Shown piece after piece: positions 1-64,000 of a stretch of 64,000 nucleotides of DNA (positions are counted from its first letter, which is position 1; each line of letters starts with the position of its first letter). The notes beneath the pieces were generated by a model, which was not told the DNA's origin, did not search any database, and worked only from the letters and a program-made list of their open reading frames with translations. A program made the translations under genes and the position numbers. Source of the DNA: Oscillospiraceae bacterium. Its GTDB lineage: Bacteria; Bacillota; Clostridia; Oscillospirales; Oscillospiraceae. The DNA lies in the NCBI GenBank assembly GCA_022846075.1, contig AP025582.1, positions 1 through 64,000 of the forward strand, given 5' to 3'.

Positions 1-15
1 AAAGACCGTTTCACG

Positions 16-63
16 TTGCCATGGCCCTGATTTTTTGCTATAATAGGTTGGATACATTATAAT
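16..63 (+). promoter_or_regulatory. Two overlapping sigma-A-type promoters for dnaA
   Basis: P1 has -35 TTGCCA (16-21), a 17-nt spacer and -10 TATAAT (39-44). P2 has -35 TTGCTA (35-40), a 17-nt spacer and -10 TATAAT (58-63). The -35 of P2 overlaps the -10 of P1, so the two should compete for polymerase. Both would start transcription within 50 nt of the dnaA start codon. No DnaA box is visible in the 88 nt upstream that the window contains. Confidence 0.75.
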
Positions 64-100
64 AAAGGTATCCCACCAAAAGAAACGGGTGATCTACGAT

Positions 101-1414
101 ATGAATTCCGCCGCCGAGATCTGGACAAGGGTCCTCAAGCTGATGGAGGGCGACCTGACCGCCACCACCCTGAGCACCTGGTTCGACGACGCTGAGGCAG
201 TCTCTCTGGACACGGACACCTTTGTCCTCTATACCCCCTCCAACTTCAAACGGGACATCATCGTCTCCCGCTACCTGCCCGCCGTCCAAAAGGCCCTGCG
301 GGAGCTTTTTTCCGCCGACTTCGACGTGAAGGTGCTGGGGGAGGGAGAGCGGGAGAACCTGGAAAAGGCCGGCTCCTCCACCTTCCTGCCGGGGACGGAG
401 GAGTACACCTTCGACAAGTTCGTGGTGGGCTCCTCCAACAAGTTCGCCTACGCCGCCGCCCGCAGCGTGGCAGACGAGCCGGCCAAAAGCTACAACCCCC
501 TTTTCATCTACGGTGAGTCAGGCCTTGGCAAGACCCACCTGCTCTACGCCATCGCCCACGCCATCCATGGCCAGTACCCCGATTACCGCATCGTTTACAT
601 CCGGGGGGACACCTTCACCAATGAGCTGATCGCCGCCATCCGGGAGGGCCGGAACCAGGAGTTCCGGGAAAAATACCGCTCCGCCGACGTGTTTCTCATG
701 GACGACGTACAGTTCATCGCCGGGCGGGAGTCCACTCAGGAGGAGATGTTCCACACCTTCAACACCCTCTACGAGGCGGGCCGCCAGATCGTCTTTACCG
801 CCGACCGCCCCCCGAAGGAGATGCTCCGGCTGGACGACCGGCTGAAGACCCGGTTCGAGTGGGGCCTGCCCGTGGACGTGCAGCCCCCGGACTACGAAAC
901 CCGGGTGGCCATCATCAAGAACAAGGCCATCCGCCGGGGCATGAACCTGCCCGATCCGGTGCTGCGCTACATCGCCGACAACATCACCGCCAACGTCCGG
1001 CAGATCGAGGGCACCGTCAACAAGATCCTTGCTTTTCAAGAGCTGATGGGGGAGCAGGTGGACGTGGACACCGTCACCCGGGCGGTGCGGGACATGTTCA
1101 AGGACAAGACGGAATTCCTCCCCTCGGCGGACATCATCATCGAAGAAGTTGGGAAGTTTTACAACATCGAGGCCGGGGACATCAAGGGACAGGCCCGGAA
1201 CAAGGACACCGTCCTGGCCCGGCAGATCGCCATGTATGAGATCCGGCGGATGACCAACCTCTCCCTCAAGGAAATCGGCCGGGAGTTCGACGGCCGGGAT
1301 CACACCACCGTGATGCACTCCATTGAGAGGATCGAAAAGCTGACCAAACAGTCCCCCGAAATGGCCGAGGTCATCAAGGACATCAACGCCAACATCAACG
1401 CCCGGTATGAATAA
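101..1414 (+). CDS. dnaA: Chromosomal replication initiator protein DnaA
   Basis: DnaA binds DnaA boxes at oriC, melts the origin and loads the helicase. The 437-residue protein has the usual order: N-terminal domain I, a short linker, an AAA+ domain with Walker A GESGLGKTH near residues 138-146 and Walker B VFLMDDVQ near 200, and a C-terminal helix-turn-helix with the DnaA signature GRDHTTVMHS. The ATG at 101 is preferred because GGGTGA lies 8 nt upstream; an in-frame GTG at 89 is possible. It heads the dnaA-dnaN-recF-gyrB-gyrA series typical of Firmicutes origins. The linker (domain II) is short, as often in Clostridia. Confidence 0.97.
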   Translation: MNSAAEIWTRVLKLMEGDLTATTLSTWFDDAEAVSLDTDTFVLYTPSNFKRDIIVSRYLPAVQKALRELFSADFDVKVLGEGERENLEKAGSSTFLPGTEEYTFDKFVVGSSNKFAYAAARSVADEPAKSYNPLFIYGESGLGKTHLLYAIAHAIHGQYPDYRIVYIRGDTFTNELIAAIREGRNQEFREKYRSADVFLMDDVQFIAGRESTQEEMFHTFNTLYEAGRQIVFTADRPPKEMLRLDDRLKTRFEWGLPVDVQPPDYETRVAIIKNKAIRRGMNLPDPVLRYIADNITANVRQIEGTVNKILAFQELMGEQVDVDTVTRAVRDMFKDKTEFLPSADIIIEEVGKFYNIEAGDIKGQARNKDTVLARQIAMYEIRRMTNLSLKEIGREFDGRDHTTVMHSIERIEKLTKQSPEMAEVIKDINANINARYE

Positions 1415-1676
1415 GGGCCCGTACCGGCCCTGGGCGCCGTCCACATTTCCACCCGGTTTTGTGGGAATGTGGAAAAAGGGGTGTGGATAATCTGCCTTTC
1501 CCCGCCCGCCCTGTGGATAAGGAAAAAAACCTTCCCCACCCCCCTGTGGACGACTTTTCCTTACAGGCCCAGCCCTTTTCAGCCGGTTTCCACAAGAAAT
1601 TTCCCTACGGCTTACTAATACGATAAAAAACCCTCTCCTCTCCTTGCGAAGAGAGAATCGAACGGAGGTCTCAACC
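1415..1676. other. oriC: Probable oriC: DnaA-box cluster between dnaA and dnaN
   Basis: This 262-nt gap has no ORF but holds DnaA-box-like 9-mers. Two are perfect (TGTGGATAA at 1482-1490 and 1512-1520, box on the minus strand). Near matches are TGTGGAAAA (1468-1476), TGTGGACGA (1545-1553) and, in the opposite orientation, GTTTCCACA (1586-1594). The dnaA-dnaN gap is the usual place for part of the origin in Firmicutes. No long AT-rich unwinding element is obvious; the most A/T-rich stretch is about 1602-1632. The start of the window may cut off another cluster upstream of dnaA. Confidence 0.75.
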
Positions 1677-2792
1677 ATGAAGTTTTCCTGTGAAAAGGCC
1701 CTGCTCCAGGCGGCCATCGCCACCTCTTCCCGGGCCACGGCACCAAAGAGCTCCATTCCCGCCCTGGAAGGGATTCTGCTGGAGGCAGACAGCGAACTGC
1801 GCCTTACCGGCTATAACCTGGAGACCGGCATCCGCACCGTAGTCCCCGCCCAGGTGGCGGAGGGTGGTTCCCTGGTGCTGTCCGCCCGGCTCTTCGGGGA
1901 CATCGTCCGCCGCCTGCCCGACGATATGGTCTCCTTTTCCGCCGAGGGCCTCACCGTCCACATCCAATGTGGCATGAGTGAATTCAACATTCAGGGCATC
2001 GACCCCGAGGAGTTCCCCGAGCTCCCCGCCGTGGAGCCCCAGAACGCCCTGGAGCTGGCCCAGTCCACCCTGGCGGACATGATCAACCGCACCCTGTTCG
2101 CCGTCAGCGACAACGAGAGCCGCCCCATCCTCACCGGCTCCCTCTTTGAGGTGAACGGCTCCACCCTGTCCGTGGTCTCGGTGGACGGACAACGGCTGGC
2201 CATCCGGCGGGAGACGCTGGAGAAGGCCCCCAATATGGACTTTTCCTTCGTGGTCCCCGGCGCCGCCCTCAGCGAGGTGCGGGGCATCTGCTCCGACGTG
2301 GAGGAGACAGCCTCCATCACCACCGGGGCCCGGCACATCATGTTCCAGGTGGGCTCCACCCTCCTGGTGACGAGACGGCTGGAGGGGGAGTTCCTGGATT
2401 ACCGCCAGGCCATCTCCCGGAAGAGCACGGTGCTTCTCACCGCGGACGTGCGCCAGCTCATGGCCTCCATCGACCGGGTGAGCCTGATTATCAGCGAGAA
2501 GTTCAAGAGCCCCCTGCGGTGTACGGTGGGGGACGGGATGCTGTACTTCTCCACCCGCACCGCCATCGGCGACGCCTCCGACCAGTGCCCCGTCACCGGG
2601 GACGGCGGGGAGCTGAAGATCGGTTTCAATAACCGTCTGCTGATGGACGCCCTCAAGGCGGTGCCCACCGAGACCGCCCTGCTGAAGATGGGCACCAGCT
2701 CCTCCCCCTGCATCATCGTGCCCACCGACGCCGAGGAGGGGGCGGAGCCCTACCTCTTCATGGTGCTCCCCGTGCGGCTGAGCGCGGGCTGA
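1677..2792 (+). CDS. dnaN: DNA polymerase III beta subunit (sliding clamp)
   Basis: This is the ring-shaped processivity clamp of the replicase, which also recruits MutS, MutL and other clamp-binding proteins. At 371 residues it has the length expected for three beta-clamp domains, beginning MKFSCEKALLQ and ending with the conserved block YLFMVLPVRL, where the terminal P-V/M-R-L is the family signature. The start at 1677 has GGAGGT 7 nt upstream; the in-frame codon at 1644 has no such signal. It lies downstream of the origin region and is followed by the S4/recF pair. Confidence 0.97.
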   Translation: MKFSCEKALLQAAIATSSRATAPKSSIPALEGILLEADSELRLTGYNLETGIRTVVPAQVAEGGSLVLSARLFGDIVRRLPDDMVSFSAEGLTVHIQCGMSEFNIQGIDPEEFPELPAVEPQNALELAQSTLADMINRTLFAVSDNESRPILTGSLFEVNGSTLSVVSVDGQRLAIRRETLEKAPNMDFSFVVPGAALSEVRGICSDVEETASITTGARHIMFQVGSTLLVTRRLEGEFLDYRQAISRKSTVLLTADVRQLMASIDRVSLIISEKFKSPLRCTVGDGMLYFSTRTAIGDASDQCPVTGDGGELKIGFNNRLLMDALKAVPTETALLKMGTSSSPCIIVPTDAEEGAEPYLFMVLPVRLSAG

Positions 2793-2885
2793 GGTGGGGA
2801 TACTCAAAGGGGACGAAACAATCAAAAACCGCCGGGTCCCAACGTCTGAGAGAGGACGGGCCGGCCCGGCCGGGGAGGAGAGGAC

Positions 2886-3098
2886 ATGAGGGAAGAGACC
2901 GTGAAGATCTCCACGGAGTATATCAAGCTGGAGGGGCTATTGAAGTTCGCCGGTACGGCGGAGACCGGCGGCGAGGCCAAACAGCGGATCCAGGCCGGTG
3001 AGGTGAAGGTGAACGGTGAGGTGTGCCAGATGCGGGGCAAGAAGCTGCGCCCCGGCGACGTGGTGGAGCTGGGAGATGTGAGGCTCACCGTCCAATGA
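2886..3098 (+). CDS. yaaA: S4-domain RNA-binding protein (YaaA/RlbA type)
   Basis: A 70-residue protein made almost wholly of one S4 RNA-binding fold ([19 protein letters not shown], then [19 protein letters not shown]). In Bacillus the equivalent gene lies between dnaN and recF, and its product is linked to 50S ribosome assembly; that role is inferred here from family and position. A GGGGAGGAG ribosome site precedes the ATG. The TGA stop overlaps the recF ATG by 4 nt, so recF translation is probably coupled to it. Confidence 0.88.
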
Positions 3099-4195
3099 CC
3101 GTCCAAGGACTGGAACTGGACTTTTTTCGCAACTACGTCCATGCCGAGGCCCGGTTTTCCCCGGGGGTCAACGTGATCTGCGGGGAGAACGCCCAGGGAA
3201 AGACCAATCTGCTGGAGGCGGTGGCCTACCTGTCCGCGGCAAAGAGCCACCGGGCCCGGTATGACCGGGAGCTCATCCAATTCGGGGTGGATCACGCCTT
3301 TGTAAAGGGGGAGGTCCACGCCAGGGAGCGGGAGTTCACCCTGGAGGCCAGGATCCACCGGGGGGAGCGGCGGCAGCTCTTTTCCAACGGGGTGCGGCTG
3401 AAAACAGCCGCGGAGCTGTCCCAGGTCCTCAATACCATCCTCTTCTGCCCCGAGGACCTCTCCCTCATCCGGGAGGGGGCGGCGGCACGGCGGCGGTTTT
3501 TGGACGACGGCATCTGCCAGCTCCGGCCCAAGTACGCCGCCGCCCTGGCCGAGTACCGGCGGCTCTACGAGCAAAAGACCCGCATCCTGCGGGACTGGGA
3601 GGAGAAGCCCTCCCTTTTGGATACCCTGGACGACTTCAACCTCCGCATGGCCCAGGTGGGGGCGGTGCTCATCCACTACCGGGCCCACTTCATCCGGCGG
3701 CTGGCGGATCTGGCCCCGCCCATCCAGTCGGAATTCTCCGGCGGGCGGGAAAAGCTGGGGCTGCGGTATGAGACGGTCTCCACCGTCACCGAACCGGAGG
3801 CGGGGATGAAAACCCTGCTGGACCAGTTGTTGGAGCACCAGCAGTCCCACCGGCGGGCGGAGCTGGACTCCCGCCAATGCCTGACGGGGCCCCACAAGGA
3901 CGATCTGGCGGTGGAGGTGGACGGGCAGTCCGCCCGCCAGTACGCCTCCCAGGGGCAGACCCGCACCGCCGCCCTCTCCCTGAAGCTGGCCTGCCGGGAG
4001 CTTTTCCGGGAGGCCACGGGGGAGTGGCCCGTCCTGCTGCTGGACGACGTGCTCTCCGAGCTGGACCACCGGCGGCAAACCTTCGTATTGGAGCGCATCA
4101 ACGGCGGGCAGGTGTTCATCACCTGCTGTGAAGACGACAAACAAATCGCCCGGGACGGGATGCGGTTCCGGGTGAAAAACGGACAATTACTGTGA
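3095..4195 (+). CDS. recF: DNA replication and repair protein RecF
   Basis: RecF is an SMC-like ATPase that helps load RecA at gaps and stalled forks. The 366-residue protein shows Walker [10 protein letters not shown] near residues 30-38 and a C-terminal signature/Walker B block [14 protein letters not shown] near 317-330. The ATG at 3095 gives a 4-nt ATGA overlap with the S4-domain gene and the normal N-terminus ([12 protein letters not shown]). The gene order S4-recF-remB-gyrB matches Bacillus, with small membrane genes inserted. Confidence 0.95.
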
Positions 4196-4208
4196 CAAGG
4201 ATGGATCT

Positions 4209-4517
4209 ATGCCCATTTTTCTGATGCTCTTTCTCATCCCCCTGGGGGCGGCGGCCGTGGTGGAATATATCCTGTGCCGCTTCCCCAAAAAGAGGTTTTG
4301 GCGCTGCCTCCCCCCCGCCGCCCTGGCCATCGCCGTTTTGGCGGTGACCCTGTTTCGCTACCACGGCTGGGACGACGGCGGCGGCGGCGCGCCCATTGAG
4401 ACGCTGCTCTTTTTCCCCGGCCTGCCCGCTTTGGGATTGGCCGTGGGGCTTTTTCTGGGCTGGCGGCTGTGGAAAAAACTCTGGTCCCCCAGGGTGTTCC
4501 GGGAGAAAAAGAAGTAG
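4209..4517 (+). CDS. Small membrane protein, unknown function
   Basis: A 102-residue protein with three likely membrane segments (about residues 3-22, 33-50 and 66-87) and a basic C-terminus ending REKKK. It starts 13 nt after recF, so it should be in the same transcript. No family is recognised. It resembles the next two membrane ORFs only in overall character (short hydrophobic segments and basic loops), and the three together fill the recF-gyrB gap on either side of remB. Confidence 0.6.
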   Translation: MPIFLMLFLIPLGAAAVVEYILCRFPKKRFWRCLPPAALAIAVLAVTLFRYHGWDDGGGGAPIETLLFFPGLPALGLAVGLFLGWRLWKKLWSPRVFREKKK

Positions 4518-4594
4518 GGACATGGCCGTCGGGGGCCGGGGAGTTCCGGGGAGGGCCGGCGGCACGGCATTTCTCGGCGGAAGGAGTGACGGTT

Positions 4595-4882
4595 GTGGAG
4601 CTCTTTTTGTTCAGCGGGGCCGTTTTCCTCGGCTGCGGCGTCCTTGAGTACGCCCTCTGCGGCCTGAAGCGGGGCTGGAGGAGCCTTGCGGTCCTGCCGG
4701 CGGGGGGGCTGTTTTTGTGGATGATCGCCGCGGGACAGGCGGCGAAAAGCGACGTGATGTTCTGCGGAATGGGAGATGCGCTGGCGCTCCTGTTCCTGAT
4801 CCTGCCCGCCGGGGCCGGTCTGACGCTGGGCGGACTGGCCCGGCTGATCAGGACCCTGTGGCGGGGCGATGGGGAGCGCTGA
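4595..4882 (+). CDS. Small membrane protein, unknown function
   Basis: A 95-residue protein with three hydrophobic stretches (about residues 2-20, 30-47 and 59-83). The GTG at 4595 is chosen because AAGGAG sits 8 nt upstream; the same frame is open back to 4469 but overlaps the preceding gene and lacks a ribosome site there. It contains the block EYALCGLKR, close to EYILCRFPKK in the preceding protein, so the two may be distant paralogues. Function is unknown. Confidence 0.55.
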   Translation: MELFLFSGAVFLGCGVLEYALCGLKRGWRSLAVLPAGGLFLWMIAAGQAAKSDVMFCGMGDALALLFLILPAGAGLTLGGLARLIRTLWRGDGER

Positions 4883-4908
4883 GGCAAAGCTTTGAAAGGG
4901 GTGAGGCC

Positions 4909-5172
4909 ATGTACCTGCATCTGGGCCAGTCGGTGGTGGTGCCCGACCGGGACATCATCGGCATCTTTGATCTGGACAACGCCTCCTATTCCCATCTGAC
5001 CCGGGGATTCCTGGAGCGGGCGGAGCGGGAGGGCCGGGTGGTGAGCATCACCGGGGACCTGCCCAAGTCCTTCGCCCTGTGCCGGGACAAGAGGGGCGAG
5101 ACGGTGGTCTATCTGTCCCAGCTGTCCTCCGCCACGTTGAAGGGGCGGATGGAAAATGGCAGTTTTGAGTAA
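4909..5172 (+). CDS. remB: RemB/YaaB-like extracellular matrix regulator (DUF370)
   Basis: An 87-residue protein beginning MYLHLGQSVVVPDRDIIGIF, the characteristic start of the RemB (YaaB) branch of the DUF370 family. In Bacillus the gene lies between recF and gyrB, and RemA/RemB are linked to activation of matrix genes; the role here is inferred from sequence and the same position. The ATG at 4909 follows AAAGGGGTGA. Length is close to the Bacillus protein (about 81 residues). Confidence 0.85.
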   Translation: MYLHLGQSVVVPDRDIIGIFDLDNASYSHLTRGFLERAEREGRVVSITGDLPKSFALCRDKRGETVVYLSQLSSATLKGRMENGSFE

Positions 5173-5187
5173 GGGGGAGGGAAAAAA

Positions 5188-5505
5188 GTGTTTCATGTGA
5201 TGCTGGTCCTGCCTCTGCTGGCCGCGTTCGGCGCGGCGGCCTTTTTTATGGTGACGGTGCCCCTGTGCCTGGGCGCGGGGCTCCAGCTCATTTTCTCTAT
5301 TTTCAGTAAAAAGCGGTGGGTCCTTTTCCTCCCCGCCATTCTGGGTGCGGCCGGGGTGGTGCTGTCCCTGGTTTACTTACTGGAGGTGGTGGGCCTGACC
5401 GCGCTGGTCGTCTACTGGGCGGTGTATTACCTGTGCATTTGGCTCGTTTGGCTCATCGTCACACAGATCAAGGAAGCGGTCCTCCGCTGGAGGGCAAAAG
5501 TCTGA
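5188..5505 (+). CDS. Small membrane protein, unknown function
   Basis: A 105-residue, mostly hydrophobic protein with about three membrane segments (residues 4-36, 45-65 and 68-92) and a basic tail ending RWRAKV. It starts at a GTG with GGGGGAGG upstream, 15 nt after remB. No family recognised. It is the last gene before the long gyrB leader hairpin. Confidence 0.55.
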   Translation: MFHVMLVLPLLAAFGAAAFFMVTVPLCLGAGLQLIFSIFSKKRWVLFLPAILGAAGVVLSLVYLLEVVGLTALVVYWAVYYLCIWLVWLIVTQIKEAVLRWRAKV

Positions 5506-5521
5506 TCGAAACAACGCAGCG

Positions 5522-5577
5522 TTGCGAAGCGGTGGAAACCGCTTTATGGAAGAAGAGCGGTTTCCCGCGCTTCGCAA
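5522..5577 (+). promoter_or_regulatory. Long hairpin directly upstream of the gyrB ribosome site
   Basis: The arms 5522-5543 and 5556-5577 are complementary over 22 positions except for two central mismatches, around a 12-nt loop. The right arm ends 6 nt before the gyrB Shine-Dalgarno AGGAGGT (5584-5590). There is no U-tract after the stem, so it is not an ordinary intrinsic terminator. It could act in the mRNA leader (processing site, stability element, translation control) or at the DNA level. Confidence 0.6.
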
Positions 5578-5595
5578 ATCACCAGGAGGTTTCTT

Positions 5596-7569
5596 ATGAG
5601 TGAAGAATTCATGAACGACACCCAAGAGCTTTGGGAGGACTCCGTCACCCAGACCGACCACGAGTACAACGCGTCGGAGATCCAAGTGCTGGAGGGGCTG
5701 GAGGCCGTGCGGAAACGGCCGGGCATGTACATCGGCTCCACCTCTTCCTCCGGCCTGCACCACCTGGTCTACGAGATCGTGGACAACGCCATCGACGAGG
5801 CTTTGGCGGGCTACTGCAAGCACATCACCGTCACCATCCTCCCCGGCGACATTATCCGGGTCACCGACGACGGCCGGGGCGTCCCCGTGGACATCCAGGC
5901 CCAGACCGGAAAGCCCGCGCTGGAGGTGGTGTACACCGTCCTTCACGCCGGCGGCAAGTTCGGCGGCGGCGGCTACAAGGTCTCCGGCGGCCTCCACGGC
6001 GTGGGCGGCAGCGTGGTCAACGCCCTCAGCGAGTGGATGGAGGTCCGGGTCTGCAAGGACGGGAAAATCTACGAGGTGAAGTTTGCCCGGGGGGCCATCA
6101 CCCAGAACATGACCGTGATTGGGGAGACCGACCAGACCGGCACCGAGGTCATTTTCAAGCCCGACCCGGAGATGTTCACCGATACCACTGTTTACGACTA
6201 CGACATCCTTCACACCCGCATGCGGGAGGAGGCCTTCCTCAACGCAGGGCTCCACATCTCCACCGAGGACGCCCGGGACCCGGAGGACGTGAAGCGGGAC
6301 GACATGTGCTTTGAGGGGGGCATCCGGGAGTTCGTCACCTGGCTCAACCGGGCCAAGAGCCCCCTCCACGAGAACGTGGTCTATGTCTCCGGCCAGAAGG
6401 ACGGCTCCATGGCGGAGGTGGCCTTCCAGTATAACGACAGCTATAACGAGATGATCCTCTCCTTCGCCAACAACGTCCACACCCCCGAGGGCGGCATGCA
6501 CGAGGAGGGCTTCAAGCGGGCGCTGACCACCGTTTTGAACAACTACGGCAAGAAGATCGGGATGCTGAAAAACGAGGAGAAGGTCTCCGGCGAGGACTGC
6601 CGGGAGGGCCTTTGCTGCGTCATCTCCGTGAAGCTCACCGACGCCCAGTTCGAGGGCCAGACCAAGGCGAAGCTGGGCAACTCCGAGATGCGGACGTTAG
6701 TCAACGCCGTGGTGATGGAGAAATTCGCGGAATTCCTGGAGGAGAACCCGGCGGCTGGCCGGGCCATCCTGGACAAGGCCCTCACCGCCAACCGGGCCCG
6801 TGAGGCCGCCCGGAAGGCCCGGGAGTCCATCCGGCGCAAGACCGCCCTGGGCGGCGCCGCCATGCCCGACAAGCTGCGGGACTGCAACGAAGTGAACCCT
6901 GAGCTCACCGAGCTGTACATCGTCGAGGGCGACTCCGCCGGCGGCTCCGCCACCCAGGGCCGGGACTCCCGGTTCCAGGCCATCCTCCCCCTGTGGGGCA
7001 AGATGCTCAACGTGGAGAAGGCCCGGGCGGACAAGGTCTACGGCAACGACAAGCTCCAGCCCGTCATCACCGCCCTGGGGGCGGGCATCGGGGACGAGTT
7101 CGACCCGGCCAAGCTCCGGTACCACAAAATCATTATCATGGCCGATGCCGATGTGGACGGCGCCCATATACGCACCCTCCTGCTGACCTTCTTCTTCCGC
7201 TTCATGCGGCCCCTCATTGAGCATGGATACGTCTATTCCGCCGTGCCGCCGCTCTACAAGCTGACGAGGGGTAAGCAGACGAGAGTGGCCTTCTCCGACG
7301 AGGAGCGGGACAAGGTCTCCGCCGAGCTGCGGGGGGACAACCCCAACGCCAAGATCGACATCAGCCGGTATAAGGGCCTGGGCGAGATGGACCCCCACGA
7401 GCTGTGGGAGACCACCATGGACCCGGAGAAGCGGACCCTGCGGCGCATCGAGCTGGACGACGCCGTGGCCGCCGACGAGACCTTCACCATCCTCATGGGG
7501 GAGAAAGTGGAACCCCGGAAGGAGTTCATTGAGAAGAACGCCAAGTACGCGGTGAATCTTGATTACTAA
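5596..7569 (+). CDS. gyrB: DNA gyrase subunit B
   Basis: The ATPase subunit of DNA gyrase, which introduces negative supercoils together with GyrA. The 657-residue protein has the GHKL ATPase motifs ([10 protein letters not shown] near 40-50 and [10 protein letters not shown]), the TOPRIM acidic motif [10 protein letters not shown] near 444-453 and the metal-binding DADVDGAHI near 516-524, and a normal C-terminus. AGGAGGT lies 5 nt before the ATG. It is about 20-25 residues longer than Bacillus GyrB because of an acidic N-terminal extension before the first conserved motif. Unlike the usual arrangement, gyrA does not follow directly. Confidence 0.97.
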
Positions 7570-7592
7570 GAGTTGCCCCGGAGGAGCGAGCA

Positions 7593-8765
7593 ATGGGCGC
7601 GAAGAGAGCACTTGTATCTATTTTGATAACAGCAATGATTGGAATTTTCCTTTCCGGCTGCGGCGCCGGGCCGGAAAAGCAAATGGAGCCACAAGAGACG
7701 CCAAGGGCAGTTCCCCCGACAGAAAGCGTGACCCCGGAAGAGGTGCCACCTTCTGAAAGCCCGCTTCAACAGCCTGAGGAGGAGGGGCCCGTTTCGGTGA
7801 GGGGAAAGGAAGAGATCCGTGCGGCACTGGAAACGGCCATCGAGGGGCTTCGCAAGCGTGTGGAACTGAACGTCGCGGAAGCGGAGCTAAGCGACCGGCC
7901 GGACCTGGATGTCACAAATATTTACTACGAAATTCAGCGGGACAAACCACGGCTGAAATACGCGTATGATATCGCGGTGACTTGGGAAGCGGACACGCTG
8001 TTGTGCGAGCTCTCGTACATGCCCTATCAAACGGGGGAATTTCCAGACGGATTTTCCGGGATATCGGTATCTTCCTTGGATGAGTTGATCCATGCGGCGG
8101 ACACCCATCTGGGAGAGGACCCGGTCTCCATCAAGGTCACCAACCGGGCGCTGGAGCCGGACATGATGAACCGGGCGCTCCAGCAGTGCGGCGGCGGTTA
8201 TATCCTTTGTATGTTAAACCAGGATGGGACACAGATTTTATACAGCCCACCAGAAGGCATGTCTATCAACCAGTGTTTGGATGATCTGGAAGAGGTGGAC
8301 CGGCTGGCCGACCAGATCATTTCTGACCTTTTGACAGAGACGATGACGCAGAGAGAACGGGCGGAAAAGCTTTTTTCCTATGTGACGGAAACGGTCCGCT
8401 ACGACCCACGGTATAGTACTGACTTTGAGCATATGCCCTATACGTCCCGGACGGCGTTGGGGGCATTGAGAGACGGAGTCGCGATCTGCGGTGGATATTC
8501 CAATGCAGTCAAGCTGCTGTTTGAAAAAGCTGGTATCCGATGTTATAACGTAACGGGTATATCCTTAAATCAAAACCACATGTGGAACATTGCGTTGCTG
8601 GATGAATTGTGGTTGTGGTTTGACGCAACGGCGGGACGGGGCTCTTCCATGCAATACGGACTGCGGTATTTTGCGCTGGAAAGCCTGGACACACAACGGT
8701 ATACATGGAGTGAAGAGAGCGTGGACGAATTATGTACCGGCGCCTACTCCAGTCCGATGGAATGA
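7593..8765 (+). CDS. Transglutaminase-like domain lipoprotein
   Basis: A 390-residue predicted lipoprotein: basic N-terminus, hydrophobic core, then the lipobox LSGC with Cys at residue 22, followed by a low-complexity P/E/S linker to about residue 70. The C-terminal half carries a transglutaminase/protease-like core: Cys in [11 protein letters not shown] near 297, His in [10 protein letters not shown] near 329, Asp in WFDATAG near 345. Such domains may cross-link or cleave peptides; the substrate is unknown. The gene sits between gyrB and gyrA, starts 23 nt after gyrB with its own GGAGGAG site, and is more AT-rich than either neighbour, suggesting later insertion. Confidence 0.8.
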
Positions 8766-8805
8766 ATCACAAGGAAGCTACCTCAATAGAGGAGGAAATC
8801 AATAC

Positions 8806-11334
<2,529 letters not shown>

Positions 11335-11336
11335 GC

Positions 11337-11618
11337 ATGGGTTTCTTCACCAGCACCGAGGAGGACAACACCGAGGAGGGCATCCGCGCCCGGATGAAGA
11401 AGGAAAAGATGCTCTACGTCCAGCGGCTCATCGACAAAGAGGAGTATGAGGCCCGGATCACCAAGCTTGAGGCCCAGCTGGCCGCCCTCTCCGTCACCCC
11501 GCCCCGGACCGCCAACCAGGACGCCCAGCTCCAGGAGCTGGACTACCTGCGGGGCAAGGGCTGGATCAGCCAGGAGGACTACGAGACCCGGAAAAAGGAG
11601 ATTTTGGGGGAGGAGTGA
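11337..11618 (+). CDS. SHOCT-domain protein
   Basis: A 93-residue soluble protein with two short helical repeats of the SHOCT type: YVQRLIDKEEYEARITKLEA (near 31-50) and LDYLRGKGWISQEDYETRKK (near 68-87), each having the L-x(4-5)-G/D-x-I/W-x-x-E-Y-E pattern. SHOCT domains are thought to mediate oligomerisation or targeting; no enzymatic role is implied. It starts 2 nt after gyrA, so it is in the gyr transcript, and is followed by another SHOCT protein. The function of the pair is unknown. Confidence 0.7.
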   Translation: MGFFTSTEEDNTEEGIRARMKKEKMLYVQRLIDKEEYEARITKLEAQLAALSVTPPRTANQDAQLQELDYLRGKGWISQEDYETRKKEILGEE

Positions 11619-11624
11619 CCACCC

Positions 11625-12002
11625 ATGCGGCGGAATTTTCGCATCCGGCCCAGCAAGGGCATGTGCGTGATGGGCTTCGGGATCAGCCTGGTGTTCATCG
11701 TCGTGGGCGTGTTCCTGGTCATCCCCATGACCTTCGGCTCCGGCATCTGGCCCATCGGACTGTTCGGCGTGGCCTGGACCGGCATCGCCATCTATCAGGC
11801 GGTGACCTACGGCCGGTGGTTGTTTGGGAAAGAGGACGAGGCCAAGGGCTCCATGATGATGGGCGGGTTCGAAATCACGGAGGACGAGGCCGGGGAGAGC
11901 GCCGAGGCCCGGCTGAAAAAGCTCCAGGGGCTCTATGATCAAAGGCTCATTACCACCGAGGAGTACGAGAAGAAGCGGCAGGACATCCTGAAAGAGCTGT
12001 AA
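11625..12002 (+). CDS. Membrane protein with C-terminal SHOCT domain
   Basis: A 125-residue protein with two membrane segments (about 16-36 and 41-60), a linker, and a C-terminal SHOCT motif (LKKLQGLYDQRLITTEEYEK, about 98-117). The preceding gene encodes a soluble SHOCT protein, so the two products may interact through these helices. It begins 6 nt after that gene. Function unknown. Confidence 0.7.
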   Translation: MRRNFRIRPSKGMCVMGFGISLVFIVVGVFLVIPMTFGSGIWPIGLFGVAWTGIAIYQAVTYGRWLFGKEDEAKGSMMMGGFEITEDEAGESAEARLKKLQGLYDQRLITTEEYEKKRQDILKEL

Positions 12003-12030
12003 AGGAGGGGGGAGCCGTGCCATACCGGCA

Positions 12031-12168
12031 GGTTCCCCTCATCCGTCACGGCTGCGCCGTGCCACCTTCCCCCAGGGGAAGGCAAAAGGCAAGAAGCATC
12101 TTTTGACAGGAAAGTAATTAGGCTTCCCCTGGGGGAAGCTGGCGAGCGAAGCGAGACTGATGAGGGGA
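12031..12168. repeat. R1 palindromic repeat pair (outward-facing), upstream of the DUF559 gene
   Basis: Two R1 units in inverted orientation: plus unit 12031-12083 and minus unit 12121-12168, with a 37-nt spacer. Each unit reads TTCCCCTCATC, a short variable hairpin, a CCA/CAG junction, then the palindrome CTTCCCCCAGGGGAAG. The outer end of the minus unit (GATGAGGGGA, 12159-12168) supplies the purine-rich ribosome site for the DUF559 gene. Other R1 copies lie at 16399-16592, 25573-25674, 30281-30472 and 34311-34449. Confidence 0.85.
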
Positions 12169-12178
12169 GCGTTCGGAC

Positions 12179-12562
12179 ATGGAAAACCCCGCCTTCCTGC
12201 GCGCCAACGCCCGGCGGCTCCGAAAAGAGGCCACGAAGGAAGAACGGCGCCTGTGGTATGATTTTCTCAAGGGTTACCCGGTGCAATTCCGTCGCCAGCA
12301 GGTCTTTAGGAGCTATATCGTGGATTTTTTCTGTCATAAGGCGGCGTTGGCCATAGAGTTGGACGGCGGCCAGCACTATGAGGGAGACGGCCCGGAGGAC
12401 GACCGGGCCAGGACCCGGTGGCTGGAGGAGACCTGCCATATCAAGGTGCTCCGCTTCACCAATCTGGAAATCAGCCAAAATTTTGAGGGCGTTTGTCAAG
12501 CCATTGATTTGTCCATCAGGGAATGGCTCCCCTCATCTGCCACGGCTTTGGGAGGACTATGA
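12179..12562 (+). CDS. DUF559 (Vsr/endonuclease-like) protein
   Basis: A 127-residue protein of the DUF559 family, related to the very-short-patch-repair endonuclease fold. Visible motifs are [20 protein letters not shown] (near 18-37), the core [20 protein letters not shown] (near 46-65), with the Asp and Glu-Leu-Asp-Gly-Gln-His expected of the nuclease centre, and the strand [11 protein letters not shown]. The real biological target is unknown. The gene is bounded by GATGAGGGGA (12159-12168) and TCCCCTCATC (12528-12537), exact inverted copies of the R1 terminus, so it looks like the cargo of a small mobile cassette. Its TGA overlaps the rnhA ATG by 4 nt. Confidence 0.85.
12528..12547 (+). 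repeat. Truncated R1 terminus inside the 3' end of the DUF559 gene
   Basis: TCCCCTCATCTGCCACGGCT matches the first 20 nt of the R1 unit at 12034 with two differences. It is the inverted counterpart of the R1 terminus just before the gene, so the two together enclose the ORF. The following GGGAGG, used as the rnhA ribosome site, may also derive from this unit. Confidence 0.7.
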
Positions 12563-12999
12563 AAACTGTTACCATCTACACCGACGGAGCCTGCTCCGGC
12601 AACCCCGGCCCCGGAGGCTGGGGGGCCATCCTCCAGTACGGGAAGTTCAAAAAGGAACTCTCCGGCGGGGAGGCCCACACCACCAACAACCGCATGGAGC
12701 TCACCGGGGTCATCGCGGCGCTGTCGGCGCTGAAGGAGCCCTGCGTCGTGGAGCTGTACTCCGACTCCAAATACGTCATTGACGCGCTCCAGAAGGGCTG
12801 GGCCAAGAGCTGGAAGGCCAAGGGCTGGATCAAGAGCGACAAGAAGCCGGCCCTCAACCCCGATTTATGGGAAAGGCTTCTGGAGCTGTGCGAGTTTCAC
12901 ACCGTGAACCTCCACTGGGTGAAGGGGCACGCGGAAAATGAATTTAACAACCGCTGCGACGAGCTGGCGGTGGCCCAGAGCCAGAAATACAAGAAATAA
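12559..12999 (+). CDS. rnhA: Ribonuclease HI
   Basis: RNase HI cleaves the RNA strand of RNA-DNA hybrids (Okazaki primers, R-loops). The 146-residue protein has all four catalytic acidic positions: Asp in [11 protein letters not shown], Glu in NNRMELTG, Asp in YSDSKYV and Asp in NRCDELA, plus the basic handle region with many Lys/Trp (about 75-100). The ATG at 12559 overlaps the DUF559 stop (ATGA) and has GGGAGG upstream; the in-frame ATG at 12523 lies within DUF559. A strong bidirectional terminator follows directly. Confidence 0.95.
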
Positions 13000-13044
13000 A
13001 AAGCGCGGCCCGGTGAACCTTCACCGGGCCGCGCTTTTCTTTTT
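12999..13044. terminator. Bidirectional terminator between rnhA and mrp
   Basis: A 19-bp stem (arms 12999-13017 and 13020-13038) with A-tract before and T-tract after serves both convergent genes. It ends 2 nt before the mrp stop codon. Confidence 0.9.
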
Positions 13045-13046
13045 CG

Positions 13047-13862
13047 TTACAGCTCTTTGGCCACGTCCTCCAGATAGTTGGGGGCAAAATCCTCCGCCGT
13101 GCCCGCGTCGCAGGCGGCGGCCAGGTTGGGGTCGATGGGCAGCCGGGCCAGGACCTTCAGGCCGTGGGCGGCGGCGATGTCGTCGATGTGGCTCTCGCCG
13201 AAAATGGCGTGGCGCTTGCCGCAGTCGGGGCACTGGAAGTAGCTGTAATTCTCCACCAGGCCCAGAATGGGCAGGTCCATCATCTCGGCCATCTTCACCG
13301 CCTTTTCCACGATCATGCTCACCAGCTCCTGGGGGGAGGTGACGATGATGATGCCGTCCACGGGCAGGGATTGAAAGACGGTGAGGGGCACGTCCCCGGT
13401 GCCGGGAGGCATGTCGACGAACATATAGTCCACGTCGCCCCACTGCACGTCGGTCCAGAACTGCTTCACGGTGCCGGCGATGAGGCTCCCCCGCCAGACC
13501 ACGGGGTCGCTCTCGTTCTCCACCAGCAGGTTCAGGCTCATGAGCTTGATGCCCGTCTTGGTGAGGACGGGGAGGATGCCCTCCTCGTTGCCCATGGCCC
13601 GGGTGTGGACGCCGAAGGCCTTGGGGATGGAGGGGCCGGTGATGTCGGCGTCCAGGACGGCGGCCTGCCGCCCCGCCTTCTGGCAGGCGGCGGCCAGGGA
13701 GGCCGTGACCAGGCTCTTGCCCACGCCGCCCTTGCCGGACATGACGGCGATGACCTTTTTTACGTTGGAGTGGGGGTTGGCCTTGGCCTTGAAGTCAAAG
13801 GCCTCGGTGCGCTCGCCGCAGCTCTCGCCGCAGGAGGAGCAGTCGTGGGTGCATTCTGCCAT
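13047..13862 (-). CDS. mrp: Mrp/NBP35-family ATP-binding protein (iron-sulfur carrier)
   Basis: A P-loop NTPase that in this family binds and transfers Fe-S clusters to apoproteins. The 271-residue protein has an N-terminal Cys-rich segment (CTHDCSSCGESCGE, residues 4-17) of the NBP35 type, a deviant Walker A SGKGGVGKS near 42-50, the switch DADITGPS, and the bridging CPDC motif near 217-220 that holds a cluster between two subunits. It is the last gene of the dtd-MBL-hemZ-kinase-mrp minus-strand series, 61 nt after the kinase. Confidence 0.9.
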   Translation of the reverse strand: MAECTHDCSSCGESCGERTEAFDFKAKANPHSNVKKVIAVMSGKGGVGKSLVTASLAAACQKAGRQAAVLDADITGPSIPKAFGVHTRAMGNEEGILPVLTKTGIKLMSLNLLVENESDPVVWRGSLIAGTVKQFWTDVQWGDVDYMFVDMPPGTGDVPLTVFQSLPVDGIIIVTSPQELVSMIVEKAVKMAEMMDLPILGLVENYSYFQCPDCGKRHAIFGESHIDDIAAAHGLKVLARLPIDPNLAAACDAGTAEDFAPNYLEDVAKEL

Positions 13863-13923
13863 GGTTTGAAGTCTCCTTTTTGAAATTGTGATGGCCCTCT
13901 TCCCCCAAGGGGGAAAGGCGGTT

Positions 13924-14862
13924 TTATTTGTAGTGGTAGCTTCCCCCGCCGATGAACTCCCGCAGCAGGGAGTTTTTGGCCACCAGGGCGGGGTCGATGG
14001 ACTCGAACCAGTCGAAGGCGGCGATAAGGTCCAAAAGCTCCGCCCGGCGCTGGTTTTCCTGGGGCACCGCCTTCAAGATGGGAAGGGCGTAGTGCTTCAT
14101 CACGGAGACCTCGTAGGGGAGGGAGGAGTCCACGATGATGTCGGCGGTATTTTTGTAGGGGGAAATATAGAGCTTCTCCCCCCGGCGGACGTTGGCCCAC
14201 ATGGCCAGGGTGGAGGAGACGTCGGTGCCCCGGAAATTGTAATCCCGGACGGCCCGGCGTGTCAAGCGCATCCAGGTGCCCTTGAAGCGCAGGGCGTCCC
14301 CCTCCAGCACGTTGGAGCGGGCGGAGATATAGAGCTTGGTGGCCTCCGGGTGGGGCCCGGCGATGCCGGGGCCCAGGGCGTGGATGCCCTCAAAGATGGC
14401 GATCTCGTTTTTCTCCAGCTTGAGGGGGCGGCCCCGGGCGTCGTTGCGCATCTGGCGGGTGAACTCAAACTTGGGGATAATGACCTGGTCCCCGTTGGAC
14501 AGGCGGGTGAAGGTCTCGTCCAGCAGCTCCATGTCCAGGCACTCCGGGGACTCGAAGTCCAGATCCCCCTCGGGGGTCCGGGGGGCCGTTTTGGGGTCCA
14601 GGGTCTTGAAGTAGTTGTCCAGAGAGATGGTGTGGGAGTTCATCCCCCGCCGCTCCAACTCCTCCTCGATCTTCAGAGCCGTGGTGGTCTTGCCCGAGCC
14701 GGAGGGGCCGGAGAGGAGGACGATGGGAGAGGTGTCCAGCCGGGCGATGATCTTGTCGGCGGCCTCCTCCACCCGCTTTTGGTAGGCGGCGTCACATTCG
14801 GCCAGGAAGGCGGGGGTGTCGGCCAGGATACGGTCGTTGATCTCCTTAAGCTGATAGGCCAT
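13924..14862 (-). CDS. Uridine kinase-like / phosphoribulokinase-fold nucleoside kinase
   Basis: A 312-residue P-loop kinase: Walker A SGPSGSGKTT near 51-60, the substrate-loop ISLDNYF near 79-85 (Asp typical of uridine kinases), and the lid region SDxR-like SARSNVL. It would phosphorylate a nucleoside; the exact substrate cannot be told from sequence. The N-terminal 45 residues extend beyond the catalytic domain of ordinary Udk. It starts 3 nt after hemZ, so the two are cotranscribed. Confidence 0.8.
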   Translation of the reverse strand: MAYQLKEINDRILADTPAFLAECDAAYQKRVEEAADKIIARLDTSPIVLLSGPSGSGKTTTALKIEEELERRGMNSHTISLDNYFKTLDPKTAPRTPEGDLDFESPECLDMELLDETFTRLSNGDQVIIPKFEFTRQMRNDARGRPLKLEKNEIAIFEGIHALGPGIAGPHPEATKLYISARSNVLEGDALRFKGTWMRLTRRAVRDYNFRGTDVSSTLAMWANVRRGEKLYISPYKNTADIIVDSSLPYEVSVMKHYALPILKAVPQENQRRAELLDLIAAFDWFESIDPALVAKNSLLREFIGGGSYHYK

Positions 14863-14865
14863 AGT

Positions 14866-16332
14866 TCAATCTCCCTTCGTTTCCAGGAGGAAGGGGGCCA
14901 AAGCCGCCTTCTCCCGGCATATTTTGTCCACATCCCGCAGATATTCCTGGGGATATTTTGGATTGGCGGCCCGTTCGATTTTGCCCGTCTTGGGCCACAC
15001 CAGCTTGGTGACCCCGCCGCCCCCCAGGGCCAGGATGGTGTGCAGCTCCTCCATCATGGCGATGTTGTAGAGGCTGGCAAAGCCCGGCTTGGCCCAGCTC
15101 ACGTTCTCGAAGGAGCCGGACATATACTTCTGGCGGTAGAGGTAGTAGGGGGAATAGCCCGCGGCCCGGAGAGCGGCCCAGGCGGCGTCCAGCATGTGTT
15201 CCACCTGCTGGGCAGAGGGCAGGTCGCCCCCCTCTTCCATCAGGCGCGACCCCTTCTTGAGGGCCAGGGTGTGGACGGTGATGTTCTCCGGGGCCAGGGC
15301 CATGACCTCGGTCAGGCTTTGGGCGAAGCCGGCGGCGCTGTCCCCAGGCAGGCCGGCGATGAGGTCCATGTTCACGGCGAAATCACCGGCGGCGCGGACG
15401 GCCCCATAGGCCCGGCGGATGTCCTCCGGGGAGTGGGGGCGGCCCATGCGCTCCAGGACGGCCTGGGACATGGACTGAGGGTTCACCGACACCCGGTCCA
15501 CCCCGTGACGGGCCAAAACGGCCAGCTTTTCCCCCGTGATGGTGTCTGGCCGGCCCGCCTCCACGGTAAATTCCGTGCACCGCCCCAGGGGCAGGTGGCG
15601 GTCCATGGCGTCGAGCACCCGGTCCAGCTGCTCCGCCGTCAGGGTGGTGGGGGTGCCCCCGCCCACGTAGACGGTGCGGACGGCCCGGCCGGTCTCTTGG
15701 AGCAAGGCCCCGGCGGCCTGGATTTCCCGGACCAGGGCGTCCACGAAGGGTTCCACCAAAGGCAGGCACTTATCCACGGCGGAAGAGATAAAGGAGCAGT
15801 AGACGCACCGGCTGGGGCAGAAGGGGATGCCCACGTAGAGGGAAATTTCGTCGGGGCGGAGGGCCCTCTGGGTGGCCACGCTCTCCCCGGCGCAGTCCAT
15901 GGCCAGGCGGCGGCGGAGGGGGGAGACCCGGTAGGTGTCCCGCAAAAGCCGCTCCGCCTGGGCGGGAGCGGCCCCCTGGAGGATGGCCTTGGCGGGGATC
16001 TTCACCGGCCGCACGCCGGTGAGAGCCCCCCAGGGGGGTTCCTTTCCCAGGGCCCGGACCCCGGCGTCGTAGAAGGCCAGCTTCAAGATGCGCTGGCACA
16101 CCCGGTCGTCGGTGAGCCCGCCGGTGAGCGCCGCCGTTTTGGCCCGGCGGGCGGCGGTATAGGTTTTGCCCTCATAGGTCAGTTTGGCGGCGGCGGTGAG
16201 CCAGGTTTTCCCCTTGGAGAGGGAGAGGATGAGGGTATTTTCCCCCGTTCCGGGCCGCTCATTGGGAAACAGGGTGAGCATCATTTGCTCGGCGGCGTAG
16301 CGGTAATCGTGGCCGCGTAGAGTGATCTGCAT
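14866..16332 (-). CDS. hemZ: HemZ-like radical SAM protein (coproporphyrinogen dehydrogenase family)
   Basis: A 488-residue radical SAM protein with the cluster motif CPSRCVYCSF near 171-180, the GGGTPT block near 226-231 and a HemN/HemZ-like C-terminal part (NITVHTLALKKGS, then YYLYRQKYMSG). The Bacillus HemZ has about the same length (501). HemZ-type proteins are annotated as oxygen-independent coproporphyrinogen III oxidases, but some HemN relatives are haem chaperones, so the reaction is uncertain. Start at 16332 has AAAGGAGG upstream. An R1 repeat pair lies between it and the MBL gene. Confidence 0.85.
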   Translation of the reverse strand: MQITLRGHDYRYAAEQMMLTLFPNERPGTGENTLILSLSKGKTWLTAAAKLTYEGKTYTAARRAKTAALTGGLTDDRVCQRILKLAFYDAGVRALGKEPPWGALTGVRPVKIPAKAILQGAAPAQAERLLRDTYRVSPLRRRLAMDCAGESVATQRALRPDEISLYVGIPFCPSRCVYCSFISSAVDKCLPLVEPFVDALVREIQAAGALLQETGRAVRTVYVGGGTPTTLTAEQLDRVLDAMDRHLPLGRCTEFTVEAGRPDTITGEKLAVLARHGVDRVSVNPQSMSQAVLERMGRPHSPEDIRRAYGAVRAAGDFAVNMDLIAGLPGDSAAGFAQSLTEVMALAPENITVHTLALKKGSRLMEEGGDLPSAQQVEHMLDAAWAALRAAGYSPYYLYRQKYMSGSFENVSWAKPGFASLYNIAMMEELHTILALGGGGVTKLVWPKTGKIERAANPKYPQEYLRDVDKICREKAALAPFLLETKGD

Positions 16333-16398
16333 GGGGCCTCCTTTTGGAAAGAGAGGGGATGGAAAGGTTAGGCGAAAGAAGGTATTACAAAAGGGACA

Positions 16399-16592
16399 GG
16401 TTCCCCTCATCAGTCTCGCTGCGCTCGACAGCTTCCCCCCAGGGGAAGCCTTTTCCTGGGGTATTTTCCGAGGAAGACTTTTTCCGGGGGAGCCTTCCCC
16501 GGGGGTTGGCTGTCCTTGCGCGGCTATGCCGCCTGCGGACAGCTCATACCCTGCGGGCAGAAGGTGCTCCGCGGGGGAGGATGAGGGGGACC
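16399..16592. repeat. R1 repeat pair (outward-facing) with one long unit
   Basis: Plus unit 16399-16450 is a short R1. The minus unit 16491-16592 is a long form: between the TCCCC/ATC terminus and the AAGCC end it carries an extra segment with a second palindrome (GGACAGC ... GCTGTCC arms about a GCGGC/GCCGC hairpin). The same long form appears at 30364-30472. It fills the gap between hemZ and the MBL gene; no promoter is evident in it. Confidence 0.8.
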
Positions 16593-17204
16593 TTACCCGT
16601 CCGCCAGGGCTTCCCGCATATAGTAGTTGCCCTTCCGCTCGGCCTCCAGGGTGGAAAAGCCCTCGTGGCCGGGGAGGACCTGGAAATCCCCCTCCAGCTC
16701 GCCCAGCCGCTTCAAAGAGGCCATGATCTCCTCGTAGCTGCCGCCGGGCAGGTCGGTGCGGCCCATGGACCCGGCAAAGAGGGTGTCCCCGGTGAAAAGG
16801 ATGTCCCGGCACTTGAGCACCACCGAGCCCCTGGAGTGGCCGGGGGTGTGGAGGACCTCCACGTTCAGGTTCCCCAGCTTTACCACGTCCCCGTCCCGCC
16901 AGAGGGTCACGTCCCCCAGGGCGGCGGTGGGCATGAGGGGGTCGGACTTCCCCGCGTCTTCCGGGTGGAGGTAGACGGGGATATTGCCCAGCCGCTCCAG
17001 CAGGTCGGCCACCCCGCCCACGTGGTCATAGTGGCCGTGGGTGAGAAAGACGGCCCGGATGGTGAGCCCCGCCTCCCTGGCGGCGTCCACCAGCTCGGGG
17101 GCGGGGGCGCCGGGGTCGATGACGGCGGCGGCGCCGCTCTCCTCATCCCCCAAAAGGTAGCAGTTAGTATATACGGAGGGTAGAAACAGATGCTTAATTA
17201 CCAT
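16593..17204 (-). CDS. MBL-fold metallohydrolase (glyoxalase II-like)
   Basis: A 203-residue metallo-beta-lactamase-fold hydrolase with the metal-binding motif THGHYDHVGG near 55-64, a further His in HTPGHSRGS near 119-127, the Asp in FTGDTLF near 138 and the terminal His in PGHEGFS. These are the usual two-zinc ligands of small glyoxalase-II-like proteins; the substrate is unknown. The neighbours dtd and hemZ are frequent partners in Clostridia. AAGGAG precedes the ATG. Confidence 0.88.
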   Translation of the reverse strand: MVIKHLFLPSVYTNCYLLGDEESGAAAVIDPGAPAPELVDAAREAGLTIRAVFLTHGHYDHVGGVADLLERLGNIPVYLHPEDAGKSDPLMPTAALGDVTLWRDGDVVKLGNLNVEVLHTPGHSRGSVVLKCRDILFTGDTLFAGSMGRTDLPGGSYEEIMASLKRLGELEGDFQVLPGHEGFSTLEAERKGNYYMREALADG

Positions 17205-17223
17205 TTGTATTCTCCTTGCCCTG

Positions 17224-17248
17224 GGGACGGATCGGATCCGCCCCTACA
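17224..17248. repeat. REP-like palindrome (R2), overlapping the dtd stop codon
   Basis: GGGACGGATCGGATCCGCCC followed by CTAC, an imperfect palindrome of the GTAGGGGCGGAT...ATCCGCCC type also seen at 55747-55768, 55826-55850 and 57641-57669. It spans the end of dtd and the gap to the MBL gene. Confidence 0.6.
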
Positions 17249-17687
17249 AAATGTCGGTGTCCAGCAGGATGGTGACGGGGCCGTCATTCTGGGAGTAGAC
17301 CTGCATATCCGCGCCGAACTCGCCGTGCTCCACGTGGAAGCCCCGCCCCTCGCACTGGGCCAGAAAGCGCTGGTAGAGGGGGATGGCCACGTCGGGCCGG
17401 GCGGCGCCGGTGAAGCCGGGGCGGCGGGACTTGCAGTCGGCGTAGAGGGTGAACTGGGAGACCACCAGCAGCGAGCCCCCCACCTGCTCCAGGTTCCGGT
17501 TCATTTTGCCGGTTTCGTCTTCAAAGACCCGAAGGCCGCAGACCTTGTCGGCCAGCCGGTCGGCCTGGGCCTCGGTGTCCGTGGGGGCCACGCCCAGCAG
17601 GACGAGGAAGCCGCCGCCGGTCTCCCCCACCGTTTCCCCGGCAATGTCCACCCGGGCGTTCTTCACTCTCGTTACCACCGCGCGCAT
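17244..17687 (-). CDS. dtd: D-aminoacyl-tRNA deacylase
   Basis: Hydrolyses D-amino acids (and misplaced Gly) from tRNA. The 147-residue protein has the two catalytic-site motifs of the family: VSQFTLYAD near 76-84 and the Gly-Pro motif NDGPVT near 135-140. The start at 17687 gives the family N-terminus MRAVVTRVKNARV; an upstream in-frame ATG at 17822 would add 45 unrelated residues and lies before the promoter. It is the first gene of the minus-strand series running to mrp. Confidence 0.93.
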   Translation of the reverse strand: MRAVVTRVKNARVDIAGETVGETGGGFLVLLGVAPTDTEAQADRLADKVCGLRVFEDETGKMNRNLEQVGGSLLVVSQFTLYADCKSRRPGFTGAARPDVAIPLYQRFLAQCEGRGFHVEHGEFGADMQVYSQNDGPVTILLDTDIL

Positions 17688-17724
17688 CCGCAGGTCCTCC
17701 CCCGTGAAAGGTTTTTGAACTTTT

Positions 17725-17753
17725 ATTATAACCTTTTCGGATAAAAAGGTCAA
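17725..17753 (-). promoter_or_regulatory. Promoter of dtd
   Basis: On the minus strand: -35 TTGACC (17753-17748), 17-nt spacer, -10 TATAAT (17730-17725), about 38 nt before the dtd start. This supports the 17687 start. Confidence 0.8.
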
Positions 17754-17875
17754 CAAAGGGGCTGGTTTGGTTCTGTGACTTTCGGTGTGGTTGAGTTGGA
17801 GGGAACAGGTTGAAATGGTCAAAGTTGGAGCAGTGAGATTTTGGGCGGCGCTATTTTTGGGGGAGCAGGATTGCT

Positions 17876-17904
17876 TTGCAATGTGGAGGGCAATCCATTA
17901 TAAT
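17876..17904 (+). promoter_or_regulatory. Promoter of the vanZ-like gene
   Basis: -35 TTGCAA (17876-17881), 17-nt spacer, -10 TATAAT (17899-17904), 65 nt before the start codon. Confidence 0.7.
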
Positions 17905-17969
17905 GCTCTTAAAGTACGTCTTAGGCGGAGAAGGCGCCCTTGACAAACCTGAACTCGAGGTGGGTACAT

Positions 17970-18599
17970 ATGCTTCTCGATATATATAATTGTTTTCGGA
18001 CAGAAATGAATAGCGGAACCTTTTTGGGTTATTTTTTGCAGGCCGTACCGGTTACTGTTGTGGTTGGAATTGTGTATACAATTTTCAGATTAGTCTTTTT
18101 AAGGCGCAGGAAATGCCATGTAATATGGTTTTCAGAGGCTATGCGATTACTGTTTGTGTGCTACCTGACAGGATTGTGCAGTCTTGTAATACTGCCAGCA
18201 AATTTTTGGTTAGGGGTTTATGATGGTATTTTTTTTGGCTGGTGGGAGTATATAGGGCCATTTTTCCAATTTGGTGAAGTCAACTTAATTCCCACTATTG
18301 TAAAATGTCTGAGCGGCGAATTTGCACTTAGCAGTTGGGTGAATGAAATGCTTGTCGGCAATTTTGTAATGTTTATGCCGTTTGGTTTTTTTCTCCCGTT
18401 TGTAACGGAAAGACTAAATAAAAAACGGGCTTTAGCAATCGCTGTGATTGTTCCAGCTGTTGTGGAATTTCTTCAGTTGATTATTGGCAGAAGCTTTGAT
18501 ATTGATGATTTGATTTGCAATTTTTTTGGAATTGCAGTCGGTTTCTTAATTGCTAATGGAGTTAAAAAAGTCTGGGGAGCTGTTTCAAGGTCACAGTAA
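17970..18599 (+). CDS. VanZ-like family membrane protein
   Basis: A 209-residue protein with about five membrane segments and the VanZ-like signature regions: VNLIPTIV near 108-115, LVGNFVMFMPFGFFLPF near 129-145, and VEFLQLIIGRSFDIDDLICN near 170-189. VanZ relatives are linked to glycopeptide (teicoplanin) tolerance and to other envelope roles; the role here is unknown. ATG 17970 is preferred, with GAGGTGGG 6 nt upstream. The gene is much more AT-rich than its neighbours and uses A/T-ending codons, suggesting recent transfer. It has its own promoter and terminator. Confidence 0.8.
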   Translation: MLLDIYNCFRTEMNSGTFLGYFLQAVPVTVVVGIVYTIFRLVFLRRRKCHVIWFSEAMRLLFVCYLTGLCSLVILPANFWLGVYDGIFFGWWEYIGPFFQFGEVNLIPTIVKCLSGEFALSSWVNEMLVGNFVMFMPFGFFLPFVTERLNKKRALAIAVIVPAVVEFLQLIIGRSFDIDDLICNFFGIAVGFLIANGVKKVWGAVSRSQ

Positions 18600-18672
18600 A
18601 TAATTCCTGTTTGTCAGGCTGATTTAAATGCGTCTCATTGGTATCGTGCGTCTTTGCCAGCATTCCCATTGC

Positions 18673-18714
18673 AAAAGAGGGCCTGTCGGCGGCAAGCCGA
18701 CAGGCCCTCTTTTG
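18673..18714. terminator. Terminator downstream of the vanZ-like gene
   Basis: An 18-bp G+C-rich stem with AAAA before and TTTT after (arms 18673-18690 and 18697-18714). It could work in both directions. Confidence 0.85.
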
Positions 18715-18843
18715 TTTCAAGGCCGTGTCCCCTTCCTCGCAAAACCCGGCCCCGCGAAAGGCCGCGCGGCCGGGGCCTTTCCCCCTTCGGGGGCGCCTCC
18801 TTTTTGGAGAGGGCTTTTTTCTTGAAAAAACCATGTCTCCGCC

Positions 18844-18872
18844 TTGAATTATCTCAAGAAAAATGGTATGAT
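18844..18872 (+). promoter_or_regulatory. Promoter of miaB
   Basis: -35 TTGAAT (18844-18849), 17-nt spacer, -10 TATGAT (18867-18872) with an extended TGG just before it. Confidence 0.7.
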
Positions 18873-18909
18873 TTTTAGTTGAAAGTATGTGAAAAACGGA
18901 GGAACGCAC

Positions 18910-20346
18910 TTGGACCGACAGACCATCCGAATCGCCCCGGAGGACATCGCCCGCCAGGGGGAATTTTGTGAAAAGATACACGAGCGGCTGGCCTCCCTGC
19001 CGGCCCAGCCCTTGGCTTTTGTGGACACCTACGGCTGCCAGCAGAACGAGGCCGACTCGGAGCGCATCCGGGGCTACCTGGGCTCCATGGGCTACGGCTT
19101 CACGGACTCTGAGGAGGACGCGGACGTCATCGTCATCAACACCTGCGCCATCCGGGAGCACGCCGAGGACCGGGTGCTTGGCAACGTGGGGGCCCTGGTC
19201 CACGCCAAGCGCCGCCACCCCGGGCAGATCATCTGCCTGTGCGGCTGCATGGCCCAGGAGCCCCAGGTGGCCGAGAAGATTCGCCAGTCCTACCGGCACG
19301 TGGACCTCCTGTTCGGCCCCCACGCCCTGTGGAAATTTCCCGAGCTGCTCTACCGGGTGCTGACCCGGCGGGGCAGGGTCTTTGAAAACACCGACGAGCC
19401 CGGCTCCATCGCCGAGGGCATCCCCGTGGTGCGGCAGAACGGCGTGAAGGCCTGGGTGTCCATCATGTACGGCTGCAACAATTTCTGCTCCTACTGCATC
19501 GTCCCCTACGTCCGGGGCCGGGAGCGTTCCCGGAAGCCGGAGGACGTGCTGGCGGAGGTGGAGGAGCTGGCCCGGGCGGGCTACCGGGACATTACCCTTT
19601 TGGGCCAGAACGTGAACTCCTACGGCAAGGACTTGGGCTTGGACATGGATTTCGCCGACCTGCTGGAGGCGGTGAACGCCATCTCCGGAGACTTCCTCAT
19701 CCGCTTCATGACCAGCCACCCCAAGGACGCCTCCCAGAAGCTCTTCGAGACCATGGCCCGGTGCGAGAAGGTGGCCCCCGTGTTCCACCTCCCCTTCCAG
19801 GCGGGGAGCGACCGGGTGCTGAAGGCCATGAACCGGGTCTACGACCGGGCGGGCTACCTGGACAAGGTGCGCCGCCTGCGGGAGCAGGTCCCAGACGTGG
19901 TCATCACCTCCGACGTGATCGTGGGCTTCCCCGGGGAGACCACCGAGGAATTTGAGGAGACCCTCTCCCTCATCGAGGAGGTCCGCTTCGACGCCCTCTT
20001 CACCTTTATCTACTCCCCCCGGGCGGGGACCCCGGCGGCCGGGATGGACGACCCCATGCCCGCCGCCGAGAAGCACGCCAACTTCGACCGGCTGGTGGCC
20101 GCCCAGAACGCCATCTCCGCCGAAAAGCACGCCGCCTACGTGGGGAAAACCCTGCGGTGCCTGGTGGATGCCGCCGGGGACGACCCCCGGTATCCCCTGG
20201 CCGCCCGGACCCCGGGGAACCGGCTGGTGCGGCTGGCGGACGGGGCGGCGGATCTGGTGGGCACTTATCAGAATGTGGAGATCACGGGAGCCAATACCTG
20301 GTCCCTCTTCGGAAAGCTGGCCCCGGCGGGGACGCGGGGGAAATAA
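18910..20346 (+). CDS. miaB: tRNA-2-methylthio-N6-dimethylallyladenosine synthase MiaB
   Basis: A radical SAM methylthiotransferase that adds the methylthio group to i6A37 of tRNAs reading UNN codons. The 478-residue protein has the N-terminal UPF0004 domain with three cluster Cys (TYGCQQNEAD, VINTCAIREHA, CLCGCMAQ), the radical SAM motif CNNFCSYC near 189-196 and a C-terminal TRAM domain (ARTPGNRLVRL onwards). A TTG at 18910 is preferred since GGAGGA ends 6 nt before it; an in-frame GTG at 18889 is the alternative. miaA, which makes its substrate, is not in this window. mutS and mutL follow. Confidence 0.93.
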   Translation: MDRQTIRIAPEDIARQGEFCEKIHERLASLPAQPLAFVDTYGCQQNEADSERIRGYLGSMGYGFTDSEEDADVIVINTCAIREHAEDRVLGNVGALVHAKRRHPGQIICLCGCMAQEPQVAEKIRQSYRHVDLLFGPHALWKFPELLYRVLTRRGRVFENTDEPGSIAEGIPVVRQNGVKAWVSIMYGCNNFCSYCIVPYVRGRERSRKPEDVLAEVEELARAGYRDITLLGQNVNSYGKDLGLDMDFADLLEAVNAISGDFLIRFMTSHPKDASQKLFETMARCEKVAPVFHLPFQAGSDRVLKAMNRVYDRAGYLDKVRRLREQVPDVVITSDVIVGFPGETTEEFEETLSLIEEVRFDALFTFIYSPRAGTPAAGMDDPMPAAEKHANFDRLVAAQNAISAEKHAAYVGKTLRCLVDAAGDDPRYPLAARTPGNRLVRLADGAADLVGTYQNVEITGANTWSLFGKLAPAGTRGK

Positions 20347-20372
20347 AAAATAGCTCTTTGAGCTATTTTTTA
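20345..20372 (+). terminator. Terminator of miaB
   Basis: A 12-bp stem built around TAGCTC/GAGCTA with a TTT loop, followed by a T-run. It begins at the miaB stop codon. Confidence 0.8.
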
Positions 20373-20444
20373 CGGCATATGGCCCCTCTGGGGCCATGCC
20401 TGGGATTTTAGGCCGCGGCCGGGACGGCCGCATGCCGTTTTTTT
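20372..20444 (+). other. Compact three-way-junction structure ending in a T-run, candidate small RNA
   Basis: An outer stem ACGGCAT (20372-20378) / ATGCCGT (20432-20438) encloses two inner hairpins, TGGCCCC/GGGGCCA (20380-20397) and GGCCG/CGGCC (20411-20429). T7 follows at 20438-20444. It lies in the 216-nt gap between miaB and a minus-strand gene, which also holds a 17-bp perfect inverted repeat (20438-20454 / 20458-20474). It may be a structured RNA or a composite terminator; no promoter of its own is evident. Confidence 0.4.
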
Positions 20445-20515
20445 ATAGCTTGCCGCAGGCAAGCTATAAAAAACAGCGGGAAGCGCTGTTCGTTACGGCG
20501 CCGGGCGGCAAAGAC

Positions 20516-20551
20516 ATAAAAAACGGGCCAAACTTGATGTTTGGCCCGTTC
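20516..20551 (-). terminator. Terminator of the minus-strand gene at 20563
   Basis: A 12-bp stem made of CGGGCCAAAC and its complement (about 20524-20550), followed on the minus strand by a T-run (20523-20516). Confidence 0.85.
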
Positions 20552-20562
20552 CGGTCCACAGC

Positions 20563-20847
20563 TTACTCTCGGCTTTTCTCCTGCGTTTCCGGGTGGACAA
20601 GCTCGATCCCCATGGACAGTCCGCACTGGAAGAGGGTCTTTTCCTCGATGGAGCGGGAGAGCTCCACGCTGTCCAGGTAGCGCTCCAAAACGGCGCTCTC
20701 CGGCTGGTCCAGCCGGGCGCGGAGCTGGGCCAGGGCCTCCTCGGCGGTTTTTTGGCTTTTGTTATACTCCACGTGCCGGGGGGCGAGGTAGTGCTCGAAA
20801 CGCTCTTCGTAGGCAAATTGCATCAGGTGCGAGAGTAAGTCGGACAT
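20563..20847 (-). CDS. Small hypothetical protein upstream of mutS
   Basis: A 94-residue soluble, acidic, helical protein with no signal peptide. It resembles in layout (N-terminal helix, ERF..Y..P, a long charged middle, C-terminal F-x-x-G-x-x-x-G-x-x-L) small Clostridial proteins of unknown function such as the DUF6809 group, but this match is from memory and weak. It is transcribed divergently from mutS from a promoter that shares its -35 region with the mutS promoter, and has its own terminator. Confidence 0.7.
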   Translation of the reverse strand: MSDLLSHLMQFAYEERFEHYLAPRHVEYNKSQKTAEEALAQLRARLDQPESAVLERYLDSVELSRSIEEKTLFQCGLSMGIELVHPETQEKSRE

Positions 20848-20902
20848 GGAACGTCATCTCCATTTCGCAGTTGTTCTGAAACCAAAAGGTCGGTCAAGTC
20901 CT

Positions 20903-20953
20903 ATTATAGTATTTCCGGCCCTGGTTGCCAAGAATGGATTTTCCAAATATTAC
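20903..20953. promoter_or_regulatory. Face-to-face promoters sharing a -35 sequence (20563 gene and mutS)
   Basis: Minus strand: -35 TTGGCA (20931-20926), 17-nt spacer, -10 TATAAT (20908-20903). Plus strand: -35 TTGCCA (20925-20930), 17-nt spacer, -10-like TATTAC (20948-20953), leading toward mutS. The two -35 elements are the two strands of TTGCCAA, so polymerase can use only one side at a time. The mutS promoter is the weaker match. Confidence 0.6.
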
Positions 20954-20999
20954 ATGATATGGCCCCAGACGCACACAGAGAAAAAAGGAGGCTCCCCCC

Positions 21000-23588
21000 A
21001 TGGCAGAAGGCACCCCCATGATGCTGCAATATCACAAGATCAAGGCCGACCACCCCGACTGCATCCTCTTTTTCCGCCTGGGGGACTTCTACGAGATGTT
21101 CAACGAGGACGCCAAGACGGCCTCCCGGGAGCTGGAGCTGACCCTCACCAGCCGGGACCGGACCCGGCCCCCCGAGGAGCGCACCCCCATGTGCGGGGTG
21201 CCCTACCACGCCGCCGAGGCCTACATCTCCCGCCTCATCGCCAAGGGCTACAAGGTGGCCATCTGCGAGCAGATGGAGGACCCGGCCACCGCCAAGGGCC
21301 TGGTGGACCGGGACATCATCCGCATCGTCACCCCCGGCACGGTCATCGAGGAGACCATGCTGGAGGAGGGGAAGAACAACTTCCTGTGCGCGTTGTGCCT
21401 GGAGGAGGAGAAGGCGGGGCTGTGCTTCGCCGACCTGTCCACCGGGGAGGTGTCGGCCACCGGCTTTGCCGGGCCGGGCTGGCGGGAGCACGTGGAAAAC
21501 GAGCTGGGCCGCTTCGCCCCCCGGGAGGTCCTGCTCTCTTCCGAGGCCTGGGAGGACCCCCTGCTCCAGGACTTCCTCCGGTCCCGGCTGGACTGCCGCC
21601 GGGAGCGGGGCGGAGAGGAGGCCTTCGCGCCGGGCCCCGCCGCCCGGGCGGTGGAAAAGCAGTTCGGGCCGGGGGCGGAGGGGCTGCCCGCCGGGCCGGT
21701 GACCCGGTGCGTGGGGGCCCTGATGAGCTATCTCTACGACACCCAGAAAACCGATCTCTCCCACCTGTCCAGCGTCAATTACTACACCACCGGGGAGTTC
21801 ATGGAGCTGGACCTCACCGCCCGGCGGAACCTGGAGCTCACCGAGACCCTCCGGGGGGGCGAGAAGAAGGGGAGCCTTCTGTGGGTGCTGGACAAGACCT
21901 GCACCCCCATGGGCCACCGGCTCATCCGCTCCTGGCTGGAGCGGCCCCTCCTCTCCCCCGTCCAGATCGGCAAGCGCCAGGGGGCGGTGGCCGACCTCGT
22001 GGGGGACTCGGTGGCCCGGCAGGAGATCGCCCGGGAGCTGAAGGAGGTCACCGACCTGGAACGGCTCATCGGCCGGGTGGTCTACGGTACCGCCGGGGGC
22101 CGGGATTTGGTGTCCCTGTCCAGAGGCCTGGGGCGGCTGCCCGACCTGCGGCTCCTCCTCTCCCCCTTTCAGTCCTCCCTCCTCTCCGTCCTGCGGGAGA
22201 GCCTGGACGACCTGGCCGACCTGCGGGGGCAGATCGACGCCGCCTTTGTGGAGGAGCCCCCCTTCTCCGTCCGGGAGGGCGGCTTCATCCGGGACGGCTA
22301 CGACGCCGAGGTGGACCGGCTGCGGGGCATCCTCACTGGCGGCAAGGACATGGTGGCCGCCATGGAGGCCCAGGAGAAGGAAAAGACGGGCATCAAGAGC
22401 CTGAAGGTGGGCTTCAACAAGGTGTTCGGCTACTACATCGAGGTGTCCAAGGCCAATTATGCCCAGGTGCCCGATACCTATATCCGCAAACAGACCTTGG
22501 TGAACTGCGAGCGGTTCATCACCCCTGAACTCAAGGAGATGGAGCACACCATTCTCACCGCCCAGGACCAGCTTACCGCCCTGGAGTACCAGCTCTTCTG
22601 CCAGGTGCGGCAGGCGGCCGCCGACCGGGTGGCCGACATCCAGCGCTCCGCCGCCGCCGTGGCCCAGGTGGACGTGCTGTGCTCCTTCGCCCGGGTGGCC
22701 GCCGAGAACGGCTACTGCATGCCCCAGGTGGACCTCAGCGACGTCATCGACATCACCGAGGGCCGCCACCCCGTGGTGGAAAAGACCCGGAAGGGGGAGC
22801 TCTTCGTCCCCAACGACACTCACATGGACGGGAAAGAGGACATGGTGAGCATCATCACCGGCCCCAATATGGCGGGTAAATCCACCTATATGCGGCAGGT
22901 GGCTCTCATCGTCCTCATGGCCCAGATGGGCTCCTTTGTCCCCGCCAAGGCCGCCCGGGTGGGCATCGTGGACCGGGTGTTCACCCGCATCGGAGCCAGC
23001 GACGACCTCTCCGCCGGCCAGTCCACCTTTATGGTGGAGATGACCGAGGTGGCCGAGCTGTTGAAAAACGCCACGGCCAAAAGCCTTCTCATTTTGGACG
23101 AGATCGGCCGGGGCACCTCTACTTACGACGGCATGGCCATCGCCCGGGCGGTGCTGGAGTTCTGCGCCGACCGCAGGCGTCTGGGGGCCAAGACCCTTTT
23201 CGCCACCCACTACCACGAGCTTACCGACCTGGAGGGGGAGATCGGCGGGGTGAAGAACTACAACATCGCCGCCAAGAAGAAAAAGGACGACATCCTGTTC
23301 CTGCGGAAGATCGTCCGGGGCCCCGCCGCCGCCAGCTACGGCATCGAGGTGGCCAAGCTGGCCGGGGTGCCCGACAAGGTGATTTCCCGGGCAAAGGTGA
23401 TCCTGGACCAGCTGGAGACCGAGGGGGTGCCCCTGCCCGCCGTCTCCGCCGCCCCGGAGGACGGACAGTTCTCCCTGGGAGATCTGGGGGCCCAGTCTGT
23501 GGCCGACCGTCTCCGGGCAGTGGATGTGGATACGCTGACGCCCATCGAGGCCATGAACCTTCTGTATGAGATGAAAAAGGAGCTGTGA
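21000..23588 (+). CDS. mutS: DNA mismatch repair protein MutS
   Basis: MutS recognises mismatches and small loops and, with MutL, starts repair. The 862-residue protein has the mismatch-contacting motif GDFYEMF near 31-37 (Phe-x-Glu), connector, lever and clamp domains, and a C-terminal ABC ATPase with Walker A GPNMAGKSTYM near 621-631, LILDEIGRGTS near 698-708 and the His switch ATHYHEL. A clamp-binding QFSLGDL-like motif lies near 822-828. AAAAGGAGG lies 7-8 nt upstream of the ATG. A CPBP protease gene separates mutS from mutL. Confidence 0.96.
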   Translation: MAEGTPMMLQYHKIKADHPDCILFFRLGDFYEMFNEDAKTASRELELTLTSRDRTRPPEERTPMCGVPYHAAEAYISRLIAKGYKVAICEQMEDPATAKGLVDRDIIRIVTPGTVIEETMLEEGKNNFLCALCLEEEKAGLCFADLSTGEVSATGFAGPGWREHVENELGRFAPREVLLSSEAWEDPLLQDFLRSRLDCRRERGGEEAFAPGPAARAVEKQFGPGAEGLPAGPVTRCVGALMSYLYDTQKTDLSHLSSVNYYTTGEFMELDLTARRNLELTETLRGGEKKGSLLWVLDKTCTPMGHRLIRSWLERPLLSPVQIGKRQGAVADLVGDSVARQEIARELKEVTDLERLIGRVVYGTAGGRDLVSLSRGLGRLPDLRLLLSPFQSSLLSVLRESLDDLADLRGQIDAAFVEEPPFSVREGGFIRDGYDAEVDRLRGILTGGKDMVAAMEAQEKEKTGIKSLKVGFNKVFGYYIEVSKANYAQVPDTYIRKQTLVNCERFITPELKEMEHTILTAQDQLTALEYQLFCQVRQAAADRVADIQRSAAAVAQVDVLCSFARVAAENGYCMPQVDLSDVIDITEGRHPVVEKTRKGELFVPNDTHMDGKEDMVSIITGPNMAGKSTYMRQVALIVLMAQMGSFVPAKAARVGIVDRVFTRIGASDDLSAGQSTFMVEMTEVAELLKNATAKSLLILDEIGRGTSTYDGMAIARAVLEFCADRRRLGAKTLFATHYHELTDLEGEIGGVKNYNIAAKKKKDDILFLRKIVRGPAAASYGIEVAKLAGVPDKVISRAKVILDQLETEGVPLPAVSAAPEDGQFSLGDLGAQSVADRLRAVDVDTLTPIEAMNLLYEMKKEL

Positions 23589-23684
23589 CGGGGCGAGCCG
23601 CCGTCCCCCGCTTCCCCCGCGGCGGCGGTTTTTCCCCGTTTAAGCTAATGGATGACCCAAACAGAAAAGAAAGGAGGCCCGCCC

Positions 23685-24377
23685 ATGTTCCGCCGTTCCT
23701 GGAAATCGAAAATGACTAGCTCCGAGCGCCAGCGGGGGTGGGTCTTCTTCGCGCTTTACCTGTTGGTGTTCCCCTACCTGAACAGCTGGGCCCAGAGGAT
23801 GCTGCTGGGCGAGGGGGAGCCCCTCACCGCCGAGGCCAACGTGGTCTATTACTCTCTCCTCTTCGTCCTGGCCCTGATGGTGTTCTGGAGCTTTTTGAAA
23901 AGCGACTTTGAGGACTTGCTGGACTGGCTGCCCGAGAACCTCTTCGGCCTGCTGGCGGGCTTTGCCGGGGCGGGGATCCTTCATTTCCTGGTGGGTTTTC
24001 TCCCCCTCCCGGTGGCCGACCCGATCCCGGCCCAGTATGCCGCGGAGTTCGCCCTGGCCCCCCTCCCCACCGCCGTGCTGGTGCTGGTGCTCATCCCCGT
24101 CATCGAGGAGGCCCTCTTCCGGGGGCTGGTCTTCGGCTCCCTGCGGCGGTACAGCCGGGTGCTGGCCTATGTGGTCACCATCCTGGGGTATGCCCTGGCC
24201 TGTGTGTGGCGGTATGCCATTGAGCTGGGGGACCCCAGGTACCTCCTGCTGACGATCTACTACCTGCCCATGTCGGCGGCCCTGACCTGGTGCTACGACA
24301 ACGGCGGCTCCATCTGGGGCAGCGTGGGGCTCCACACCGCCATCAACGTCTTTGTTCTGGCCCTGGCCCTGCACTGA
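23685..24377 (+). CDS. CPBP-family intramembrane metalloprotease
   Basis: A 230-residue protein with about six membrane segments and the CPBP (Abi/CAAX protease) motifs: EEALFRG near 145-151 and GLHTAINVFVL near 215-225 with the metal-binding His. Family members include CAAX-prenyl proteases and bacteriocin self-immunity proteins; the substrate here is unknown. The start at 23685 has AAGGAGG upstream; an in-frame ATG at 23652 is less likely. It lies between mutS and mutL and is probably cotranscribed with them. Confidence 0.82.
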   Translation: MFRRSWKSKMTSSERQRGWVFFALYLLVFPYLNSWAQRMLLGEGEPLTAEANVVYYSLLFVLALMVFWSFLKSDFEDLLDWLPENLFGLLAGFAGAGILHFLVGFLPLPVADPIPAQYAAEFALAPLPTAVLVLVLIPVIEEALFRGLVFGSLRRYSRVLAYVVTILGYALACVWRYAIELGDPRYLLLTIYYLPMSAALTWCYDNGGSIWGSVGLHTAINVFVLALALH

Positions 24378-24426
24378 ACCAAAGCCCGGCGCCCTCGATT
24401 TTACCGACGGAAAGGAAGGTGACGAC

Positions 24427-26427
24427 ATGCTTCACATTCAACAGCTGGATTCCCACGTGGCCGACCTCATCGCCGCCGGCGAGGTGGTGGAACGGCCCGC
24501 CTCGGTGGTGAAGGAATTGGTGGAAAACGCCATCGACGCCCAGGCCCACGCCATCACGGTGGAGATCCAGAACGGGGGCATGTCCCTCATCCGGGTCACC
24601 GACGACGGCTGCGGCATCGCCCCCGGAGAGGTGGAGACCGCCTTCCTCCGCCACGCCACCTCCAAGATCCGCAGCGAGTACGACCTGGAGGCCATCGGCA
24701 CCCTGGGCTTTCGGGGGGAGGCCCTGGCCGCCATCGCCTCGGTGGCCCGGGTGGAGCTGCTGACCCGCCGGCTGGAGGACACCCTGGGCACCTCCCTCAC
24801 CCTGGAGGGAGGCGTGGTCACGGGGAAGGAGGAGGCGGGCTGTCCCGCGGGGACCACCCTGCTGGTGCGGGACCTCTTCTACAATACCCCCGCCCGGCTC
24901 AAATTTATGAAAAAAGACGCCGCCGAGGGGGCGGCCTGTCTTGCCGCCGTCCAGCGCCAGGCCTTGGCCCACCCTGAGGTGAGCTTCAAGTTTTTGAAGG
25001 ACGGGAAGCAGGAGCTGCTGACCCCCGGGGACAGCCAGCTGCGCTCCGCCCTCTACGCCGTGCTGGGCCGGGACATGGCCCTGGGCTTTACCAAGGTGGA
25101 GGGCAGCGGCGAGGGCATGACGGTGTCCGGCTTCACCTCCCTCCCCGCCTGCTGCCGGGGGACCAGGGGGTATCAGTTCTTCTTCGTCAACGGCCGGTAC
25201 ATCAAGTCCAAGACCATGACCGCCGCCGTGGAGCAGGCCTACGCCAACCAGAGGATGGTGGGCAAGTTCCCCGGCTGCGTCCTCCATCTGACCACCAAGC
25301 TGAACGCCGTGGACGTGAACGTCCACCCCACCAAGCAGGAGGTGAAGTTCGGCGCCGAGCGGCAAGTCTTTTCGGCGGTGTACTACGCCGTCCTGGCCGC
25401 CCTGGGGGCCGACCAGTCCCGCCCGGCGGCGGTGGTGGCCGCCCCCAAGGCCCACGACACGGTGACAGAGCGGCAGACGTCCTTGCCGCTTCATGACTTT
25501 ACCGCACCCAAGGCTCCTCGTGCATGGCCGGAGCGGCCCGAGGGAGGAGCGGGGGGTACGACCTTGACGAAAGGTTCCCCTCATCCGTCATTTGCTGCGC
25601 AAATGCCACCTGAAGGTGAATTGTCCCGCAGGGACAAGAGAAGCCACCCTGGGGTGTCCCCCGGGGGGAAGGCTTTAGGGACGGGGATTTCCCTTGGGGA
25701 AAGCCAGCCTGCCATGGGGCAGAGGGCTGAGGAGAGACCTTCCGTGTTGCCGGGGGCCGATGGGCCTGAGGCCGCGCCTTTGGAGCGGCAAATCCCGCCC
25801 CCTCCCCCGCCCGTCCAAAGACCGGAACCCAGGAAGCCGGAGCCCCCGGCGGAGGAGCCGGAGATCCCCTGGCGGGTGGCCGGGGAGCTGTTCCGCACCT
25901 ACATCCTGGTGGAGCAGGGGGACAAGGCCCTGCTCATCGACAAGCACGCCGCCCACGAGCGGATGAACTTTGACCGGATGCGGGCCCAGGACTACCAGCC
26001 CATGTCCCAGGAGCTTCTGACCCCCACGGTGTTCACCCCCGCCCCCGAAGAGGGGGCCGCCCTGCTGGACCACCTGGAGGAGCTGGAGGGGCTGGGCTTC
26101 GAGGTCACCGATTTCGGCGGAGGTTCCCTGGCCGTCCGGCGGATCCCCGACTACGTGGACCCCGGCGACATTGAGGCCACCCTCACCGAGGTGGCCGGGA
26201 AGCTCCTGGCCACCGGCTCCGCCGGGGACGCCCAGCGCCGGGACGAGATTCTCCACACCATGGCCTGCAAGGCCGCCATCAAGGGGGGCTGGAAAAACGC
26301 CCCGGAGGAGCTGGCCCGGGTGGCCAAGGCCGTCATAGCCGGAGAGGTCAAATACTGTCCCCATGGCCGGCCGGTGGCCATAGAGCTGACCCGGAGCCAG
26401 CTGGAAAAGCAGTTCAAGCGGGCTTGA
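24427..26427 (+). CDS. mutL: DNA mismatch repair protein MutL
   Basis: MutL couples mismatch recognition to strand incision. The 666-residue protein has the GHKL ATPase motifs (KELVENAIDAQ near 34-44, DDGCGI, GFRGEALAAI near 96-105) and a C-terminal endonuclease region with DKHAAHERMNFD near 504-515, MACKAAIKGG near 615-624 and CPHGRPVAIEL near 643-653. It therefore looks nuclease-competent, as in most bacteria without MutH. The proline-rich linker holds an in-frame R1 repeat (25573-25674, about residues 383-416), so the protein is longer than its Bacillus counterpart (627). Confidence 0.95.
   Translation: MLHIQQLDSHVADLIAAGEVVERPASVVKELVENAIDAQAHAITVEIQNGGMSLIRVTDDGCGIAPGEVETAFLRHATSKIRSEYDLEAIGTLGFRGEALAAIASVARVELLTRRLEDTLGTSLTLEGGVVTGKEEAGCPAGTTLLVRDLFYNTPARLKFMKKDAAEGAACLAAVQRQALAHPEVSFKFLKDGKQELLTPGDSQLRSALYAVLGRDMALGFTKVEGSGEGMTVSGFTSLPACCRGTRGYQFFFVNGRYIKSKTMTAAVEQAYANQRMVGKFPGCVLHLTTKLNAVDVNVHPTKQEVKFGAERQVFSAVYYAVLAALGADQSRPAAVVAAPKAHDTVTERQTSLPLHDFTAPKAPRAWPERPEGGAGGTTLTKGSPHPSFAAQMPPEGELSRRDKRSHPGVSPGGKALGTGISLGESQPAMGQRAEERPSVLPGADGPEAAPLERQIPPPPPPVQRPEPRKPEPPAEEPEIPWRVAGELFRTYILVEQGDKALLIDKHAAHERMNFDRMRAQDYQPMSQELLTPTVFTPAPEEGAALLDHLEELEGLGFEVTDFGGGSLAVRRIPDYVDPGDIEATLTEVAGKLLATGSAGDAQRRDEILHTMACKAAIKGGWKNAPEELARVAKAVIAGEVKYCPHGRPVAIELTRSQLEKQFKRA
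25573..25674 (+). repeat. In-frame R1 repeat inside the mutL linker
   Basis: The segment starts GGTTCCCCTCATCCGTCA and ends GGGGGGAAGGC, with an inner hairpin TTTGC/GCAAA and a variant insert containing TTGTCCC/GGGACAA. It is 102 nt long, so it keeps the mutL frame and adds 34 residues rich in Pro, Ser, Gly and charged residues between the ATPase and endonuclease domains. A degenerate second palindrome (TTTCCC...GGGAAAG) follows at 25688-25702. Confidence 0.8.
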
Positions 26428-26499
26428 CAGAAACCGACAGGATTCGACCTAAATTTGGTATATTATGGAAACATCTAATAGAGAAAGGATGTTTCCCCT

Positions 26500-26727
26500 A
26501 TGTCCAGACCCAACGACCTGCAGGATTTGTTTCTCTCCCGCGCCCGCCGCGCCCAGGAGCCGGTGACCTTGTTCCTCATGAACGGCTTCCAGATGCGGGG
26601 GAAGATCGCCGGCTTCGACCCCTTTGTGGTGGTGCTGGTGACCGACGGAAAGCAGCAGATCATTTACAAACACGCCATTTCCACCGTGGTGCCGGAGCAC
26701 CCCATTGACCTGACCCCCGATACATAA
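26500..26727 (+). CDS. hfq: RNA chaperone Hfq
   Basis: A 75-residue Sm-like protein that forms hexamers and pairs small RNAs with mRNAs. Sm1 is visible as [20 protein letters not shown] (residues 20-39) and Sm2 as [12 protein letters not shown] (54-65), the latter with the KHA variant of the E. coli YKHAIST motif. In many Clostridia the order is mutS-mutL-miaA-hfq; here hfq follows mutL by 72 nt with no miaA. AGAAAGGATG lies upstream of the ATG. Confidence 0.93.
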
Positions 26728-26810
26728 GTCCCCCATCCGGCTTCCGCCGGGCGGGGATCCCTTCAGAAATGAAATCCTCGGCCGGCAAAACCACCCCGCG
26801 GGGACTCTCC

Positions 26811-26872
26811 GCCGCCATTGGCGGCCGGGAGGTTCACGGCGCCATTGGGCGCCGCCCCATCCGCGATGGGGC
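26811..26872 (+). promoter_or_regulatory. Three consecutive hairpins before the HlyD-like gene
   Basis: GCCGCCATTGGCGGC (26811-26825), GGCGCCATTGGGCGCC (26838-26853) and GCCCCATCCGCGATGGGGC (26854-26872) are three back-to-back palindromes, the first two with the same CATTG loop. They lie in the 195-nt gap after hfq, about 50 nt before the start codon. No T-run follows, so they are more like an RNA leader structure or repeat than a terminator. Confidence 0.5.
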
Positions 26873-26922
26873 CCCAAAGGGCCGCTTTCCCCCGTGCCGT
26901 CCTCGAAAGAGAGGCCTGCCCC

Positions 26923-28155
26923 ATGAAGCAGGGTACCATCCTCAACCGAATCGTGATGCTTCTGTTTCTGCTGGCCATCCTGCTCTATTTCGGCGGGGCG
27001 GCCTGGCGGAGCTTCCGGGACCCCTACCCCACCGTCCAGGCCTATGCCTACGCCGTGGACGACGCGGTGGAGGCCACCGGCTACCTGGTGCGGCAGGAGA
27101 CCGTGCTCTCCGGCACCGGAGGCATCGTCCGCCTCATCCCCTCCGAGGGGGAGAAGGTGGCGGCGGGGTCCACCGTGGCCGTGCTCTACGCCGACGAGGC
27201 GTCGGTGGAGCGGTCCAACCGGCTGGAGGCTTTGGAGCAGGAGGCACAGCAGATGTCCGCCGCCATCGCCGCCGCCGGGAGCCAGGGCGACCAGTCCAAC
27301 CAGAACGTCATCGACGCCATGGTGGAGCTGCGCTCGTCGGTGGAGGCGGGGGATTTCACCCATCTGGAAAACGAGACCCTCTCCTTTAAAAGCGCCGTGT
27401 TTCAGCAAGCCCTGCGCTACGGCAATGCCGACGACCTCACCGCCGCCCTGGACAGCACCCGGCGGGAGATCGACGTCCTGAGGGCCCAGGCGGCCCAGGA
27501 CATGGGCCGGATCACCGTGGGACAGAGCGGCATTTTTTCCGGCCAGGTGGACGGGTATGAGGACATCCTCACCCCCGCCGCCCTGGAGGGGCTCTCCCCC
27601 TCCTATCTGGACCGGCTGGAGGGGCAGAGCGTCCACACCGGGGCCGACGCCTTGTGCAAGCTGATCACCGACACCACCTGGTATTTCATCTGCCCCCTGT
27701 CCGAGACAGACGCCTCCCGCCTGCTGGAGGGGGGCACCGTCACCGCCCGGTTCTCCCGGGACTGGTCCGGGGAGGTGAAGATGACGGTGGAGCGCATCAG
27801 CGCCCCGGAAAACGGCCGGGTGGCCGTCACCCTGTCCTCCACCCGGTTTCTCTCCAACACCACCCTGCTCCGCCGCCAGACGGTGGATCTGATCTTCTCC
27901 TCCCAAAGCGGCATCCGGGTGCCCACCGCCGCCGTCCGCATGGACGAGGCCGGGGTCACCGGCGTGTATGTCCAGGTGGGGGCCAAGGCGGAGTTCAAGC
28001 CCGTGTCCGTGCTGGCCCAAGGGGAGGACTACTACCTGGTGAAGCCGGTGCTGGCGGTGGAGGCCCCGGAGAAGGAGGAGAAAAAGGCCCTCCGGCCGGG
28101 GGACCCGGTCATCGTGGCCAGTCAGGAGATCTGGGACGGCAAAGTGGTGGATTGA
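26923..28155 (+). CDS. HlyD-like membrane-anchored protein of the sepF/divIVA cluster
   Basis: A 410-residue protein with one N-terminal membrane segment (about residues 8-26), then an extracytoplasmic part with a biotinyl-lipoyl-like half motif (AVDDAVEATGYLVRQETVL), a coiled region (about 105-190) and HlyD-like beta-barrel segments. Such proteins resemble efflux adaptors but no transporter gene is adjacent; in Clostridia they commonly precede yggS-sepF-divIVA. The role is unknown, perhaps in envelope growth. ATG 26923 gives the normal N-terminus MKQGTILNRIVM; the frame is open further upstream. Confidence 0.75.
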   Translation: MKQGTILNRIVMLLFLLAILLYFGGAAWRSFRDPYPTVQAYAYAVDDAVEATGYLVRQETVLSGTGGIVRLIPSEGEKVAAGSTVAVLYADEASVERSNRLEALEQEAQQMSAAIAAAGSQGDQSNQNVIDAMVELRSSVEAGDFTHLENETLSFKSAVFQQALRYGNADDLTAALDSTRREIDVLRAQAAQDMGRITVGQSGIFSGQVDGYEDILTPAALEGLSPSYLDRLEGQSVHTGADALCKLITDTTWYFICPLSETDASRLLEGGTVTARFSRDWSGEVKMTVERISAPENGRVAVTLSSTRFLSNTTLLRRQTVDLIFSSQSGIRVPTAAVRMDEAGVTGVYVQVGAKAEFKPVSVLAQGEDYYLVKPVLAVEAPEKEEKKALRPGDPVIVASQEIWDGKVVD

Positions 28156-28213
28156 TCCCGCCGGGCCGGTCCCGCGGGGATCTTTGTCAGTTATAGAAAG
28201 AGAGGTATTCGTC

Positions 28214-28924
28214 ATGTCGCTGGAAGAAAATGTCCGTCAGGTGAAGGAAACCATTGCCCGGGCCGCCCGTGAGGTGGGCAGGGACCCCGCTGAAATCACC
28301 CTGGTGGCCGCCACCAAGGTCCAGACCGACGACACCGTCCGTGCCGCCATTGCCGCCGGGATCACCGTCTGCGGGGAGAACCGGGTCCAGGAGATGACCG
28401 CCCATCTGGAGGCCGACGCCTACGCCGGGGCCGCCCTCCACTTCATCGGCCACCTCCAGACCAATAAGGTGAACAAGGTGGTGGGCCGGGTGGACCTCAT
28501 TGAATCGGTGGGCTCCGAGCATCTGCTGGAGGCCATCGAGAAGGAGGCCGCCAAGCTGAACATCGTCCAGGACATCCTCCTGGAGGTGAACGTGGGGGGC
28601 GAGGAGAGCAAATCCGGCATCGCCCCCGGCGAGGTGGAAAACCTGGCCCGGAAGGCGCGGGAGATGCCCCATGTGCGTCTGAGAGGCCTCATGGCCATCC
28701 CTCCGGTCGCGGGTCCCGACGGAAATCGTGGATTTTTCCGGGAAATGTACCAGCTTTATGTTGACATAAAACGAAAAATGGATGATAATAAATCTGACAT
28801 TGACTGCCTTTCCATGGGAATGAGCGGCGATTACGCCGACGCCGTCCGGGAGGGGGCCACCCTGGTCCGGGTGGGCACGGCCCTCTTCGGGGCCCGGCCT
28901 CCCATGGGCGTCAAGGCAAATTGA
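28214..28924 (+). CDS. yggS: YggS-family pyridoxal-phosphate homeostasis protein
   Basis: A 236-residue fold-type III PLP-binding protein that helps keep free PLP and amino-acid pools balanced; no catalytic reaction is established for the family. Visible are the PLP lysine in LVAATKVQ near 36, GENRVQE near 57-63, FIGHLQTNK near 79-87, the LLEVNVGGE block and the phosphate-binding SMGMSGDY near 205-212. It is ylmE in Bacillus, next to sepF (ylmF), as here. ATG 28214 follows AAAGAGAGG. A stretch at 28720-28810 is noticeably AT-richer than the rest. Confidence 0.9.
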   Translation: MSLEENVRQVKETIARAAREVGRDPAEITLVAATKVQTDDTVRAAIAAGITVCGENRVQEMTAHLEADAYAGAALHFIGHLQTNKVNKVVGRVDLIESVGSEHLLEAIEKEAAKLNIVQDILLEVNVGGEESKSGIAPGEVENLARKAREMPHVRLRGLMAIPPVAGPDGNRGFFREMYQLYVDIKRKMDDNKSDIDCLSMGMSGDYADAVREGATLVRVGTALFGARPPMGVKAN

Positions 28925-28955
28925 GGAACCACGAATTTTTAGGAGGAACCGGAAC

Positions 28956-29444
28956 ATGGGATTTCTGGATGAACTGAAACGAATTGCCCGCCCCTATGAG
29001 GATGAGGACGAGGATGAGGGCTTTGACGACTTCGACGCCATGGGCACCGGCCGGCTGGACCGCACCGCGGTGAAGGAAAAGCCCGCCCCCCGGCAGGAGA
29101 CGGCCTCCCTCTACGACACCGAGCGCCCCGAGCGGCGGAGCAATAAGGTGGTCAACATCCACACCACCACCCAGCTCCAGGTGGTGCTGGTGAAGCCCGA
29201 CCGGTTCGAGAACGCCGCCGAGATCGCCGACCACCTGCGGGAGAAGCGCACGGTGGTGCTGAACCTGGAGTCCACCAACAAGGACGTGGCCCGGCGGCTG
29301 CTGGACTTCCTCTCCGGCGTGGCCTACGCCCAGGAGGGCAAGATCAAGAAGGTGGCCATCTCCACTTACATTATCACCCCCTACAACGTGGACATCCTGG
29401 GGGATTTGATCGACGAGCTGGAAAACAACGGGCTGTACTTCTAA
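28956..29444 (+). CDS. sepF: Cell division protein SepF
   Basis: SepF tethers FtsZ to the membrane and aligns FtsZ filaments. The 162-residue protein has the N-terminal amphipathic membrane anchor (MGFLDELKRI), an acidic disordered linker (about 14-65), and the C-terminal globular domain with VVLNLESTNKDVARRLLDFL near 103-122 and GVAYAQEGKIKKV. AGGAGG lies 8 nt upstream of the ATG. It is followed by divIVA. Confidence 0.94.
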   Translation: MGFLDELKRIARPYEDEDEDEGFDDFDAMGTGRLDRTAVKEKPAPRQETASLYDTERPERRSNKVVNIHTTTQLQVVLVKPDRFENAAEIADHLREKRTVVLNLESTNKDVARRLLDFLSGVAYAQEGKIKKVAISTYIITPYNVDILGDLIDELENNGLYF

Positions 29445-29473
29445 AAAATAAGATAAAAAGCGTGGGATGAACG

Positions 29474-30214
29474 ATGCTGACTCCGCAGGAAGTGGCCGAG
29501 CACGCCTTTGCCAAGGCGTCCTTCGGCGGCTACAATATGGCCATGGTGGACGAGTTTCTGGACTTGCTCACCGGCGATTACACCACCCTTTACAAGGAGA
29601 ACGCGGCCCTCAAGGCCAAGATGAAGGTGCTGGCGGACAAGGTGGAGGAATACCGCTCCACGGAGGACGCCATGCGCAAGGCTCTGCTGTCCGCCCAGAA
29701 GATGGCCGACCAGATGGTGGCCGAGGCGGAGGACAAGAAGGCGGCCCTGCTGGGCCAGGCGGAGCGGGAGGTCAACGAGAAAATGGCCGGCCTGCGCCAG
29801 GAGGTGGAGAACGAGCAGTTGCGCCTCACCGCCGCCCAGAACGCCACCGCGGCCTATATCTCCAAGCTGAAGGACCTCTACCAGCACGAGATGGATTATT
29901 TGAGCGGCCTTTCCAAGCTCACCGCCGCCCCCGCCAAGCCCGACTTTGTGGCCCAGGCGGCCGACGCCATCGGCGATGCGGTGGAGAAGGCTGTGGAGAA
30001 GGAGCTGCCCGAAGAGGCGGAAGAGCCCACCGCTCCCCTGGAGGGGGACAGCCTCTATGAGGAGCTGAAGAAGGGCCCGGCCCGCCACGCCGGGGCCGAG
30101 GAGGCCCCGGAGGCTGAGGCGGAGGAAGACGACACCGTGGAGGAGGACGAGTCCCCCACCCAGCGCATCGACTTCAACCACCTGAAGTTCGGGAAGGACT
30201 ACGAGATCAAATGA
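29474..30214 (+). CDS. divIVA: DivIVA-domain protein
   Basis: A 246-residue coiled-coil protein that in this family marks curved membrane at poles and septa. The N-terminal DivIVA motif is intact (LTPQEVAEHAFAKASFGGYN, then VDEFLDLL), followed by a long coiled coil (about residues 30-150) and a strongly acidic disordered tail ending FNHLKFGKDYEIK, a C-terminal block seen in Clostridial DivIVA proteins. It ends the sepF operon at a terminator. Confidence 0.92.
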   Translation: MLTPQEVAEHAFAKASFGGYNMAMVDEFLDLLTGDYTTLYKENAALKAKMKVLADKVEEYRSTEDAMRKALLSAQKMADQMVAEAEDKKAALLGQAEREVNEKMAGLRQEVENEQLRLTAAQNATAAYISKLKDLYQHEMDYLSGLSKLTAAPAKPDFVAQAADAIGDAVEKAVEKELPEEAEEPTAPLEGDSLYEELKKGPARHAGAEEAPEAEAEEDDTVEEDESPTQRIDFNHLKFGKDYEIK

Positions 30215-30221
30215 GGGAAAG

Positions 30222-30253
30222 TCCCCGGCCGTGAGGCCGGGGGTTTCTTTTTG
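30222..30253 (+). terminator. Terminator of divIVA
   Basis: Stem CCCCGGCC/GGCCGGGG with a GTGA loop, followed by TTTCTTTTTG. Confidence 0.85.
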
Positions 30254-30280
30254 TGTGCACGCCTGGGTTCGGCAGGTCTT

Positions 30281-30472
30281 AGGCTTCCCCTGGGGGAAGC
30301 TGTCTGCGAAGCAGACTGATGAGGGGAACTTATCTCTTTAGCAGGGCCTTTCGTGTTTTCCGAAGTTCCCCTCATCCGTCAGCCCGACCGGCTGCCACCT
30401 TCTACCCGCAGGGCATGAGCTGTCCGTAAGCGGCACAGCCGCTAACGGACAGCCAACCCCAGGGGGAAGGCT
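30281..30472. repeat. R1 repeat pair (inward-facing), with DUF559-like remnant spacer
   Basis: Minus unit 30281-30328 (short) and plus unit 30364-30472 (long form, with the GAGCTGTCC/GGACAGCC insert) face each other with their TCCCCTCATC ends. The 35-nt spacer contains, on the minus strand, GGAAAACACGAAAGGC, identical to the spacer of the pair at 34311-34449, where it is read as the first codons of an ORF. The left flank (GTTCGGCAGGT) is also shared with that copy. Confidence 0.85.
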
Positions 30473-30536
30473 AAAGACCAACTTTCAATTAAGAACACGT
30501 CAGCGGCCGAGCGGCGCAAGGAGAACCACGAGTCGC

Positions 30537-30711
30537 ACAGACGCACCCGTGGTTTCCCCCTTATCAATGAGCAGTAGACCTGCTACTAAAAAGGGAGCCT
30601 GCGAGCAGGTCAGCACCAGAGACTTTTCTTTGGGGGTCTGGGGGATGTTTCTTTTCCTCGGGAAAAGAAACATCCCCCAGAAGCACGCACGTCCCGACGT
30701 GCAATCACCCC
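30537..30711. repeat. Hairpin-rich intergenic segment before the ileS T-box
   Basis: It holds ACCTGC ... GCAGGT arms (30578-30583 / 30604-30609) and a perfect 20-bp inverted repeat with a TCG loop (30638-30657 / 30661-30680). The TTTCTTTGGGGGT block before the long stem is shared with 34081-34260, so it is probably a relative of the R4 elements around 34 kb. With the R1 pair it fills the roughly 500-nt gap between divIVA and the T-box promoter; no gene is seen. Confidence 0.6.
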
Positions 30712-30729
30712 CAGAGCCCCATTTCCCCC

Positions 30730-30758
30730 TTGACATCCCTGCCCAAAGCGGATAAAAT
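30730..30758 (+). promoter_or_regulatory. Promoter of the T-box/ileS transcript
   Basis: -35 TTGACA (30730-30735), 17-nt spacer, -10 TAAAAT (30753-30758). Confidence 0.85.
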
Positions 30759-30765
30759 GCTTGAA

Positions 30766-31008
30766 GTGAAACGCTGTGACGAGGACAAGTAACCCCCTAT
30801 CCCGCCCAGAGAGCCGCCGGTCTGGTGCAAGGCGGAGGGGAAAAGGGGCGAAGACATCACCTCCGAGCGACGGGGCTGAACCAGCAGTAGGCCCCGGCGG
30901 CTGGCACCGTTATCCGCCGACGAGGGGCCATGGCTTTGTCCATGGCAACAAGAGTGGTACCGCAGAGGTTTGCGCCTTTGTCTCTTATCAGGAGACAAAG
31001 GCGCTTTT
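30766..31008 (+). promoter_or_regulatory. Isoleucine T-box riboswitch leader
   Basis: A tRNA-sensing leader. The conserved T-box AACAAGAGTGGTACCGCAG lies at 30947-30965 and contains the TGG that pairs with the tRNA acceptor end. A strong terminator (GCGCCTTTGTCTC and complement, 30972-31004, then TTTTT) follows. In the stem I region ATC (30856-30858) sits in GAAGACATCACC at the place of the specifier codon, matching tRNA-Ile and the ileS gene downstream. Uncharged tRNA-Ile should favour the antiterminator and read-through. Confidence 0.93.
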
Positions 31009-31023
31009 TGTTGAGGTGATGTT

Positions 31024-31218
31024 ATGATCTGTCCCCAATGCGGAAAAGAAATGCGGGCCGGCCGCATGACGGCAGGTGGGTATTGGATCCGCTGGATCTC
31101 CGAGGAACCGGCCAGCTTTCCGGCGGAGAGAGTCACCATCAGCCCCTTTTCCCTAAGCGCCAAAGGCGTTCCCGCCTACCTCTGCGACGGCTGCCGGAAG
31201 GCGATTGTAGAATACTAA
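31024..31218 (+). CDS. Small zinc-ribbon protein under the ileS T-box
   Basis: A 64-residue protein with two Cys pairs, CPQCGKEM (residues 3-10) and CDGCRKAIVEY (54-64), which together form a plausible zinc site, separated by a beta-rich middle. It matches the short PF20097-type (DUF6487) zinc-ribbon proteins in layout; the function is unknown. It begins 15 nt after the T-box terminator with GAGGTGA upstream and ends 29 nt before ileS, so it should be induced with ileS on isoleucine starvation. Confidence 0.75.
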   Translation: MICPQCGKEMRAGRMTAGGYWIRWISEEPASFPAERVTISPFSLSAKGVPAYLCDGCRKAIVEY

Positions 31219-31247
31219 AAACTTTCACATAAAAGGAGAATCCACCC

Positions 31248-34052
31248 ATGGACTACAACAAGACCGTACACCTGCCCGAGACCGACTTCCCCATGCGGGC
31301 GGGCCTGCCCAAGCGGGAGCCCGACATGCTGGGGGCCATGTACGAAAAGGACCTCTACCACAAGATGGTGAAGCGCAACGAGGGCAAGCCCACCTTTATC
31401 CTCCACGACGGCCCCCCCTACGCCAACGGCAACATCCACATCGGCACCGCCCTCAACAAGATTTTGAAGGATATCATCGTCAAGTCCAAGAACATGATGG
31501 GCTTCTGCGCCCCCTACGTCCCCGGCTGGGACACCCACGGCCTGCCCATCGAGTCCGCTATTTTGAAGGACAAGAAGGTCAAGCGGGAGGAGCTGACCAC
31601 CGCAGAGTTCCGGGACAAGTGCCGGGAATACGCCCTGTCCTTCGTGGACAAGCAGCGCGAGCAGTTCCAACGCCTGGGGGTCCTGGGCGAGTGGGACGAC
31701 CCCTACCTGACCCTCAAGCCGGAGTTCGAGGCCCGGCAGATCGAGGTCTTCGGCCAAATGGCGGAAAAGGGCCTCATCTACAAGGGCATGAAGCCGGTGT
31801 ACTGGTGCCCCCACGACCAGACCGCCCTGGCCGAGGCGGAGATCGAGTACGCCGACGACCCCTGCACCACCCTCTTCGTCAAGTTCCCCGTCCGGGACGA
31901 CAAGGGCAAGCTGGCCCAGTACGCCGACCTGTCCAGGACCTTCTTCGTCATCTGGACCACCACCCCCTGGACCATCCCCGGCAACATGGCCATCTGCGTC
32001 AACGCCGGGTTCGATTACGTGCTGCTGAAGGCCCCCAATGGGGAGACCTATATCCTGGCCGAGGAGCTGGCCCCCGCCGTGTGCAAGGCCGCGGGCATCG
32101 ACTTCGCCGCCTGTACGGTCCTGGCCAAGCTCAAGGGCTCGGAATTTGAGCTGATGACCGCCAAGCACCCCCTCTTCGACCGGGAGAGTGTGCTGCTGTG
32201 CGGCGACCACGTGACCCTGGACGCCGGCACCGGCTGCGTCCACACCGCCCCCGGCTTCGGCGCGGACGACTTCAACATCTGCCGCCAGTACGACCAGGAG
32301 GGCCTGACCCACATCGGCACCCCCGTGCCGGTGAACGCCAAGGGCGTCATGACCGACGAGCGCTACAACGGCCAGTTCTACGCCAAGGGCAACGACATGG
32401 TGGTGGAGGACCTGGAGAAGGAGGGCGCCCTGCTGGCCAAGGAGAACATCACCCACTCCTACCCCCACTGCTGGCGGTGCAAGCACCCCATCATCTACCG
32501 GGCCACCGAGCAGTGGTTCTGCTCCGTGGACGCCATCAAGCAGGCGGCGGTGGACGCCTGCGAGGACATCCGCTGGAAGCCCGACTGGGGCAAGGAGCGG
32601 ATGATCTCCATGATTTCCGAGCGCAACGACTGGTGCATCTCCCGCCAGCGGGTGTGGGGCGTGCCCATCCCCATCTTCTACTGCGACGGCTGCGGCGCGG
32701 ATATCGTCACCCCCGAGACCATCGCCCGGGTGGCGGAGCTCTTCCGGGCCCACGGCTCCAACATCTGGTTTGACAAGACTGCGGAAGAGCTGCTGCCCCA
32801 GGGCTTCGTCTGCCCCAAGTGCGGCAAGGCCCACTTCTCCAAGGAGACCGACATCATGGACGTGTGGTTCGACTCCGGCTCCACCTGGGCCGCCGTCTGT
32901 GAGGAGCGGGACTATCTGAAGTACCCCGCCGACCTCTACCTGGAGGGCGGCGACCAGTACCGGGGCTGGTTCCAGTCCTCCATGCTCACCTCCATCGCCA
33001 CCAACGGCGTGGCCCCCTATAAGCAGATCGTCACCCACGGCTGGACCGTGGACGGCGAGGGCAAGGCCATGCACAAGTCCCTGGGCAACGCCGTGGGGCC
33101 CGAGGAGGTCATCAAGGACTACGGCGCGGACATGCTGCGGCTGTGGGTCTCCTCCGCCGACTATACCCAGGACATGCGCATTTCCGGGGACATCATGAAG
33201 CAGCTCTCCCAGGCCTACCTGAAAATCCGGAACACCGCCCGGTATATGCTGGGCAACCTGGCGGGCTTCGACCCGGACCGGGACATGGTGGCCTATGACA
33301 AGCTGGCCGAGCTGGACAGGTTTGCCCTCCACGGCTTCAACGCCCTGGTGAAGACGGTGCGGGAGGCCTACGACCGCTACGAGTTCCACGCCGTCTACCG
33401 GGCGGTGTACAACTTCTGCGTCATCGACCTGTCCAACCTCTATCTGGACGTCATCAAGGACCGGCTCTACTGCGGGGAGGAGGGCGACCGGCGCTCCGCC
33501 CAGACCGCCCTCTACCTCATCCTGGACGGCATGACCCGGCTCATCGCCCCCATCCTGGCCTTCACCTCCGACGAGATTTGGGCCGCCATGCCCCACGCCA
33601 AGGCCGACAACGGCGAGAGCGTGGTCTTGAACGACATGCCCGACTACCGCGCCGAGCTGGCCCTGTCCCAGGCCGACGAGGTCCGCTGGGGCCTGCTGAT
33701 CTCCGTCCGGGACGCCGTGAACAAGGCCCTGGAGAACGCCCGGGCCGCCGGGGTCTTCAAGAAGGCCCAGGATACCGAGGTCACCCTCTCGGTGGAGGGG
33801 GAGAAGGACGCCCAGTTCCTGCGGGGCGTCGATTTGGCGGCGCTGTGCATCGTGTCCAAGGTCACCGTGACCACCCAGAGCGTGGAGGGCGAGAAGGCGG
33901 AGGACTGCCTGGTGCCCTGCACCATCGCCGTGAAGCTGTCCGAGGCGCCCAAGTGCGTGCGGTGCTGGAACCACGACGAGCACGTGGGAGAGGATGGGGC
34001 GCATCCCGAGCTGTGCCCCCGGTGCGCCGGGGTCGTCGGGAAGATGGGGTGA
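31248..34052 (+). CDS. ileS: Isoleucine--tRNA ligase
   Basis: Charges tRNA-Ile with isoleucine. The 934-residue class I synthetase has the HIGH-type motif [12 protein letters not shown] near 60-71, an editing domain ([11 protein letters not shown] near 235-245), the KMSKS equivalent AMHKSLGN near 607-614 (MHKS instead of MSKS) and a C-terminal zinc knuckle [12 protein letters not shown] ... CPRC near 904-926. AAGGAG lies 9 nt before the ATG. Regulated by the T-box upstream. Confidence 0.96.
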
Positions 34053-34080
34053 TTGCCCACCTTCTAAGGTGAGGGAAACG

Positions 34081-34260
34081 TGGGGGGCTATTCTTTCTGG
34101 AAAGAATAGCCCCCCCACACCCCCAAAGAAAGCACTCGGGGGAGAGAGTTTCGACTCTCTCTCCCCCGAGGCCCCCTCTCTCAACGACCAAAGGAGGGGC
34201 ACCTGCGGGCGCCCCTCCTTTGGAAACCTCCCCGAGCTGTCCACAAGAGCGTAAGGAAAC
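34081..34260 (-). repeat. R4 hairpin element, left (minus-strand) copy
   Basis: Read on the minus strand it has the constant block CTCTTGTGGACAGC, a variable stem (CCAAAGGAGGGGC and complement), the constant TCGTTGAGAG, a second stem around GAGAGAGTCGAAACTCTCTC, then TTTCTTTGGGGGT and a third stem of 17 bp. The copy at 34485-34655 has the same constant blocks but different stem sequences, in the opposite orientation. Between them lie an ileS terminator and an R1 pair. Confidence 0.7.
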
Positions 34261-34300
34261 CCCGTGGCCGCACTTTGTAGCGGCCACGGGGTTCGTTTTT
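34260..34300 (+). terminator. Probable terminator of ileS
   Basis: CCCCGTGGCCGC and its complement (34260-34271 / 34280-34291) followed by GTTCGTTTTT. It is about 210 nt after the ileS stop, beyond the R4 element. Confidence 0.7.
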
Positions 34301-34310
34301 CCGCGCCCTT

Positions 34311-34449
34311 GGCCTTCCCCTCGGGGGAAGGTGGCAGCCCGAAGGGCTGACGGATGAGGGGAACTGTGGAAAACACGAAAGGCTCTACCAAAACGATAAC
34401 TTCCCCTCATCAGTCTCGCTTCGCTCGACAGCTTCCCCCAGGGGAAGCC
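34311..34449. repeat. R1 repeat pair (inward-facing) enclosing a mini-ORF
   Basis: Minus unit 34311-34363 and plus unit 34399-34449. The spacer reads as an ORF start: GTG at 34366 then GAA AAC ACG AAA GGC (V-E-N-T-K-G), with GAGGGGA as ribosome site, running through the plus unit to TAA at 34450-34452. The DUF559 gene at 12179 begins ATG GAA AAC (M-E-N) after the same R1 terminus. The right flank (ACCTGCCGAAC) is the inverted copy of the flank at 30269. Confidence 0.85.
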
Positions 34450-34484
34450 TAAAACCTGCCGAACTCCGAACCCGTTACAAAGTA

Positions 34485-34655
34485 AGGGGACGGGGTTTCC
34501 CTACCCTCTTGTGGACAGCCCCGGGAGATAATCCAGCCAAGGGGGCCGAGGCCCCCTTGGCTGGTCGTTGAGAGGGGGTCCAGGGGGAGAGAGTCGAAAC
34601 TCTCCCCCTGGGCTTCTTCCACTCCCCTTTCTTCACAAAGAAAGGGGAGCCGCCG
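34485..34655 (+). repeat. R4 hairpin element, right (plus-strand) copy
   Basis: GGGGTTTCCCTACCCTCTTG, then TGGACAGC, a stem GCCAAGGGGGCC/GGCCCCCTTGGC, the constant GGTCGTTGAGAG, a stem around GAGAGAGTCGAAACTCTC, and a third stem CTCCCCTTTCTT/AAGAAAGGGGAG. Mirror image of 34081-34260 about the R1 pair. No gene is present between 34053 and 34804. Confidence 0.7.
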
Positions 34656-34722
34656 GAGGCCGGGCCTTCACGGGGAATCAATCAGCGGATTTATGAGCGT
34701 GCAAAAGAGTCTGAAAGATGCG

Positions 34723-34751
34723 TTGACAGAGAAGGCCTGATATGATAGCAT
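34723..34751 (+). promoter_or_regulatory. Promoter of ylmH
   Basis: -35 TTGACA (34723-34728), 17-nt spacer, -10-like TAGCAT (34746-34751). TATGAT at 34741 is a better hexamer but only 12 nt from the -35. Confidence 0.55.
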
Positions 34752-34804
34752 CAAAATTCAAGAAGTGTGGCAAGTCATATTTAGAAGAGGGGTATTGACG
34801 CCCA

Positions 34805-35587
34805 GTGACAAAAACAGAGCTTTTGAATCAGGTGGCCCAGTCCGGGGAGGAGCGGCTGTTCCTGGCCCGGGTTCTGGACAAGCTGGAGACCGCCCAGCGT
34901 GGGGCCCCCGCCTGCACCTTCTTCCTCTCGGAGGCCCAGCAGGAGGCCGCCGGCCGCCTGATCGCCGCGGCGGGGCATCCCCGCCACCTTTTCTCCGGCG
35001 GATTTGAGGACGCCGAACGGAAGGTGTGCGCCTTCCTCCCCGACTGGCAGGAGGAGGTGGACTGGGAGCCGCCCTTTGCCGCCCTCCGGTGCCGCTGGCA
35101 GTCGGGGGAGGCCCTCACCCACCGAGATTTCCTGGGGGCCATTCTGGGCCAAGGGCTGGACCGGGAGAAGGTGGGCGATATCCTGGTGCGTCCCGGCGTG
35201 TGCGACGTGCTGGTATTCCGGGAGCTGTGCCCCTTCCTCCTCCAGAATTGGGACGGGGCCGGCCGGGCAAAATTAAAGGTGGAGGAGATCGGCCTGGAGG
35301 AGGTGGAGCCGCCCCTGGTGGAGGTGCGGACCCACCGGGACACCGTGTCCTCCCCTCGTCTGGACGCCGTGATGGCCTCCGGCTTCTCCATGGGCCGGGG
35401 CAAGGCCGCCGGGCTCATCTCCTCGGGCAAGGTGGAGCTGAACTACCGCCCCTGCGTCAAGCCCGACCGGGCGGTGGAGCAGGGGGACGTGATCACCTGC
35501 CGGGGCCTGGGGAAGTGCCTGCTCAAGGAGATGGGCGGCGTGTCCAAAAAAGGCCGTATCATGTTAGTATTGGAGCGATATGTATGA
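34805..35587 (+). CDS. ylmH: YlmH-type S4 RNA-binding protein
   Basis: A 260-residue protein of the YlmH family, recently linked to rescue or recycling of 50S subunits in Firmicutes. The N-terminal two thirds is the conserved YlmH domain; the C-terminal S4 domain is clear: RLDAVMASGFSMGRGKAAGL near 183-202, then GKVELNYRPC. It starts at GTG with a rather distant AGAGGGG. In Bacillus ylmH sits in the sepF-ylmG-ylmH-divIVA-ileS cluster; here it follows ileS and ylmG is not present. Its stop overlaps the DUF896 start by 4 nt. Confidence 0.88.
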   Translation: MTKTELLNQVAQSGEERLFLARVLDKLETAQRGAPACTFFLSEAQQEAAGRLIAAAGHPRHLFSGGFEDAERKVCAFLPDWQEEVDWEPPFAALRCRWQSGEALTHRDFLGAILGQGLDREKVGDILVRPGVCDVLVFRELCPFLLQNWDGAGRAKLKVEEIGLEEVEPPLVEVRTHRDTVSSPRLDAVMASGFSMGRGKAAGLISSGKVELNYRPCVKPDRAVEQGDVITCRGLGKCLLKEMGGVSKKGRIMLVLERYV

Positions 35588-35793
35588 TCACACAGGAGCA
35601 GATCGACCGTATCAACGCCCTGGCCCGGAAGTCCCGGACCCCCGAGGGCCTGACCGAGGCCGAGAAGGAAGAACAGGCCGCCCTCCGGGCGCAGTACGTG
35701 GCGGCGGTGCGGGAGAGCCTGACGGCCAACCTGGAGAACACCTACATCCAGGAGCCGGACGGCACCAAGCACAAGCTGGGGAAAAAAGAGTGA
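35584..35793 (+). CDS. DUF896 (YnzC-like) small protein
   Basis: A 69-residue helical protein with the family pattern ITQEQIDRINALARKSRTPE, then GLTEAEKEEQAALRAQYV and a C-terminus ending GTKHKLGKK. YnzC in Bacillus is a small SOS-region protein of unknown function. The ATG at 35584 overlaps the ylmH TGA (ATGA), suggesting translational coupling. A terminator follows directly. Confidence 0.88.
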   Translation: MITQEQIDRINALARKSRTPEGLTEAEKEEQAALRAQYVAAVRESLTANLENTYIQEPDGTKHKLGKKE

Positions 35794-35797
35794 ACAG

Positions 35798-35830
35798 AGA
35801 GCGGGCCCCCCAGGGGGCCCGCTCTTTCTT
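35798..35830. terminator. Terminator between DUF896 gene and antiporter
   Basis: Stem AGAGCGGGCCCCC and near-complement followed by TTTCTT. It ends 5 nt before the antiporter stop codon (minus strand) and may serve both genes, though the A-tract on the left is short. Confidence 0.75.
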
Positions 35831-35835
35831 CCGGT

Positions 35836-37035
35836 TCAGCCGCGGCGGCGGAGGAGCCGGGGGGCGGCCAGGTCCATGCCCATGGCCCCCAGGGGGGCGG
35901 TGATGAGGATGGCCAGGACGGCCACCGAGAGGATCAGCTTTCCGCAAGGCAGGCCGGCGGCCAGCGGCACGGACCCAATGGCGGCCTGGACGGTGGCCTT
36001 GGGCAGGTAGGCGATGACGCAGAAGAGCCGTTCCCGGGCCGACAGGGCGGTCCCAACAAGGCAGAGGAGCACCCCCACAGAGCGGATGGCCAGGGCCAGC
36101 AGGATCATGGCCAGGGCGGCGGGGCCGGCGGCCAGGGTATAGCGGACGTCCACCGCGGCGCCCACCAGGACGAAGAGGATGACCTCGGCCGCCAGCCACA
36201 GCTTTCCAAACTTTTCCGACAGCCGCCGGGAGACCTGGGGGTCGCTTTTCTGTCGGAGGACACAGGCCATGGCCATGACGGCAAGGAGGCCGGAGAGGGG
36301 CAGCTTGCCCGTCAGCCAGGTTTCCGCCGCCGTCAGGAGGAAGGCCGTGCCCAGCACCACGATGACCTTCATGCTGTTGCGCACCAGGTGACGGTGGACG
36401 TAGGCCGTCTCAAAAAACAGGGCCAGGAACAGGCCGGCGGCGGCCCCCAGCAGGACGCCCAGAAGGATGGAGAGGGGGATCCCGGCAAAATCCAGGAGGG
36501 AGGCGGGGCCCCCCTGGGCCATGCCCAGGAAGGTGGAGAAGAGGACCACCACAAATATGTCGTCCATGGAGGCCCCCGCCAGAATGAGCTGAGGGATATT
36601 TTTGTCCGTGCCCTGCCCCGTCTCCATGAGGTGGACCATCTTGGGCACCACCACGGCGGGAGAGACCGCCCCCAGAACGGAGCCCATGAGCCCGGCCTCC
36701 AGGGTGGTGATCCCCAGCAGGCGGGGGGCCAGGAGGGTGAAGGCCCCGATCTCACACAGGGCTGGGAGAAAGGACATGAGGGCGGCGGGCCGCCCCACCT
36801 GTTTCAGCCCCTCCAGGTCCAGGGAGAGCCCGGCCTTGATGAGAATGATAATGAGGGCCATTTTCCGCAGGTCGGCGGAGATGCCCAGGATGGACGGGTC
36901 CAGCAGGTCCAGGGCGAAGGGGCCCAGGACGATACCTGTGACCAGCATCCCGATGAGCCGGGGCAGCCGGAGCCGCTGGCAGAGCGCGGCCGCGGCCAGC
37001 CCCACAAGAAAGATCAGGGCGAGAGACGTCAGCAT
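35836..37035 (-). CDS. CPA-family cation:proton antiporter, fluoride-riboswitch controlled
   Basis: A 399-residue membrane protein with about 12-13 segments of the Na+/H+ exchanger (CPA1/CPA2) fold: LRLPRLIGMLVTGIVLGP near 22-39, the conserved loop near 150-160 with the paired acids in GASMDDIFVV (Asp-Asp), and the LVGAAVD segment near 286-292. Such proteins exchange Na+, K+ or another ion for H+; the leader, which reads as a fluoride riboswitch, suggests induction by fluoride and a role in tolerating it. It is transcribed alone, with its own promoter. Confidence 0.85.
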   Translation of the reverse strand: MLTSLALIFLVGLAAAALCQRLRLPRLIGMLVTGIVLGPFALDLLDPSILGISADLRKMALIIILIKAGLSLDLEGLKQVGRPAALMSFLPALCEIGAFTLLAPRLLGITTLEAGLMGSVLGAVSPAVVVPKMVHLMETGQGTDKNIPQLILAGASMDDIFVVVLFSTFLGMAQGGPASLLDFAGIPLSILLGVLLGAAAGLFLALFFETAYVHRHLVRNSMKVIVVLGTAFLLTAAETWLTGKLPLSGLLAVMAMACVLRQKSDPQVSRRLSEKFGKLWLAAEVILFVLVGAAVDVRYTLAAGPAALAMILLALAIRSVGVLLCLVGTALSARERLFCVIAYLPKATVQAAIGSVPLAAGLPCGKLILSVAVLAILITAPLGAMGMDLAAPRLLRRRG

Positions 37036-37054
37036 AAAAATCCTCCTTCAGACG

Positions 37055-37150
37055 CAAAAAAGCTGATGCTTTCTGCGACTGTAAAATCACAGAAGTCATC
37101 AGCTTTCAATCAGCGGTTCCGGTTGCCCGAGGGAGAACTTCATTCCCTTT
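37055..37150 (-). promoter_or_regulatory. Fluoride riboswitch (crcB motif) with terminator platform
   Basis: On the minus strand the leader begins AAGGGAATGAAGTTCTCCC, matching the crcB-motif P1/loop (GG-N-GAUG...CC), then AACCGGAACCGCTGATTG and AAAGCTGATGACTTCTGTG, matching the distal ...GCUGAUG-N-CUUCU strand. GAAGT in the first loop can pair with ACTTC in the last segment as the required pseudoknot. The same last segment is the 5' arm of an intrinsic terminator (37106 down to 37059, then a T-run), so ligand binding and termination are mutually exclusive. An ON switch for the antiporter is expected. Confidence 0.85.
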
Positions 37151-37156
37151 TTTATT

Positions 37157-37186
37157 ATTATATGCCCCGGACCGCCGGTTTGTCAA
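37157..37186 (-). promoter_or_regulatory. Promoter of the antiporter leader
   Basis: Minus strand: -35 TTGACA (37186-37181), 18-nt spacer, -10 TATAAT (37162-37157). The start site would be at about 37150, the first base of the aptamer. Confidence 0.85.
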
Positions 37187-37191
37187 GGCAG

Positions 37192-37602
37192 TCAGCTCTT
37201 GTTCCGCAGGAGGCTGATCCCGGCGCAGGTCAGCCCCAGGCCCATCAGGGAGAAGCCGGAGTGGAGGTCCAGCTTTCGCAGGGCGGAGAGTACGACGACG
37301 GCGACCCCCATCGCCAGGGCGACGGCCTTGAAGACAAGGTCGAGAACGCGGTCTATCTCGACCCGCCCGCCCCGCTGGGCCGGGACGGACCGGGCCTGGA
37401 GCAGCTCGTCCACCGAGACCCCGAAAAGCTCCGCCAGCCGGGGCAGGACGTTCACGTCCGGGCAGGAGATGTCCCGCTCCCACTTGGACACCGCTTTATC
37501 GGTGACCCCCATTTGTTCCGCCAGCTCCGCCTGGGTCATGCCCCGGCCTTTGCGCAGGGCCGCCAGCATGGCCCCCATAGTCATTTTCGTCGGCTGTTCC
37601 AT
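37192..37602 (-). CDS. XRE-family regulator with C-terminal membrane segments
   Basis: A 136-residue protein: helix-turn-helix in residues 12-67 (MTQAELAEQMGVTDKAVSKW, then CPDVNVLPRLAELFGVSVDEL), followed by two hydrophobic stretches (about 88-106 and 113-130). This HTH-plus-membrane arrangement is common in Firmicutes regulators that sense envelope state. Target genes are unknown; the nearest are the antiporter and the ECF sigma operon, which is divergent. Confidence 0.8.
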   Translation of the reverse strand: MEQPTKMTMGAMLAALRKGRGMTQAELAEQMGVTDKAVSKWERDISCPDVNVLPRLAELFGVSVDELLQARSVPAQRGGRVEIDRVLDLVFKAVALAMGVAVVVLSALRKLDLHSGFSLMGLGLTCAGISLLRNKS

Positions 37603-37782
37603 GTTGTATGTTCTCCTGTCCTGTGGATTTGGGCCGGGCTCTGGCCCCGGCGTCCTTGGTTCATCATACCACCATTTCCCCGGGAGAAAAACCGCCGGGG
37701 AGTAGAATGGGGTAGATTTTTAGTTGAGGGGTGAAAAAATACGCCCCGCTCAAACGTGTTATAGGTGAAGGGAGTTGAGCAA

Positions 37783-38253
37783 ATGGAGCTGTCCGAGCAA
37801 GAGATTCGCCGGGTGGTGGAGGCGTACAGCCCCATGCTCCTCCGGGCCGCGATGACACGGGTATCCACCCCAGCCGACGCGGAAGACGCGGTGCAGGACG
37901 TATTTGTCCGGCTGCTGACCAAGGCCCCCTGTTTCCGGGACGGGGAGCACGAGAAGGCGTGGCTGCTGCGCGCCACCCTGAACCGGGCCAGCGACCTGCG
38001 CCGGGGCCGGCGTGACGACGCCCCCCTGGACGAGGCCCTCGCCGTATCCGCTGAGGACAATGACGGCTCCCTCCTTTCCGCTGTCCGCGCCCTGCCCGAG
38101 GCGTACAGCGCCGTGATCCATTTCTATTACTACGAGGGCTATTCCATCCAAGAGATCGCCAGGCTGCTGGCGCTCCCCTCCCCCACCGTGGGGACCCGCC
38201 TGGCCCGTGGGCGCAAACGCCTGCGGGAACTATTGAAGGAGGACGACACATGA
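37783..38253 (+). CDS. ECF-type RNA polymerase sigma factor
   Basis: A 156-residue sigma-70 family protein with regions 2 and 4 only. Region 2 is near residues 15-70 (TPADAEDAVQDVFVRLL), region 4 near 100-150 (LPEAYSAVIHFYYYEGYSIQ, then EIARLLALPSPTVGTRLARG). ATG 37783 follows AAGGGAG by 8 nt. Its TGA overlaps the next gene's ATG, which encodes its likely anti-sigma/sensor partner. Regulon unknown. Confidence 0.88.
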   Translation: MELSEQEIRRVVEAYSPMLLRAAMTRVSTPADAEDAVQDVFVRLLTKAPCFRDGEHEKAWLLRATLNRASDLRRGRRDDAPLDEALAVSAEDNDGSLLSAVRALPEAYSAVIHFYYYEGYSIQEIARLLALPSPTVGTRLARGRKRLRELLKEDDT

Positions 38254-39035
38254 ACCGAAGGACCTACCGTGCCGAAGTGGATGCCGTTTCGTTCCGTCCC
38301 GACTTCCAGGAGCGGACGGTGGCGCGCCTGACCGCCCTGGCCCGAGAAAAGGAGAACGCGCCGATGAAAAAGTTCAATATGAGGACCGGCCTGATCGCCG
38401 CCGCCCTGGTGGCCGCCCTGGCCGTCACCGCTTCCGCCGCCGTGGCCCTGCTCAGCCCCAAACAGGTGGCCGAGGCGGTGGGAGACCCCGCCCTGGCCCA
38501 GGCCTTCCAGAGCGACGGGGCGGTAGCCATGGACGCCGCCGCCCGGGTGGGGGACTATGACGTCACCTTGGCGGGACTGGTCAGCGGCCAAGGGCTGTCC
38601 AGCCTGACCCAGGAGGTGGATACCGGCCGGACTTACGCCGTGCTGTCCGTCGCCGCCGCCGACGGCAGCCCCCTCACCGACGCCGCGGTGGGGCTCACCG
38701 CCAGTCCCCTGGTGGAGGGCTATCTCCCCTGGCAGGTCAACGCCTGGACCCTGGGCGGCGGATATTCCAGCTTCGCCCTGGACGGCCGGGTATACTATCT
38801 CTTCGCCTGCGACAGCCTGGAGGTCTTTGCCGACCACACCGTCTATCTGGCGGTCTACGCCGGGGAGCACCAGATCCCCTCCGCCGAGATCTTCGCCGTG
38901 GACGGGGAAGGGGCCATCTCCTACCAGGACGGGCAGGACGGGACCCTCTTTACCCTTCCTCTGGACCAGAGTAAGGCCGACCCGGCTCAGGCCGAGGCCC
39001 TAACGGGCACAGCCCCCATCTACCGGGGAAACTGA
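38250..39035 (+). CDS. Membrane-anchored anti-sigma-like protein
   Basis: A 261-residue protein with an N-terminal cytoplasmic part (residues 1-45), one membrane segment (about 47-69) and an outside domain rich in beta-strand signal. In this position after an ECF sigma gene it is likely the cognate anti-sigma or sensor (DUF4179-like layout), but no zinc-binding HxxxCxxC motif is present. It starts within the sigma stop codon (ATGA). Strong terminator downstream. Confidence 0.7.
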   Translation: MNRRTYRAEVDAVSFRPDFQERTVARLTALAREKENAPMKKFNMRTGLIAAALVAALAVTASAAVALLSPKQVAEAVGDPALAQAFQSDGAVAMDAAARVGDYDVTLAGLVSGQGLSSLTQEVDTGRTYAVLSVAAADGSPLTDAAVGLTASPLVEGYLPWQVNAWTLGGGYSSFALDGRVYYLFACDSLEVFADHTVYLAVYAGEHQIPSAEIFAVDGEGAISYQDGQDGTLFTLPLDQSKADPAQAEALTGTAPIYRGN

Positions 39036-39043
39036 GGGGGTAA

Positions 39044-39081
39044 AAAAACGGGGACTTCTCATTTGAGAAGTCCCCGTTTTT
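39044..39081. terminator. Bidirectional terminator after the ECF operon
   Basis: A 17-bp stem with ATTT loop (arms 39044-39060 and 39065-39081), flanked by A and T runs; shared with the DUF1294 gene on the other strand. Confidence 0.88.
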
Positions 39082-39101
39082 ATTTCCCGGGAAAGGATCG
39101 C

Positions 39102-39374
39102 TCATCGGGCCCGGAGGGCCAGCCAGACGCAGGCCCCGGCCTGGAGGAGCAGGATGGCGGGCAGGCCGAATTTGAAATACCAGTGCCGGGTCTTGTGGCG
39201 GAAGGCGTACATCCCCAGGATGGCCCCCGGGGCGCCGCCCAGCAGGGCCAGGAGGAAAAACCACTTTTCCGGTACCCGCCATTCCCCCCGGCGGGCCCGG
39301 CGTTTGTCCAGGCCCATGAGGAGGAAATCGGCCAGGCTCAGCGCCAGGCACCAGAGGACCACATACCGGATCAC
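39102..39374 (-). CDS. DUF1294 small membrane protein
   Basis: A 90-residue membrane protein of the DUF1294 family: FLLMGLDKRRARRGEWRVPE near 17-36 is the family's first conserved block, followed by LLALLGGAPGAILGMYAFRH and KTRHWYFKFGLPAIL. Function unknown. It starts at a GTG that overlaps the stop of the preceding gene (GTGA), so the two are translationally coupled. Confidence 0.85.
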   Translation of the reverse strand: MIRYVVLWCLALSLADFLLMGLDKRRARRGEWRVPEKWFFLLALLGGAPGAILGMYAFRHKTRHWYFKFGLPAILLLQAGACVWLALRAR

Positions 39375-40006
39375 AGCGGGTCCCGGATGACGAAGACCAG
39401 GGCCCCGCCCAGAGAGGTGGTATCGTGCCAGAGGCGGAAATCCACGGGGCGCTGGACCCCGTCGTCGGCCAAAATGACCCGGTTGCCCACCTGGCTCACG
39501 ATAAGGGACCAGTTACAGATGACCTCCCCCTCCCGCTCTCCGTAGCTGCGGTTCAAAAAGGCCACCGGGGCGTCCCGGTCCATGGCGTCGTCGATAAAGC
39601 CCTGGCACCGGTCGGCGGAGGGCCGCTTGGACCGGTCGGCGGGGATGTCCAGAACGTTGAAGACCAGGGGGTGCCCCGCAAAGTTGGTATAGGCGGTGAC
39701 GCCGTCCACAAAGTTGGAGAGGGTGAGCTGCTCCCGGCCCTCGGGGATGAGGAAATCCCACACCCTGGCCATCAGCTTTTCAAAGTCGGCCTGGGTGCGC
39801 CGGGTCCCGGGGGGATAGAGCGCCCAGAGGTTGGAGCGGGTGGCGGCCAGGTAGGAGAGGACCTCCGCCGCCACCACGGCGCCGCCCCGCAGCTGCCGCT
39901 GGGCGGGAGAGGGGAACCACTCGGTCCTGCCGCCGAAATAGATCTTCCCGTCGGAGCCATCGATGGCCACCAGCTCGGGGTGGCGGATGGCGGTTTTGCT
40001 GTTCAT
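39371..40006 (-). CDS. Hypothetical protein coupled to a DUF1294 gene
   Basis: A 211-residue soluble protein with no signal peptide and no domain I recognise. Conserved-looking features are FGGRTEWFPSPAQRQLRGGA near 23-42, an NFVDGVTAYTNF block near 97-108 and a C-terminal beta-rich part ending GGALVFVIRDP. AAGGAGG lies upstream of the ATG at 40006; the frame opens at 40036. It heads a two-gene unit with the DUF1294 gene. Confidence 0.7.
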   Translation of the reverse strand: MNSKTAIRHPELVAIDGSDGKIYFGGRTEWFPSPAQRQLRGGAVVAAEVLSYLAATRSNLWALYPPGTRRTQADFEKLMARVWDFLIPEGREQLTLSNFVDGVTAYTNFAGHPLVFNVLDIPADRSKRPSADRCQGFIDDAMDRDAPVAFLNRSYGEREGEVICNWSLIVSQVGNRVILADDGVQRPVDFRLWHDTTSLGGALVFVIRDPL

Positions 40007-40185
40007 GGGGAGACCTCCTTTTCTTTCGGATTTCAAAGTAACCCATATTATAGCGAAAAACGAAAGGCTTGTGAAGGGGCAAGAGGACCAATTCGGCCCC
40101 GAAAGGTGTGGGGTCTTGCCGTGGTTTTTCCAAAGGGAGGCCCGGCCCCCTTTGGAAAGGGCCCCGGAGGGCCGTCAACCTTCCC

Positions 40186-40214
40186 TTGTCTTTTCCCCCG
40201 CTTTCCGATATAAT
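40186..40214 (+). promoter_or_regulatory. Promoter of ychF
   Basis: -35 TTGTCT (40186-40191), 17-nt spacer, -10 TATAAT (40209-40214), 36 nt before the start codon. Confidence 0.7.
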
Positions 40215-40249
40215 ATATTGAAGAATTTTTCCGAAAGAGGGACAAGCGG

Positions 40250-41344
40250 ATGAAATTAGGTATTGTGGGCCTGCCCAACGTGGGCAAATCGACCCTGTTC
40301 AACGCCATCACCAACGCCGGCGCCGAGAGCGCCAACTACCCCTTCTGCACCATCGACCCCAACGTGGGCGTGGTGGCCGTGCCCGACCACCGGCTGGACT
40401 GGCTCAGCGAGTTCTACCACCCCAAAAAGACCACCCCCGCCGTCATCGAGTTCGTGGACATTGCCGGGCTTGTGAAGGGCGCCAGCAAGGGCGAGGGCCT
40501 AGGCAACAAGTTCCTGGCCAACATCCGGGAGTGCAGCGCCATCGTCCACGTGGTGCGCTGCTTCGACGACGAGAACATCATCCACGTGGAGGGCTCCACC
40601 GACCCCCTGCGGGACATCGGCATCATCGACATCGAGCTCATCATGGCCGACGTGGAGATGGTGGAGCGGCGCATCAAGAAGGCGGAGACCGCCGCCAAGG
40701 GGGACAGGAAGTTCCTCCGGGAGGCCGAACTCTTCACCCGGCTCAAGGACTGGCTCAACGACGGCAACTCCGCCCGGAGCTTCCCCTGTGACGACGCCGA
40801 CGACCAAGCCCTCATCGCCACCGCCGAGCTGCTGAGCCTGAAGCCCATCATCTACGCCGCCAACCTGGACGAGGACGGCTTCGCCGACTACGAGAACGTG
40901 CCCTACTACCAGCAGGTGGCCGAGGTGGCCGCCAAGGAAGGGGCTCAGGTCATTCCGGTCTGCGCCAAGCTGGAGTCGGAGATCGCCGAGCTGGACGACG
41001 GGGACAAAAAGGCCTTCCTGGAGGATCTGGGGATCCCCGAATCCGGCCTGGACCGGCTCATCAAGGCCAGCTACACCCTGCTGGGGCTTATCTCCTACCT
41101 CACCGGCGGCGAGGACGAGTGCCGGGCCTGGACCATCACCAAGGGAACCAAGGCCCCCCAGGCGGCGGGCAAGATCCACACGGACTTCGAGCGGGGCTTC
41201 ATCCGGGCGGAGGTCATCTCCTTTGAGGACCTCCAAAAGACCGGCTCCATGGCTGCCGCCAAGGAGAAGGGCCTTGTCCGCTCCGAGGGCAAGGAATATG
41301 TGATGAAGGACGGGGACATCGTATTGTTCCGGTTCAACGTCTGA
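40250..41344 (+). CDS. ychF: Redox-regulated ATPase YchF
   Basis: An OBG-family P-loop protein that hydrolyses ATP in preference to GTP and binds ribosomes. The 364-residue protein has G1 GLPNVGKST (6-14), G3 DIAG near 67-70, the altered G4 in YAANLDED near 202-209 that explains ATP preference, and the TGS-like C-terminal domain ending MKDGDIVLFRFNV. GAGGGACAAG lies upstream of the ATG. Its last 13 codons are repeated at 41472-41513 with only synonymous differences. Confidence 0.96.
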   Translation: MKLGIVGLPNVGKSTLFNAITNAGAESANYPFCTIDPNVGVVAVPDHRLDWLSEFYHPKKTTPAVIEFVDIAGLVKGASKGEGLGNKFLANIRECSAIVHVVRCFDDENIIHVEGSTDPLRDIGIIDIELIMADVEMVERRIKKAETAAKGDRKFLREAELFTRLKDWLNDGNSARSFPCDDADDQALIATAELLSLKPIIYAANLDEDGFADYENVPYYQQVAEVAAKEGAQVIPVCAKLESEIAELDDGDKKAFLEDLGIPESGLDRLIKASYTLLGLISYLTGGEDECRAWTITKGTKAPQAAGKIHTDFERGFIRAEVISFEDLQKTGSMAAAKEKGLVRSEGKEYVMKDGDIVLFRFNV

Positions 41345-41471
41345 CAGGACCCCGTAAAAGGGGTCCCCAAGGAAACCGTCAGGTTTCCTTGGGGAGAGGA
41401 GGAGCAAGGGAGCGGGCGGCGTTTTCCGCCGCAGGCGGGAAACGCAGCCAAGCGGACTTTGCGACGACGAG

Positions 41472-41513
41472 ATGAAGGATGGAGACATCGTTCTATTTCG
41501 CTTCAACGTATAA
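41472..41513 (+). pseudogene. Second, divergent copy of the ychF 3' end
   Basis: This segment encodes MKDGDIVLFRFNV and a stop, exactly the last 13 residues of ychF (41303-41344), but the codons differ at seven positions plus the stop (TAA instead of TGA), all synonymous. No ychF-like sequence precedes it. Between the copies lie hairpins: GACCCC/GGGGTC at 41347-41364, then CCCCAAGGAAACC and its complement at 41366-41395. Confidence 0.8.
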
Positions 41514-41520
41514 GAAAAAG

Positions 41521-41560
41521 AAAGAAGGGCCCGCCGGAGTGTTCCGGCGGGCCCTTCTTT
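41521..41560. terminator. Bidirectional terminator after the ychF locus
   Basis: An 18-bp stem (arms 41521-41538 and 41543-41560) with GTGT loop and A/T-rich ends, shared with the tryptophanase-like gene on the minus strand. Confidence 0.85.
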
Positions 41561-41579
41561 GTGGAGAGAGGCGGAGGAC

Positions 41580-42974
41580 TTATTTGAACATGGGGGTGTA
41601 GCTGCTGGTAAAGTGGGTGGTGGCGCCGTACCAGTCGGATTTGTCCATGCCCTTGAAGTTGGGGGAGCCGCTCTTGAACAGTTCGCCCAGGGTCTCGGCG
41701 ATCACGTCCATGTGGCTGTTGGTGTACACCCGGCGGGAGATAGCGATGCGCACCAGGTCGATCTCCGGGTAGTGGATGACGCCCTTGTCGTCCTTATAGG
41801 AGAAGGCGGAGGCCCCCAGCTCGGAGACCCGGATGCCCTCCTTCAGATAGAGGTCGGCGGCCAGGCACAGGCCGGGGAAATGCTCGGGGGCGATGTCGGG
41901 GTAGAACTTCCGGGCGTCGATGTACACGCCGTTGCCGCCCACGGGGCGGACATAGGGCACGCCGAACTCGTCCAGGCGTTCCCCAAGGTACTGGACCTGG
42001 CCGATGCGGCCCTTCAGGTAGCGGTAGTCGGAGCCCTCGTAGAGGCCCACGGCGATGGCGGCCAGGTCCCGGCCCGCCAGGCCGCCGTAAGTGGCGTGGC
42101 CCTCGTAGTTCATGTTGTCCACCCAGGCCACGTCGTACATGGACTGCTCCCGGCAGCAGAAGAAGCCGCCCATATTTACAAGGCCGTCCTTCTTGATGGA
42201 CATGAAGGCGTAGTCGAAGTAGGAGAACATCTCCAGGCAGATCTCCCGGATGGTCTTGTCCTGATAGCCCGGCTCCCGCTCCTTGATGAAGTAGGCGTTT
42301 TCGAAACAGCGGGCACAGTCGGCGATGTAGGCCAGGCCGTACTTGTGGGCGATCTCCCCGCAGGCCTTGATGTTGGCCATGGAAACGGGCTGGCCGCCGT
42401 TGGAGTTGCAGGTGACGATCATCTGCACCCAGGCGATGGAGTCCACCCCGTGCTCCTGGATGAAGGCCTCCAGCTTTTCCGTGCTCAGGTTGCCCTTGAA
42501 GGGGTGCTCGTGGATGGTGTCGTAGCCGGCGGGCTCCAGCAGGTCGATGGCGGTGACCCCGTGGATGATGGCGGCGGCCCGGGTGGAGTCGAAGGCCATG
42601 TTGGCCAGCACGTATTTGGCCTGGGGGCGCTTGGGGTAGAGCATCCGAGCCAGAAGCTGCTCGGCGGCCCGGCCCTGGTGGGTGGGGATGACGTACTGGA
42701 AGCCAAACAGGTCTTGAATGGCCTTCTCGTAGTCGTAGAAGCAGCGGTTGCCCACGTAGGACTCGTCGCCGGTCATGAGGGCGGCCCACTGCCGGTCGCT
42801 CATGGCGGAGGTGCCGGAGTCGGTGAGGCAGTCGATGTAGATGTCGTCGGCCTTGACCTTGAAGAGGTTGTAGCCCACGCCCTCCAGCACCTTGCGGCGG
42901 TATTCGGGGGTGGTCTCCTTCAGCATCTCCACGGACTTGATGCGGAAGGGCTCGGCGTACTTGCTGGAACTCAT
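41580..42974 (-). CDS. Tryptophanase / tyrosine phenol-lyase family PLP enzyme
   Basis: A 464-residue beta-eliminating lyase, which splits an aromatic amino acid to pyruvate, ammonia and the ring (indole or phenol). Visible motifs are EPFRIKSVE near 8-16, DCLTDSGTSAMSD near 48-60, PTHQGRAAEQ near 97-106, and the PLP lysine in FMSIKKDGLVNMGG near 257-270. At the positions that separate the two activities it has Asp (MAFDST), no Arg in RVSELG where tyrosine phenol-lyase has RSMERG, and His in THFTSSY, all as in E. coli tryptophanase; overall it is divergent from both. It follows an NhaC-type antiporter gene by 43 nt. Confidence 0.85.
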   Translation of the reverse strand: MSSSKYAEPFRIKSVEMLKETTPEYRRKVLEGVGYNLFKVKADDIYIDCLTDSGTSAMSDRQWAALMTGDESYVGNRCFYDYEKAIQDLFGFQYVIPTHQGRAAEQLLARMLYPKRPQAKYVLANMAFDSTRAAAIIHGVTAIDLLEPAGYDTIHEHPFKGNLSTEKLEAFIQEHGVDSIAWVQMIVTCNSNGGQPVSMANIKACGEIAHKYGLAYIADCARCFENAYFIKEREPGYQDKTIREICLEMFSYFDYAFMSIKKDGLVNMGGFFCCREQSMYDVAWVDNMNYEGHATYGGLAGRDLAAIAVGLYEGSDYRYLKGRIGQVQYLGERLDEFGVPYVRPVGGNGVYIDARKFYPDIAPEHFPGLCLAADLYLKEGIRVSELGASAFSYKDDKGVIHYPEIDLVRIAISRRVYTNSHMDVIAETLGELFKSGSPNFKGMDKSDWYGATTHFTSSYTPMFK

Positions 42975-43017
42975 AACGAAACACTCCTTTTCATATTGAG
43001 AGATACGGGGGCCGGGG

Positions 43018-44373
43018 TCAGAGCAGGAGGCCCAGGACCAGGAAGAGCGCCAGGCTGATGCCGCCCTCGATCAGGCGGTAGGGCAGGGCGCAGCGGAACA
43101 GGTCCACCGGGTCGATGCTGTTGGCGCCGGCGTTTTCGATGACCATGTCGGACAGGGGGGAGAGCTGGTCGCCCCACTGGGCGCCGGAGAAGGTGGCGGC
43201 GAAGGTGAGCAGCAGATTGGCTCCGGTGGCGATGCCCAGGGGCATGGCGATGGGGAGCATGATCACCAGGCCGCTGCCCAGGCTGCCGGTGGTGTAGCTG
43301 ATGAGGCAGCCGATGAGGAACACGATGACGGGCACCAGGGCGGGGGGCAGGGTGCCGCTCATGGCGGTGACGATGAACCGGTCCAGGCCGGCCATCTGCA
43401 GGGCGGCGCCGAAGGCGAAGGCAAAGGCCAGCAGGATCAGGATGGGGGTCTGCTCCATGATGCCGCCCACCACCAGATCGCCCACGTCCTTAGGCTTGAC
43501 GGACTTGCGGACCAGGGTGTAAAAGACGGCCACGAAGGCGCCGATGAAGAAGCCGGGGATCATGGTCAGCTCCCCGGCGGCCAGGGAGGTCACGGCCACG
43601 CCGGCCACCAGGGAAAAGATCGGGAGGAAGAAGGCGCCGAAATCGGGCTTGACGTCCGCGCCCCCCAGGGTCTCGTCGGCCCCGGCGTCCTCCCCGGCGG
43701 CGGTCTCCTCCGCCTCCAGGGCCCGCTTTTGGCACTCCTTCATGTAGCCCAGGTCGGGAATGATCTCCAGCGCCAGAAGTAGGCCGATGAGCACGGCCAG
43801 CCAGGTGTGGAAGGACATACACAGGCTCTTCAGGAAAAAGGGGATGGGGGCCACTTCGGGCACCAGCATGGTGATCATGCCGATACAGAAGAGGAAGTAG
43901 GTGCCGTAGGGGATGGGCGCGCCGATGTTGGGAGCGGCGGATAGGGAGATAAAGGCGGATTTTTCCGGGGCCAGCTTCTTTTCCAGGATGACGGGGCGAA
44001 GGATGCGGCCGGTGGCCAGGTTGGCCACCAGATCCTGGGCAAAGGCCAGGGCGGTGGACAGGAAAAAGACCATTACGCCCACCTGCTTGCGGCTGGACAC
44101 CTTTTTGTTGGCCCAGGCGGCGAAGGCCTTGAAGCCGCCGCCCGCCCGCATGAAGGCCAGCAGCACGCCCAGTGGGACGAGGGTCACCAGAATGAAGCCG
44201 TTGCTGTTGACGCCGGCGACGAAAAACTCCACGATATGATTCAAAAAGTCAAGGCCGAACAGGCCCACGGAGAAGTAGCAGACACCGAAAAAGAGCGATA
44301 TGATCACGTTTTTTGTCAGCAGAGCCAGTACAACAGTGAGGATCGGGCCAAAAATGGTCCAAAGGCCTTCCAT
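43018..44373 (-). CDS. NhaC-family Na+/H+ antiporter-like transporter
   Basis: A 451-residue membrane protein with about 11 segments of the NhaC/ArsB-like superfamily: LVTLVPLGVLLAFMRAGGG near 62-80, AFAQDLVANLATGRILRP near 109-126, and GAQWGDQLSPLSD near 402-414, a conserved block of NhaC proteins. A central acidic loop (about 213-243) is unusual. It is cotranscribed with the lyase gene downstream, so besides ion exchange it may carry the amino acid or its product; this is inference. GGAGGGGG precedes the ATG. Confidence 0.85.
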   Translation of the reverse strand: MEGLWTIFGPILTVVLALLTKNVIISLFFGVCYFSVGLFGLDFLNHIVEFFVAGVNSNGFILVTLVPLGVLLAFMRAGGGFKAFAAWANKKVSSRKQVGVMVFFLSTALAFAQDLVANLATGRILRPVILEKKLAPEKSAFISLSAAPNIGAPIPYGTYFLFCIGMITMLVPEVAPIPFFLKSLCMSFHTWLAVLIGLLLALEIIPDLGYMKECQKRALEAEETAAGEDAGADETLGGADVKPDFGAFFLPIFSLVAGVAVTSLAAGELTMIPGFFIGAFVAVFYTLVRKSVKPKDVGDLVVGGIMEQTPILILLAFAFAFGAALQMAGLDRFIVTAMSGTLPPALVPVIVFLIGCLISYTTGSLGSGLVIMLPIAMPLGIATGANLLLTFAATFSGAQWGDQLSPLSDMVIENAGANSIDPVDLFRCALPYRLIEGGISLALFLVLGLLL

Positions 44374-44463
44374 AATTCCCCCTCCTAAATCGGTAATATG
44401 TGGTTGGGAGGAAGCCCATCCGCTGTGCCGGCCGGCCTGAAAAAGGGTCCCTCAACTGTGCCT

Positions 44464-44492
44464 ATCATAGCATCACCCGCGGGAAGGGGCAA
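44464..44492 (-). promoter_or_regulatory. Promoter of the nhaC-like/lyase operon
   Basis: Minus strand: -35 TTGCCC (44492-44487), 17-nt spacer, -10 TATGAT (44469-44464). The leader is about 80-90 nt. Confidence 0.6.
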
Positions 44493-44545
44493 ATTTCAAA
44501 CACCGGCGGCAAATCCTGTTCCGAAATGAGAAAAAGAGGGGCCTT

Positions 44546-44567
44546 TTTGTTTTCCAATGAAAACAAA
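44546..44567. promoter_or_regulatory. 22-bp palindrome, candidate GntR operator
   Basis: TTTGTTTTC (44546-44554), CAAT, GAAAACAAA (44559-44567) is a perfect dyad that abuts the -35 of the GntR gene and lies 54 nt upstream of the divergent operon's -35. Its place suits autoregulation and control of both transcripts. Confidence 0.6.
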
Positions 44568-44596
44568 TTGACCCCAGGCGGTTTTGCGGATATAAT
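44568..44596 (+). promoter_or_regulatory. Promoter of the GntR gene
   Basis: -35 TTGACC (44568-44573), 17-nt spacer, -10 TATAAT (44591-44596). Confidence 0.8.
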
Positions 44597-44631
44597 ATTG
44601 TCGATTTCAGTCGGTGGGGGTGAGCGTCTTG

Positions 44632-45333
44632 ATGCTGGCGGATGACGACAAACTGAGCGTTCAGGAGCGCATCGAGCGCATGCAGGGGGAGAATCCCTTT
44701 CTGCCCATGAACCAGATCGTCTGCTCCCTGGTGCGGGAGGACATCCTCACCTGCCGGCTGGAGCCGGGGGCGCGGCTGAACGAGGAGTGGTGCGCCCAGC
44801 AGTATGCCGCCAGCCGCACCACCATCCGCAAGGCCTTTGACACCCTCCTGGAGGAGGGCTGGCTGAAGAAGGACGACGGCCACGGGGTCAAGGTGAGCAA
44901 CATCCTCCGGGAGGACTACCTGGATCTGATGGAGTACCGGACCGTCATCGAACCCGCCGCCTGCCGCCTGGCGGCCCGGAACCGGGACCGGGAGGATCTG
45001 CGGCGGCTGGAAATGTATGTGGAGCTGTGCGACACCTCGGAGATATCCGCCCTCTACGCCAGCGATACCGCCTTTCACAAAGCGGTGTTCGCGGCCTCCA
45101 AAAACCCCTATCTGATGAAGGCGTACCATCAGGTGAGCCTGAAAATGGAGCGGGGGAAGATTTTCACGGCGGAGGATTTCGGCGACGCGTACAAGGACGT
45201 CTACCGGGAGCACAAGGCCATCTTCGGGGCCATCCGGGACGGAAACGAGGAGCTGGCCCGGCGGCTGGGGTACCAGCACATCAAGATGATGCTGGACAGC
45301 CGCATTATCCGCAAGCCGGGAGAGTTGGACTGA
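44632..45333 (+). CDS. GntR-family (FCD domain) transcriptional regulator
   Basis: A 233-residue regulator: winged HTH in about residues 25-90 (REDILTCRLEPGARLNEEWC, then YAASRTTIRKAFDTLLEEGW) and an all-helical FCD ligand domain with likely metal ligands (Asp in YASDTAFHKAVF with His, later His in DVYREHKAI and YQHIKMML). FCD members respond to small acids and amino-acid products. It is divergent from the nhaC-like/lyase operon, its probable target. ATG 44632 follows GGGGGTGA; in-frame TTG 44629 and GTG 44614 are alternatives. Confidence 0.88.
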   Translation: MLADDDKLSVQERIERMQGENPFLPMNQIVCSLVREDILTCRLEPGARLNEEWCAQQYAASRTTIRKAFDTLLEEGWLKKDDGHGVKVSNILREDYLDLMEYRTVIEPAACRLAARNRDREDLRRLEMYVELCDTSEISALYASDTAFHKAVFAASKNPYLMKAYHQVSLKMERGKIFTAEDFGDAYKDVYREHKAIFGAIRDGNEELARRLGYQHIKMMLDSRIIRKPGELD

Positions 45334-45337
45334 GAAG

Positions 45338-45603
45338 GGGCGGCCTTTTGGCCGCCCCTCAGCTTGTCAAAAAACCTGCGGGTTAGAGATCTCTTCCGGT
45401 CTGCGGCGGGGGAGCGCGAGGGGGCGGCAGCCCGCCTTGTGTGGGATCAAATGCCCCGAAACGCCCGCGTCAGCGGGCGTTCGGTGAGCGAAGCGAGGAC
45501 TTTCCCGGGGCTTTGCCCCGGGAAAGTAACGGCATTGTGAAGGCTGTCGGGAAAGTCCAAAGGACTTTTTCGACGGCCTGGGGCGGCCTTTTGGCCGCCC
45601 CTT
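45338..45603. repeat. Palindrome-rich gap bracketed by identical 22-bp palindromes
   Basis: GGGGCGGCC/TTTT/GGCCGCCCC occurs at 45338-45359 and again at 45582-45603. Between them are CGCCCGC/GCGGGCG (about 45460-45480), CTTTCCCGGGGC and complement (about 45501-45526) and a third imperfect hairpin with AAAGTCC/GGACTTT (about 45553-45569). No ORF with a ribosome site is seen in the 333-nt gap. The first copy may end the GntR transcript. Confidence 0.65.
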
Positions 45604-45666
45604 TCATATTTTGCCCCCTCCCTTCATATACCTTTCACAAGACGACCACATTGGGGAGTGTTGCGC

Positions 45667-45915
45667 GTGAAAGGCAATATGGAGGAGCGGGCCGTCCGCC
45701 TGGCTCAGTACATCATAGAGAACCGGACCACCGTCCGCGCGGCCGCGACCAAGTTCGGCGTGAGCAAGTCCACGGTACATAAGGACCTGTCGGAGCGGCT
45801 GCCCACCTTTAACCGGCCGCTCTACCTCCAGGCCAAGGCCGTGCTGGAGGAGAACAAGGCCCAGAGGCACATCCGGGGCGGCATCGCCACCCGTCAGAAA
45901 TACAAAGGAAGATAG
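45667..45915 (+). CDS. spoIIID: Sporulation transcription regulator SpoIIID
   Basis: A small DNA-binding protein that acts in the mother cell during sporulation, switching sigma-E genes and helping sigK expression. The 82-residue protein has the very conserved helix-turn-helix TVRAAATKFGVSKSTVHKDL near 22-41, then SERLPTFN and IRGGIATRQKYKG, as in Bacillus SpoIIID. The GTG at 45667 has GGGGAG 8 nt upstream; GTG 45658 is an alternative. It is direct evidence that the host belongs to a spore-forming lineage. Confidence 0.93.
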   Translation: MKGNMEERAVRLAQYIIENRTTVRAAATKFGVSKSTVHKDLSERLPTFNRPLYLQAKAVLEENKAQRHIRGGIATRQKYKGR

Positions 45916-45950
45916 AAAAAGGCGGCGGCCCGGGGGCCGCCGCCTTTTTT
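45916..45950 (+). terminator. Terminator of spoIIID
   Basis: AAAAAGGCGGCGGCCC and complement, then TTTTTT. Confidence 0.9.
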
Positions 45951-45957
45951 CATCAAA

Positions 45958-46025
45958 ATGGAAAGTTTGCTTGACATTTATGAAAAACGTGCTATGATGG
46001 GCCTATGGAAAGCAAACTTTCCATA
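45958..46025 (+). promoter_or_regulatory. Promoter and operator of the XRE/membrane-protein pair
   Basis: -35 TTGACA (45971-45976), 16-nt spacer, -10 TATGAT (45993-45998). A palindrome TATGGAAAG/CAAA/CTTTCCATA (46004-46025) covers the start site, and a half-site ATGGAAAGTTTGC (45958-45970) lies just upstream of the -35. Repressor bound at both would cover the promoter, so the pair is probably autoregulated by the XRE protein. Confidence 0.75.
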
Positions 46026-46040
46026 GAAAGGGGGTGCACC

Positions 46041-46244
46041 TTGAAAAACCGGTTGGAAGAGCTGCGCAAAAGCCGGGGGATCCGGCAGGAAGAGCTGGCC
46101 GCCGCGCTGGAGGTCTCCCGGCAGACCATCGGGTCCTTGGAAAACGGACGCTACAATCCCTCTATCCTGCTGGCCTTCAAGCTGGCCCGTTTTTTTGACG
46201 TGAGGATCGAGGACATCTTCATCTACGAGGAGGAAGACAAATGA
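46041..46244 (+). CDS. XRE-family HTH regulator (short YozG-type)
   Basis: A 67-residue protein that is one helix-turn-helix domain: LKNRLEELRKSRGIRQEELA, then AALEVSRQTIGSLENGRYNP, ending IEDIFIYEEED, typical of the short Cro/CI regulators in Firmicutes. The TTG at 46041 has GGGGGTG upstream and gives the usual length; an in-frame ATG at 46005 is at the expected transcription start. Its TGA overlaps the next gene (ATGA). A palindrome at its promoter is its likely operator. Confidence 0.88.
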   Translation: MKNRLEELRKSRGIRQEELAAALEVSRQTIGSLENGRYNPSILLAFKLARFFDVRIEDIFIYEEEDK

Positions 46245-46648
46245 AGGGGAAAAAGAATGGTTTTATCGCCGCCCTGGGCCTCCTGGTCCTGGCGCTGGGC
46301 CTGATCCTGATCACGCGGCTGGGGGTGGACGAGCCCCTGCCCTATGTGCTGGTAGGCCTGGGCTGCGGGGCCTTCGGCCAAGGGATGGGGGAGCTTCTGG
46401 CCCGCCGGGCGGCCAAGGGGGCGGCGCAGCAGATCGAGATCGAGCAGAAGGATGAGCGGAACGTGGCCATCGTCAGCCGGGCCAAGGCCAAGGCCTACGA
46501 CGTGATGCTCTATCTCTTCGGCGCGCTGATCCTGGCCCTGGGGCTCATGAAGCTCCCCGTGGCCGTTATCCTGCTGCTGGTGTCCGCCTACCTCTTCGTG
46601 TGCGGCAGCGCCGTCTATTACCGCCTGCGTTACGAAAAGGAGATGTGA
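46241..46648 (+). CDS. Membrane protein paired with an XRE regulator
   Basis: A 135-residue protein with four membrane segments (about 7-24, 33-48, 84-101 and 105-125) and a charged central loop (IEIEQKDERNVAI, near 66-78), a layout common in proteins encoded next to short XRE regulators in Firmicutes. Function unknown. Start ATG overlaps the regulator stop by 4 nt. Confidence 0.75.
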   Translation: MKGKKNGFIAALGLLVLALGLILITRLGVDEPLPYVLVGLGCGAFGQGMGELLARRAAKGAAQQIEIEQKDERNVAIVSRAKAKAYDVMLYLFGALILALGLMKLPVAVILLLVSAYLFVCGSAVYYRLRYEKEM

Positions 46649-46651
46649 GGG

Positions 46652-46963
46652 TCACGCCAGGTGCAGGAAAGCCCACACCGCCGCCAGGCTGACGGCGATC
46701 ACCGCCGCCGAGGCGCACAGCTCCAGGATCCCGGCCCACCGTTCCCGGCGGGGGCGGCGCTCCGGGGCCCGGGAGGCCTCCTCAGCTGGGCCGGCCTCCA
46801 ACCGCTCCAGGGCGGCTTTGGTCTCCAGCTTCCGGCGGCAGCGCTCAAAATCCAGCACCTCGCCCGCGGGGGCGGCCGCCGGGGCGGGGACGAAGGTGAC
46901 GAGGTCGGTCCCGCCGCTGACTTTGACCCGGCGGGCGTTGAGGCGGTAATAAGTGGTATCCAT
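46652..46963 (-). CDS. Small single-pass membrane protein behind SOS-like boxes
   Basis: A 103-residue protein with a soluble, charged N-terminal part (residues 1-77) and one C-terminal membrane segment (about 80-100), no signal peptide and no family recognised. GGAGGGAAC lies upstream of the ATG at 46963. Its promoter region has three LexA-box-like sites. In other bacteria small membrane proteins under LexA control (YneA, SidA, DivS) block cell division after DNA damage; a similar role here is only a guess from size, topology and promoter. Confidence 0.7.
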   Translation of the reverse strand: MDTTYYRLNARRVKVSGGTDLVTFVPAPAAAPAGEVLDFERCRRKLETKAALERLEAGPAEEASRAPERRPRRERWAGILELCASAAVIAVSLAAVWAFLHLA

Positions 46964-47046
46964 GGCAGTTCCCTCCTGTTTCCTGTGATGTCCCCAGTGT
47001 AACAAATAAAATGTCCCATAAGAGGGACTTTGCTGTTCAAACTCAA

Positions 47047-47109
47047 AAACAAATGTTCCTTAGAACAACTGTTCCTTTAGAATATACAACAACTGTTCGA
47101 TTCTGTCAA
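47047..47109 (-). promoter_or_regulatory. Promoter with three LexA/SOS-box-like sites
   Basis: Minus strand: -35 TTGACA (47109-47104), 17-nt spacer, -10 TATATT (47086-47081). GAAC-N4-GTTC, the core of the Gram-positive SOS box, is exact at 47063-47074, just after the -10, and matches 7 of 8 at 47087-47098 (inside the spacer) and 47047-47058 (in the leader). Bound repressor would cover the whole promoter. Confidence 0.7.
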
Positions 47110-47211
47110 GGGACCTTCCACAAAAATTTCTTTTTTGGGGAAACTTTTCCGATTTTTCTCCGTCTAAATGGGCAAATGGGCGGAAAATGCCCAAAAGGGA
47201 GGAAGAAAACT

Positions 47212-49356
47212 ATGAAAGTGCGCAGGATCGTGACTGCCGCCCTGGCGCTGGCCCTGGGAATGTCCCTGGGCGCCCCCGCCCTGGCGGCCGACGCCGCCGA
47301 CGCCCGGCTCACCAAAGTGACCCAGGCGGTAAAGGCCACGCTGTCCATTTCCGATGAGTACACTGAATTTTACGGTGAGCCCTCCGAGACCCCGCTGGGC
47401 ACGAAGTGGGGACTGGAGTGGGGCGGTGAGGACAAGGGCATCTCCGTCATCGCCGCAGACGACGGAAAGGTCCTCTCCATGAACACCTGGGAGAGCTCCG
47501 ACCAGCGGGAAAACGGCTTTGGCCCCAGCTTTCCCGCCATGACCCGGGCCCAGGCCCAGGAGAAGGCCCAGGCCTTCCTGGAGAAGGTCCTCACCAGCGG
47601 TGAGCGGGCCGTGTTTGACGAGGACGATTCCACCGCCGTCCTCTCCGCCGAGAGTTACAGCTTTCGGGGGAGCATCTTTCTGAACGGCCTGCCCTCCCCC
47701 CTGGGCTTCTATGCCCGCGTGCGGCTGTCCGACGGGGCGGTGATCAACTTCTGGCGGGACGATCCCTCCGAGTATGTGGGCACGGTGCCCGCCGCCGGCT
47801 CCAAGACCAGTCAGGCCCAGGCGGCCGCCCTGCTGAAGGGCACCCTGGCCCTCCGGCTGGAATATGTGCTGGACGAGGGCGGGGAGAAAGCGGTCCTCCG
47901 CTACCTGCCGGAGAACGGCCACGAGTTTTATGTGGATGACGCCGCCGGGAAGCTGGTGGACCTGACCGAGCTGCGAGAAAAGCTGGCCAAGAGCTACACC
48001 GGAGGGGCGGGCGGCTCTAATATGACTTACGCCACCGCCGAATCCGCCGCCATGGACCGAGGCGGCCTTACCGAGGCCGAGCTGGCCGGGGTGGCCAAGC
48101 TGGAGGGGGTCAAGACCCAGGAGGAGCTGGACAAGGCTGTCCGTGCCTGGAAGGAGCTGGGCCTCAGCGCCTACCAGCTCTCCGGCGCCACCTGGTCCGT
48201 GGACCGGGAGACCGGCGATGTGTCCGCCCGGCTGTCCTATGGCCGCAACACAGAGGCGGGCATCTACCGCCGGGCCGTGACCGTGGACGCCAAGACGGGT
48301 GCCCTCCTGTCCGTCAGCGGCTCCAATCCCGCCACCGACGCCCAGCCCAAGCTGACCGCGGACGCGGCCCAGGCCAAGGGCGAGGCCTTCCTGAAGGCCC
48401 TCTGGGGCGGGCAGTTCAGCAAGACCGAGCTCTATGACTCCACCGCCGCCGAGAAGGGCTCCGCCGCCCACTCCTTTACCTATGCCCAGAAGGTGAACGG
48501 CTACTTCTTCCCCGCCAACGCCATCACCGTCCGGGTGGACGCCGCCGACGGCACCATCCTGGGCCTGTTCCGGACCTTTGACGATGAAGTGTCCTTTGAC
48601 AGCGCCGAGGGCCTGATCTCCGCCGAGGCCGCTCTGGACGCCTGGGCGGCCAGCTTCCCCGTACCTCTGGCCTACCTGGAGGTGCCAGTGGAGCTGGACC
48701 TGTCCTGGCCCGAGGCCAAGCCCCTGCTGGACGCCGGGTACAGCTACTATAACGCCCTGAAGCTTGGCTACGGCCTGGGGGAGCAGGACGCCTGGTACAC
48801 CGGTGTGGACGCCAAGACCGGCGCGCTGGTCAAGGCCGGCGGAAGCGAAGGGCGGGGCCTGAGCTACGACGATCTGGCCGGCCACTGGTCCGAGGCTATC
48901 TTCAACCAGCTGGCCGAGTATGACGTGGGCTGGCAGGGCGGCCGGGCCGACCCCGACGGGGCCCTGACCCAGATGGCCTACGTGGCCCTTCTGGCCAGCG
49001 CCGACGGCTACCGCTTCGACCCCGCCGAGGACAAGGCCGACGACCTGTACAGCTACGCGTACAGCCGGGGCATCCTGGCCAAGGGGGAGCGGGAGGACGG
49101 AAAGGTCCTGACCCGTGCGGAGTGCGTCCGGCTGCTGCTGGACAGCGTGGGCTACGGCAGCGTAGCCAAGCTGCCGGGCATCTTCCGCTGTGACTTTGCC
49201 GACGCCGCCGCCATCCCGGCGGAGGACCTGGGCTATGCCGCCCTGGCCCAGGGGCTTGGGATCGTGGGCGGAGACGCCCAGGGCAATTTCGCCCCCGGCC
49301 GCTCCTGCACTCGTGGAGAGGCCGCGGCCATGCTGTGGCAGTATATGAAGCGGTAA
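47212..49356 (+). CDS. Secreted protein with PepSY/YcdB-like repeats and C-terminal SLH domains
   Basis: A 714-residue surface protein: signal peptide (MKVRRIVTAALALALGMSLG, then APALAA), several PepSY/YcdB-like repeats with the pattern SxxQAxxxAxxFL and VDAxTGxLL (about residues 95-560), and three SLH-like segments in the last 170 residues (YDDLAGHWSEAIFNQLAEY near 550-568 and two more ending FAPGRSCTRGEAAAMLWQYM). SLH domains bind pyruvylated cell-wall polymers, so it should be non-covalently wall-attached. Ligand and role are unknown. Terminator downstream. Confidence 0.85.
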   Translation: MKVRRIVTAALALALGMSLGAPALAADAADARLTKVTQAVKATLSISDEYTEFYGEPSETPLGTKWGLEWGGEDKGISVIAADDGKVLSMNTWESSDQRENGFGPSFPAMTRAQAQEKAQAFLEKVLTSGERAVFDEDDSTAVLSAESYSFRGSIFLNGLPSPLGFYARVRLSDGAVINFWRDDPSEYVGTVPAAGSKTSQAQAAALLKGTLALRLEYVLDEGGEKAVLRYLPENGHEFYVDDAAGKLVDLTELREKLAKSYTGGAGGSNMTYATAESAAMDRGGLTEAELAGVAKLEGVKTQEELDKAVRAWKELGLSAYQLSGATWSVDRETGDVSARLSYGRNTEAGIYRRAVTVDAKTGALLSVSGSNPATDAQPKLTADAAQAKGEAFLKALWGGQFSKTELYDSTAAEKGSAAHSFTYAQKVNGYFFPANAITVRVDAADGTILGLFRTFDDEVSFDSAEGLISAEAALDAWAASFPVPLAYLEVPVELDLSWPEAKPLLDAGYSYYNALKLGYGLGEQDAWYTGVDAKTGALVKAGGSEGRGLSYDDLAGHWSEAIFNQLAEYDVGWQGGRADPDGALTQMAYVALLASADGYRFDPAEDKADDLYSYAYSRGILAKGEREDGKVLTRAECVRLLLDSVGYGSVAKLPGIFRCDFADAAAIPAEDLGYAALAQGLGIVGGDAQGNFAPGRSCTRGEAAAMLWQYMKR

Positions 49357-49370
49357 TTGAAGAGAGCGAA

Positions 49371-49403
49371 AAAGCGCCGCCGGTGATTCCGGCGGCGCTT
49401 TTT
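49371..49403. terminator. Terminator after the SLH protein gene
   Basis: AAAGCGCCGCCGG and complement with a TGATT loop, then a T-run. It may also serve the convergent helicase gene. Confidence 0.88.
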
Positions 49404-49428
49404 TACTTTTTTTGTTGGATGTGAAGCC

Positions 49429-51246
49429 TTAATCCTCGTTGGGATTGAAATAATAGGGCTTCATCAGGCTGTCCTGGCGCTCGGTGGAGTCCTTCTGGTT
49501 CCCCAGCCGGAGGGTGACCTCCATAGGGCCCCGCCGTCCGCCGCCCCGGCCGTTTCTGCGCCGGGCGTCCTTGGCGGCGGGCTGGGCCTTGGGCTTCTGA
49601 GATGCCTGCTGGCCGCTCTGGGCCTTGGCCTGCCGGGGGGGCTGCTGGGTCTGGGCGGGCTTTTTCTTCCGCCGCTCCCCTTCCCTGCCCTGCTGGGGCC
49701 GGGGAGGCTCGGGGGCCTTGGCGCCGCGGCGGGGGGCCAGGAGCCGGGCGGTGGCGTCCATGATGGTGTCCCCCGCCAGGGGGTCCCGGTAATACTGGGC
49801 CTGGGCGGCCCGCTCCTCCGGGGTGTAGTTGGGCTCCATGGCGGAGAGGGCCTCGTCCAGGGTGCGGCTGGGCTTATAGCCCGCCGCCTTGCGCTTGCCC
49901 GCGGCGGGGGACTGGGCGGCCTTTTCCTGCCGGGGCTGGGCCTTGGGCTTGGCGGGCTTCTCGGCGGGAGCCCGGGAAGGCTTGGCCCCCGCCGCCGGGG
50001 CGGCCTCCTTCTTGGCGGCGTCCCGGAGCTTTTTCCGCTCCCGGGCGGCCTGGCGGGCCTCGGCGTCGTCGGGGTTGACGATCTTGCCGTGTTTGTCCCG
50101 CTTGGGGGCCTCAAAGACCTCCATGGGCCAGGAGTGGTCCTCCACCACGGGGATGGGCCGCTTGAGGAGCTTTTCAATGGGAGAGAGCAACTCCTTCTCC
50201 CCAAACTCGCAGAAGGACACAGCGGTGCCCCCCTTCCCCGCCCGCCCGGTCCGGCCGATGCGGTGGACGTAGGTCTCGGGCACGTCGGGGAGGTTATAGT
50301 TAAAGACGTGGGAGAGCTCTTCGATGTCGATGCCCCGGGCGGCGATGTCGGTGGCCACCAGGGCCTTCACCCGCCCGGCTTTAAAGTCGGCAAGGGCCTG
50401 CTGGCGGGCGGTCTGGCTCTTGTTGCCGTGGATGGCGGCGGAGGTGACCCCGGATTTCAGCAGGTCGGCGGCCACCTTGTTGGCCCCGTGCTTGGTGCGG
50501 GTGAAAATAAGGGCGTTTTTCACCCCCGGCCGCTGGATGAGGGAGGCCAGGAGCTTGGACTTGTTGCTCCGGTCCACGTAGTAGAGCTTCTGGTCGATGA
50601 CCTCCACCGGGGAGGACACCGGGTCCACCGCCACCTTCACGGGATCGGTGAGCAGGGAGTCCACCAAGCCCTGAACCTCGGGGGGCATGGTGGCGGAGAA
50701 GAAGAGGGTCTGCTTCTTCTTGGGCAGCCAGGTCAGGATCTTCTTCACGTCGTGGATAAAGCCCATGTCCAGCATCCGGTCGGCCTCGTCCAGGACGAAG
50801 ATCTCCAGCTTTTCCACGTGGATAAAGCCCTGGTTGTGGAGGTCCTCCAGCCGGCCGGGGGTGGCCACCAGGATATCCACCCCGGCTTTCAGCTTATCCA
50901 CCTGGGGCTGCTGCCCCACCCCGCCGAAGATGACGGCGGAGCGCAGGGGCAGGTTCCTGCCGTAGGCCTCAAAGCTCTCCTGGATCTGGAGGGCCAGCTC
51001 CCGGGTGGGGGTGAGGATGAGGGCCCGGACGGGGCGGCCCTTGGCGGGGTGGTCGTTGAGCCGCTGGAGGATGGGAGCGGCGAAGGCGCAGGTCTTGCCG
51101 GTGCCGGTCTGGGCGCAGCCCAGTACGTCCCGGCCCGCCAGGGCGGGGGGGATGGCCTTCTCCTGGATGGGAGAGGGGGCCTTGTAGTCCAGGGCGGCCA
51201 GGGCGGAGAGGATGGGGGGGCAGAGCCCCAGGGATTCAAATGTCAT
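49429..51246 (-). CDS. DEAD-box RNA helicase
   Basis: A 605-residue ATP-dependent RNA helicase (RhlE/CshA type). Motifs in order: Q motif (PSPIQEKAIP), AQTGTGKT near 44-51, PTRELA, TPGR, VLDEADRMLD near 151-160, FFSAT, ARGIDIE and HRIGRTGRAGKGG near 325-337. Beyond the core (from about 390) is a long basic, Ala/Lys/Pro/Gln-rich tail with several RRG-type clusters, typical for RNA binding. Such helicases act in ribosome assembly and mRNA decay, often cold-induced. The leader is long (about 170 nt). Confidence 0.95.
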   Translation of the reverse strand: MTFESLGLCPPILSALAALDYKAPSPIQEKAIPPALAGRDVLGCAQTGTGKTCAFAAPILQRLNDHPAKGRPVRALILTPTRELALQIQESFEAYGRNLPLRSAVIFGGVGQQPQVDKLKAGVDILVATPGRLEDLHNQGFIHVEKLEIFVLDEADRMLDMGFIHDVKKILTWLPKKKQTLFFSATMPPEVQGLVDSLLTDPVKVAVDPVSSPVEVIDQKLYYVDRSNKSKLLASLIQRPGVKNALIFTRTKHGANKVAADLLKSGVTSAAIHGNKSQTARQQALADFKAGRVKALVATDIAARGIDIEELSHVFNYNLPDVPETYVHRIGRTGRAGKGGTAVSFCEFGEKELLSPIEKLLKRPIPVVEDHSWPMEVFEAPKRDKHGKIVNPDDAEARQAARERKKLRDAAKKEAAPAAGAKPSRAPAEKPAKPKAQPRQEKAAQSPAAGKRKAAGYKPSRTLDEALSAMEPNYTPEERAAQAQYYRDPLAGDTIMDATARLLAPRRGAKAPEPPRPQQGREGERRKKKPAQTQQPPRQAKAQSGQQASQKPKAQPAAKDARRRNGRGGGRRGPMEVTLRLGNQKDSTERQDSLMKPYYFNPNED

Positions 51247-51455
51247 AGCGTTGGTCCTTTTTTCAGATGTCCCGCACGCAACAAAACAAGGGCGTATCTT
51301 GCCGATACGTCCGCGGCGGGAAAGCGGAAAAAATGTATAGCGGCGCCGAAGGGCGCCGGGCCTTCCCCCCTTCCGCTGGAGGGCGGCACAAACACGGTGG
51401 AGACCGTGAGACTATCAGATGAAGTTAGTATACCATTTTCAGGCGGAAATTACAA
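51247..51455 (-). promoter_or_regulatory. Promoter and long structured leader of the DEAD-box helicase gene
   Basis: Minus strand: -35 TTGTAA (51455-51450), 17-nt spacer, -10 TATACT (51432-51427). The leader of about 170 nt contains a GGCGCC-CTTC-GGCGCC hairpin (51342-51357) and GACGTATCGGCAAGATACG further down (about 51291-51309). Long structured leaders are usual for cold-shock helicase genes. The gap 51456-51532 has nothing further that I recognise. Confidence 0.55.
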
Positions 51456-51532
51456 TGGAAGGAACAAAACATCTCCACCGCAATCTATGTGACCGAAGGA
51501 GCCTCCGTCCGCCCTGATTTTTACCGGCGGGG

Positions 51533-52033
51533 TCAGAGCTGCCGCAGGGCGGACAGGGCCAGCGCCACGGTGTCCTCCAGCCGGGGCTGGTCGGCGTCGA
51601 TGACCAGGTCGGCGTACTTTTCGTAGTAGGGCGCCCGGTAGTCGTAGAGATCCTGAAGGGTCTGGCCGGGGGCCAGGGTGACCCCCCGGGAGGCCAGGTC
51701 GCCCAGCCGCCGCTCCAGGGCGGCGCAGGGCAGCTTCAGATAGAGCACCGGTCCCAGCTCCTTGAGGCGGCGGGCCCCCAGGTCCCGGAGGACGGCGGAG
51801 CCGCCGGGGGCGATGACGGTGCGCTGGCAGTCCAGGGCGGCGATGACCTCAGCCTCGGTGTCCAGAAACCGCTCGGTGCCCAGCCGGTCCAGCACGGACT
51901 GGAGGAGGGCCCCCTCCTGCCGCTGGATGAGGAGGTCGGTATCCACGAAGGAAAAGCCCAGCTCTTTGGCCAGCAGGACCCCCACCGTGGATTTGCCCGA
52001 GCCGGGCATCCCGATAAGACTGACGTTTCGCAT
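51533..52033 (-). CDS. aroK: Shikimate kinase
   Basis: Phosphorylates shikimate to shikimate 3-phosphate in the aromatic amino acid pathway. The 166-residue protein has Walker A GMPGSGKSTVG near 8-18, DTDLLIQRQ near 31-39 (shikimate-binding Asp), and the APGGSAVLRDLGARRLK block (GGS where most have GGG). The lid is around RGVTLAPGQT. ATG 52033 has AAAGGGGG upstream; the frame opens at 52051. It stands alone, not in an aro operon. Confidence 0.88.
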   Translation of the reverse strand: MRNVSLIGMPGSGKSTVGVLLAKELGFSFVDTDLLIQRQEGALLQSVLDRLGTERFLDTEAEVIAALDCQRTVIAPGGSAVLRDLGARRLKELGPVLYLKLPCAALERRLGDLASRGVTLAPGQTLQDLYDYRAPYYEKYADLVIDADQPRLEDTVALALSALRQL

Positions 52034-52062
52034 GTCAAAACCCCCTTTCAAAAATCTTTCCC

Positions 52063-52104
52063 ATTATAGCAAAAAGCAGCGGGGAGGGCAAGCCCTCCCC
52101 GCTG
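52063..52104 (-). promoter_or_regulatory. Overlapping HAD-gene terminator and aroK promoter
   Basis: On the minus strand the stem GCGGGGAGGG/CCCTCCCCGC with a CTTG-centred loop (52104-52079) plus TTTTTGC ends the thiT-HAD transcript. The loop also supplies -35 TTGCCC (52091-52086), which is 17 nt from -10 TATAAT (52068-52063) for aroK. The terminator and the next promoter thus share DNA. Confidence 0.65.
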
Positions 52105-52130
52105 TGGTGGGTGGTGGAACGGAACGTCCG

Positions 52131-52937
52131 TCAATACCTGTCGTCCAAAATCTCAATGAGCCGCGCCACGGCCCCCTCCTCGCAGGGGGGCAGAAGGGCG
52201 GCGCCCCAGTCCTTGACCTCCTGGGCGCAGTTGGCGGGGGCAAAGGGGATGGCGGACACCGCCAGCATGGGGATGTCGTTTTGGTTGTCCCCCACGCAGT
52301 AGATGTGCTCCCGCCGGATGCCCAGCCGCCGGGCCAGCTCCAGCACCATGCCCCCCTTGGTGCTCCCCTTGGCGGTGAGCTCCAGCATGTGGGGGTTGGA
52401 GAAGATGGCCTCGTACCGGTCGGGCCAGTGGGCCAGGATGTCCGCCTGGGCCTTTCGGAGGATGGGGTGCTCCTGGTGGAGGATGGCCTTGCCCCAGGGC
52501 TGGGGCATGGCGGCGATGGGCCGCTCGTCGGCCCCGGTGCCCGCCTTGTTCAGGTGGAACCAGGTCCAGCGGTTGGGGTTCCAGATGTAGATGTCCTCCC
52601 CGTGGTAGGCCTCCAGGCTCACCTGGGGGACCCGGGCGGCTACTTCTTCCAGGTCGGGGCCAATGGTGACGGGGAGGGTGGTCTCCAGCACCATGCGGTC
52701 GGTAGCGAAATCGTAGAGCTGGGCGCCGTTGGAGAGGACCACGGGGGCGTTCACCGGGGCCAGGGCCAGGAAGGGGAAAAAAGTGCGGTGGGCCCGGCCG
52801 GTGGAGACGGTGAAGGTCCCGCCCTGGGACTTGAAGTAGTCCACCGCCTCCAGGTTGGCGGGGTGGACCCGGTTGTCGGCGCCGTAGTAGGTGTCATCAA
52901 AGTCGGTGGCCAGGAGCACACCGTCGAATTTGCCCAA
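52131..52937 (-). CDS. HAD-IIB (Cof-like) phosphatase
   Basis: A 268-residue HAD-superfamily phosphatase: motif I LATDFDDTYYG near 9-19 (nucleophile Asp and Asp+2), motif II VSTGRAH near 44-50, and motif III/IV GSTKGGMVLELARRLG ... VGDNQNDIPML near 213-223. The C2 cap between them is of the IIB type, which acts on phosphosugars, nucleotides or cofactors. It lies 13 nt after thiT under the TPP riboswitch, so thiamine phosphates are reasonable substrates to test; this is inference. Confidence 0.88.
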   Translation of the reverse strand: MGKFDGVLLATDFDDTYYGADNRVHPANLEAVDYFKSQGGTFTVSTGRAHRTFFPFLALAPVNAPVVLSNGAQLYDFATDRMVLETTLPVTIGPDLEEVAARVPQVSLEAYHGEDIYIWNPNRWTWFHLNKAGTGADERPIAAMPQPWGKAILHQEHPILRKAQADILAHWPDRYEAIFSNPHMLELTAKGSTKGGMVLELARRLGIRREHIYCVGDNQNDIPMLAVSAIPFAPANCAQEVKDWGAALLPPCEEGAVARLIEILDDRY

Positions 52938-52950
52938 AGGGGTCCCTCCT

Positions 52951-53532
52951 TTACCGGAGGTCGCCCCCCGTGAGATATTTGTTCAAAGGCTTGTAGAGAA
53001 TGGCGAAGACCACCAGGGAGATGGCCAGGTCGATGGCCACGTAGCTGCCGTTATAGGCGGCGGAGTAAAGGTAAGGGTTGTCGAAGACGGTGCCCAGCAC
53101 CTCGGTGGGGACCAGGATGCGGTAGATGGTGATGCCGCTGATGAAGTGGACCACGAACCGGCCCAGGGCGCCCAGGACACTGCCCCAGAAGATGCCGTAC
53201 TTGTGTCCCCGGCCGAAGCCGGCGAAGCCGATGGCGGCGAAGGCCACCACGTAGTCCAGCAGGATGGACTGCCAGCCCCAGCTCACCGCCCCCTGGACAA
53301 AGACCTGGAGGATGCCGAAGGCGGTGCAGGTGATGAAGCCTCTGGCCACGCCCCAGCGGACGCAGAACAGGAGCAGGGGGAGCATCTCCAGGGAGATGGA
53401 GCCCCCCTGGGGCAGCTCGAAGAGCTTGATGAGGCCCAGGATGAGGGAGAGGGCGATCATGATGGCCCCCTCGCAGAGCATGCGGGTGGTCTGGTTGGAG
53501 CGGGCATTGGTGTGTGTCGCGGTGTTTTCCAT
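52951..53532 (-). CDS. thiT: Thiamine transporter ThiT (ECF S-component)
   Basis: The thiamine-binding S component of an energy-coupling-factor transporter; it needs the EcfAA'T module, which is not in the window. The 193-residue protein has six membrane segments, the AxxxA-type helix 1 (MLCEGAIMIALSLILGLIKL) and family blocks GGSISLEMLPLLLFCVRWG near 62-80 and LVPTEVLG near 145. The start at 53532 has AGAGGAGAAAG upstream; the frame opens at 53619 inside the riboswitch tail. Confidence 0.92.
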   Translation of the reverse strand: MENTATHTNARSNQTTRMLCEGAIMIALSLILGLIKLFELPQGGSISLEMLPLLLFCVRWGVARGFITCTAFGILQVFVQGAVSWGWQSILLDYVVAFAAIGFAGFGRGHKYGIFWGSVLGALGRFVVHFISGITIYRILVPTEVLGTVFDNPYLYSAAYNGSYVAIDLAISLVVFAILYKPLNKYLTGGDLR

Positions 53533-53619
53533 CGTTTCTTTCTCCTCTTGAAAAAAGTACCGCAAGCGCAAACCGGGGAAGGCGCATTGCGGTACGAAAA
53601 AGAGACGATGTGTCACCAA

Positions 53620-53716
53620 ATCGCTTCCTACGCCGGCATTACCCGGATCAGGTTCAAGGGACCGGGGGTGGCGTTACACCCCTGCATCTCAGCCGGACTT
53701 GCGTCCAGCGCCCCTG
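53620..53716 (-). promoter_or_regulatory. TPP (thiamin pyrophosphate) riboswitch
   Basis: On the minus strand: GGGGCGCTGGACGCAAGTCC, then GGCTGAGATGCAGGGGTG (CUGAGA core), CCCTTGAACCTGATCCGGGT and AATGCCGGCGTAGGAAGCG, matching the conserved TPP-aptamer order (pyrimidine and pyrophosphate arms). It precedes thiT by about 90 nt. Regulation is probably OFF with thiamine; no strong terminator is evident between aptamer and start, so translational control is possible. Confidence 0.93.
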
Positions 53717-53745
53717 TATTCAGTTTGTTCCTGCGGTCTGGGGGT

Positions 53746-53774
53746 ATTTTATAACGGGGGTAGAAATTTGTCAA
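53746..53774 (-). promoter_or_regulatory. Promoter of the thiT operon
   Basis: Minus strand: -35 TTGACA (53774-53769), 17-nt spacer, -10 TAAAAT (53751-53746). It starts about 20 nt before the aptamer. Confidence 0.8.
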
Positions 53775-53781
53775 GGGCGGC

Positions 53782-54012
53782 TCACCGGTCTTTTCGGAAA
53801 AGCTCCATCACCAGAATGACCAGTCCCGATACCGCCAGGAGGAGGGCCAGCACGAAAAGGGGCATCACGCCCAGCTCCATAATCGTGGAGAGCAGACGGC
53901 CGGGCGGGGTGGACCAGCCGGAGACCAGGTTGTTCTCCGCGGTAAGGAGGACCGCAAGGCCCCAAACGGTGCCGATGAGGGACAAAAACCCGCCGATGAG
54001 GACTCGTTTCAT
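53782..54012 (-). CDS. Small two-segment membrane protein
   Basis: A 76-residue protein with two membrane segments (about 4-24 and 43-68) and a basic C-terminus (ELFRKDR). No family recognised. ATG 54012 gives MKRVLIGGFLSLIG with AAGAAGG upstream; the frame opens at 54060. It sits between the thiT promoter and the ATL gene on the same strand. Confidence 0.65.
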   Translation of the reverse strand: MKRVLIGGFLSLIGTVWGLAVLLTAENNLVSGWSTPPGRLLSTIMELGVMPLFVLALLLAVSGLVILVMELFRKDR

Positions 54013-54056
54013 AGACTGCGCCTTCTTTCTGTTGTGGTGTGTCAAGCCTGGAACGG

Positions 54057-54341
54057 TCAAGGCCCCAGCCAGGAAAACCGGGCCAGGTCCACCCGCCCGT
54101 CGGGGAGAAACCCTACGCCCTCCCCCTCCAGCAAGACCCGCTGTATGGGGGAGTGGACCTCCCCCAGCCGGTTCACCACCCGCTGCCAGGGCACGTCCTC
54201 CGGCGCGGCGTGCATGGCGTAGCCCGCCACCCTGGCCCAGTTGGGATTTCCCACCAGCCGGGCCAGTTGGCCGTAAGTGACCACCCTCCCATAGGGCACC
54301 TGGCGGACCAGGGCCCAGATGGTCTCAAAGGCCCCGCTCAC
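54057..54341 (-). CDS. atl: Alkyltransferase-like protein (MGMT-family, no active Cys)
   Basis: A 94-residue protein equal to the DNA-binding half of O6-alkylguanine-DNA alkyltransferases (VPYGRVVTYGQLARLVGNPN near 15-34). The PCHRV active site is PWQRV (near 50-54), with Trp in place of the acceptor Cys. ATL proteins with this change bind alkylguanine and flag it for nucleotide excision repair instead of repairing it directly. It overlaps rluD by 4 nt (ATGA), so the two are coupled. Confidence 0.9.
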   Translation of the reverse strand: MSGAFETIWALVRQVPYGRVVTYGQLARLVGNPNWARVAGYAMHAAPEDVPWQRVVNRLGEVHSPIQRVLLEGEGVGFLPDGRVDLARFSWLGP

Positions 54342-55252
54342 AACCGCCGCTCCAGCTTGTCCAGCACGGCCCGGAACCAGTCGGGCAGGTCACACTCCAC
54401 CGTTACCCGCTCCCCCGTCCGGGGGTGGACAAAGGAGAGCTTTTTGGCGTGGAGGCACTGCCCCGCCAGCCCGGGCACCGGCTTTTTGGCCCCGTACACC
54501 GTGTCCCCCAGCAGGGGGTGGCCCAGGGAGGCCAGGTGGACCCGGATCTGGTGGGTGCGCCCCGTTTCCAGACGGCACTTTACGTAGGTGTGGCCGGGGT
54601 AGCGGCCCAGCACCTCCCAGTGGGTGACGGCCTCCCGGCCGTTTTTGGGGTCGATGGCCATCTTTTTTCGGTCCACCCCGTGGCGGCCGATGGGGGCGTC
54701 CACCGTCCCGGCGTCCTCCTTCAGCGCCCCCACCGCCACGGCATGGTACTCCCGGTAGAGGGAGTGGTCCTGGAGCTGGGCGGCCAGGGAGAGATGGGCG
54801 GCGTCGTTCTTGGCGGCGATGATGAGCCCCGAGGTGTCCCGGTCGATGCGGTGGACGATGCCGGGGCGGAGCTGGCCGTTGATTCCGGAGAGGCTATTTC
54901 CACAGTGATATAACAGCGCGTTGACCAAAGTGCCGTCGGGGTGCCCCGGCGCGGGGTGGACCACCAGCCCCACGGGCTTGTTGACCACAATCACGTCGGC
55001 GTCCTCGTAGGCCACCTCCAGGGGGATGTCCTGGGGCAGGACGTCCACCGGGGCCGGGTCGGGGATGCAGACGGTGTAAATTTCCCCCGGGGAGGTCTTG
55101 CGGTTCTTCTTCACCGCCTGCCCGGCGCAGATGACCGACCCCTCCTCCAAAAGCCGCTGGGCGGCCGAGCGGGTGAGCTGGGGGAGGCTCCGGGTAAGAA
55201 ACTGGTCCACCCGCTCCCCCTCCCGGTCGGCGGTGAGGTCAAGAGGCGTCAT
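54338..55252 (-). CDS. rluD: RluD-family 23S rRNA pseudouridine synthase
   Basis: Converts uridine to pseudouridine in 23S rRNA. The 304-residue protein has an N-terminal S4 domain (VDQFLTRSLPQLTRSAAQRL near 15-34), the catalytic Asp in VHRIDRDTSGL near 132-142, and the RLETGRTHQIRVHLA motif near 228-242. In Firmicutes several RluD-like enzymes exist, so the exact uridine is uncertain. It overlaps lspA by 14 nt, giving an lspA-rluD-atl operon. Confidence 0.92.
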   Translation of the reverse strand: MTPLDLTADREGERVDQFLTRSLPQLTRSAAQRLLEEGSVICAGQAVKKNRKTSPGEIYTVCIPDPAPVDVLPQDIPLEVAYEDADVIVVNKPVGLVVHPAPGHPDGTLVNALLYHCGNSLSGINGQLRPGIVHRIDRDTSGLIIAAKNDAAHLSLAAQLQDHSLYREYHAVAVGALKEDAGTVDAPIGRHGVDRKKMAIDPKNGREAVTHWEVLGRYPGHTYVKCRLETGRTHQIRVHLASLGHPLLGDTVYGAKKPVPGLAGQCLHAKKLSFVHPRTGERVTVECDLPDWFRAVLDKLERRL

Positions 55253-55709
55253 GGAGCTTCTCCTTGTCCTTGTCCCAGAAAAAGAGGACGTAGACCACCA
55301 TCAGGATGCCCCCCACCACCACGCAGATATCGGCCACGTTGAAAATGGCGAAATTCATGAAGGTGGTCTGGAACATGTCGGTGACAAAGCGCAGGAACAC
55401 CCGGTCGATGAGATTGCCTACCGCCCCGGCCAGGATGAGGGAGAGGGTGAGCCGGCCCAGCCTGCCGGGGAAGAAATCCCGCGCCAGCAGCACCGCCACC
55501 GCCACGGAGGCGGCCAGGGACACCAGGGCCAGCAGCCACGTCATCCCCGAAAAGCTGGAAAAGGCGGCGCCGGTGTTCTGGTAGTAGGTCAGGTCCATCA
55601 GACCGGGAATAAAGGGGATGGCGGTCCCCAGGGGGATGTTCCCCCGGACCCAGAGCTTCACCAACTGGTCAATAACGACCAGGACAGCGGCCAGAAAATA
55701 ATACAGCAT
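55239..55709 (-). CDS. lspA: Signal peptidase II (lipoprotein signal peptidase)
   Basis: Cleaves prolipoproteins after lipidation of the lipobox Cys. The 156-residue protein has four membrane segments and the catalytic aspartates in GNLIDRVFL near 97-105 and FNVADICVV near 124-132, plus the NTGAAF block near 45-50. The lspA-rluD order is common in Firmicutes. One substrate in this window is the lipoprotein at 7593. The ATG at 55709 has a poor ribosome site (AAAGGATTTG). Confidence 0.93.
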   Translation of the reverse strand: MLYYFLAAVLVVIDQLVKLWVRGNIPLGTAIPFIPGLMDLTYYQNTGAAFSSFSGMTWLLALVSLAASVAVAVLLARDFFPGRLGRLTLSLILAGAVGNLIDRVFLRFVTDMFQTTFMNFAIFNVADICVVVGGILMVVYVLFFWDKDKEKLHDAS

Positions 55710-55746
55710 GGAATCAAATCCTTTGTTTGAAAAGGTGGGGGGTGCG

Positions 55747-55850
55747 GGCGGATGCTATCCGCCCCTACAAGGGCACGTGGTTTGCGGGGCTGGGCACGTG
55801 GGTTATGGGCTGGGCACGTGATTTATGGAGCGGGGGTAGGGGCGGCTATC
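55747..55850. repeat. Inverted R2 (REP-like) pair enclosing three CACGTG tandem repeats
   Basis: GGGCGGATGCTATCCGCCC plus CTAC (55747-55768) and GTAGGGGCGGCTATCAGCCG plus CCC (55826-55850) are inverted R2 units. Between them GGGCTGGGCACGTG-like units of 20-21 bp repeat three times (CACGTG at 55774-55779, 55795-55800 and 55815-55820). It fills the 155-nt gap between the ABC exporter stop and lspA. Confidence 0.7.
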
Positions 55851-55864
55851 AGCCGCCCGCCGCC

Positions 55865-57613
55865 TCATGACAACGCCTGGGCCTTGCACAGCTCGGCGAA
55901 GGCCCCGTCCTGTTTGACCAGCTCCTCCCAGGTCCCCAGCTCGGCCACCCGGTTGTCGTCAATGACGGCGATGCGGCTGGCGGAGCGGATGGTGGACAGC
56001 CGGTGGGCGATGATGAGGGTGGTGCGGCCCTTGGCCAGCTCGTCGAAGGCACCCTGGATGCGGTGCTCGGTGACGGTGTCCAGGGCGGAGGTGGCCTCGT
56101 CCAGGATGAGCACCGGGGGGTCCTTCAAAAAGACCCGGGCGATGGACACCCGCTGCTTCTGCCCGCCGGAGAGCATGACCCCCCGCTCCCCCACGTAGGT
56201 CTGGAAGCCGTCGGGCATGGCCATCACGTCGTCGTAAAGCTCCGCCTTTTTGGCGGCGGCGTAGACCTCCTCCGGGCTGGCGCCGGGCTTGCCGTAGGCG
56301 ATGTTGTCAAAGATGGTGCCGGCGAAGAGGAACACGTCCTGCTGGACGATGCCGATGTTTTTTCGGAGGGACGCCAGGGTCAGCCCCCGCACGTCCTGGC
56401 CGTCCAAGCGTATGTCCCCCCCGGACACGTCGTAGAACCGGGGGATGAGCTGGCACAGGGTGGACTTGCCGCCGCCGGAGGGGCCCACCACCGCCAGGGT
56501 CTCCCCGGGGGCCACGTGGAGATCGATGTCCTCCAGCACGTTGGCCTTGCCGGGGCCGTAGGAGAAGGTGACGTGGTCCACGTCGATGCGGCCCTTGACC
56601 TGGCCGGCTTCCACTGCGTCGGGGGCGTCGGCGATCTCCGGCTCGGTGCGCATCAGCTCCACAAAGCGGGTGAAGCCCGCCATGCCCTGCATGAACTGCT
56701 CCACGAAGGCGGAGAGCTTGCGGATGGGGGTGATGAAGGTAGTGACGTAGAGGGAGAAGGTGATGAGGTCGGTGTAATCCATCTGCCCCACCATGATGAA
56801 GTAGCCGCCCACGGCGATGACCAGCACGGACATGAGGCCCACGCACAGTTCCATGCCGGACTGGTAGAGGGCCATGGCCTTGTAGTAGCCCCGCTTGGCG
56901 TGGCGGAACTGGTCGTTGGAGGACTCGAACTTCTGCTTTTCCTCGTCCTCGTTGGCAAAGGCCTGGGCGGTGCGGATGCCGGAGAGGGAGGATTCCACTT
57001 CCCCGTTGATGACGGCCAGCTTGCCCTTCACCGCCACGCTGGCCCGGCTCATCCGGCGGCGCTGGAAGATGGTGAAGGCCACGAAGAGGGGCACCACGGC
57101 GAACACGGCCAGGGCCAGCTGCCAGCGGATGGTGAGCATGACGCAGAAGGCGCCCACGAGGGTCACCGTGGAGATGAACAGGTCCTCGGGGCCGTGGTGG
57201 GCCAGCTCTCCAATTTCAAAGAGGTCGCCGGTGACCCGGCTCATGAGCTGGCCGGTGCGGTTCTTGTCAAAAAAGGAAAAGGAAAGGGTCTGCATATGGG
57301 CGAACAGGTCCCGGCGGATGTCGGCCTCGATGTTCACCCCCATCAGATGGCCCCAGAAGGTGACGATGAAGTACATGCCGCCCTTCAGGAGGTAGGCCAG
57401 GGCCATGATGACCATGACGGTGAAAAAGGTCTGGAACAGCCCTTGGGGCAGGAGGGTCTGCATGGACAGGCGGGAGACGTAGGGGAAAACCAGATCCACC
57501 ACGCAGATCATCAGCGCGCAGAACATATCCAGCAAAAACAGCTTCATGTGGGGCTTATAATAGGACGCGAAAATGGCCAGGTGGCCGTGGTGCTTCATCT
57601 CTTGGGCGGTCAT
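55865..57613 (-). CDS. ABC exporter, fused permease and ATPase (MsbA-like)
   Basis: A 582-residue half-transporter that should work as a homodimer. The N-terminal part has six membrane segments (to about residue 315, with GHLMGVNIEADIRRDLFAHM in the coupling region), the C-terminal part the ATPase: Walker A GPSGGGKST near 371-379, Q loop VQQDVFLF, signature LSGGQKQR near 477-484, Walker B VLILDEATSALD near 496-507 and the His switch IIAHRLS. The substrate (lipid, peptide or drug) is unknown. Promoter in the R3 element upstream, and an R2 hairpin lies in the leader. Confidence 0.92.
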   Translation of the reverse strand: MTAQEMKHHGHLAIFASYYKPHMKLFLLDMFCALMICVVDLVFPYVSRLSMQTLLPQGLFQTFFTVMVIMALAYLLKGGMYFIVTFWGHLMGVNIEADIRRDLFAHMQTLSFSFFDKNRTGQLMSRVTGDLFEIGELAHHGPEDLFISTVTLVGAFCVMLTIRWQLALAVFAVVPLFVAFTIFQRRRMSRASVAVKGKLAVINGEVESSLSGIRTAQAFANEDEEKQKFESSNDQFRHAKRGYYKAMALYQSGMELCVGLMSVLVIAVGGYFIMVGQMDYTDLITFSLYVTTFITPIRKLSAFVEQFMQGMAGFTRFVELMRTEPEIADAPDAVEAGQVKGRIDVDHVTFSYGPGKANVLEDIDLHVAPGETLAVVGPSGGGKSTLCQLIPRFYDVSGGDIRLDGQDVRGLTLASLRKNIGIVQQDVFLFAGTIFDNIAYGKPGASPEEVYAAAKKAELYDDVMAMPDGFQTYVGERGVMLSGGQKQRVSIARVFLKDPPVLILDEATSALDTVTEHRIQGAFDELAKGRTTLIIAHRLSTIRSASRIAVIDDNRVAELGTWEELVKQDGAFAELCKAQALS

Positions 57614-57640
57614 GGGGAGCCTCCGTTCCTTGGGATCGTA

Positions 57641-57669
57641 GTGTAGGGGCGGATGTCCTCATCCGCCCG
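57641..57669. repeat. R2 (REP-like) palindrome in the ABC exporter leader
   Basis: GTAGGGGCGGATGTCCTCAT then CCGCCCGG: stem GGGCGGAT/ATCCGCCC with a short loop, between the exporter promoter (57677-57706) and its start codon. Confidence 0.65.
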
Positions 57670-57676
57670 GTTCCTT

Positions 57677-57760
57677 AGTATATCCCAAAGAATGGAACGG
57701 TGTCAACTTGCGGGGCAAAAGAGAAAGCCCCCGGCGGCGCGTGCGCGCCTCCGGGGGCTG
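57677..57760 (-). repeat. R3 terminator-promoter module, copy 1
   Basis: On the minus strand this about 80-bp repeat is a G+C-rich hairpin (AGCCCCCGGAGGCGCG and complement) with a TTTCTCTTTT tail, then GCAAGTTGACACCGTTCC and a -10. It thus ends one minus-strand gene (57786) and starts the next: -35 TTGACA (57706-57701), 18-nt spacer, -10 TATACT (57682-57677) for the ABC exporter. Near-identical copies lie at 58845-58927 and 59644-59728. Confidence 0.8.
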
Positions 57761-57785
57761 GAGCCTTCGGGGGAAAAGATCCGGC

Positions 57786-57959
57786 TCACCCCTGCCTGTT
57801 GTGCCAAAGGCCCAGGACCACGCCCAGGTACATCAGGGTGAAGAAGAGATTGTAAAAGCCCTTGTAGGCAAAGCTCACGCCCGCCTGAAACCAGAGCCAG
57901 AGCCCCAGCAGAAGGGTGGCGAAAAGGATCAGGAGCACGGTCTTGACGGTCTTGCCCAT
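57786..57959 (-). CDS. Very small membrane protein
   Basis: A 57-residue protein not longer than two membrane segments: MGKTVKTVLLILFATLLLGL near the start, a short loop FQAGVSFAYKG, then NLFFTLMYLGVVLGLWHNRQ. GGGAGG lies 8-9 nt before the ATG. It reads cleanly, with GC3-biased codons, and is followed by an R3 terminator. Function unknown. Confidence 0.7.
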   Translation of the reverse strand: MGKTVKTVLLILFATLLLGLWLWFQAGVSFAYKGFYNLFFTLMYLGVVLGLWHNRQG

Positions 57960-58048
57960 GGCGGAACCTCCCTGGGTGGTAATGTGGATTTTATTCTATC
58001 CCAGGCGGGGCCGCCTGTCAACCGCGGCGTTCAGGGGCGGGGTCTTGG

Positions 58049-58255
58049 TTACCGCTTAATCCTTTTAATTGTAAATTCAGCCAGACCGACACTGATGACA
58101 AACGCGATAACATAACACACTAAGGCCAAGATAGACGTAAAAAGGCTTAGTGTATTTCTGAATATGAGATCAATAATTTTCGTGAAGCAGATAAAATAAA
58201 CGGCAGTAAAAAACACAAACAGCAAAATAGCACCGCCTTGAACTACATACTTGTC
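58049..58255 (-). pseudogene. Remnant of an AT-rich membrane protein gene
   Basis: An open frame on the minus strand ending at TAA (58051-58049) encodes about 65 residues with two membrane segments (GGAILLFVFFTAVYFICF, then LFTSILALVCYVIAFVIS) and a basic tail IKRIKR, but it is closed upstream by an in-frame stop with no ATG, GTG or TTG and no ribosome site. It looks like the 3' end of a gene whose start was lost. Confidence 0.4.
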
Positions 58256-58366
58256 AATATTGTCAGTGGAACCGTCCCCATTCCTTCAAAATGGAGACTG
58301 AAACGCAATGGAGGGAAAAAGCCGACAGGATGTTTTTGGGGCTCGGGTCATATTGCGAATACACTG

Positions 58367-58705
58367 TTACTTCTTGTTTTCCTGTTCCCGGCGGTGAATG
58401 AATTCCGCAAGGACGCCCCACATCACAAGAAATACACAAGTGATTACGGCGCTCAGGAGAATATGTATGACAATAAACGGCTCAGGTACGAGCGGTTTGA
58501 AATAATGGTTCAACGCTCGCTGGGGCGCCAAGAAGATCCAGCCAATCACTACTGTCATAATCGGGGTATTCCACTGGCGAAAGAACCGATCCAGCCTGCC
58601 GTCGGACCACTTCACCGCCAGCTTTTTTGCCAGCCTTTTTCCAACCAGGAAATGAAACAACGCCCCAATGCCGGTGCCGATCAAAGTCAGTATCAGCGAA
58701 TCCAT
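58367..58705 (-). CDS. Small membrane protein, AT-rich
   Basis: A 112-residue protein with three membrane segments (about 3-22, 47-62 and 77-103), the middle charged stretch KRLAKKLAVKWSDGRLDRFF, and a polar tail HRREQENKK. TGGAGGAAA lies upstream of the ATG. Codon use is more AT-rich than that of the flanking exporter. The R3 module at 58845-58927 supplies its promoter. No family recognised. Confidence 0.7.
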   Translation of the reverse strand: MDSLILTLIGTGIGALFHFLVGKRLAKKLAVKWSDGRLDRFFRQWNTPIMTVVIGWIFLAPQRALNHYFKPLVPEPFIVIHILLSAVITCVFLVMWGVLAEFIHRREQENKK

Positions 58706-58844
58706 GGTATTTCCTCCAGTGAATTCTTTTACTGCTTTAGAAAATAGTTATCTTCAAGACGCATTCACGGTCGTGTCGGCGTCAAGAACGAAGATAAAAG
58801 AACTGTCCCCTGTCTTTGTTTGGCTTATCAAAAGGCTTATAAAA

Positions 58845-58927
58845 AGTATAGCCCAAAGAATGGCACGGTGTCAACTTGCGGGATGGAAGAGGAAATCCCC
58901 GACGGCGCGTGTGCGCCGCCGGGGATG
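58845..58927 (-). repeat. R3 terminator-promoter module, copy 2
   Basis: Same organisation as copy 1: hairpin ATCCCCGGCGGCGCACACGC and complement after the gene at 58970, then -35 TTGACA (58874-58869), 18-nt spacer, -10 TATACT (58850-58845) for the gene at 58367. Confidence 0.8.
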
Positions 58928-58969
58928 GGGGTGCGTAGAGGGGCGGGACAAAAAACCGTCCCTTTGCCT

Positions 58970-59512
58970 TCAGTCCCCTTGACTTTCTAACGCCGATAAA
59001 AAACTTTGAAAAGCAGAAATAAAATATGTTTCTTGATAGGCCTCCTCTCGCAGATTACTTGAATCCTGATATAACGCATTATTAAGAATAATAAGATTTT
59101 GCTGTAATGAGGAAAACCATTCTAGATCGTCACTATCTAATGTCTCTCCATCAGACACTTTTGTAGCAAGAGAACCCAGATGTTGCTGAAGCAGCGCCAA
59201 ATCAAATGTATCAAAATCTGAAGCGAAACTGGTAGGAGGTTTTAGCAATCCGACACTGACAGGTCGAGCAATAGTACAGTATATAGACGCCTCTGACAGC
59301 GAGTTATAAAGTATAGATAATTTGGGCCCATCAAGACTTTTAAAATCAGTACATGCAATAGTTTCGGTTGAAAACACAGAAAAAATGGTGCAAAAGTTTT
59401 GAATGAAATGTTCTTCATTCCTCCGCTGTGCTTGTATATATAGTAAGCATTGCACACCCAATAGAAAACATAATAAGGTAGACACAAGCGGCCAATATTT
59501 TTTTGCTTTCAT
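58970..59512 (-). CDS. Hypothetical membrane-anchored protein, AT-rich
   Basis: A 180-residue protein with one N-terminal hydrophobic segment (residues 8-28, WPLVSTLLCFLLGVQCLLYI) and a helical outside part, no family recognised. GAGGTAG lies about 8 nt before the ATG. Strong AT codon bias unlike the surrounding chromosome suggests acquisition. The R3 copy 3 module upstream supplies a promoter, and copy 2 a terminator. Confidence 0.65.
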   Translation of the reverse strand: MKAKKYWPLVSTLLCFLLGVQCLLYIQAQRRNEEHFIQNFCTIFSVFSTETIACTDFKSLDGPKLSILYNSLSEASIYCTIARPVSVGLLKPPTSFASDFDTFDLALLQQHLGSLATKVSDGETLDSDDLEWFSSLQQNLIILNNALYQDSSNLREEAYQETYFISAFQSFLSALESQGD

Positions 59513-59643
59513 TAAGTATCTACCTCACAAAACTTTTATCTAATAAACTGAGTCATATCTTTTTGATAGGAAGATTGATAGCCATCATAGGGGAAAAGTT
59601 CATTTTCGATAAAATAGTTTCAAAATAATGTATGTATATGAAA

Positions 59644-59728
59644 AAGATATCACAAAGGCCGGTGCGGTGTCAACTTGCGGGATGGAAGAGGAAACCCCCG
59701 GCGGCTCATGTGCGCCGTCGGGGGCTCT
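59644..59728 (-). repeat. R3 terminator-promoter module, copy 3
   Basis: Hairpin AGCCCCCGACGGCGCACATG and partial complement after the gene at 59734, then -35 TTGACA (59673-59668), 18-nt spacer, -10-like TATCTT (59649-59644) for the gene at 58970. The -10 is the weakest of the three copies. Confidence 0.75.
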
Positions 59729-59733
59729 TTTGG

Positions 59734-60150
59734 TTAGTGGGGAGGAGAGTCTAGCGGAAAAACAGTCTCTTTGACCCCGCTCAAAATTTTATATCTGACT
59801 TGTCCCCAGGGGACTTTTTTATAAATGTTGGATTCACCATTGACGGTACTTAATGTTTCTATTATGTTATTGTCTGGTGTGCGTAAAATGAGCACTGGTC
59901 CATCATCAGGAATACCCTTACTCCATCCTGAAAAAATGACAATAATATTGTTCATAGCAGAAACGATGTCGTCTGCGTTATCAACATTGACAGGTTGAGT
60001 ACCGTATTCTGGCCTGTATGTGTATAGCATGGAAGGTTGAGTACGGATAACAGCACTAAGCGGTCGGGGGAAAAACAGGCAAATGAGAATAGTAACAATG
60101 AAAACAATAGGCAATATACGTTTAAAAAGTGTACGATGAGTTTTCTTCAT
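59734..60150 (-). CDS. Hypothetical membrane-anchored protein, AT-rich
   Basis: A 138-residue protein with an N-terminal basic stretch and one membrane segment (about 12-31, ILPIVFIVTILICLFF), then a beta-rich outside part (ADDIVSAMNNIIVIFSGWSK near 59-78). ATG 60150 is preferred (AAAGGA 7 nt upstream). No family recognised. Its anchored layout recalls the next gene upstream (60224); the two may act together. Confidence 0.65.
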   Translation of the reverse strand: MKKTHRTLFKRILPIVFIVTILICLFFPRPLSAVIRTQPSMLYTYRPEYGTQPVNVDNADDIVSAMNNIIVIFSGWSKGIPDDGPVLILRTPDNNIIETLSTVNGESNIYKKVPWGQVRYKILSGVKETVFPLDSPPH

Positions 60151-60223
60151 AACATTGTCCTTTGCCAATTAGGAAATAATATTACCTGCTAAAATTTAGG
60201 TGCAGTTAAAAACAATCCACAAA

Positions 60224-61117
60224 CTAACCCAAATAAATTTTTCCCACATAGCTAGGCAAGTTGTGTCGCTCAGGATATTCTGTTCCAGAACTCATAATCC
60301 AATTATATGCTTGCTGCATTTGATATGTTTTATCATTAAAATTTGGAGAAACTACATAATATTCACGACTTCTGAAAACGATTGTGTCCTCTCCGGGTCT
60401 CATATAAAATATTTCAGATTTTACAGTGCCATCATCAGACGAGTAATATCTGGTATATCCATTAGAACCAGATTGTAAATAAATGCCACGACAATTACAA
60501 TTTAAAGAATATCTATGCATTACTTCATCGTTTTCTGATACTGTAAAATTACCCCCATTTTCTTGTCGAACATTATCATAGGAAATAGATAGCAATGTGC
60601 TCCCGGCAAAGTCGACAAAGAATTTAAAAACCCCGGTAAGGAAGCCGCTTACGTTATTTTTCCCGATTTTGGAGGTATCTTCAATTACCTGGCTTTTGTA
60701 AGTGGAATAATATGCAGAATAAAATGTAAACCCATTATAAGTACCATAGTAAGTAGGGGCAACGGCCGCGACTTTTGGTGTCAAAACAGTATAAGATTCC
60801 AGGACAAAATTGTCCTCGTCCAAAAAATCTTGCAGTTGGTCCAAACAAGAATCTTCAATATATTTATAACCTTGTTCAGCCAGTCCAAGGGATTTAACAA
60901 AAGCTATTGCTGAATTAACATTGGCTTTGTGCTGTGCGGTATCATCCGGATTTTTGGAATTGTAAGTTGTGGTAGAAAAATCAACAGTGAACTGGTTATA
61001 TAAGGTTTTGTCAATGCCTGTTTGGGAGTATTCGTCTGTCGCATGAGCAGAAAAAACAGTCATAGACATAAGGCAAGAGATAGCTAAAATCAAACTTATA
61101 GCTTTTTTTAATTTCAT
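60224..61117 (-). CDS. Secreted protein of unknown function
   Basis: A 297-residue protein with a signal peptide (MKLKKAISLILAISCLMSMT, then cleavage near VFSAHA-TD) and no later membrane segment. The mature part is rich in Tyr, Ser and Asn with a central GTYNGFTFYSAYYSTYKSQV region and a C-terminal block ending PSYVGKIYLG. Only two Cys remain (NCNCRG). AAAAGGACGG precedes the ATG. Codon use is strongly AT-rich. No family recognised. Confidence 0.75.
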   Translation of the reverse strand: MKLKKAISLILAISCLMSMTVFSAHATDEYSQTGIDKTLYNQFTVDFSTTTYNSKNPDDTAQHKANVNSAIAFVKSLGLAEQGYKYIEDSCLDQLQDFLDEDNFVLESYTVLTPKVAAVAPTYYGTYNGFTFYSAYYSTYKSQVIEDTSKIGKNNVSGFLTGVFKFFVDFAGSTLLSISYDNVRQENGGNFTVSENDEVMHRYSLNCNCRGIYLQSGSNGYTRYYSSDDGTVKSEIFYMRPGEDTIVFRSREYYVVSPNFNDKTYQMQQAYNWIMSSGTEYPERHNLPSYVGKIYLG

Positions 61118-61147
61118 ATAAACCGTCCTTTTCTAAACGATAATTTT

Positions 61148-61540
61148 TTATCCATCCACATACCCGCTCACGATATCGGTGCCGTTAGAACCCACCACGG
61201 TGATGGTGTAGGCCATGCGGGTGTTGCCCTTGGACACGCGGGAATCGGTGTGGGATTTGCTGCGGGAGAGGGTGCTGGTGCCGCTCCAGCCCCAGCCGGT
61301 GATGCTTGACCAGCCGCCCGAGCTGGTTCTGACCTGTACGTCGATGTCGGCCGTGATCTTGGCGTTGGGCCCGGCGTTGCTGGCATCCACAGTCAGGCCG
61401 CAGGAGGCGGTATTGCCGGATACGGTAATTTTAGGAGTAAAATCAAATTCGTTTTTCGTTCGGGTGGCGGCATTGGCGCACAGAGACATACACAGTGCCA
61501 GGATAAGGGACAAGGAAATGATACGAACGTTTTTCTGCAT
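61148..61540 (-). CDS. Small secreted beta-rich protein
   Basis: A 130-residue protein with a signal peptide (MQKNVRIISLSLILALCMSL then CANA-AT) and an immunoglobulin-like beta-rich mature domain (ITVSGNTASCGLTVDASNAG, later TYTIT-like strands). ATG 61540 is preferred because it begins the signal peptide; in-frame ATGs at 61561 and 61597 add a soluble extension. It is GC-rich again, unlike the genes just downstream. Function unknown. Confidence 0.7.
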   Translation of the reverse strand: MQKNVRIISLSLILALCMSLCANAATRTKNEFDFTPKITVSGNTASCGLTVDASNAGPNAKITADIDVQVRTSSGGWSSITGWGWSGTSTLSRSKSHTDSRVSKGNTRMAYTITVVGSNGTDIVSGYVDG

Positions 61541-61651
61541 GGGAACCAAGCCTTCTCTCATTCGTGATAGGGCCCTCAGTTTTTGCCCTTCACTCATATA
61601 ACGGCTCAGCTCTCAAAAAGGTGACAGAATTTTTAAAAATATTTTAAAAAT

Positions 61652-62350
61652 TTATTGGCTTACGGCCCCAAGGCTTTCCGCCATTTTGATTAAAGCGTCC
61701 GTGGCGATGGTGGAGGTGAGAGAATAAACACAATGTCTGGTTTCGTCGGAAAGGATAAGTCGGCTGCTGAATTCGGAAGAAGTGGCGGTGTATAGCTGAC
61801 CGCTCATTCCATTTACTGTTATTTCAGAGCGGGTGGAGTGTTCATTGTCGAAGCCGAGGGAGCTTCCATCAACAGTAGCAATGATATAAAGGGTAATCCT
61901 TGTCCCATCTTCATTTTGATAAATAATATGCCAGTCCCCCATAAATTCCACGGCTTCCGTTTCCACAAACCCCTCCGGCACATAGCTGGGCCGGATGTTC
62001 CCCAGGTCTCCGACGTCCTCCGGGTCCCCGCTGAAGCGGTACTCGTCCACCTCCGGGTAGCGGTGGAAAATGACCTGCTCCACCCAGGCCCGGGTGGAGG
62101 GGTTGAGCCACAGCCCGCCCAGGGCGATCCCGGCGGCCACCAGCATCCAGACCGCCGCCCGCAGGGCCCTTTGCCACAGGGGGCGGAGAACCGGGAAGGG
62201 GTTTTGGAGCAGGGCATCCCGGCGGCGGAGGTACCGGCGGGAAAACGCGGGCTCGGGGAGCGGCCCCTCCAGCACGCCGGCCCAGTCCAACCGCTGGGCC
62301 TCCAGGAGGGCGGCGCGGAGGAGGGCGTCAAAACGTTCAGACTGATTCAC
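61652..62350 (-). CDS. Anti-sigma-like membrane protein (DUF4367-type)
   Basis: A 232-residue protein: cytoplasmic N-terminus (1-60), one membrane segment (about 65-82), and an outside DUF4367-like domain (IRPSYVPEGFVETEAVEFMG near 118-137, then IIYQNEDGTRITLYI). It overlaps the upstream ECF sigma gene by 14 nt and is its likely anti-sigma partner. The end of the protein is AT-richer than its start. Confidence 0.8.
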   Translation of the reverse strand: MNQSERFDALLRAALLEAQRLDWAGVLEGPLPEPAFSRRYLRRRDALLQNPFPVLRPLWQRALRAAVWMLVAAGIALGGLWLNPSTRAWVEQVIFHRYPEVDEYRFSGDPEDVGDLGNIRPSYVPEGFVETEAVEFMGDWHIIYQNEDGTRITLYIIATVDGSSLGFDNEHSTRSEITVNGMSGQLYTATSSEFSSRLILSDETRHCVYSLTSTIATDALIKMAESLGAVSQ

Positions 62351-62885
62351 GCTCGTATCCCTCCTCCCTGAGTTTTTCCATGAGCAGCTCCCGGCCCCGG
62401 CTCACCCGCTGCTTGACAGCGTCCTCCTTGAGGCCCAGATGGTGGGCGATCTCCTTTGTGGACCACTCGCAGACGAATTTCAGCTCCAGGACCCGGCGGT
62501 AGCGCTGGGGCATGGAGCGGATCAGCCCCACCAGGCGCCGGTAGGCGTCCTCCCCCTCGGTGTCCTCGGGAGCGGGGGCGTCCCAGTCCTCGGGAAGGCC
62601 GCCGCTCCGGCCTTCCTTTTCCAGGATGTCCAGGGAGAGGTTCTTCACTATGGTAACGGCCCAGGGTTCGATTTCGTGACAATTATTTTGATATATTTTC
62701 AAAAAAGTTTCAAAATGCCGCGCGACCCGCTCAAAAGCCCCGCTGACCGCCTCCTCCGCCAGGGCTGGATTCTTGAGGAGGCTCAGCGCCACGGCGTAGA
62801 GCTTGCGCTCATACCGGCGGTAAAACTCCGTGAACAGCGCTTTGTTGTCCTCCCCGTCGATGAGGGAGAGATAGAAGGCCAGCAT
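62337..62885 (-). CDS. RNA polymerase sigma factor, ECF type
   Basis: A 182-residue sigma factor: region 2 near residues 20-85 (TEFYRRYERKLYAVALSLLK, ALAEEAVSGAFERV), region 4 near 120-170 (SMPQRYRRVLELKFVCEWST, then KEIAHHLGLKEDAVKQRVSR). ATG 62885 is preferred: the frame opens at 62915, but that ATG overlaps a TATAAT -10 sequence (62919-62914), so transcription would begin after it. It is cotranscribed with the overlapping anti-sigma gene. Confidence 0.85.
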   Translation of the reverse strand: MLAFYLSLIDGEDNKALFTEFYRRYERKLYAVALSLLKNPALAEEAVSGAFERVARHFETFLKIYQNNCHEIEPWAVTIVKNLSLDILEKEGRSGGLPEDWDAPAPEDTEGEDAYRRLVGLIRSMPQRYRRVLELKFVCEWSTKEIAHHLGLKEDAVKQRVSRGRELLMEKLREEGYERESV

Positions 62886-62977
62886 ACCGGGCACCCCCCT
62901 TCCGCTTTTTTCCATTATAGCATTTTTGGGAAGGATGTGGTATAATACCTTACTTTTACCAAAGGTCGTGTGCGGGT

Positions 62978-63901
62978 ATGCTGGAACATTTTCTGGTGGT
63001 GCTGGGGCAGGTGACGACCCTCTTTCTCCTGATGGGAGTGGGGTTCGTGCTGGCCAAGAGAGAAAAGCTGACGCTGGTGGGGACCTCTGAGATGTCCTTC
63101 CTGCTGATGTACGTGGTCACTCCCTGCGTCATCATCGACTCCTTCCAGACCGAGTGGGAGGAATCCACCCTGCGCACCCTGGCGGTGGGCACCGCCGCCC
63201 TGGCGGGGTGCTACGTGGTGTACATCCTGGTTTCCCTCCTCTTTTTCCGCAAAAAAAAGCCCGACCTCCAGGCCCCCCTCCGGTTCGGAATGATCTACGG
63301 CAACACCGGCTTCATGGGCCTGCCCCTGGTGCGGGCGGTGCTGGGGGAGGAGGCGCTGATCTTCGCCGTCATCTCCATGGTGGTTTTCAACCTCTTTTCC
63401 TGGACCCACGGGGTGATGCTTATGGGCGGGCGGCGGGCCTTCTCCGTGAAGAAGCTGTTCCTCAACCCCGGCGTCATCGCCGTCACGGTGGGGCTGCCCC
63501 TCTTCCTCCTGCGGCTGCGGCTGCCGGGGCCGGTGTACAGCACCGTGGGGTTCCTGGGGGAGCTGAACACCCCGCTGGCCATGGTGGTCATCGGGGCCCA
63601 GATGGCCCGGGCCGACCTTTTGAGCACCTTCCGGGCGGGGGAGCTGTACGCCGCCTCGGCGGTAAAGCTCCTGCTGATGCCCACCCTCACCGCCCTGCTC
63701 CTCCTCCCCCTCCGGCTGGACCCCATGTTTTACGCCGCCACGGTCATCCTCTCCGCCGCCCCGGCGGCGGGCATCACCAGCATGTTCTCCGAGCGGTTCG
63801 GCCGGGACGCCGCCCGGGCGGCCCAGCTGGTGAGCCTGTCCACCCTCCTGTCCATCGCCACCCTGCCCGTGATGGCGGTGGTGGCCGAGATGCTGGGCTG
63901 A
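62978..63901 (+). CDS. AEC-family transporter (malate/auxin-carrier type)
   Basis: A 307-residue membrane protein with about ten segments in two inverted halves: MGVGFVLAKREKLTLVG near 19-35, RFGMIYGNTGFMGLPLVRAV near 102-121 (the conserved N-x-G-F-x-G-x-P motif), and LSAAPAAGITSMFSERFGRD near 260-279. AEC proteins carry organic acids and related anions; substrate unknown. It diverges from the ECF operon; the start region GCGGG gives a weak ribosome site. Confidence 0.88.
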   Translation: MLEHFLVVLGQVTTLFLLMGVGFVLAKREKLTLVGTSEMSFLLMYVVTPCVIIDSFQTEWEESTLRTLAVGTAALAGCYVVYILVSLLFFRKKKPDLQAPLRFGMIYGNTGFMGLPLVRAVLGEEALIFAVISMVVFNLFSWTHGVMLMGGRRAFSVKKLFLNPGVIAVTVGLPLFLLRLRLPGPVYSTVGFLGELNTPLAMVVIGAQMARADLLSTFRAGELYAASAVKLLLMPTLTALLLLPLRLDPMFYAATVILSAAPAAGITSMFSERFGRDAARAAQLVSLSTLLSIATLPVMAVVAEMLG

Positions 63902-63916
63902 CCTGTGCCAAGCGAT

Positions 63917-63959
63917 AAAAAAGCCCCCGCTTTCCGAATTGGAAAGCGGGGGCTTTTTG
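63917..63959. terminator. Bidirectional terminator after the AEC gene
   Basis: A 19-bp stem (arms 63917-63935 and 63941-63959) with GAATT loop, A-run before and T-run after; it also serves the minus-strand gene at the window edge. Confidence 0.9.
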
Positions 63960-63962
63960 AAG

Positions 63963-64000
63963 TTAGATCTCTTCCACAGTCTCAGTGCCGACGGTGGGGG
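63963..64000 (-). CDS. 3' end of a minus-strand gene, cut by the window
   Basis: The last 11 codons encode PTVGTETVEEI and a TAA stop (63965-63963), 4 nt from the shared terminator. Too short to identify. Confidence 0.5.
   Translation of the reverse strand, partial: PTVGTETVEEI

Follow-up and report, generated by a model that had tools for sequence, protein, structure and literature searches.

A small membrane protein gene behind a conserved tandem SOS-box promoter is a candidate SOS checkpoint of the Oscillospiraceae

Results

A small membrane protein gene with three SOS boxes at its promoter

The window analyzed here is a stretch of 64,000 nucleotides from an Oscillospiraceae bacterium (GenBank assembly GCA_022846075.1, contig AP025582.1, positions 1 to 64,000). 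Its minus strand carries a gene for a 103-residue protein, the features of which are collected in Table 1. The first-pass annotation, which was made from the letters of the window, had described a product of this length with one membrane segment, preceded by one exact and two 7-of-8 matches to the box GAACN4GTTC. The reading frame, its one hydrophobic segment (near residues 79–101) and all three boxes were found as described. Only one promoter match, TTGACA-17-TATATT (P1), was found in the upstream region, and it lies on the minus strand. Box 1 occupies most of the P1 spacer and box 2 begins shortly after the -10 element, so that LexA bound there would block access of the polymerase. Box 3 has the same spacing in one relative (L024) and is missing from most homologues.

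Table 1 Features of the small membrane protein gene and its upstream region (window coordinates)
Feature	Position	Strand	Remark
Coding sequence, 103 aa	46652..46963	-	ATG at 46963, stop 46652-46654; conserved start M[DE]T
C-terminal membrane helix, about residues 79-101	46661..46729	-	Follows an Arg-rich stretch; model (pLDDT about 97), predicted N-in, C-out
Conserved motif GEVLDFERCRRKLE, predicted cytoplasmic	46823..46864	-	Predicted start of helix 39-56
Ribosome-binding site AGGAGGG	46971..46977	-	Read from sequence
P2 -10-like element TACACT	46996..47001	-	Exactly 11 nt after the palindrome
P2 palindrome GTCCCTCTTATGGGAC	47013..47028	-	
SOS box 3, GAACATTTGTTT	47047..47058	-	7/8
SOS box 2, GAACAGTTGTTC	47063..47074	-	Exact, 8/8; just downstream of -10
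P1 -10 element TATATT	47081..47086	-	Promoter search; spacer 17
SOS box 1, GAACAGTTGTTG	47087..47098	-	7/8; inside the P1 spacer
P1 -35 element TTGACA	47104..47109	-	Promoter search

Counting of boxes over the window or the genome was rejected as evidence and given no weight, because the numbers are at or below chance: 14 matches with at most one mismatch in the whole window versus 22.6 expected, and 21 exact GAACN4GTTC sites genome-wide versus 26 for the reversed control. Among exact sites, GAACAGATGTTC at genome position 2167599 lies within a reading frame. Dinucleotide shuffling of the upstream region, repeated 5000 times, gave three boxes including an exact one just once. The clustering, the position and the conservation of the boxes are all above chance. 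The box observation is stronger than the first-pass annotation had claimed.

An XRE-type regulator gene (window 46005-46648, plus strand) is directly convergent with the SOS gene, and it overlaps a small membrane protein gene whose product is DUF6442-like at a score below the cut-off.

The promoter and the protein family are conserved together

A homologue search of 300 Oscillospiraceae genomes gave matches in 36, and 26 homologues passed inspection. Four first-pass matches (L040, L046, L048, and L049) were false, having neither the motif nor boxes. At least one upstream box was present in all 26 homologues, at least two in 25, and an exact box in 22, whereas only 1 of 243 control stretches (300 bp, taken from the same loci) contained at least two. 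The commonest distance between neighboring boxes was 24–25 bp.

A promoter-only query containing no protein information (GAACN4GTTGTATNNTN5-8GAACN4GTTY) was then run on 400 genomes. It matched 48 genomes, with one copy in each, and the reversed pattern matched none. Every one of the 30 loci examined precedes a member of the 103-residue protein family, and in all 30 promoters a TTG -35 element stands at a spacing of 17 or 18, with the boxes in register with the -35 and -10 elements. Two of these loci run off their contigs, L117 carries a frameshift, and the product of L118 has no membrane helix. Three members (L095, L096, and L123) are too divergent for BLAST and were recovered by the promoter pattern. 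A scan of named genomes with a smaller alignment gave nine named loci, and relatives were found in Pseudoflavonifractor, Flavonifractor, and Candidatus Galloscillospira. Of all the support for the box observation, this persistence across species is the strongest.

The genes that neighbor the family vary (YcdB/SLH, spoIIID, shikimate kinase, DEAD helicase) and there is no evident operon partner; hence, the SOS gene seems to be chromosomal and to stand alone.

The protein has a C-terminal helix and a conserved motif

Searches of Pfam, NCBIfam, PHROGs, PADLOC, and PDB sequences returned no relatives of the 103-residue protein, the phage and plasmid records searched held no member of the family, and family-library searches found no known adaptor motif. 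The family is previously undescribed. Intact members have about 74 to 124 residues (most have 82-124), and most begin with M[EDQK]T. From N- to C-terminus they share the motif, in the family form G[KEN][VIL][VIL]D[FL]..[YC]R..L, a variable charged stretch, Arg-rich residues, and the hydrophobic C-terminal helix, the start of which has small residues and an acidic one that is conserved.

In an AlphaFold2 model built with 26 sequences, residues 13-26 form a weak hairpin, residues 39-56 a helix, and residues 73-102 a confident C-terminal helix. The pTM was only 0.32, and beyond a single helix the model has little more than loose parts. As the membrane helix is C-terminal and positive charges precede it, the positive-inside rule would place about 75 residues on the cytoplasmic side. 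We consider this tail-anchored, N-in topology probable.

The same box type is found at lexA, recA, and mraZ

The genome encodes one clear LexA (E = 2e-19). The first-pass annotation had proposed that the organism's own lexA promoter be inspected and had named recognition of a different box by this LexA as grounds for refutation. The evidence speaks against such a difference, as the lexA promoter has the same box type: GAACAGATGTTT, which runs into the -35 element TTGACA. Among relatives, GAACN4GTTT was present at the lexA promoter in 22 of 23. A further box, GAACATAAGTTC, lies upstream of the DUF1385-prmC-recA gene series (the recA operon), and GAACAAATGTTT lies upstream of mraZ at L199:13084 (genome 943084) in a 400 kb sample of the genome. 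The boxes at lexA, the recA operon, and mraZ together indicate that the Bacillus-type box is that of the Oscillospiraceae lineage. LexA binding at mraZ has been shown in gut metagenomic DNA by Cornish et al. (PMC3998124), and the mraZ box found here agrees with that link. The sharing of this box type with the cell's own lexA, plus retention of the boxes at orthologous promoters, strongly supports LexA control of the small gene, which on these sequence grounds is almost certainly a member of the regulon.

If the contig is circular, the SOS gene (46963) and lexA (genome position about 3225900) are about 51 kb apart. In three genomes (G014, G200, and G046) the distance is about 6, 9, and 17 kb, respectively, on the same contig, with the genes not adjacent. 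Directly downstream of lexA lies a gene for an 88-residue protein with two hydrophobic stretches (L001:2120-2386, plus strand). It has no Pfam or NCBIfam match, and several relatives have similar sequences at their lexA loci.

The leader holds a further conserved element

A second element, P2, is located between P1 and the coding sequence, some 62-68 nt ahead of the ATG. It has the form GTCC-N8-GGAC (consensus GTCCGTTTTATGGGAC) and, at a constant distance of 11 nt, a -10-like TAnnCT. It is recognizable in about 30 of 46 leaders and missing from nearly all other sequence stretches checked. The window contains one copy (46996-47028, minus strand) where none was expected. A simple RNA hairpin was set aside as an explanation because of the fixed 11-nt spacing to the -10-like element. 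P2 resembles a promoter served by its own regulator rather than by LexA.

In 400 kb of the source genome there was one further copy (L196:16549-16581, minus strand), located in a prophage that has an integrase and an S24-type repressor. In 14 viral contigs (L213-L226), several copies were at XRE repressors, one was beside a divergent integrase, and others were at methyltransferases or an ImmA-like peptidase. One candidate for the P2 regulator is an S24-type RecA-cleavable repressor. The element is thus shared with temperate phages. Those of clostridia may use it at their repressor and early genes, a part of a two-input reading that we hold only tentatively.

No YneA-like small protein was found in the sampled Oscillospiraceae

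A relaxed tandem-box pattern was applied to the rest of the class and matched 16 genomes besides the source genome. Six matches sit on a small helix-plus-LysM protein (YneA), mostly visibly beside lexA, and others are at recA, at dinB-type polymerases, and at a radical-SAM protein. At L168, in another family of the order, a tandem SOS-box promoter lies before a radical-SAM protein similar to enzymes of DNA repair or modification.

With a YneA profile, a short YneA-like frame was found in 18 of 18 outgroup genomes (other clostridia), one being only partial. No YneA-like small protein was found in 27 genomes having the new family or in 35 other Oscillospiraceae genomes; the profile matches in these 62 genomes were LysM domains of long proteins only. 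No YneA was found beside lexA in the source genome or in 23 relatives, and the LysM proteins of the source genome have no SOS box of LexA type. On the simplest reading, the new family fills the YneA role. However, most of the sampled Oscillospiraceae genomes yielded no homologue at the thresholds used and likewise lack YneA, and thus YneA absence alone is no proof of replacement.

Discussion

Oscillospiraceae are abundant gut bacteria, and our literature search found no paper joining the family with LexA. The single gene behind the conserved tandem LexA-box promoter offers a direct candidate for the checkpoint that is missing from the picture in these organisms. The best explanation of the data as a whole, which we judge somewhat likelier to be right than wrong, is an SOS checkpoint gene that LexA represses and that is specific to Oscillospiraceae. 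In undamaged cells LexA would sit on two or three boxes covering the core promoter and start region and thereby hold the gene tightly off. After DNA damage RecA triggers LexA self-cleavage. From this established LexA biology, loss of the repressor should result in strong induction of the gene. The product would be inserted by its C-terminal helix, with about 75 residues, including the conserved [VIL]DFxxYRRxL helix, predicted to be in the cytoplasm, and would most likely delay division by contacting a component of the divisome, via the membrane helix, from the cytoplasmic side, or both.

The division-inhibitor reading, which we infer from the regulation, from the size and lone membrane helix of the product, and from the lack of YneA, has in our estimate about an even chance. 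As put forward in the first-pass annotation, it is a reasonable prediction that has since gained in support. Like the SOS-induced small membrane division inhibitors, the 103-residue protein is small, has one membrane helix, and is encoded behind SOS boxes. A more elaborate version, in which a new SOS division-inhibitor family, restricted to Oscillospiraceae as far as searched and anchored at its C-terminus, acts from the cytoplasmic side, replaces YneA, and takes inputs from LexA at P1 and from a second regulator at P2, is offered as a speculative model that we think rather unlikely to hold in all its parts.

Three other explanations were weighed. The most serious is that the protein is a membrane effector which the SOS response induces for a purpose other than blocking division, either a tether or adaptor for a repair, proteolysis, or nucleoid factor or a sporulation checkpoint. 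A cytoplasmic location of the conserved part of the protein would suit a tether, and spoIIID is close by in several genera. The spoIIID gene, however, is adjacent only in part of the family and points in a different direction from the SOS gene. The other frequent neighbors encode shikimate kinase and a YcdB-domain protein, and the library searches found no known adaptor motif; we regard such an effector as possible but less likely than not. An SOS-induced membrane toxin of the TisB/DinQ kind, which would depolarize the membrane and lead to dormancy, seems improbable. LexA-regulated single-helix toxins do exist, DinQ being an example (PMC3567139), and the small size, the one membrane helix, and the tight LexA control are as expected of one, but the family is longer and has a conserved, charged, soluble N-terminal part, whereas type I toxins of this kind are very short hydrophobic peptides paired with an antisense RNA. 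Moreover, a search of the region around the gene turned up no known antitoxin RNA family, although an antisense RNA of a novel kind may exist there. Finally, that the boxes serve the divergent YcdB/SLH gene (47011-49356), the small gene being incidental, is scarcely credible despite the intergenic region common to both genes and the retention of this neighbor in several genera, since the sole promoter match is directed at the small gene, the boxes are kept where the YcdB gene is not the neighbor, and in all 30 promoters examined they are in register with the small gene's own -35 and -10 elements.

Returning to the division-inhibitor reading, the closest comparison is with YneA of Bacillus and clostridia, the target of which is FtsW (PMC13396833). 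Both proteins are small and have one membrane helix, yneA is LexA controlled, and the tandem-box promoter architecture is that of yneA in other clostridia. In YneA, however, the helix is N-terminal, the LysM domain is extracellular, and the gene lies beside lexA, whereas the 103-residue protein has a C-terminal helix and no LysM domain (no Pfam match) and its gene is not beside lexA. No sequence relationship of the two was found. Staphylococcus SosA is likewise SOS controlled and small, with a single membrane helix and no LysM domain. It differs in having 77 residues, a helix at residues 10-30, an extracellular C-terminal part, and a gene beside lexA (PMC6851548), whereas the helix of the 103-residue protein is C-terminal and the soluble part is predicted to be cytoplasmic. 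In the known Gram-positive inhibitors the helix is N-terminal and the C-terminal part extracellular, and their genes usually lie beside lexA (PMC6851548); the differing topology and gene location of the new family count against the division-inhibitor reading. With a layout reversed relative to YneA and SosA, the new protein could inhibit division only by way of its helix or from within the cytoplasm.

SOS inhibitors are as a rule unrelated to one another in sequence, YneA and the staphylococcal SosA being examples. SidA and DidA of Caulobacter are small, DNA damage-induced membrane division inhibitors that are unrelated in sequence to the others (PMC6851548, PMC4211646). They belong to a different lineage. 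Escherichia coli SulA is SOS induced and acts from the cytoplasm, on FtsZ (PMC13396833), but it is soluble and larger, and family searches showed no similarity to it. Bacteria have found several ways to stop division after DNA damage. Should the Oscillospiraceae protein block division and do so from the cytoplasmic side, it would add a further independent solution, one with the opposite topology.
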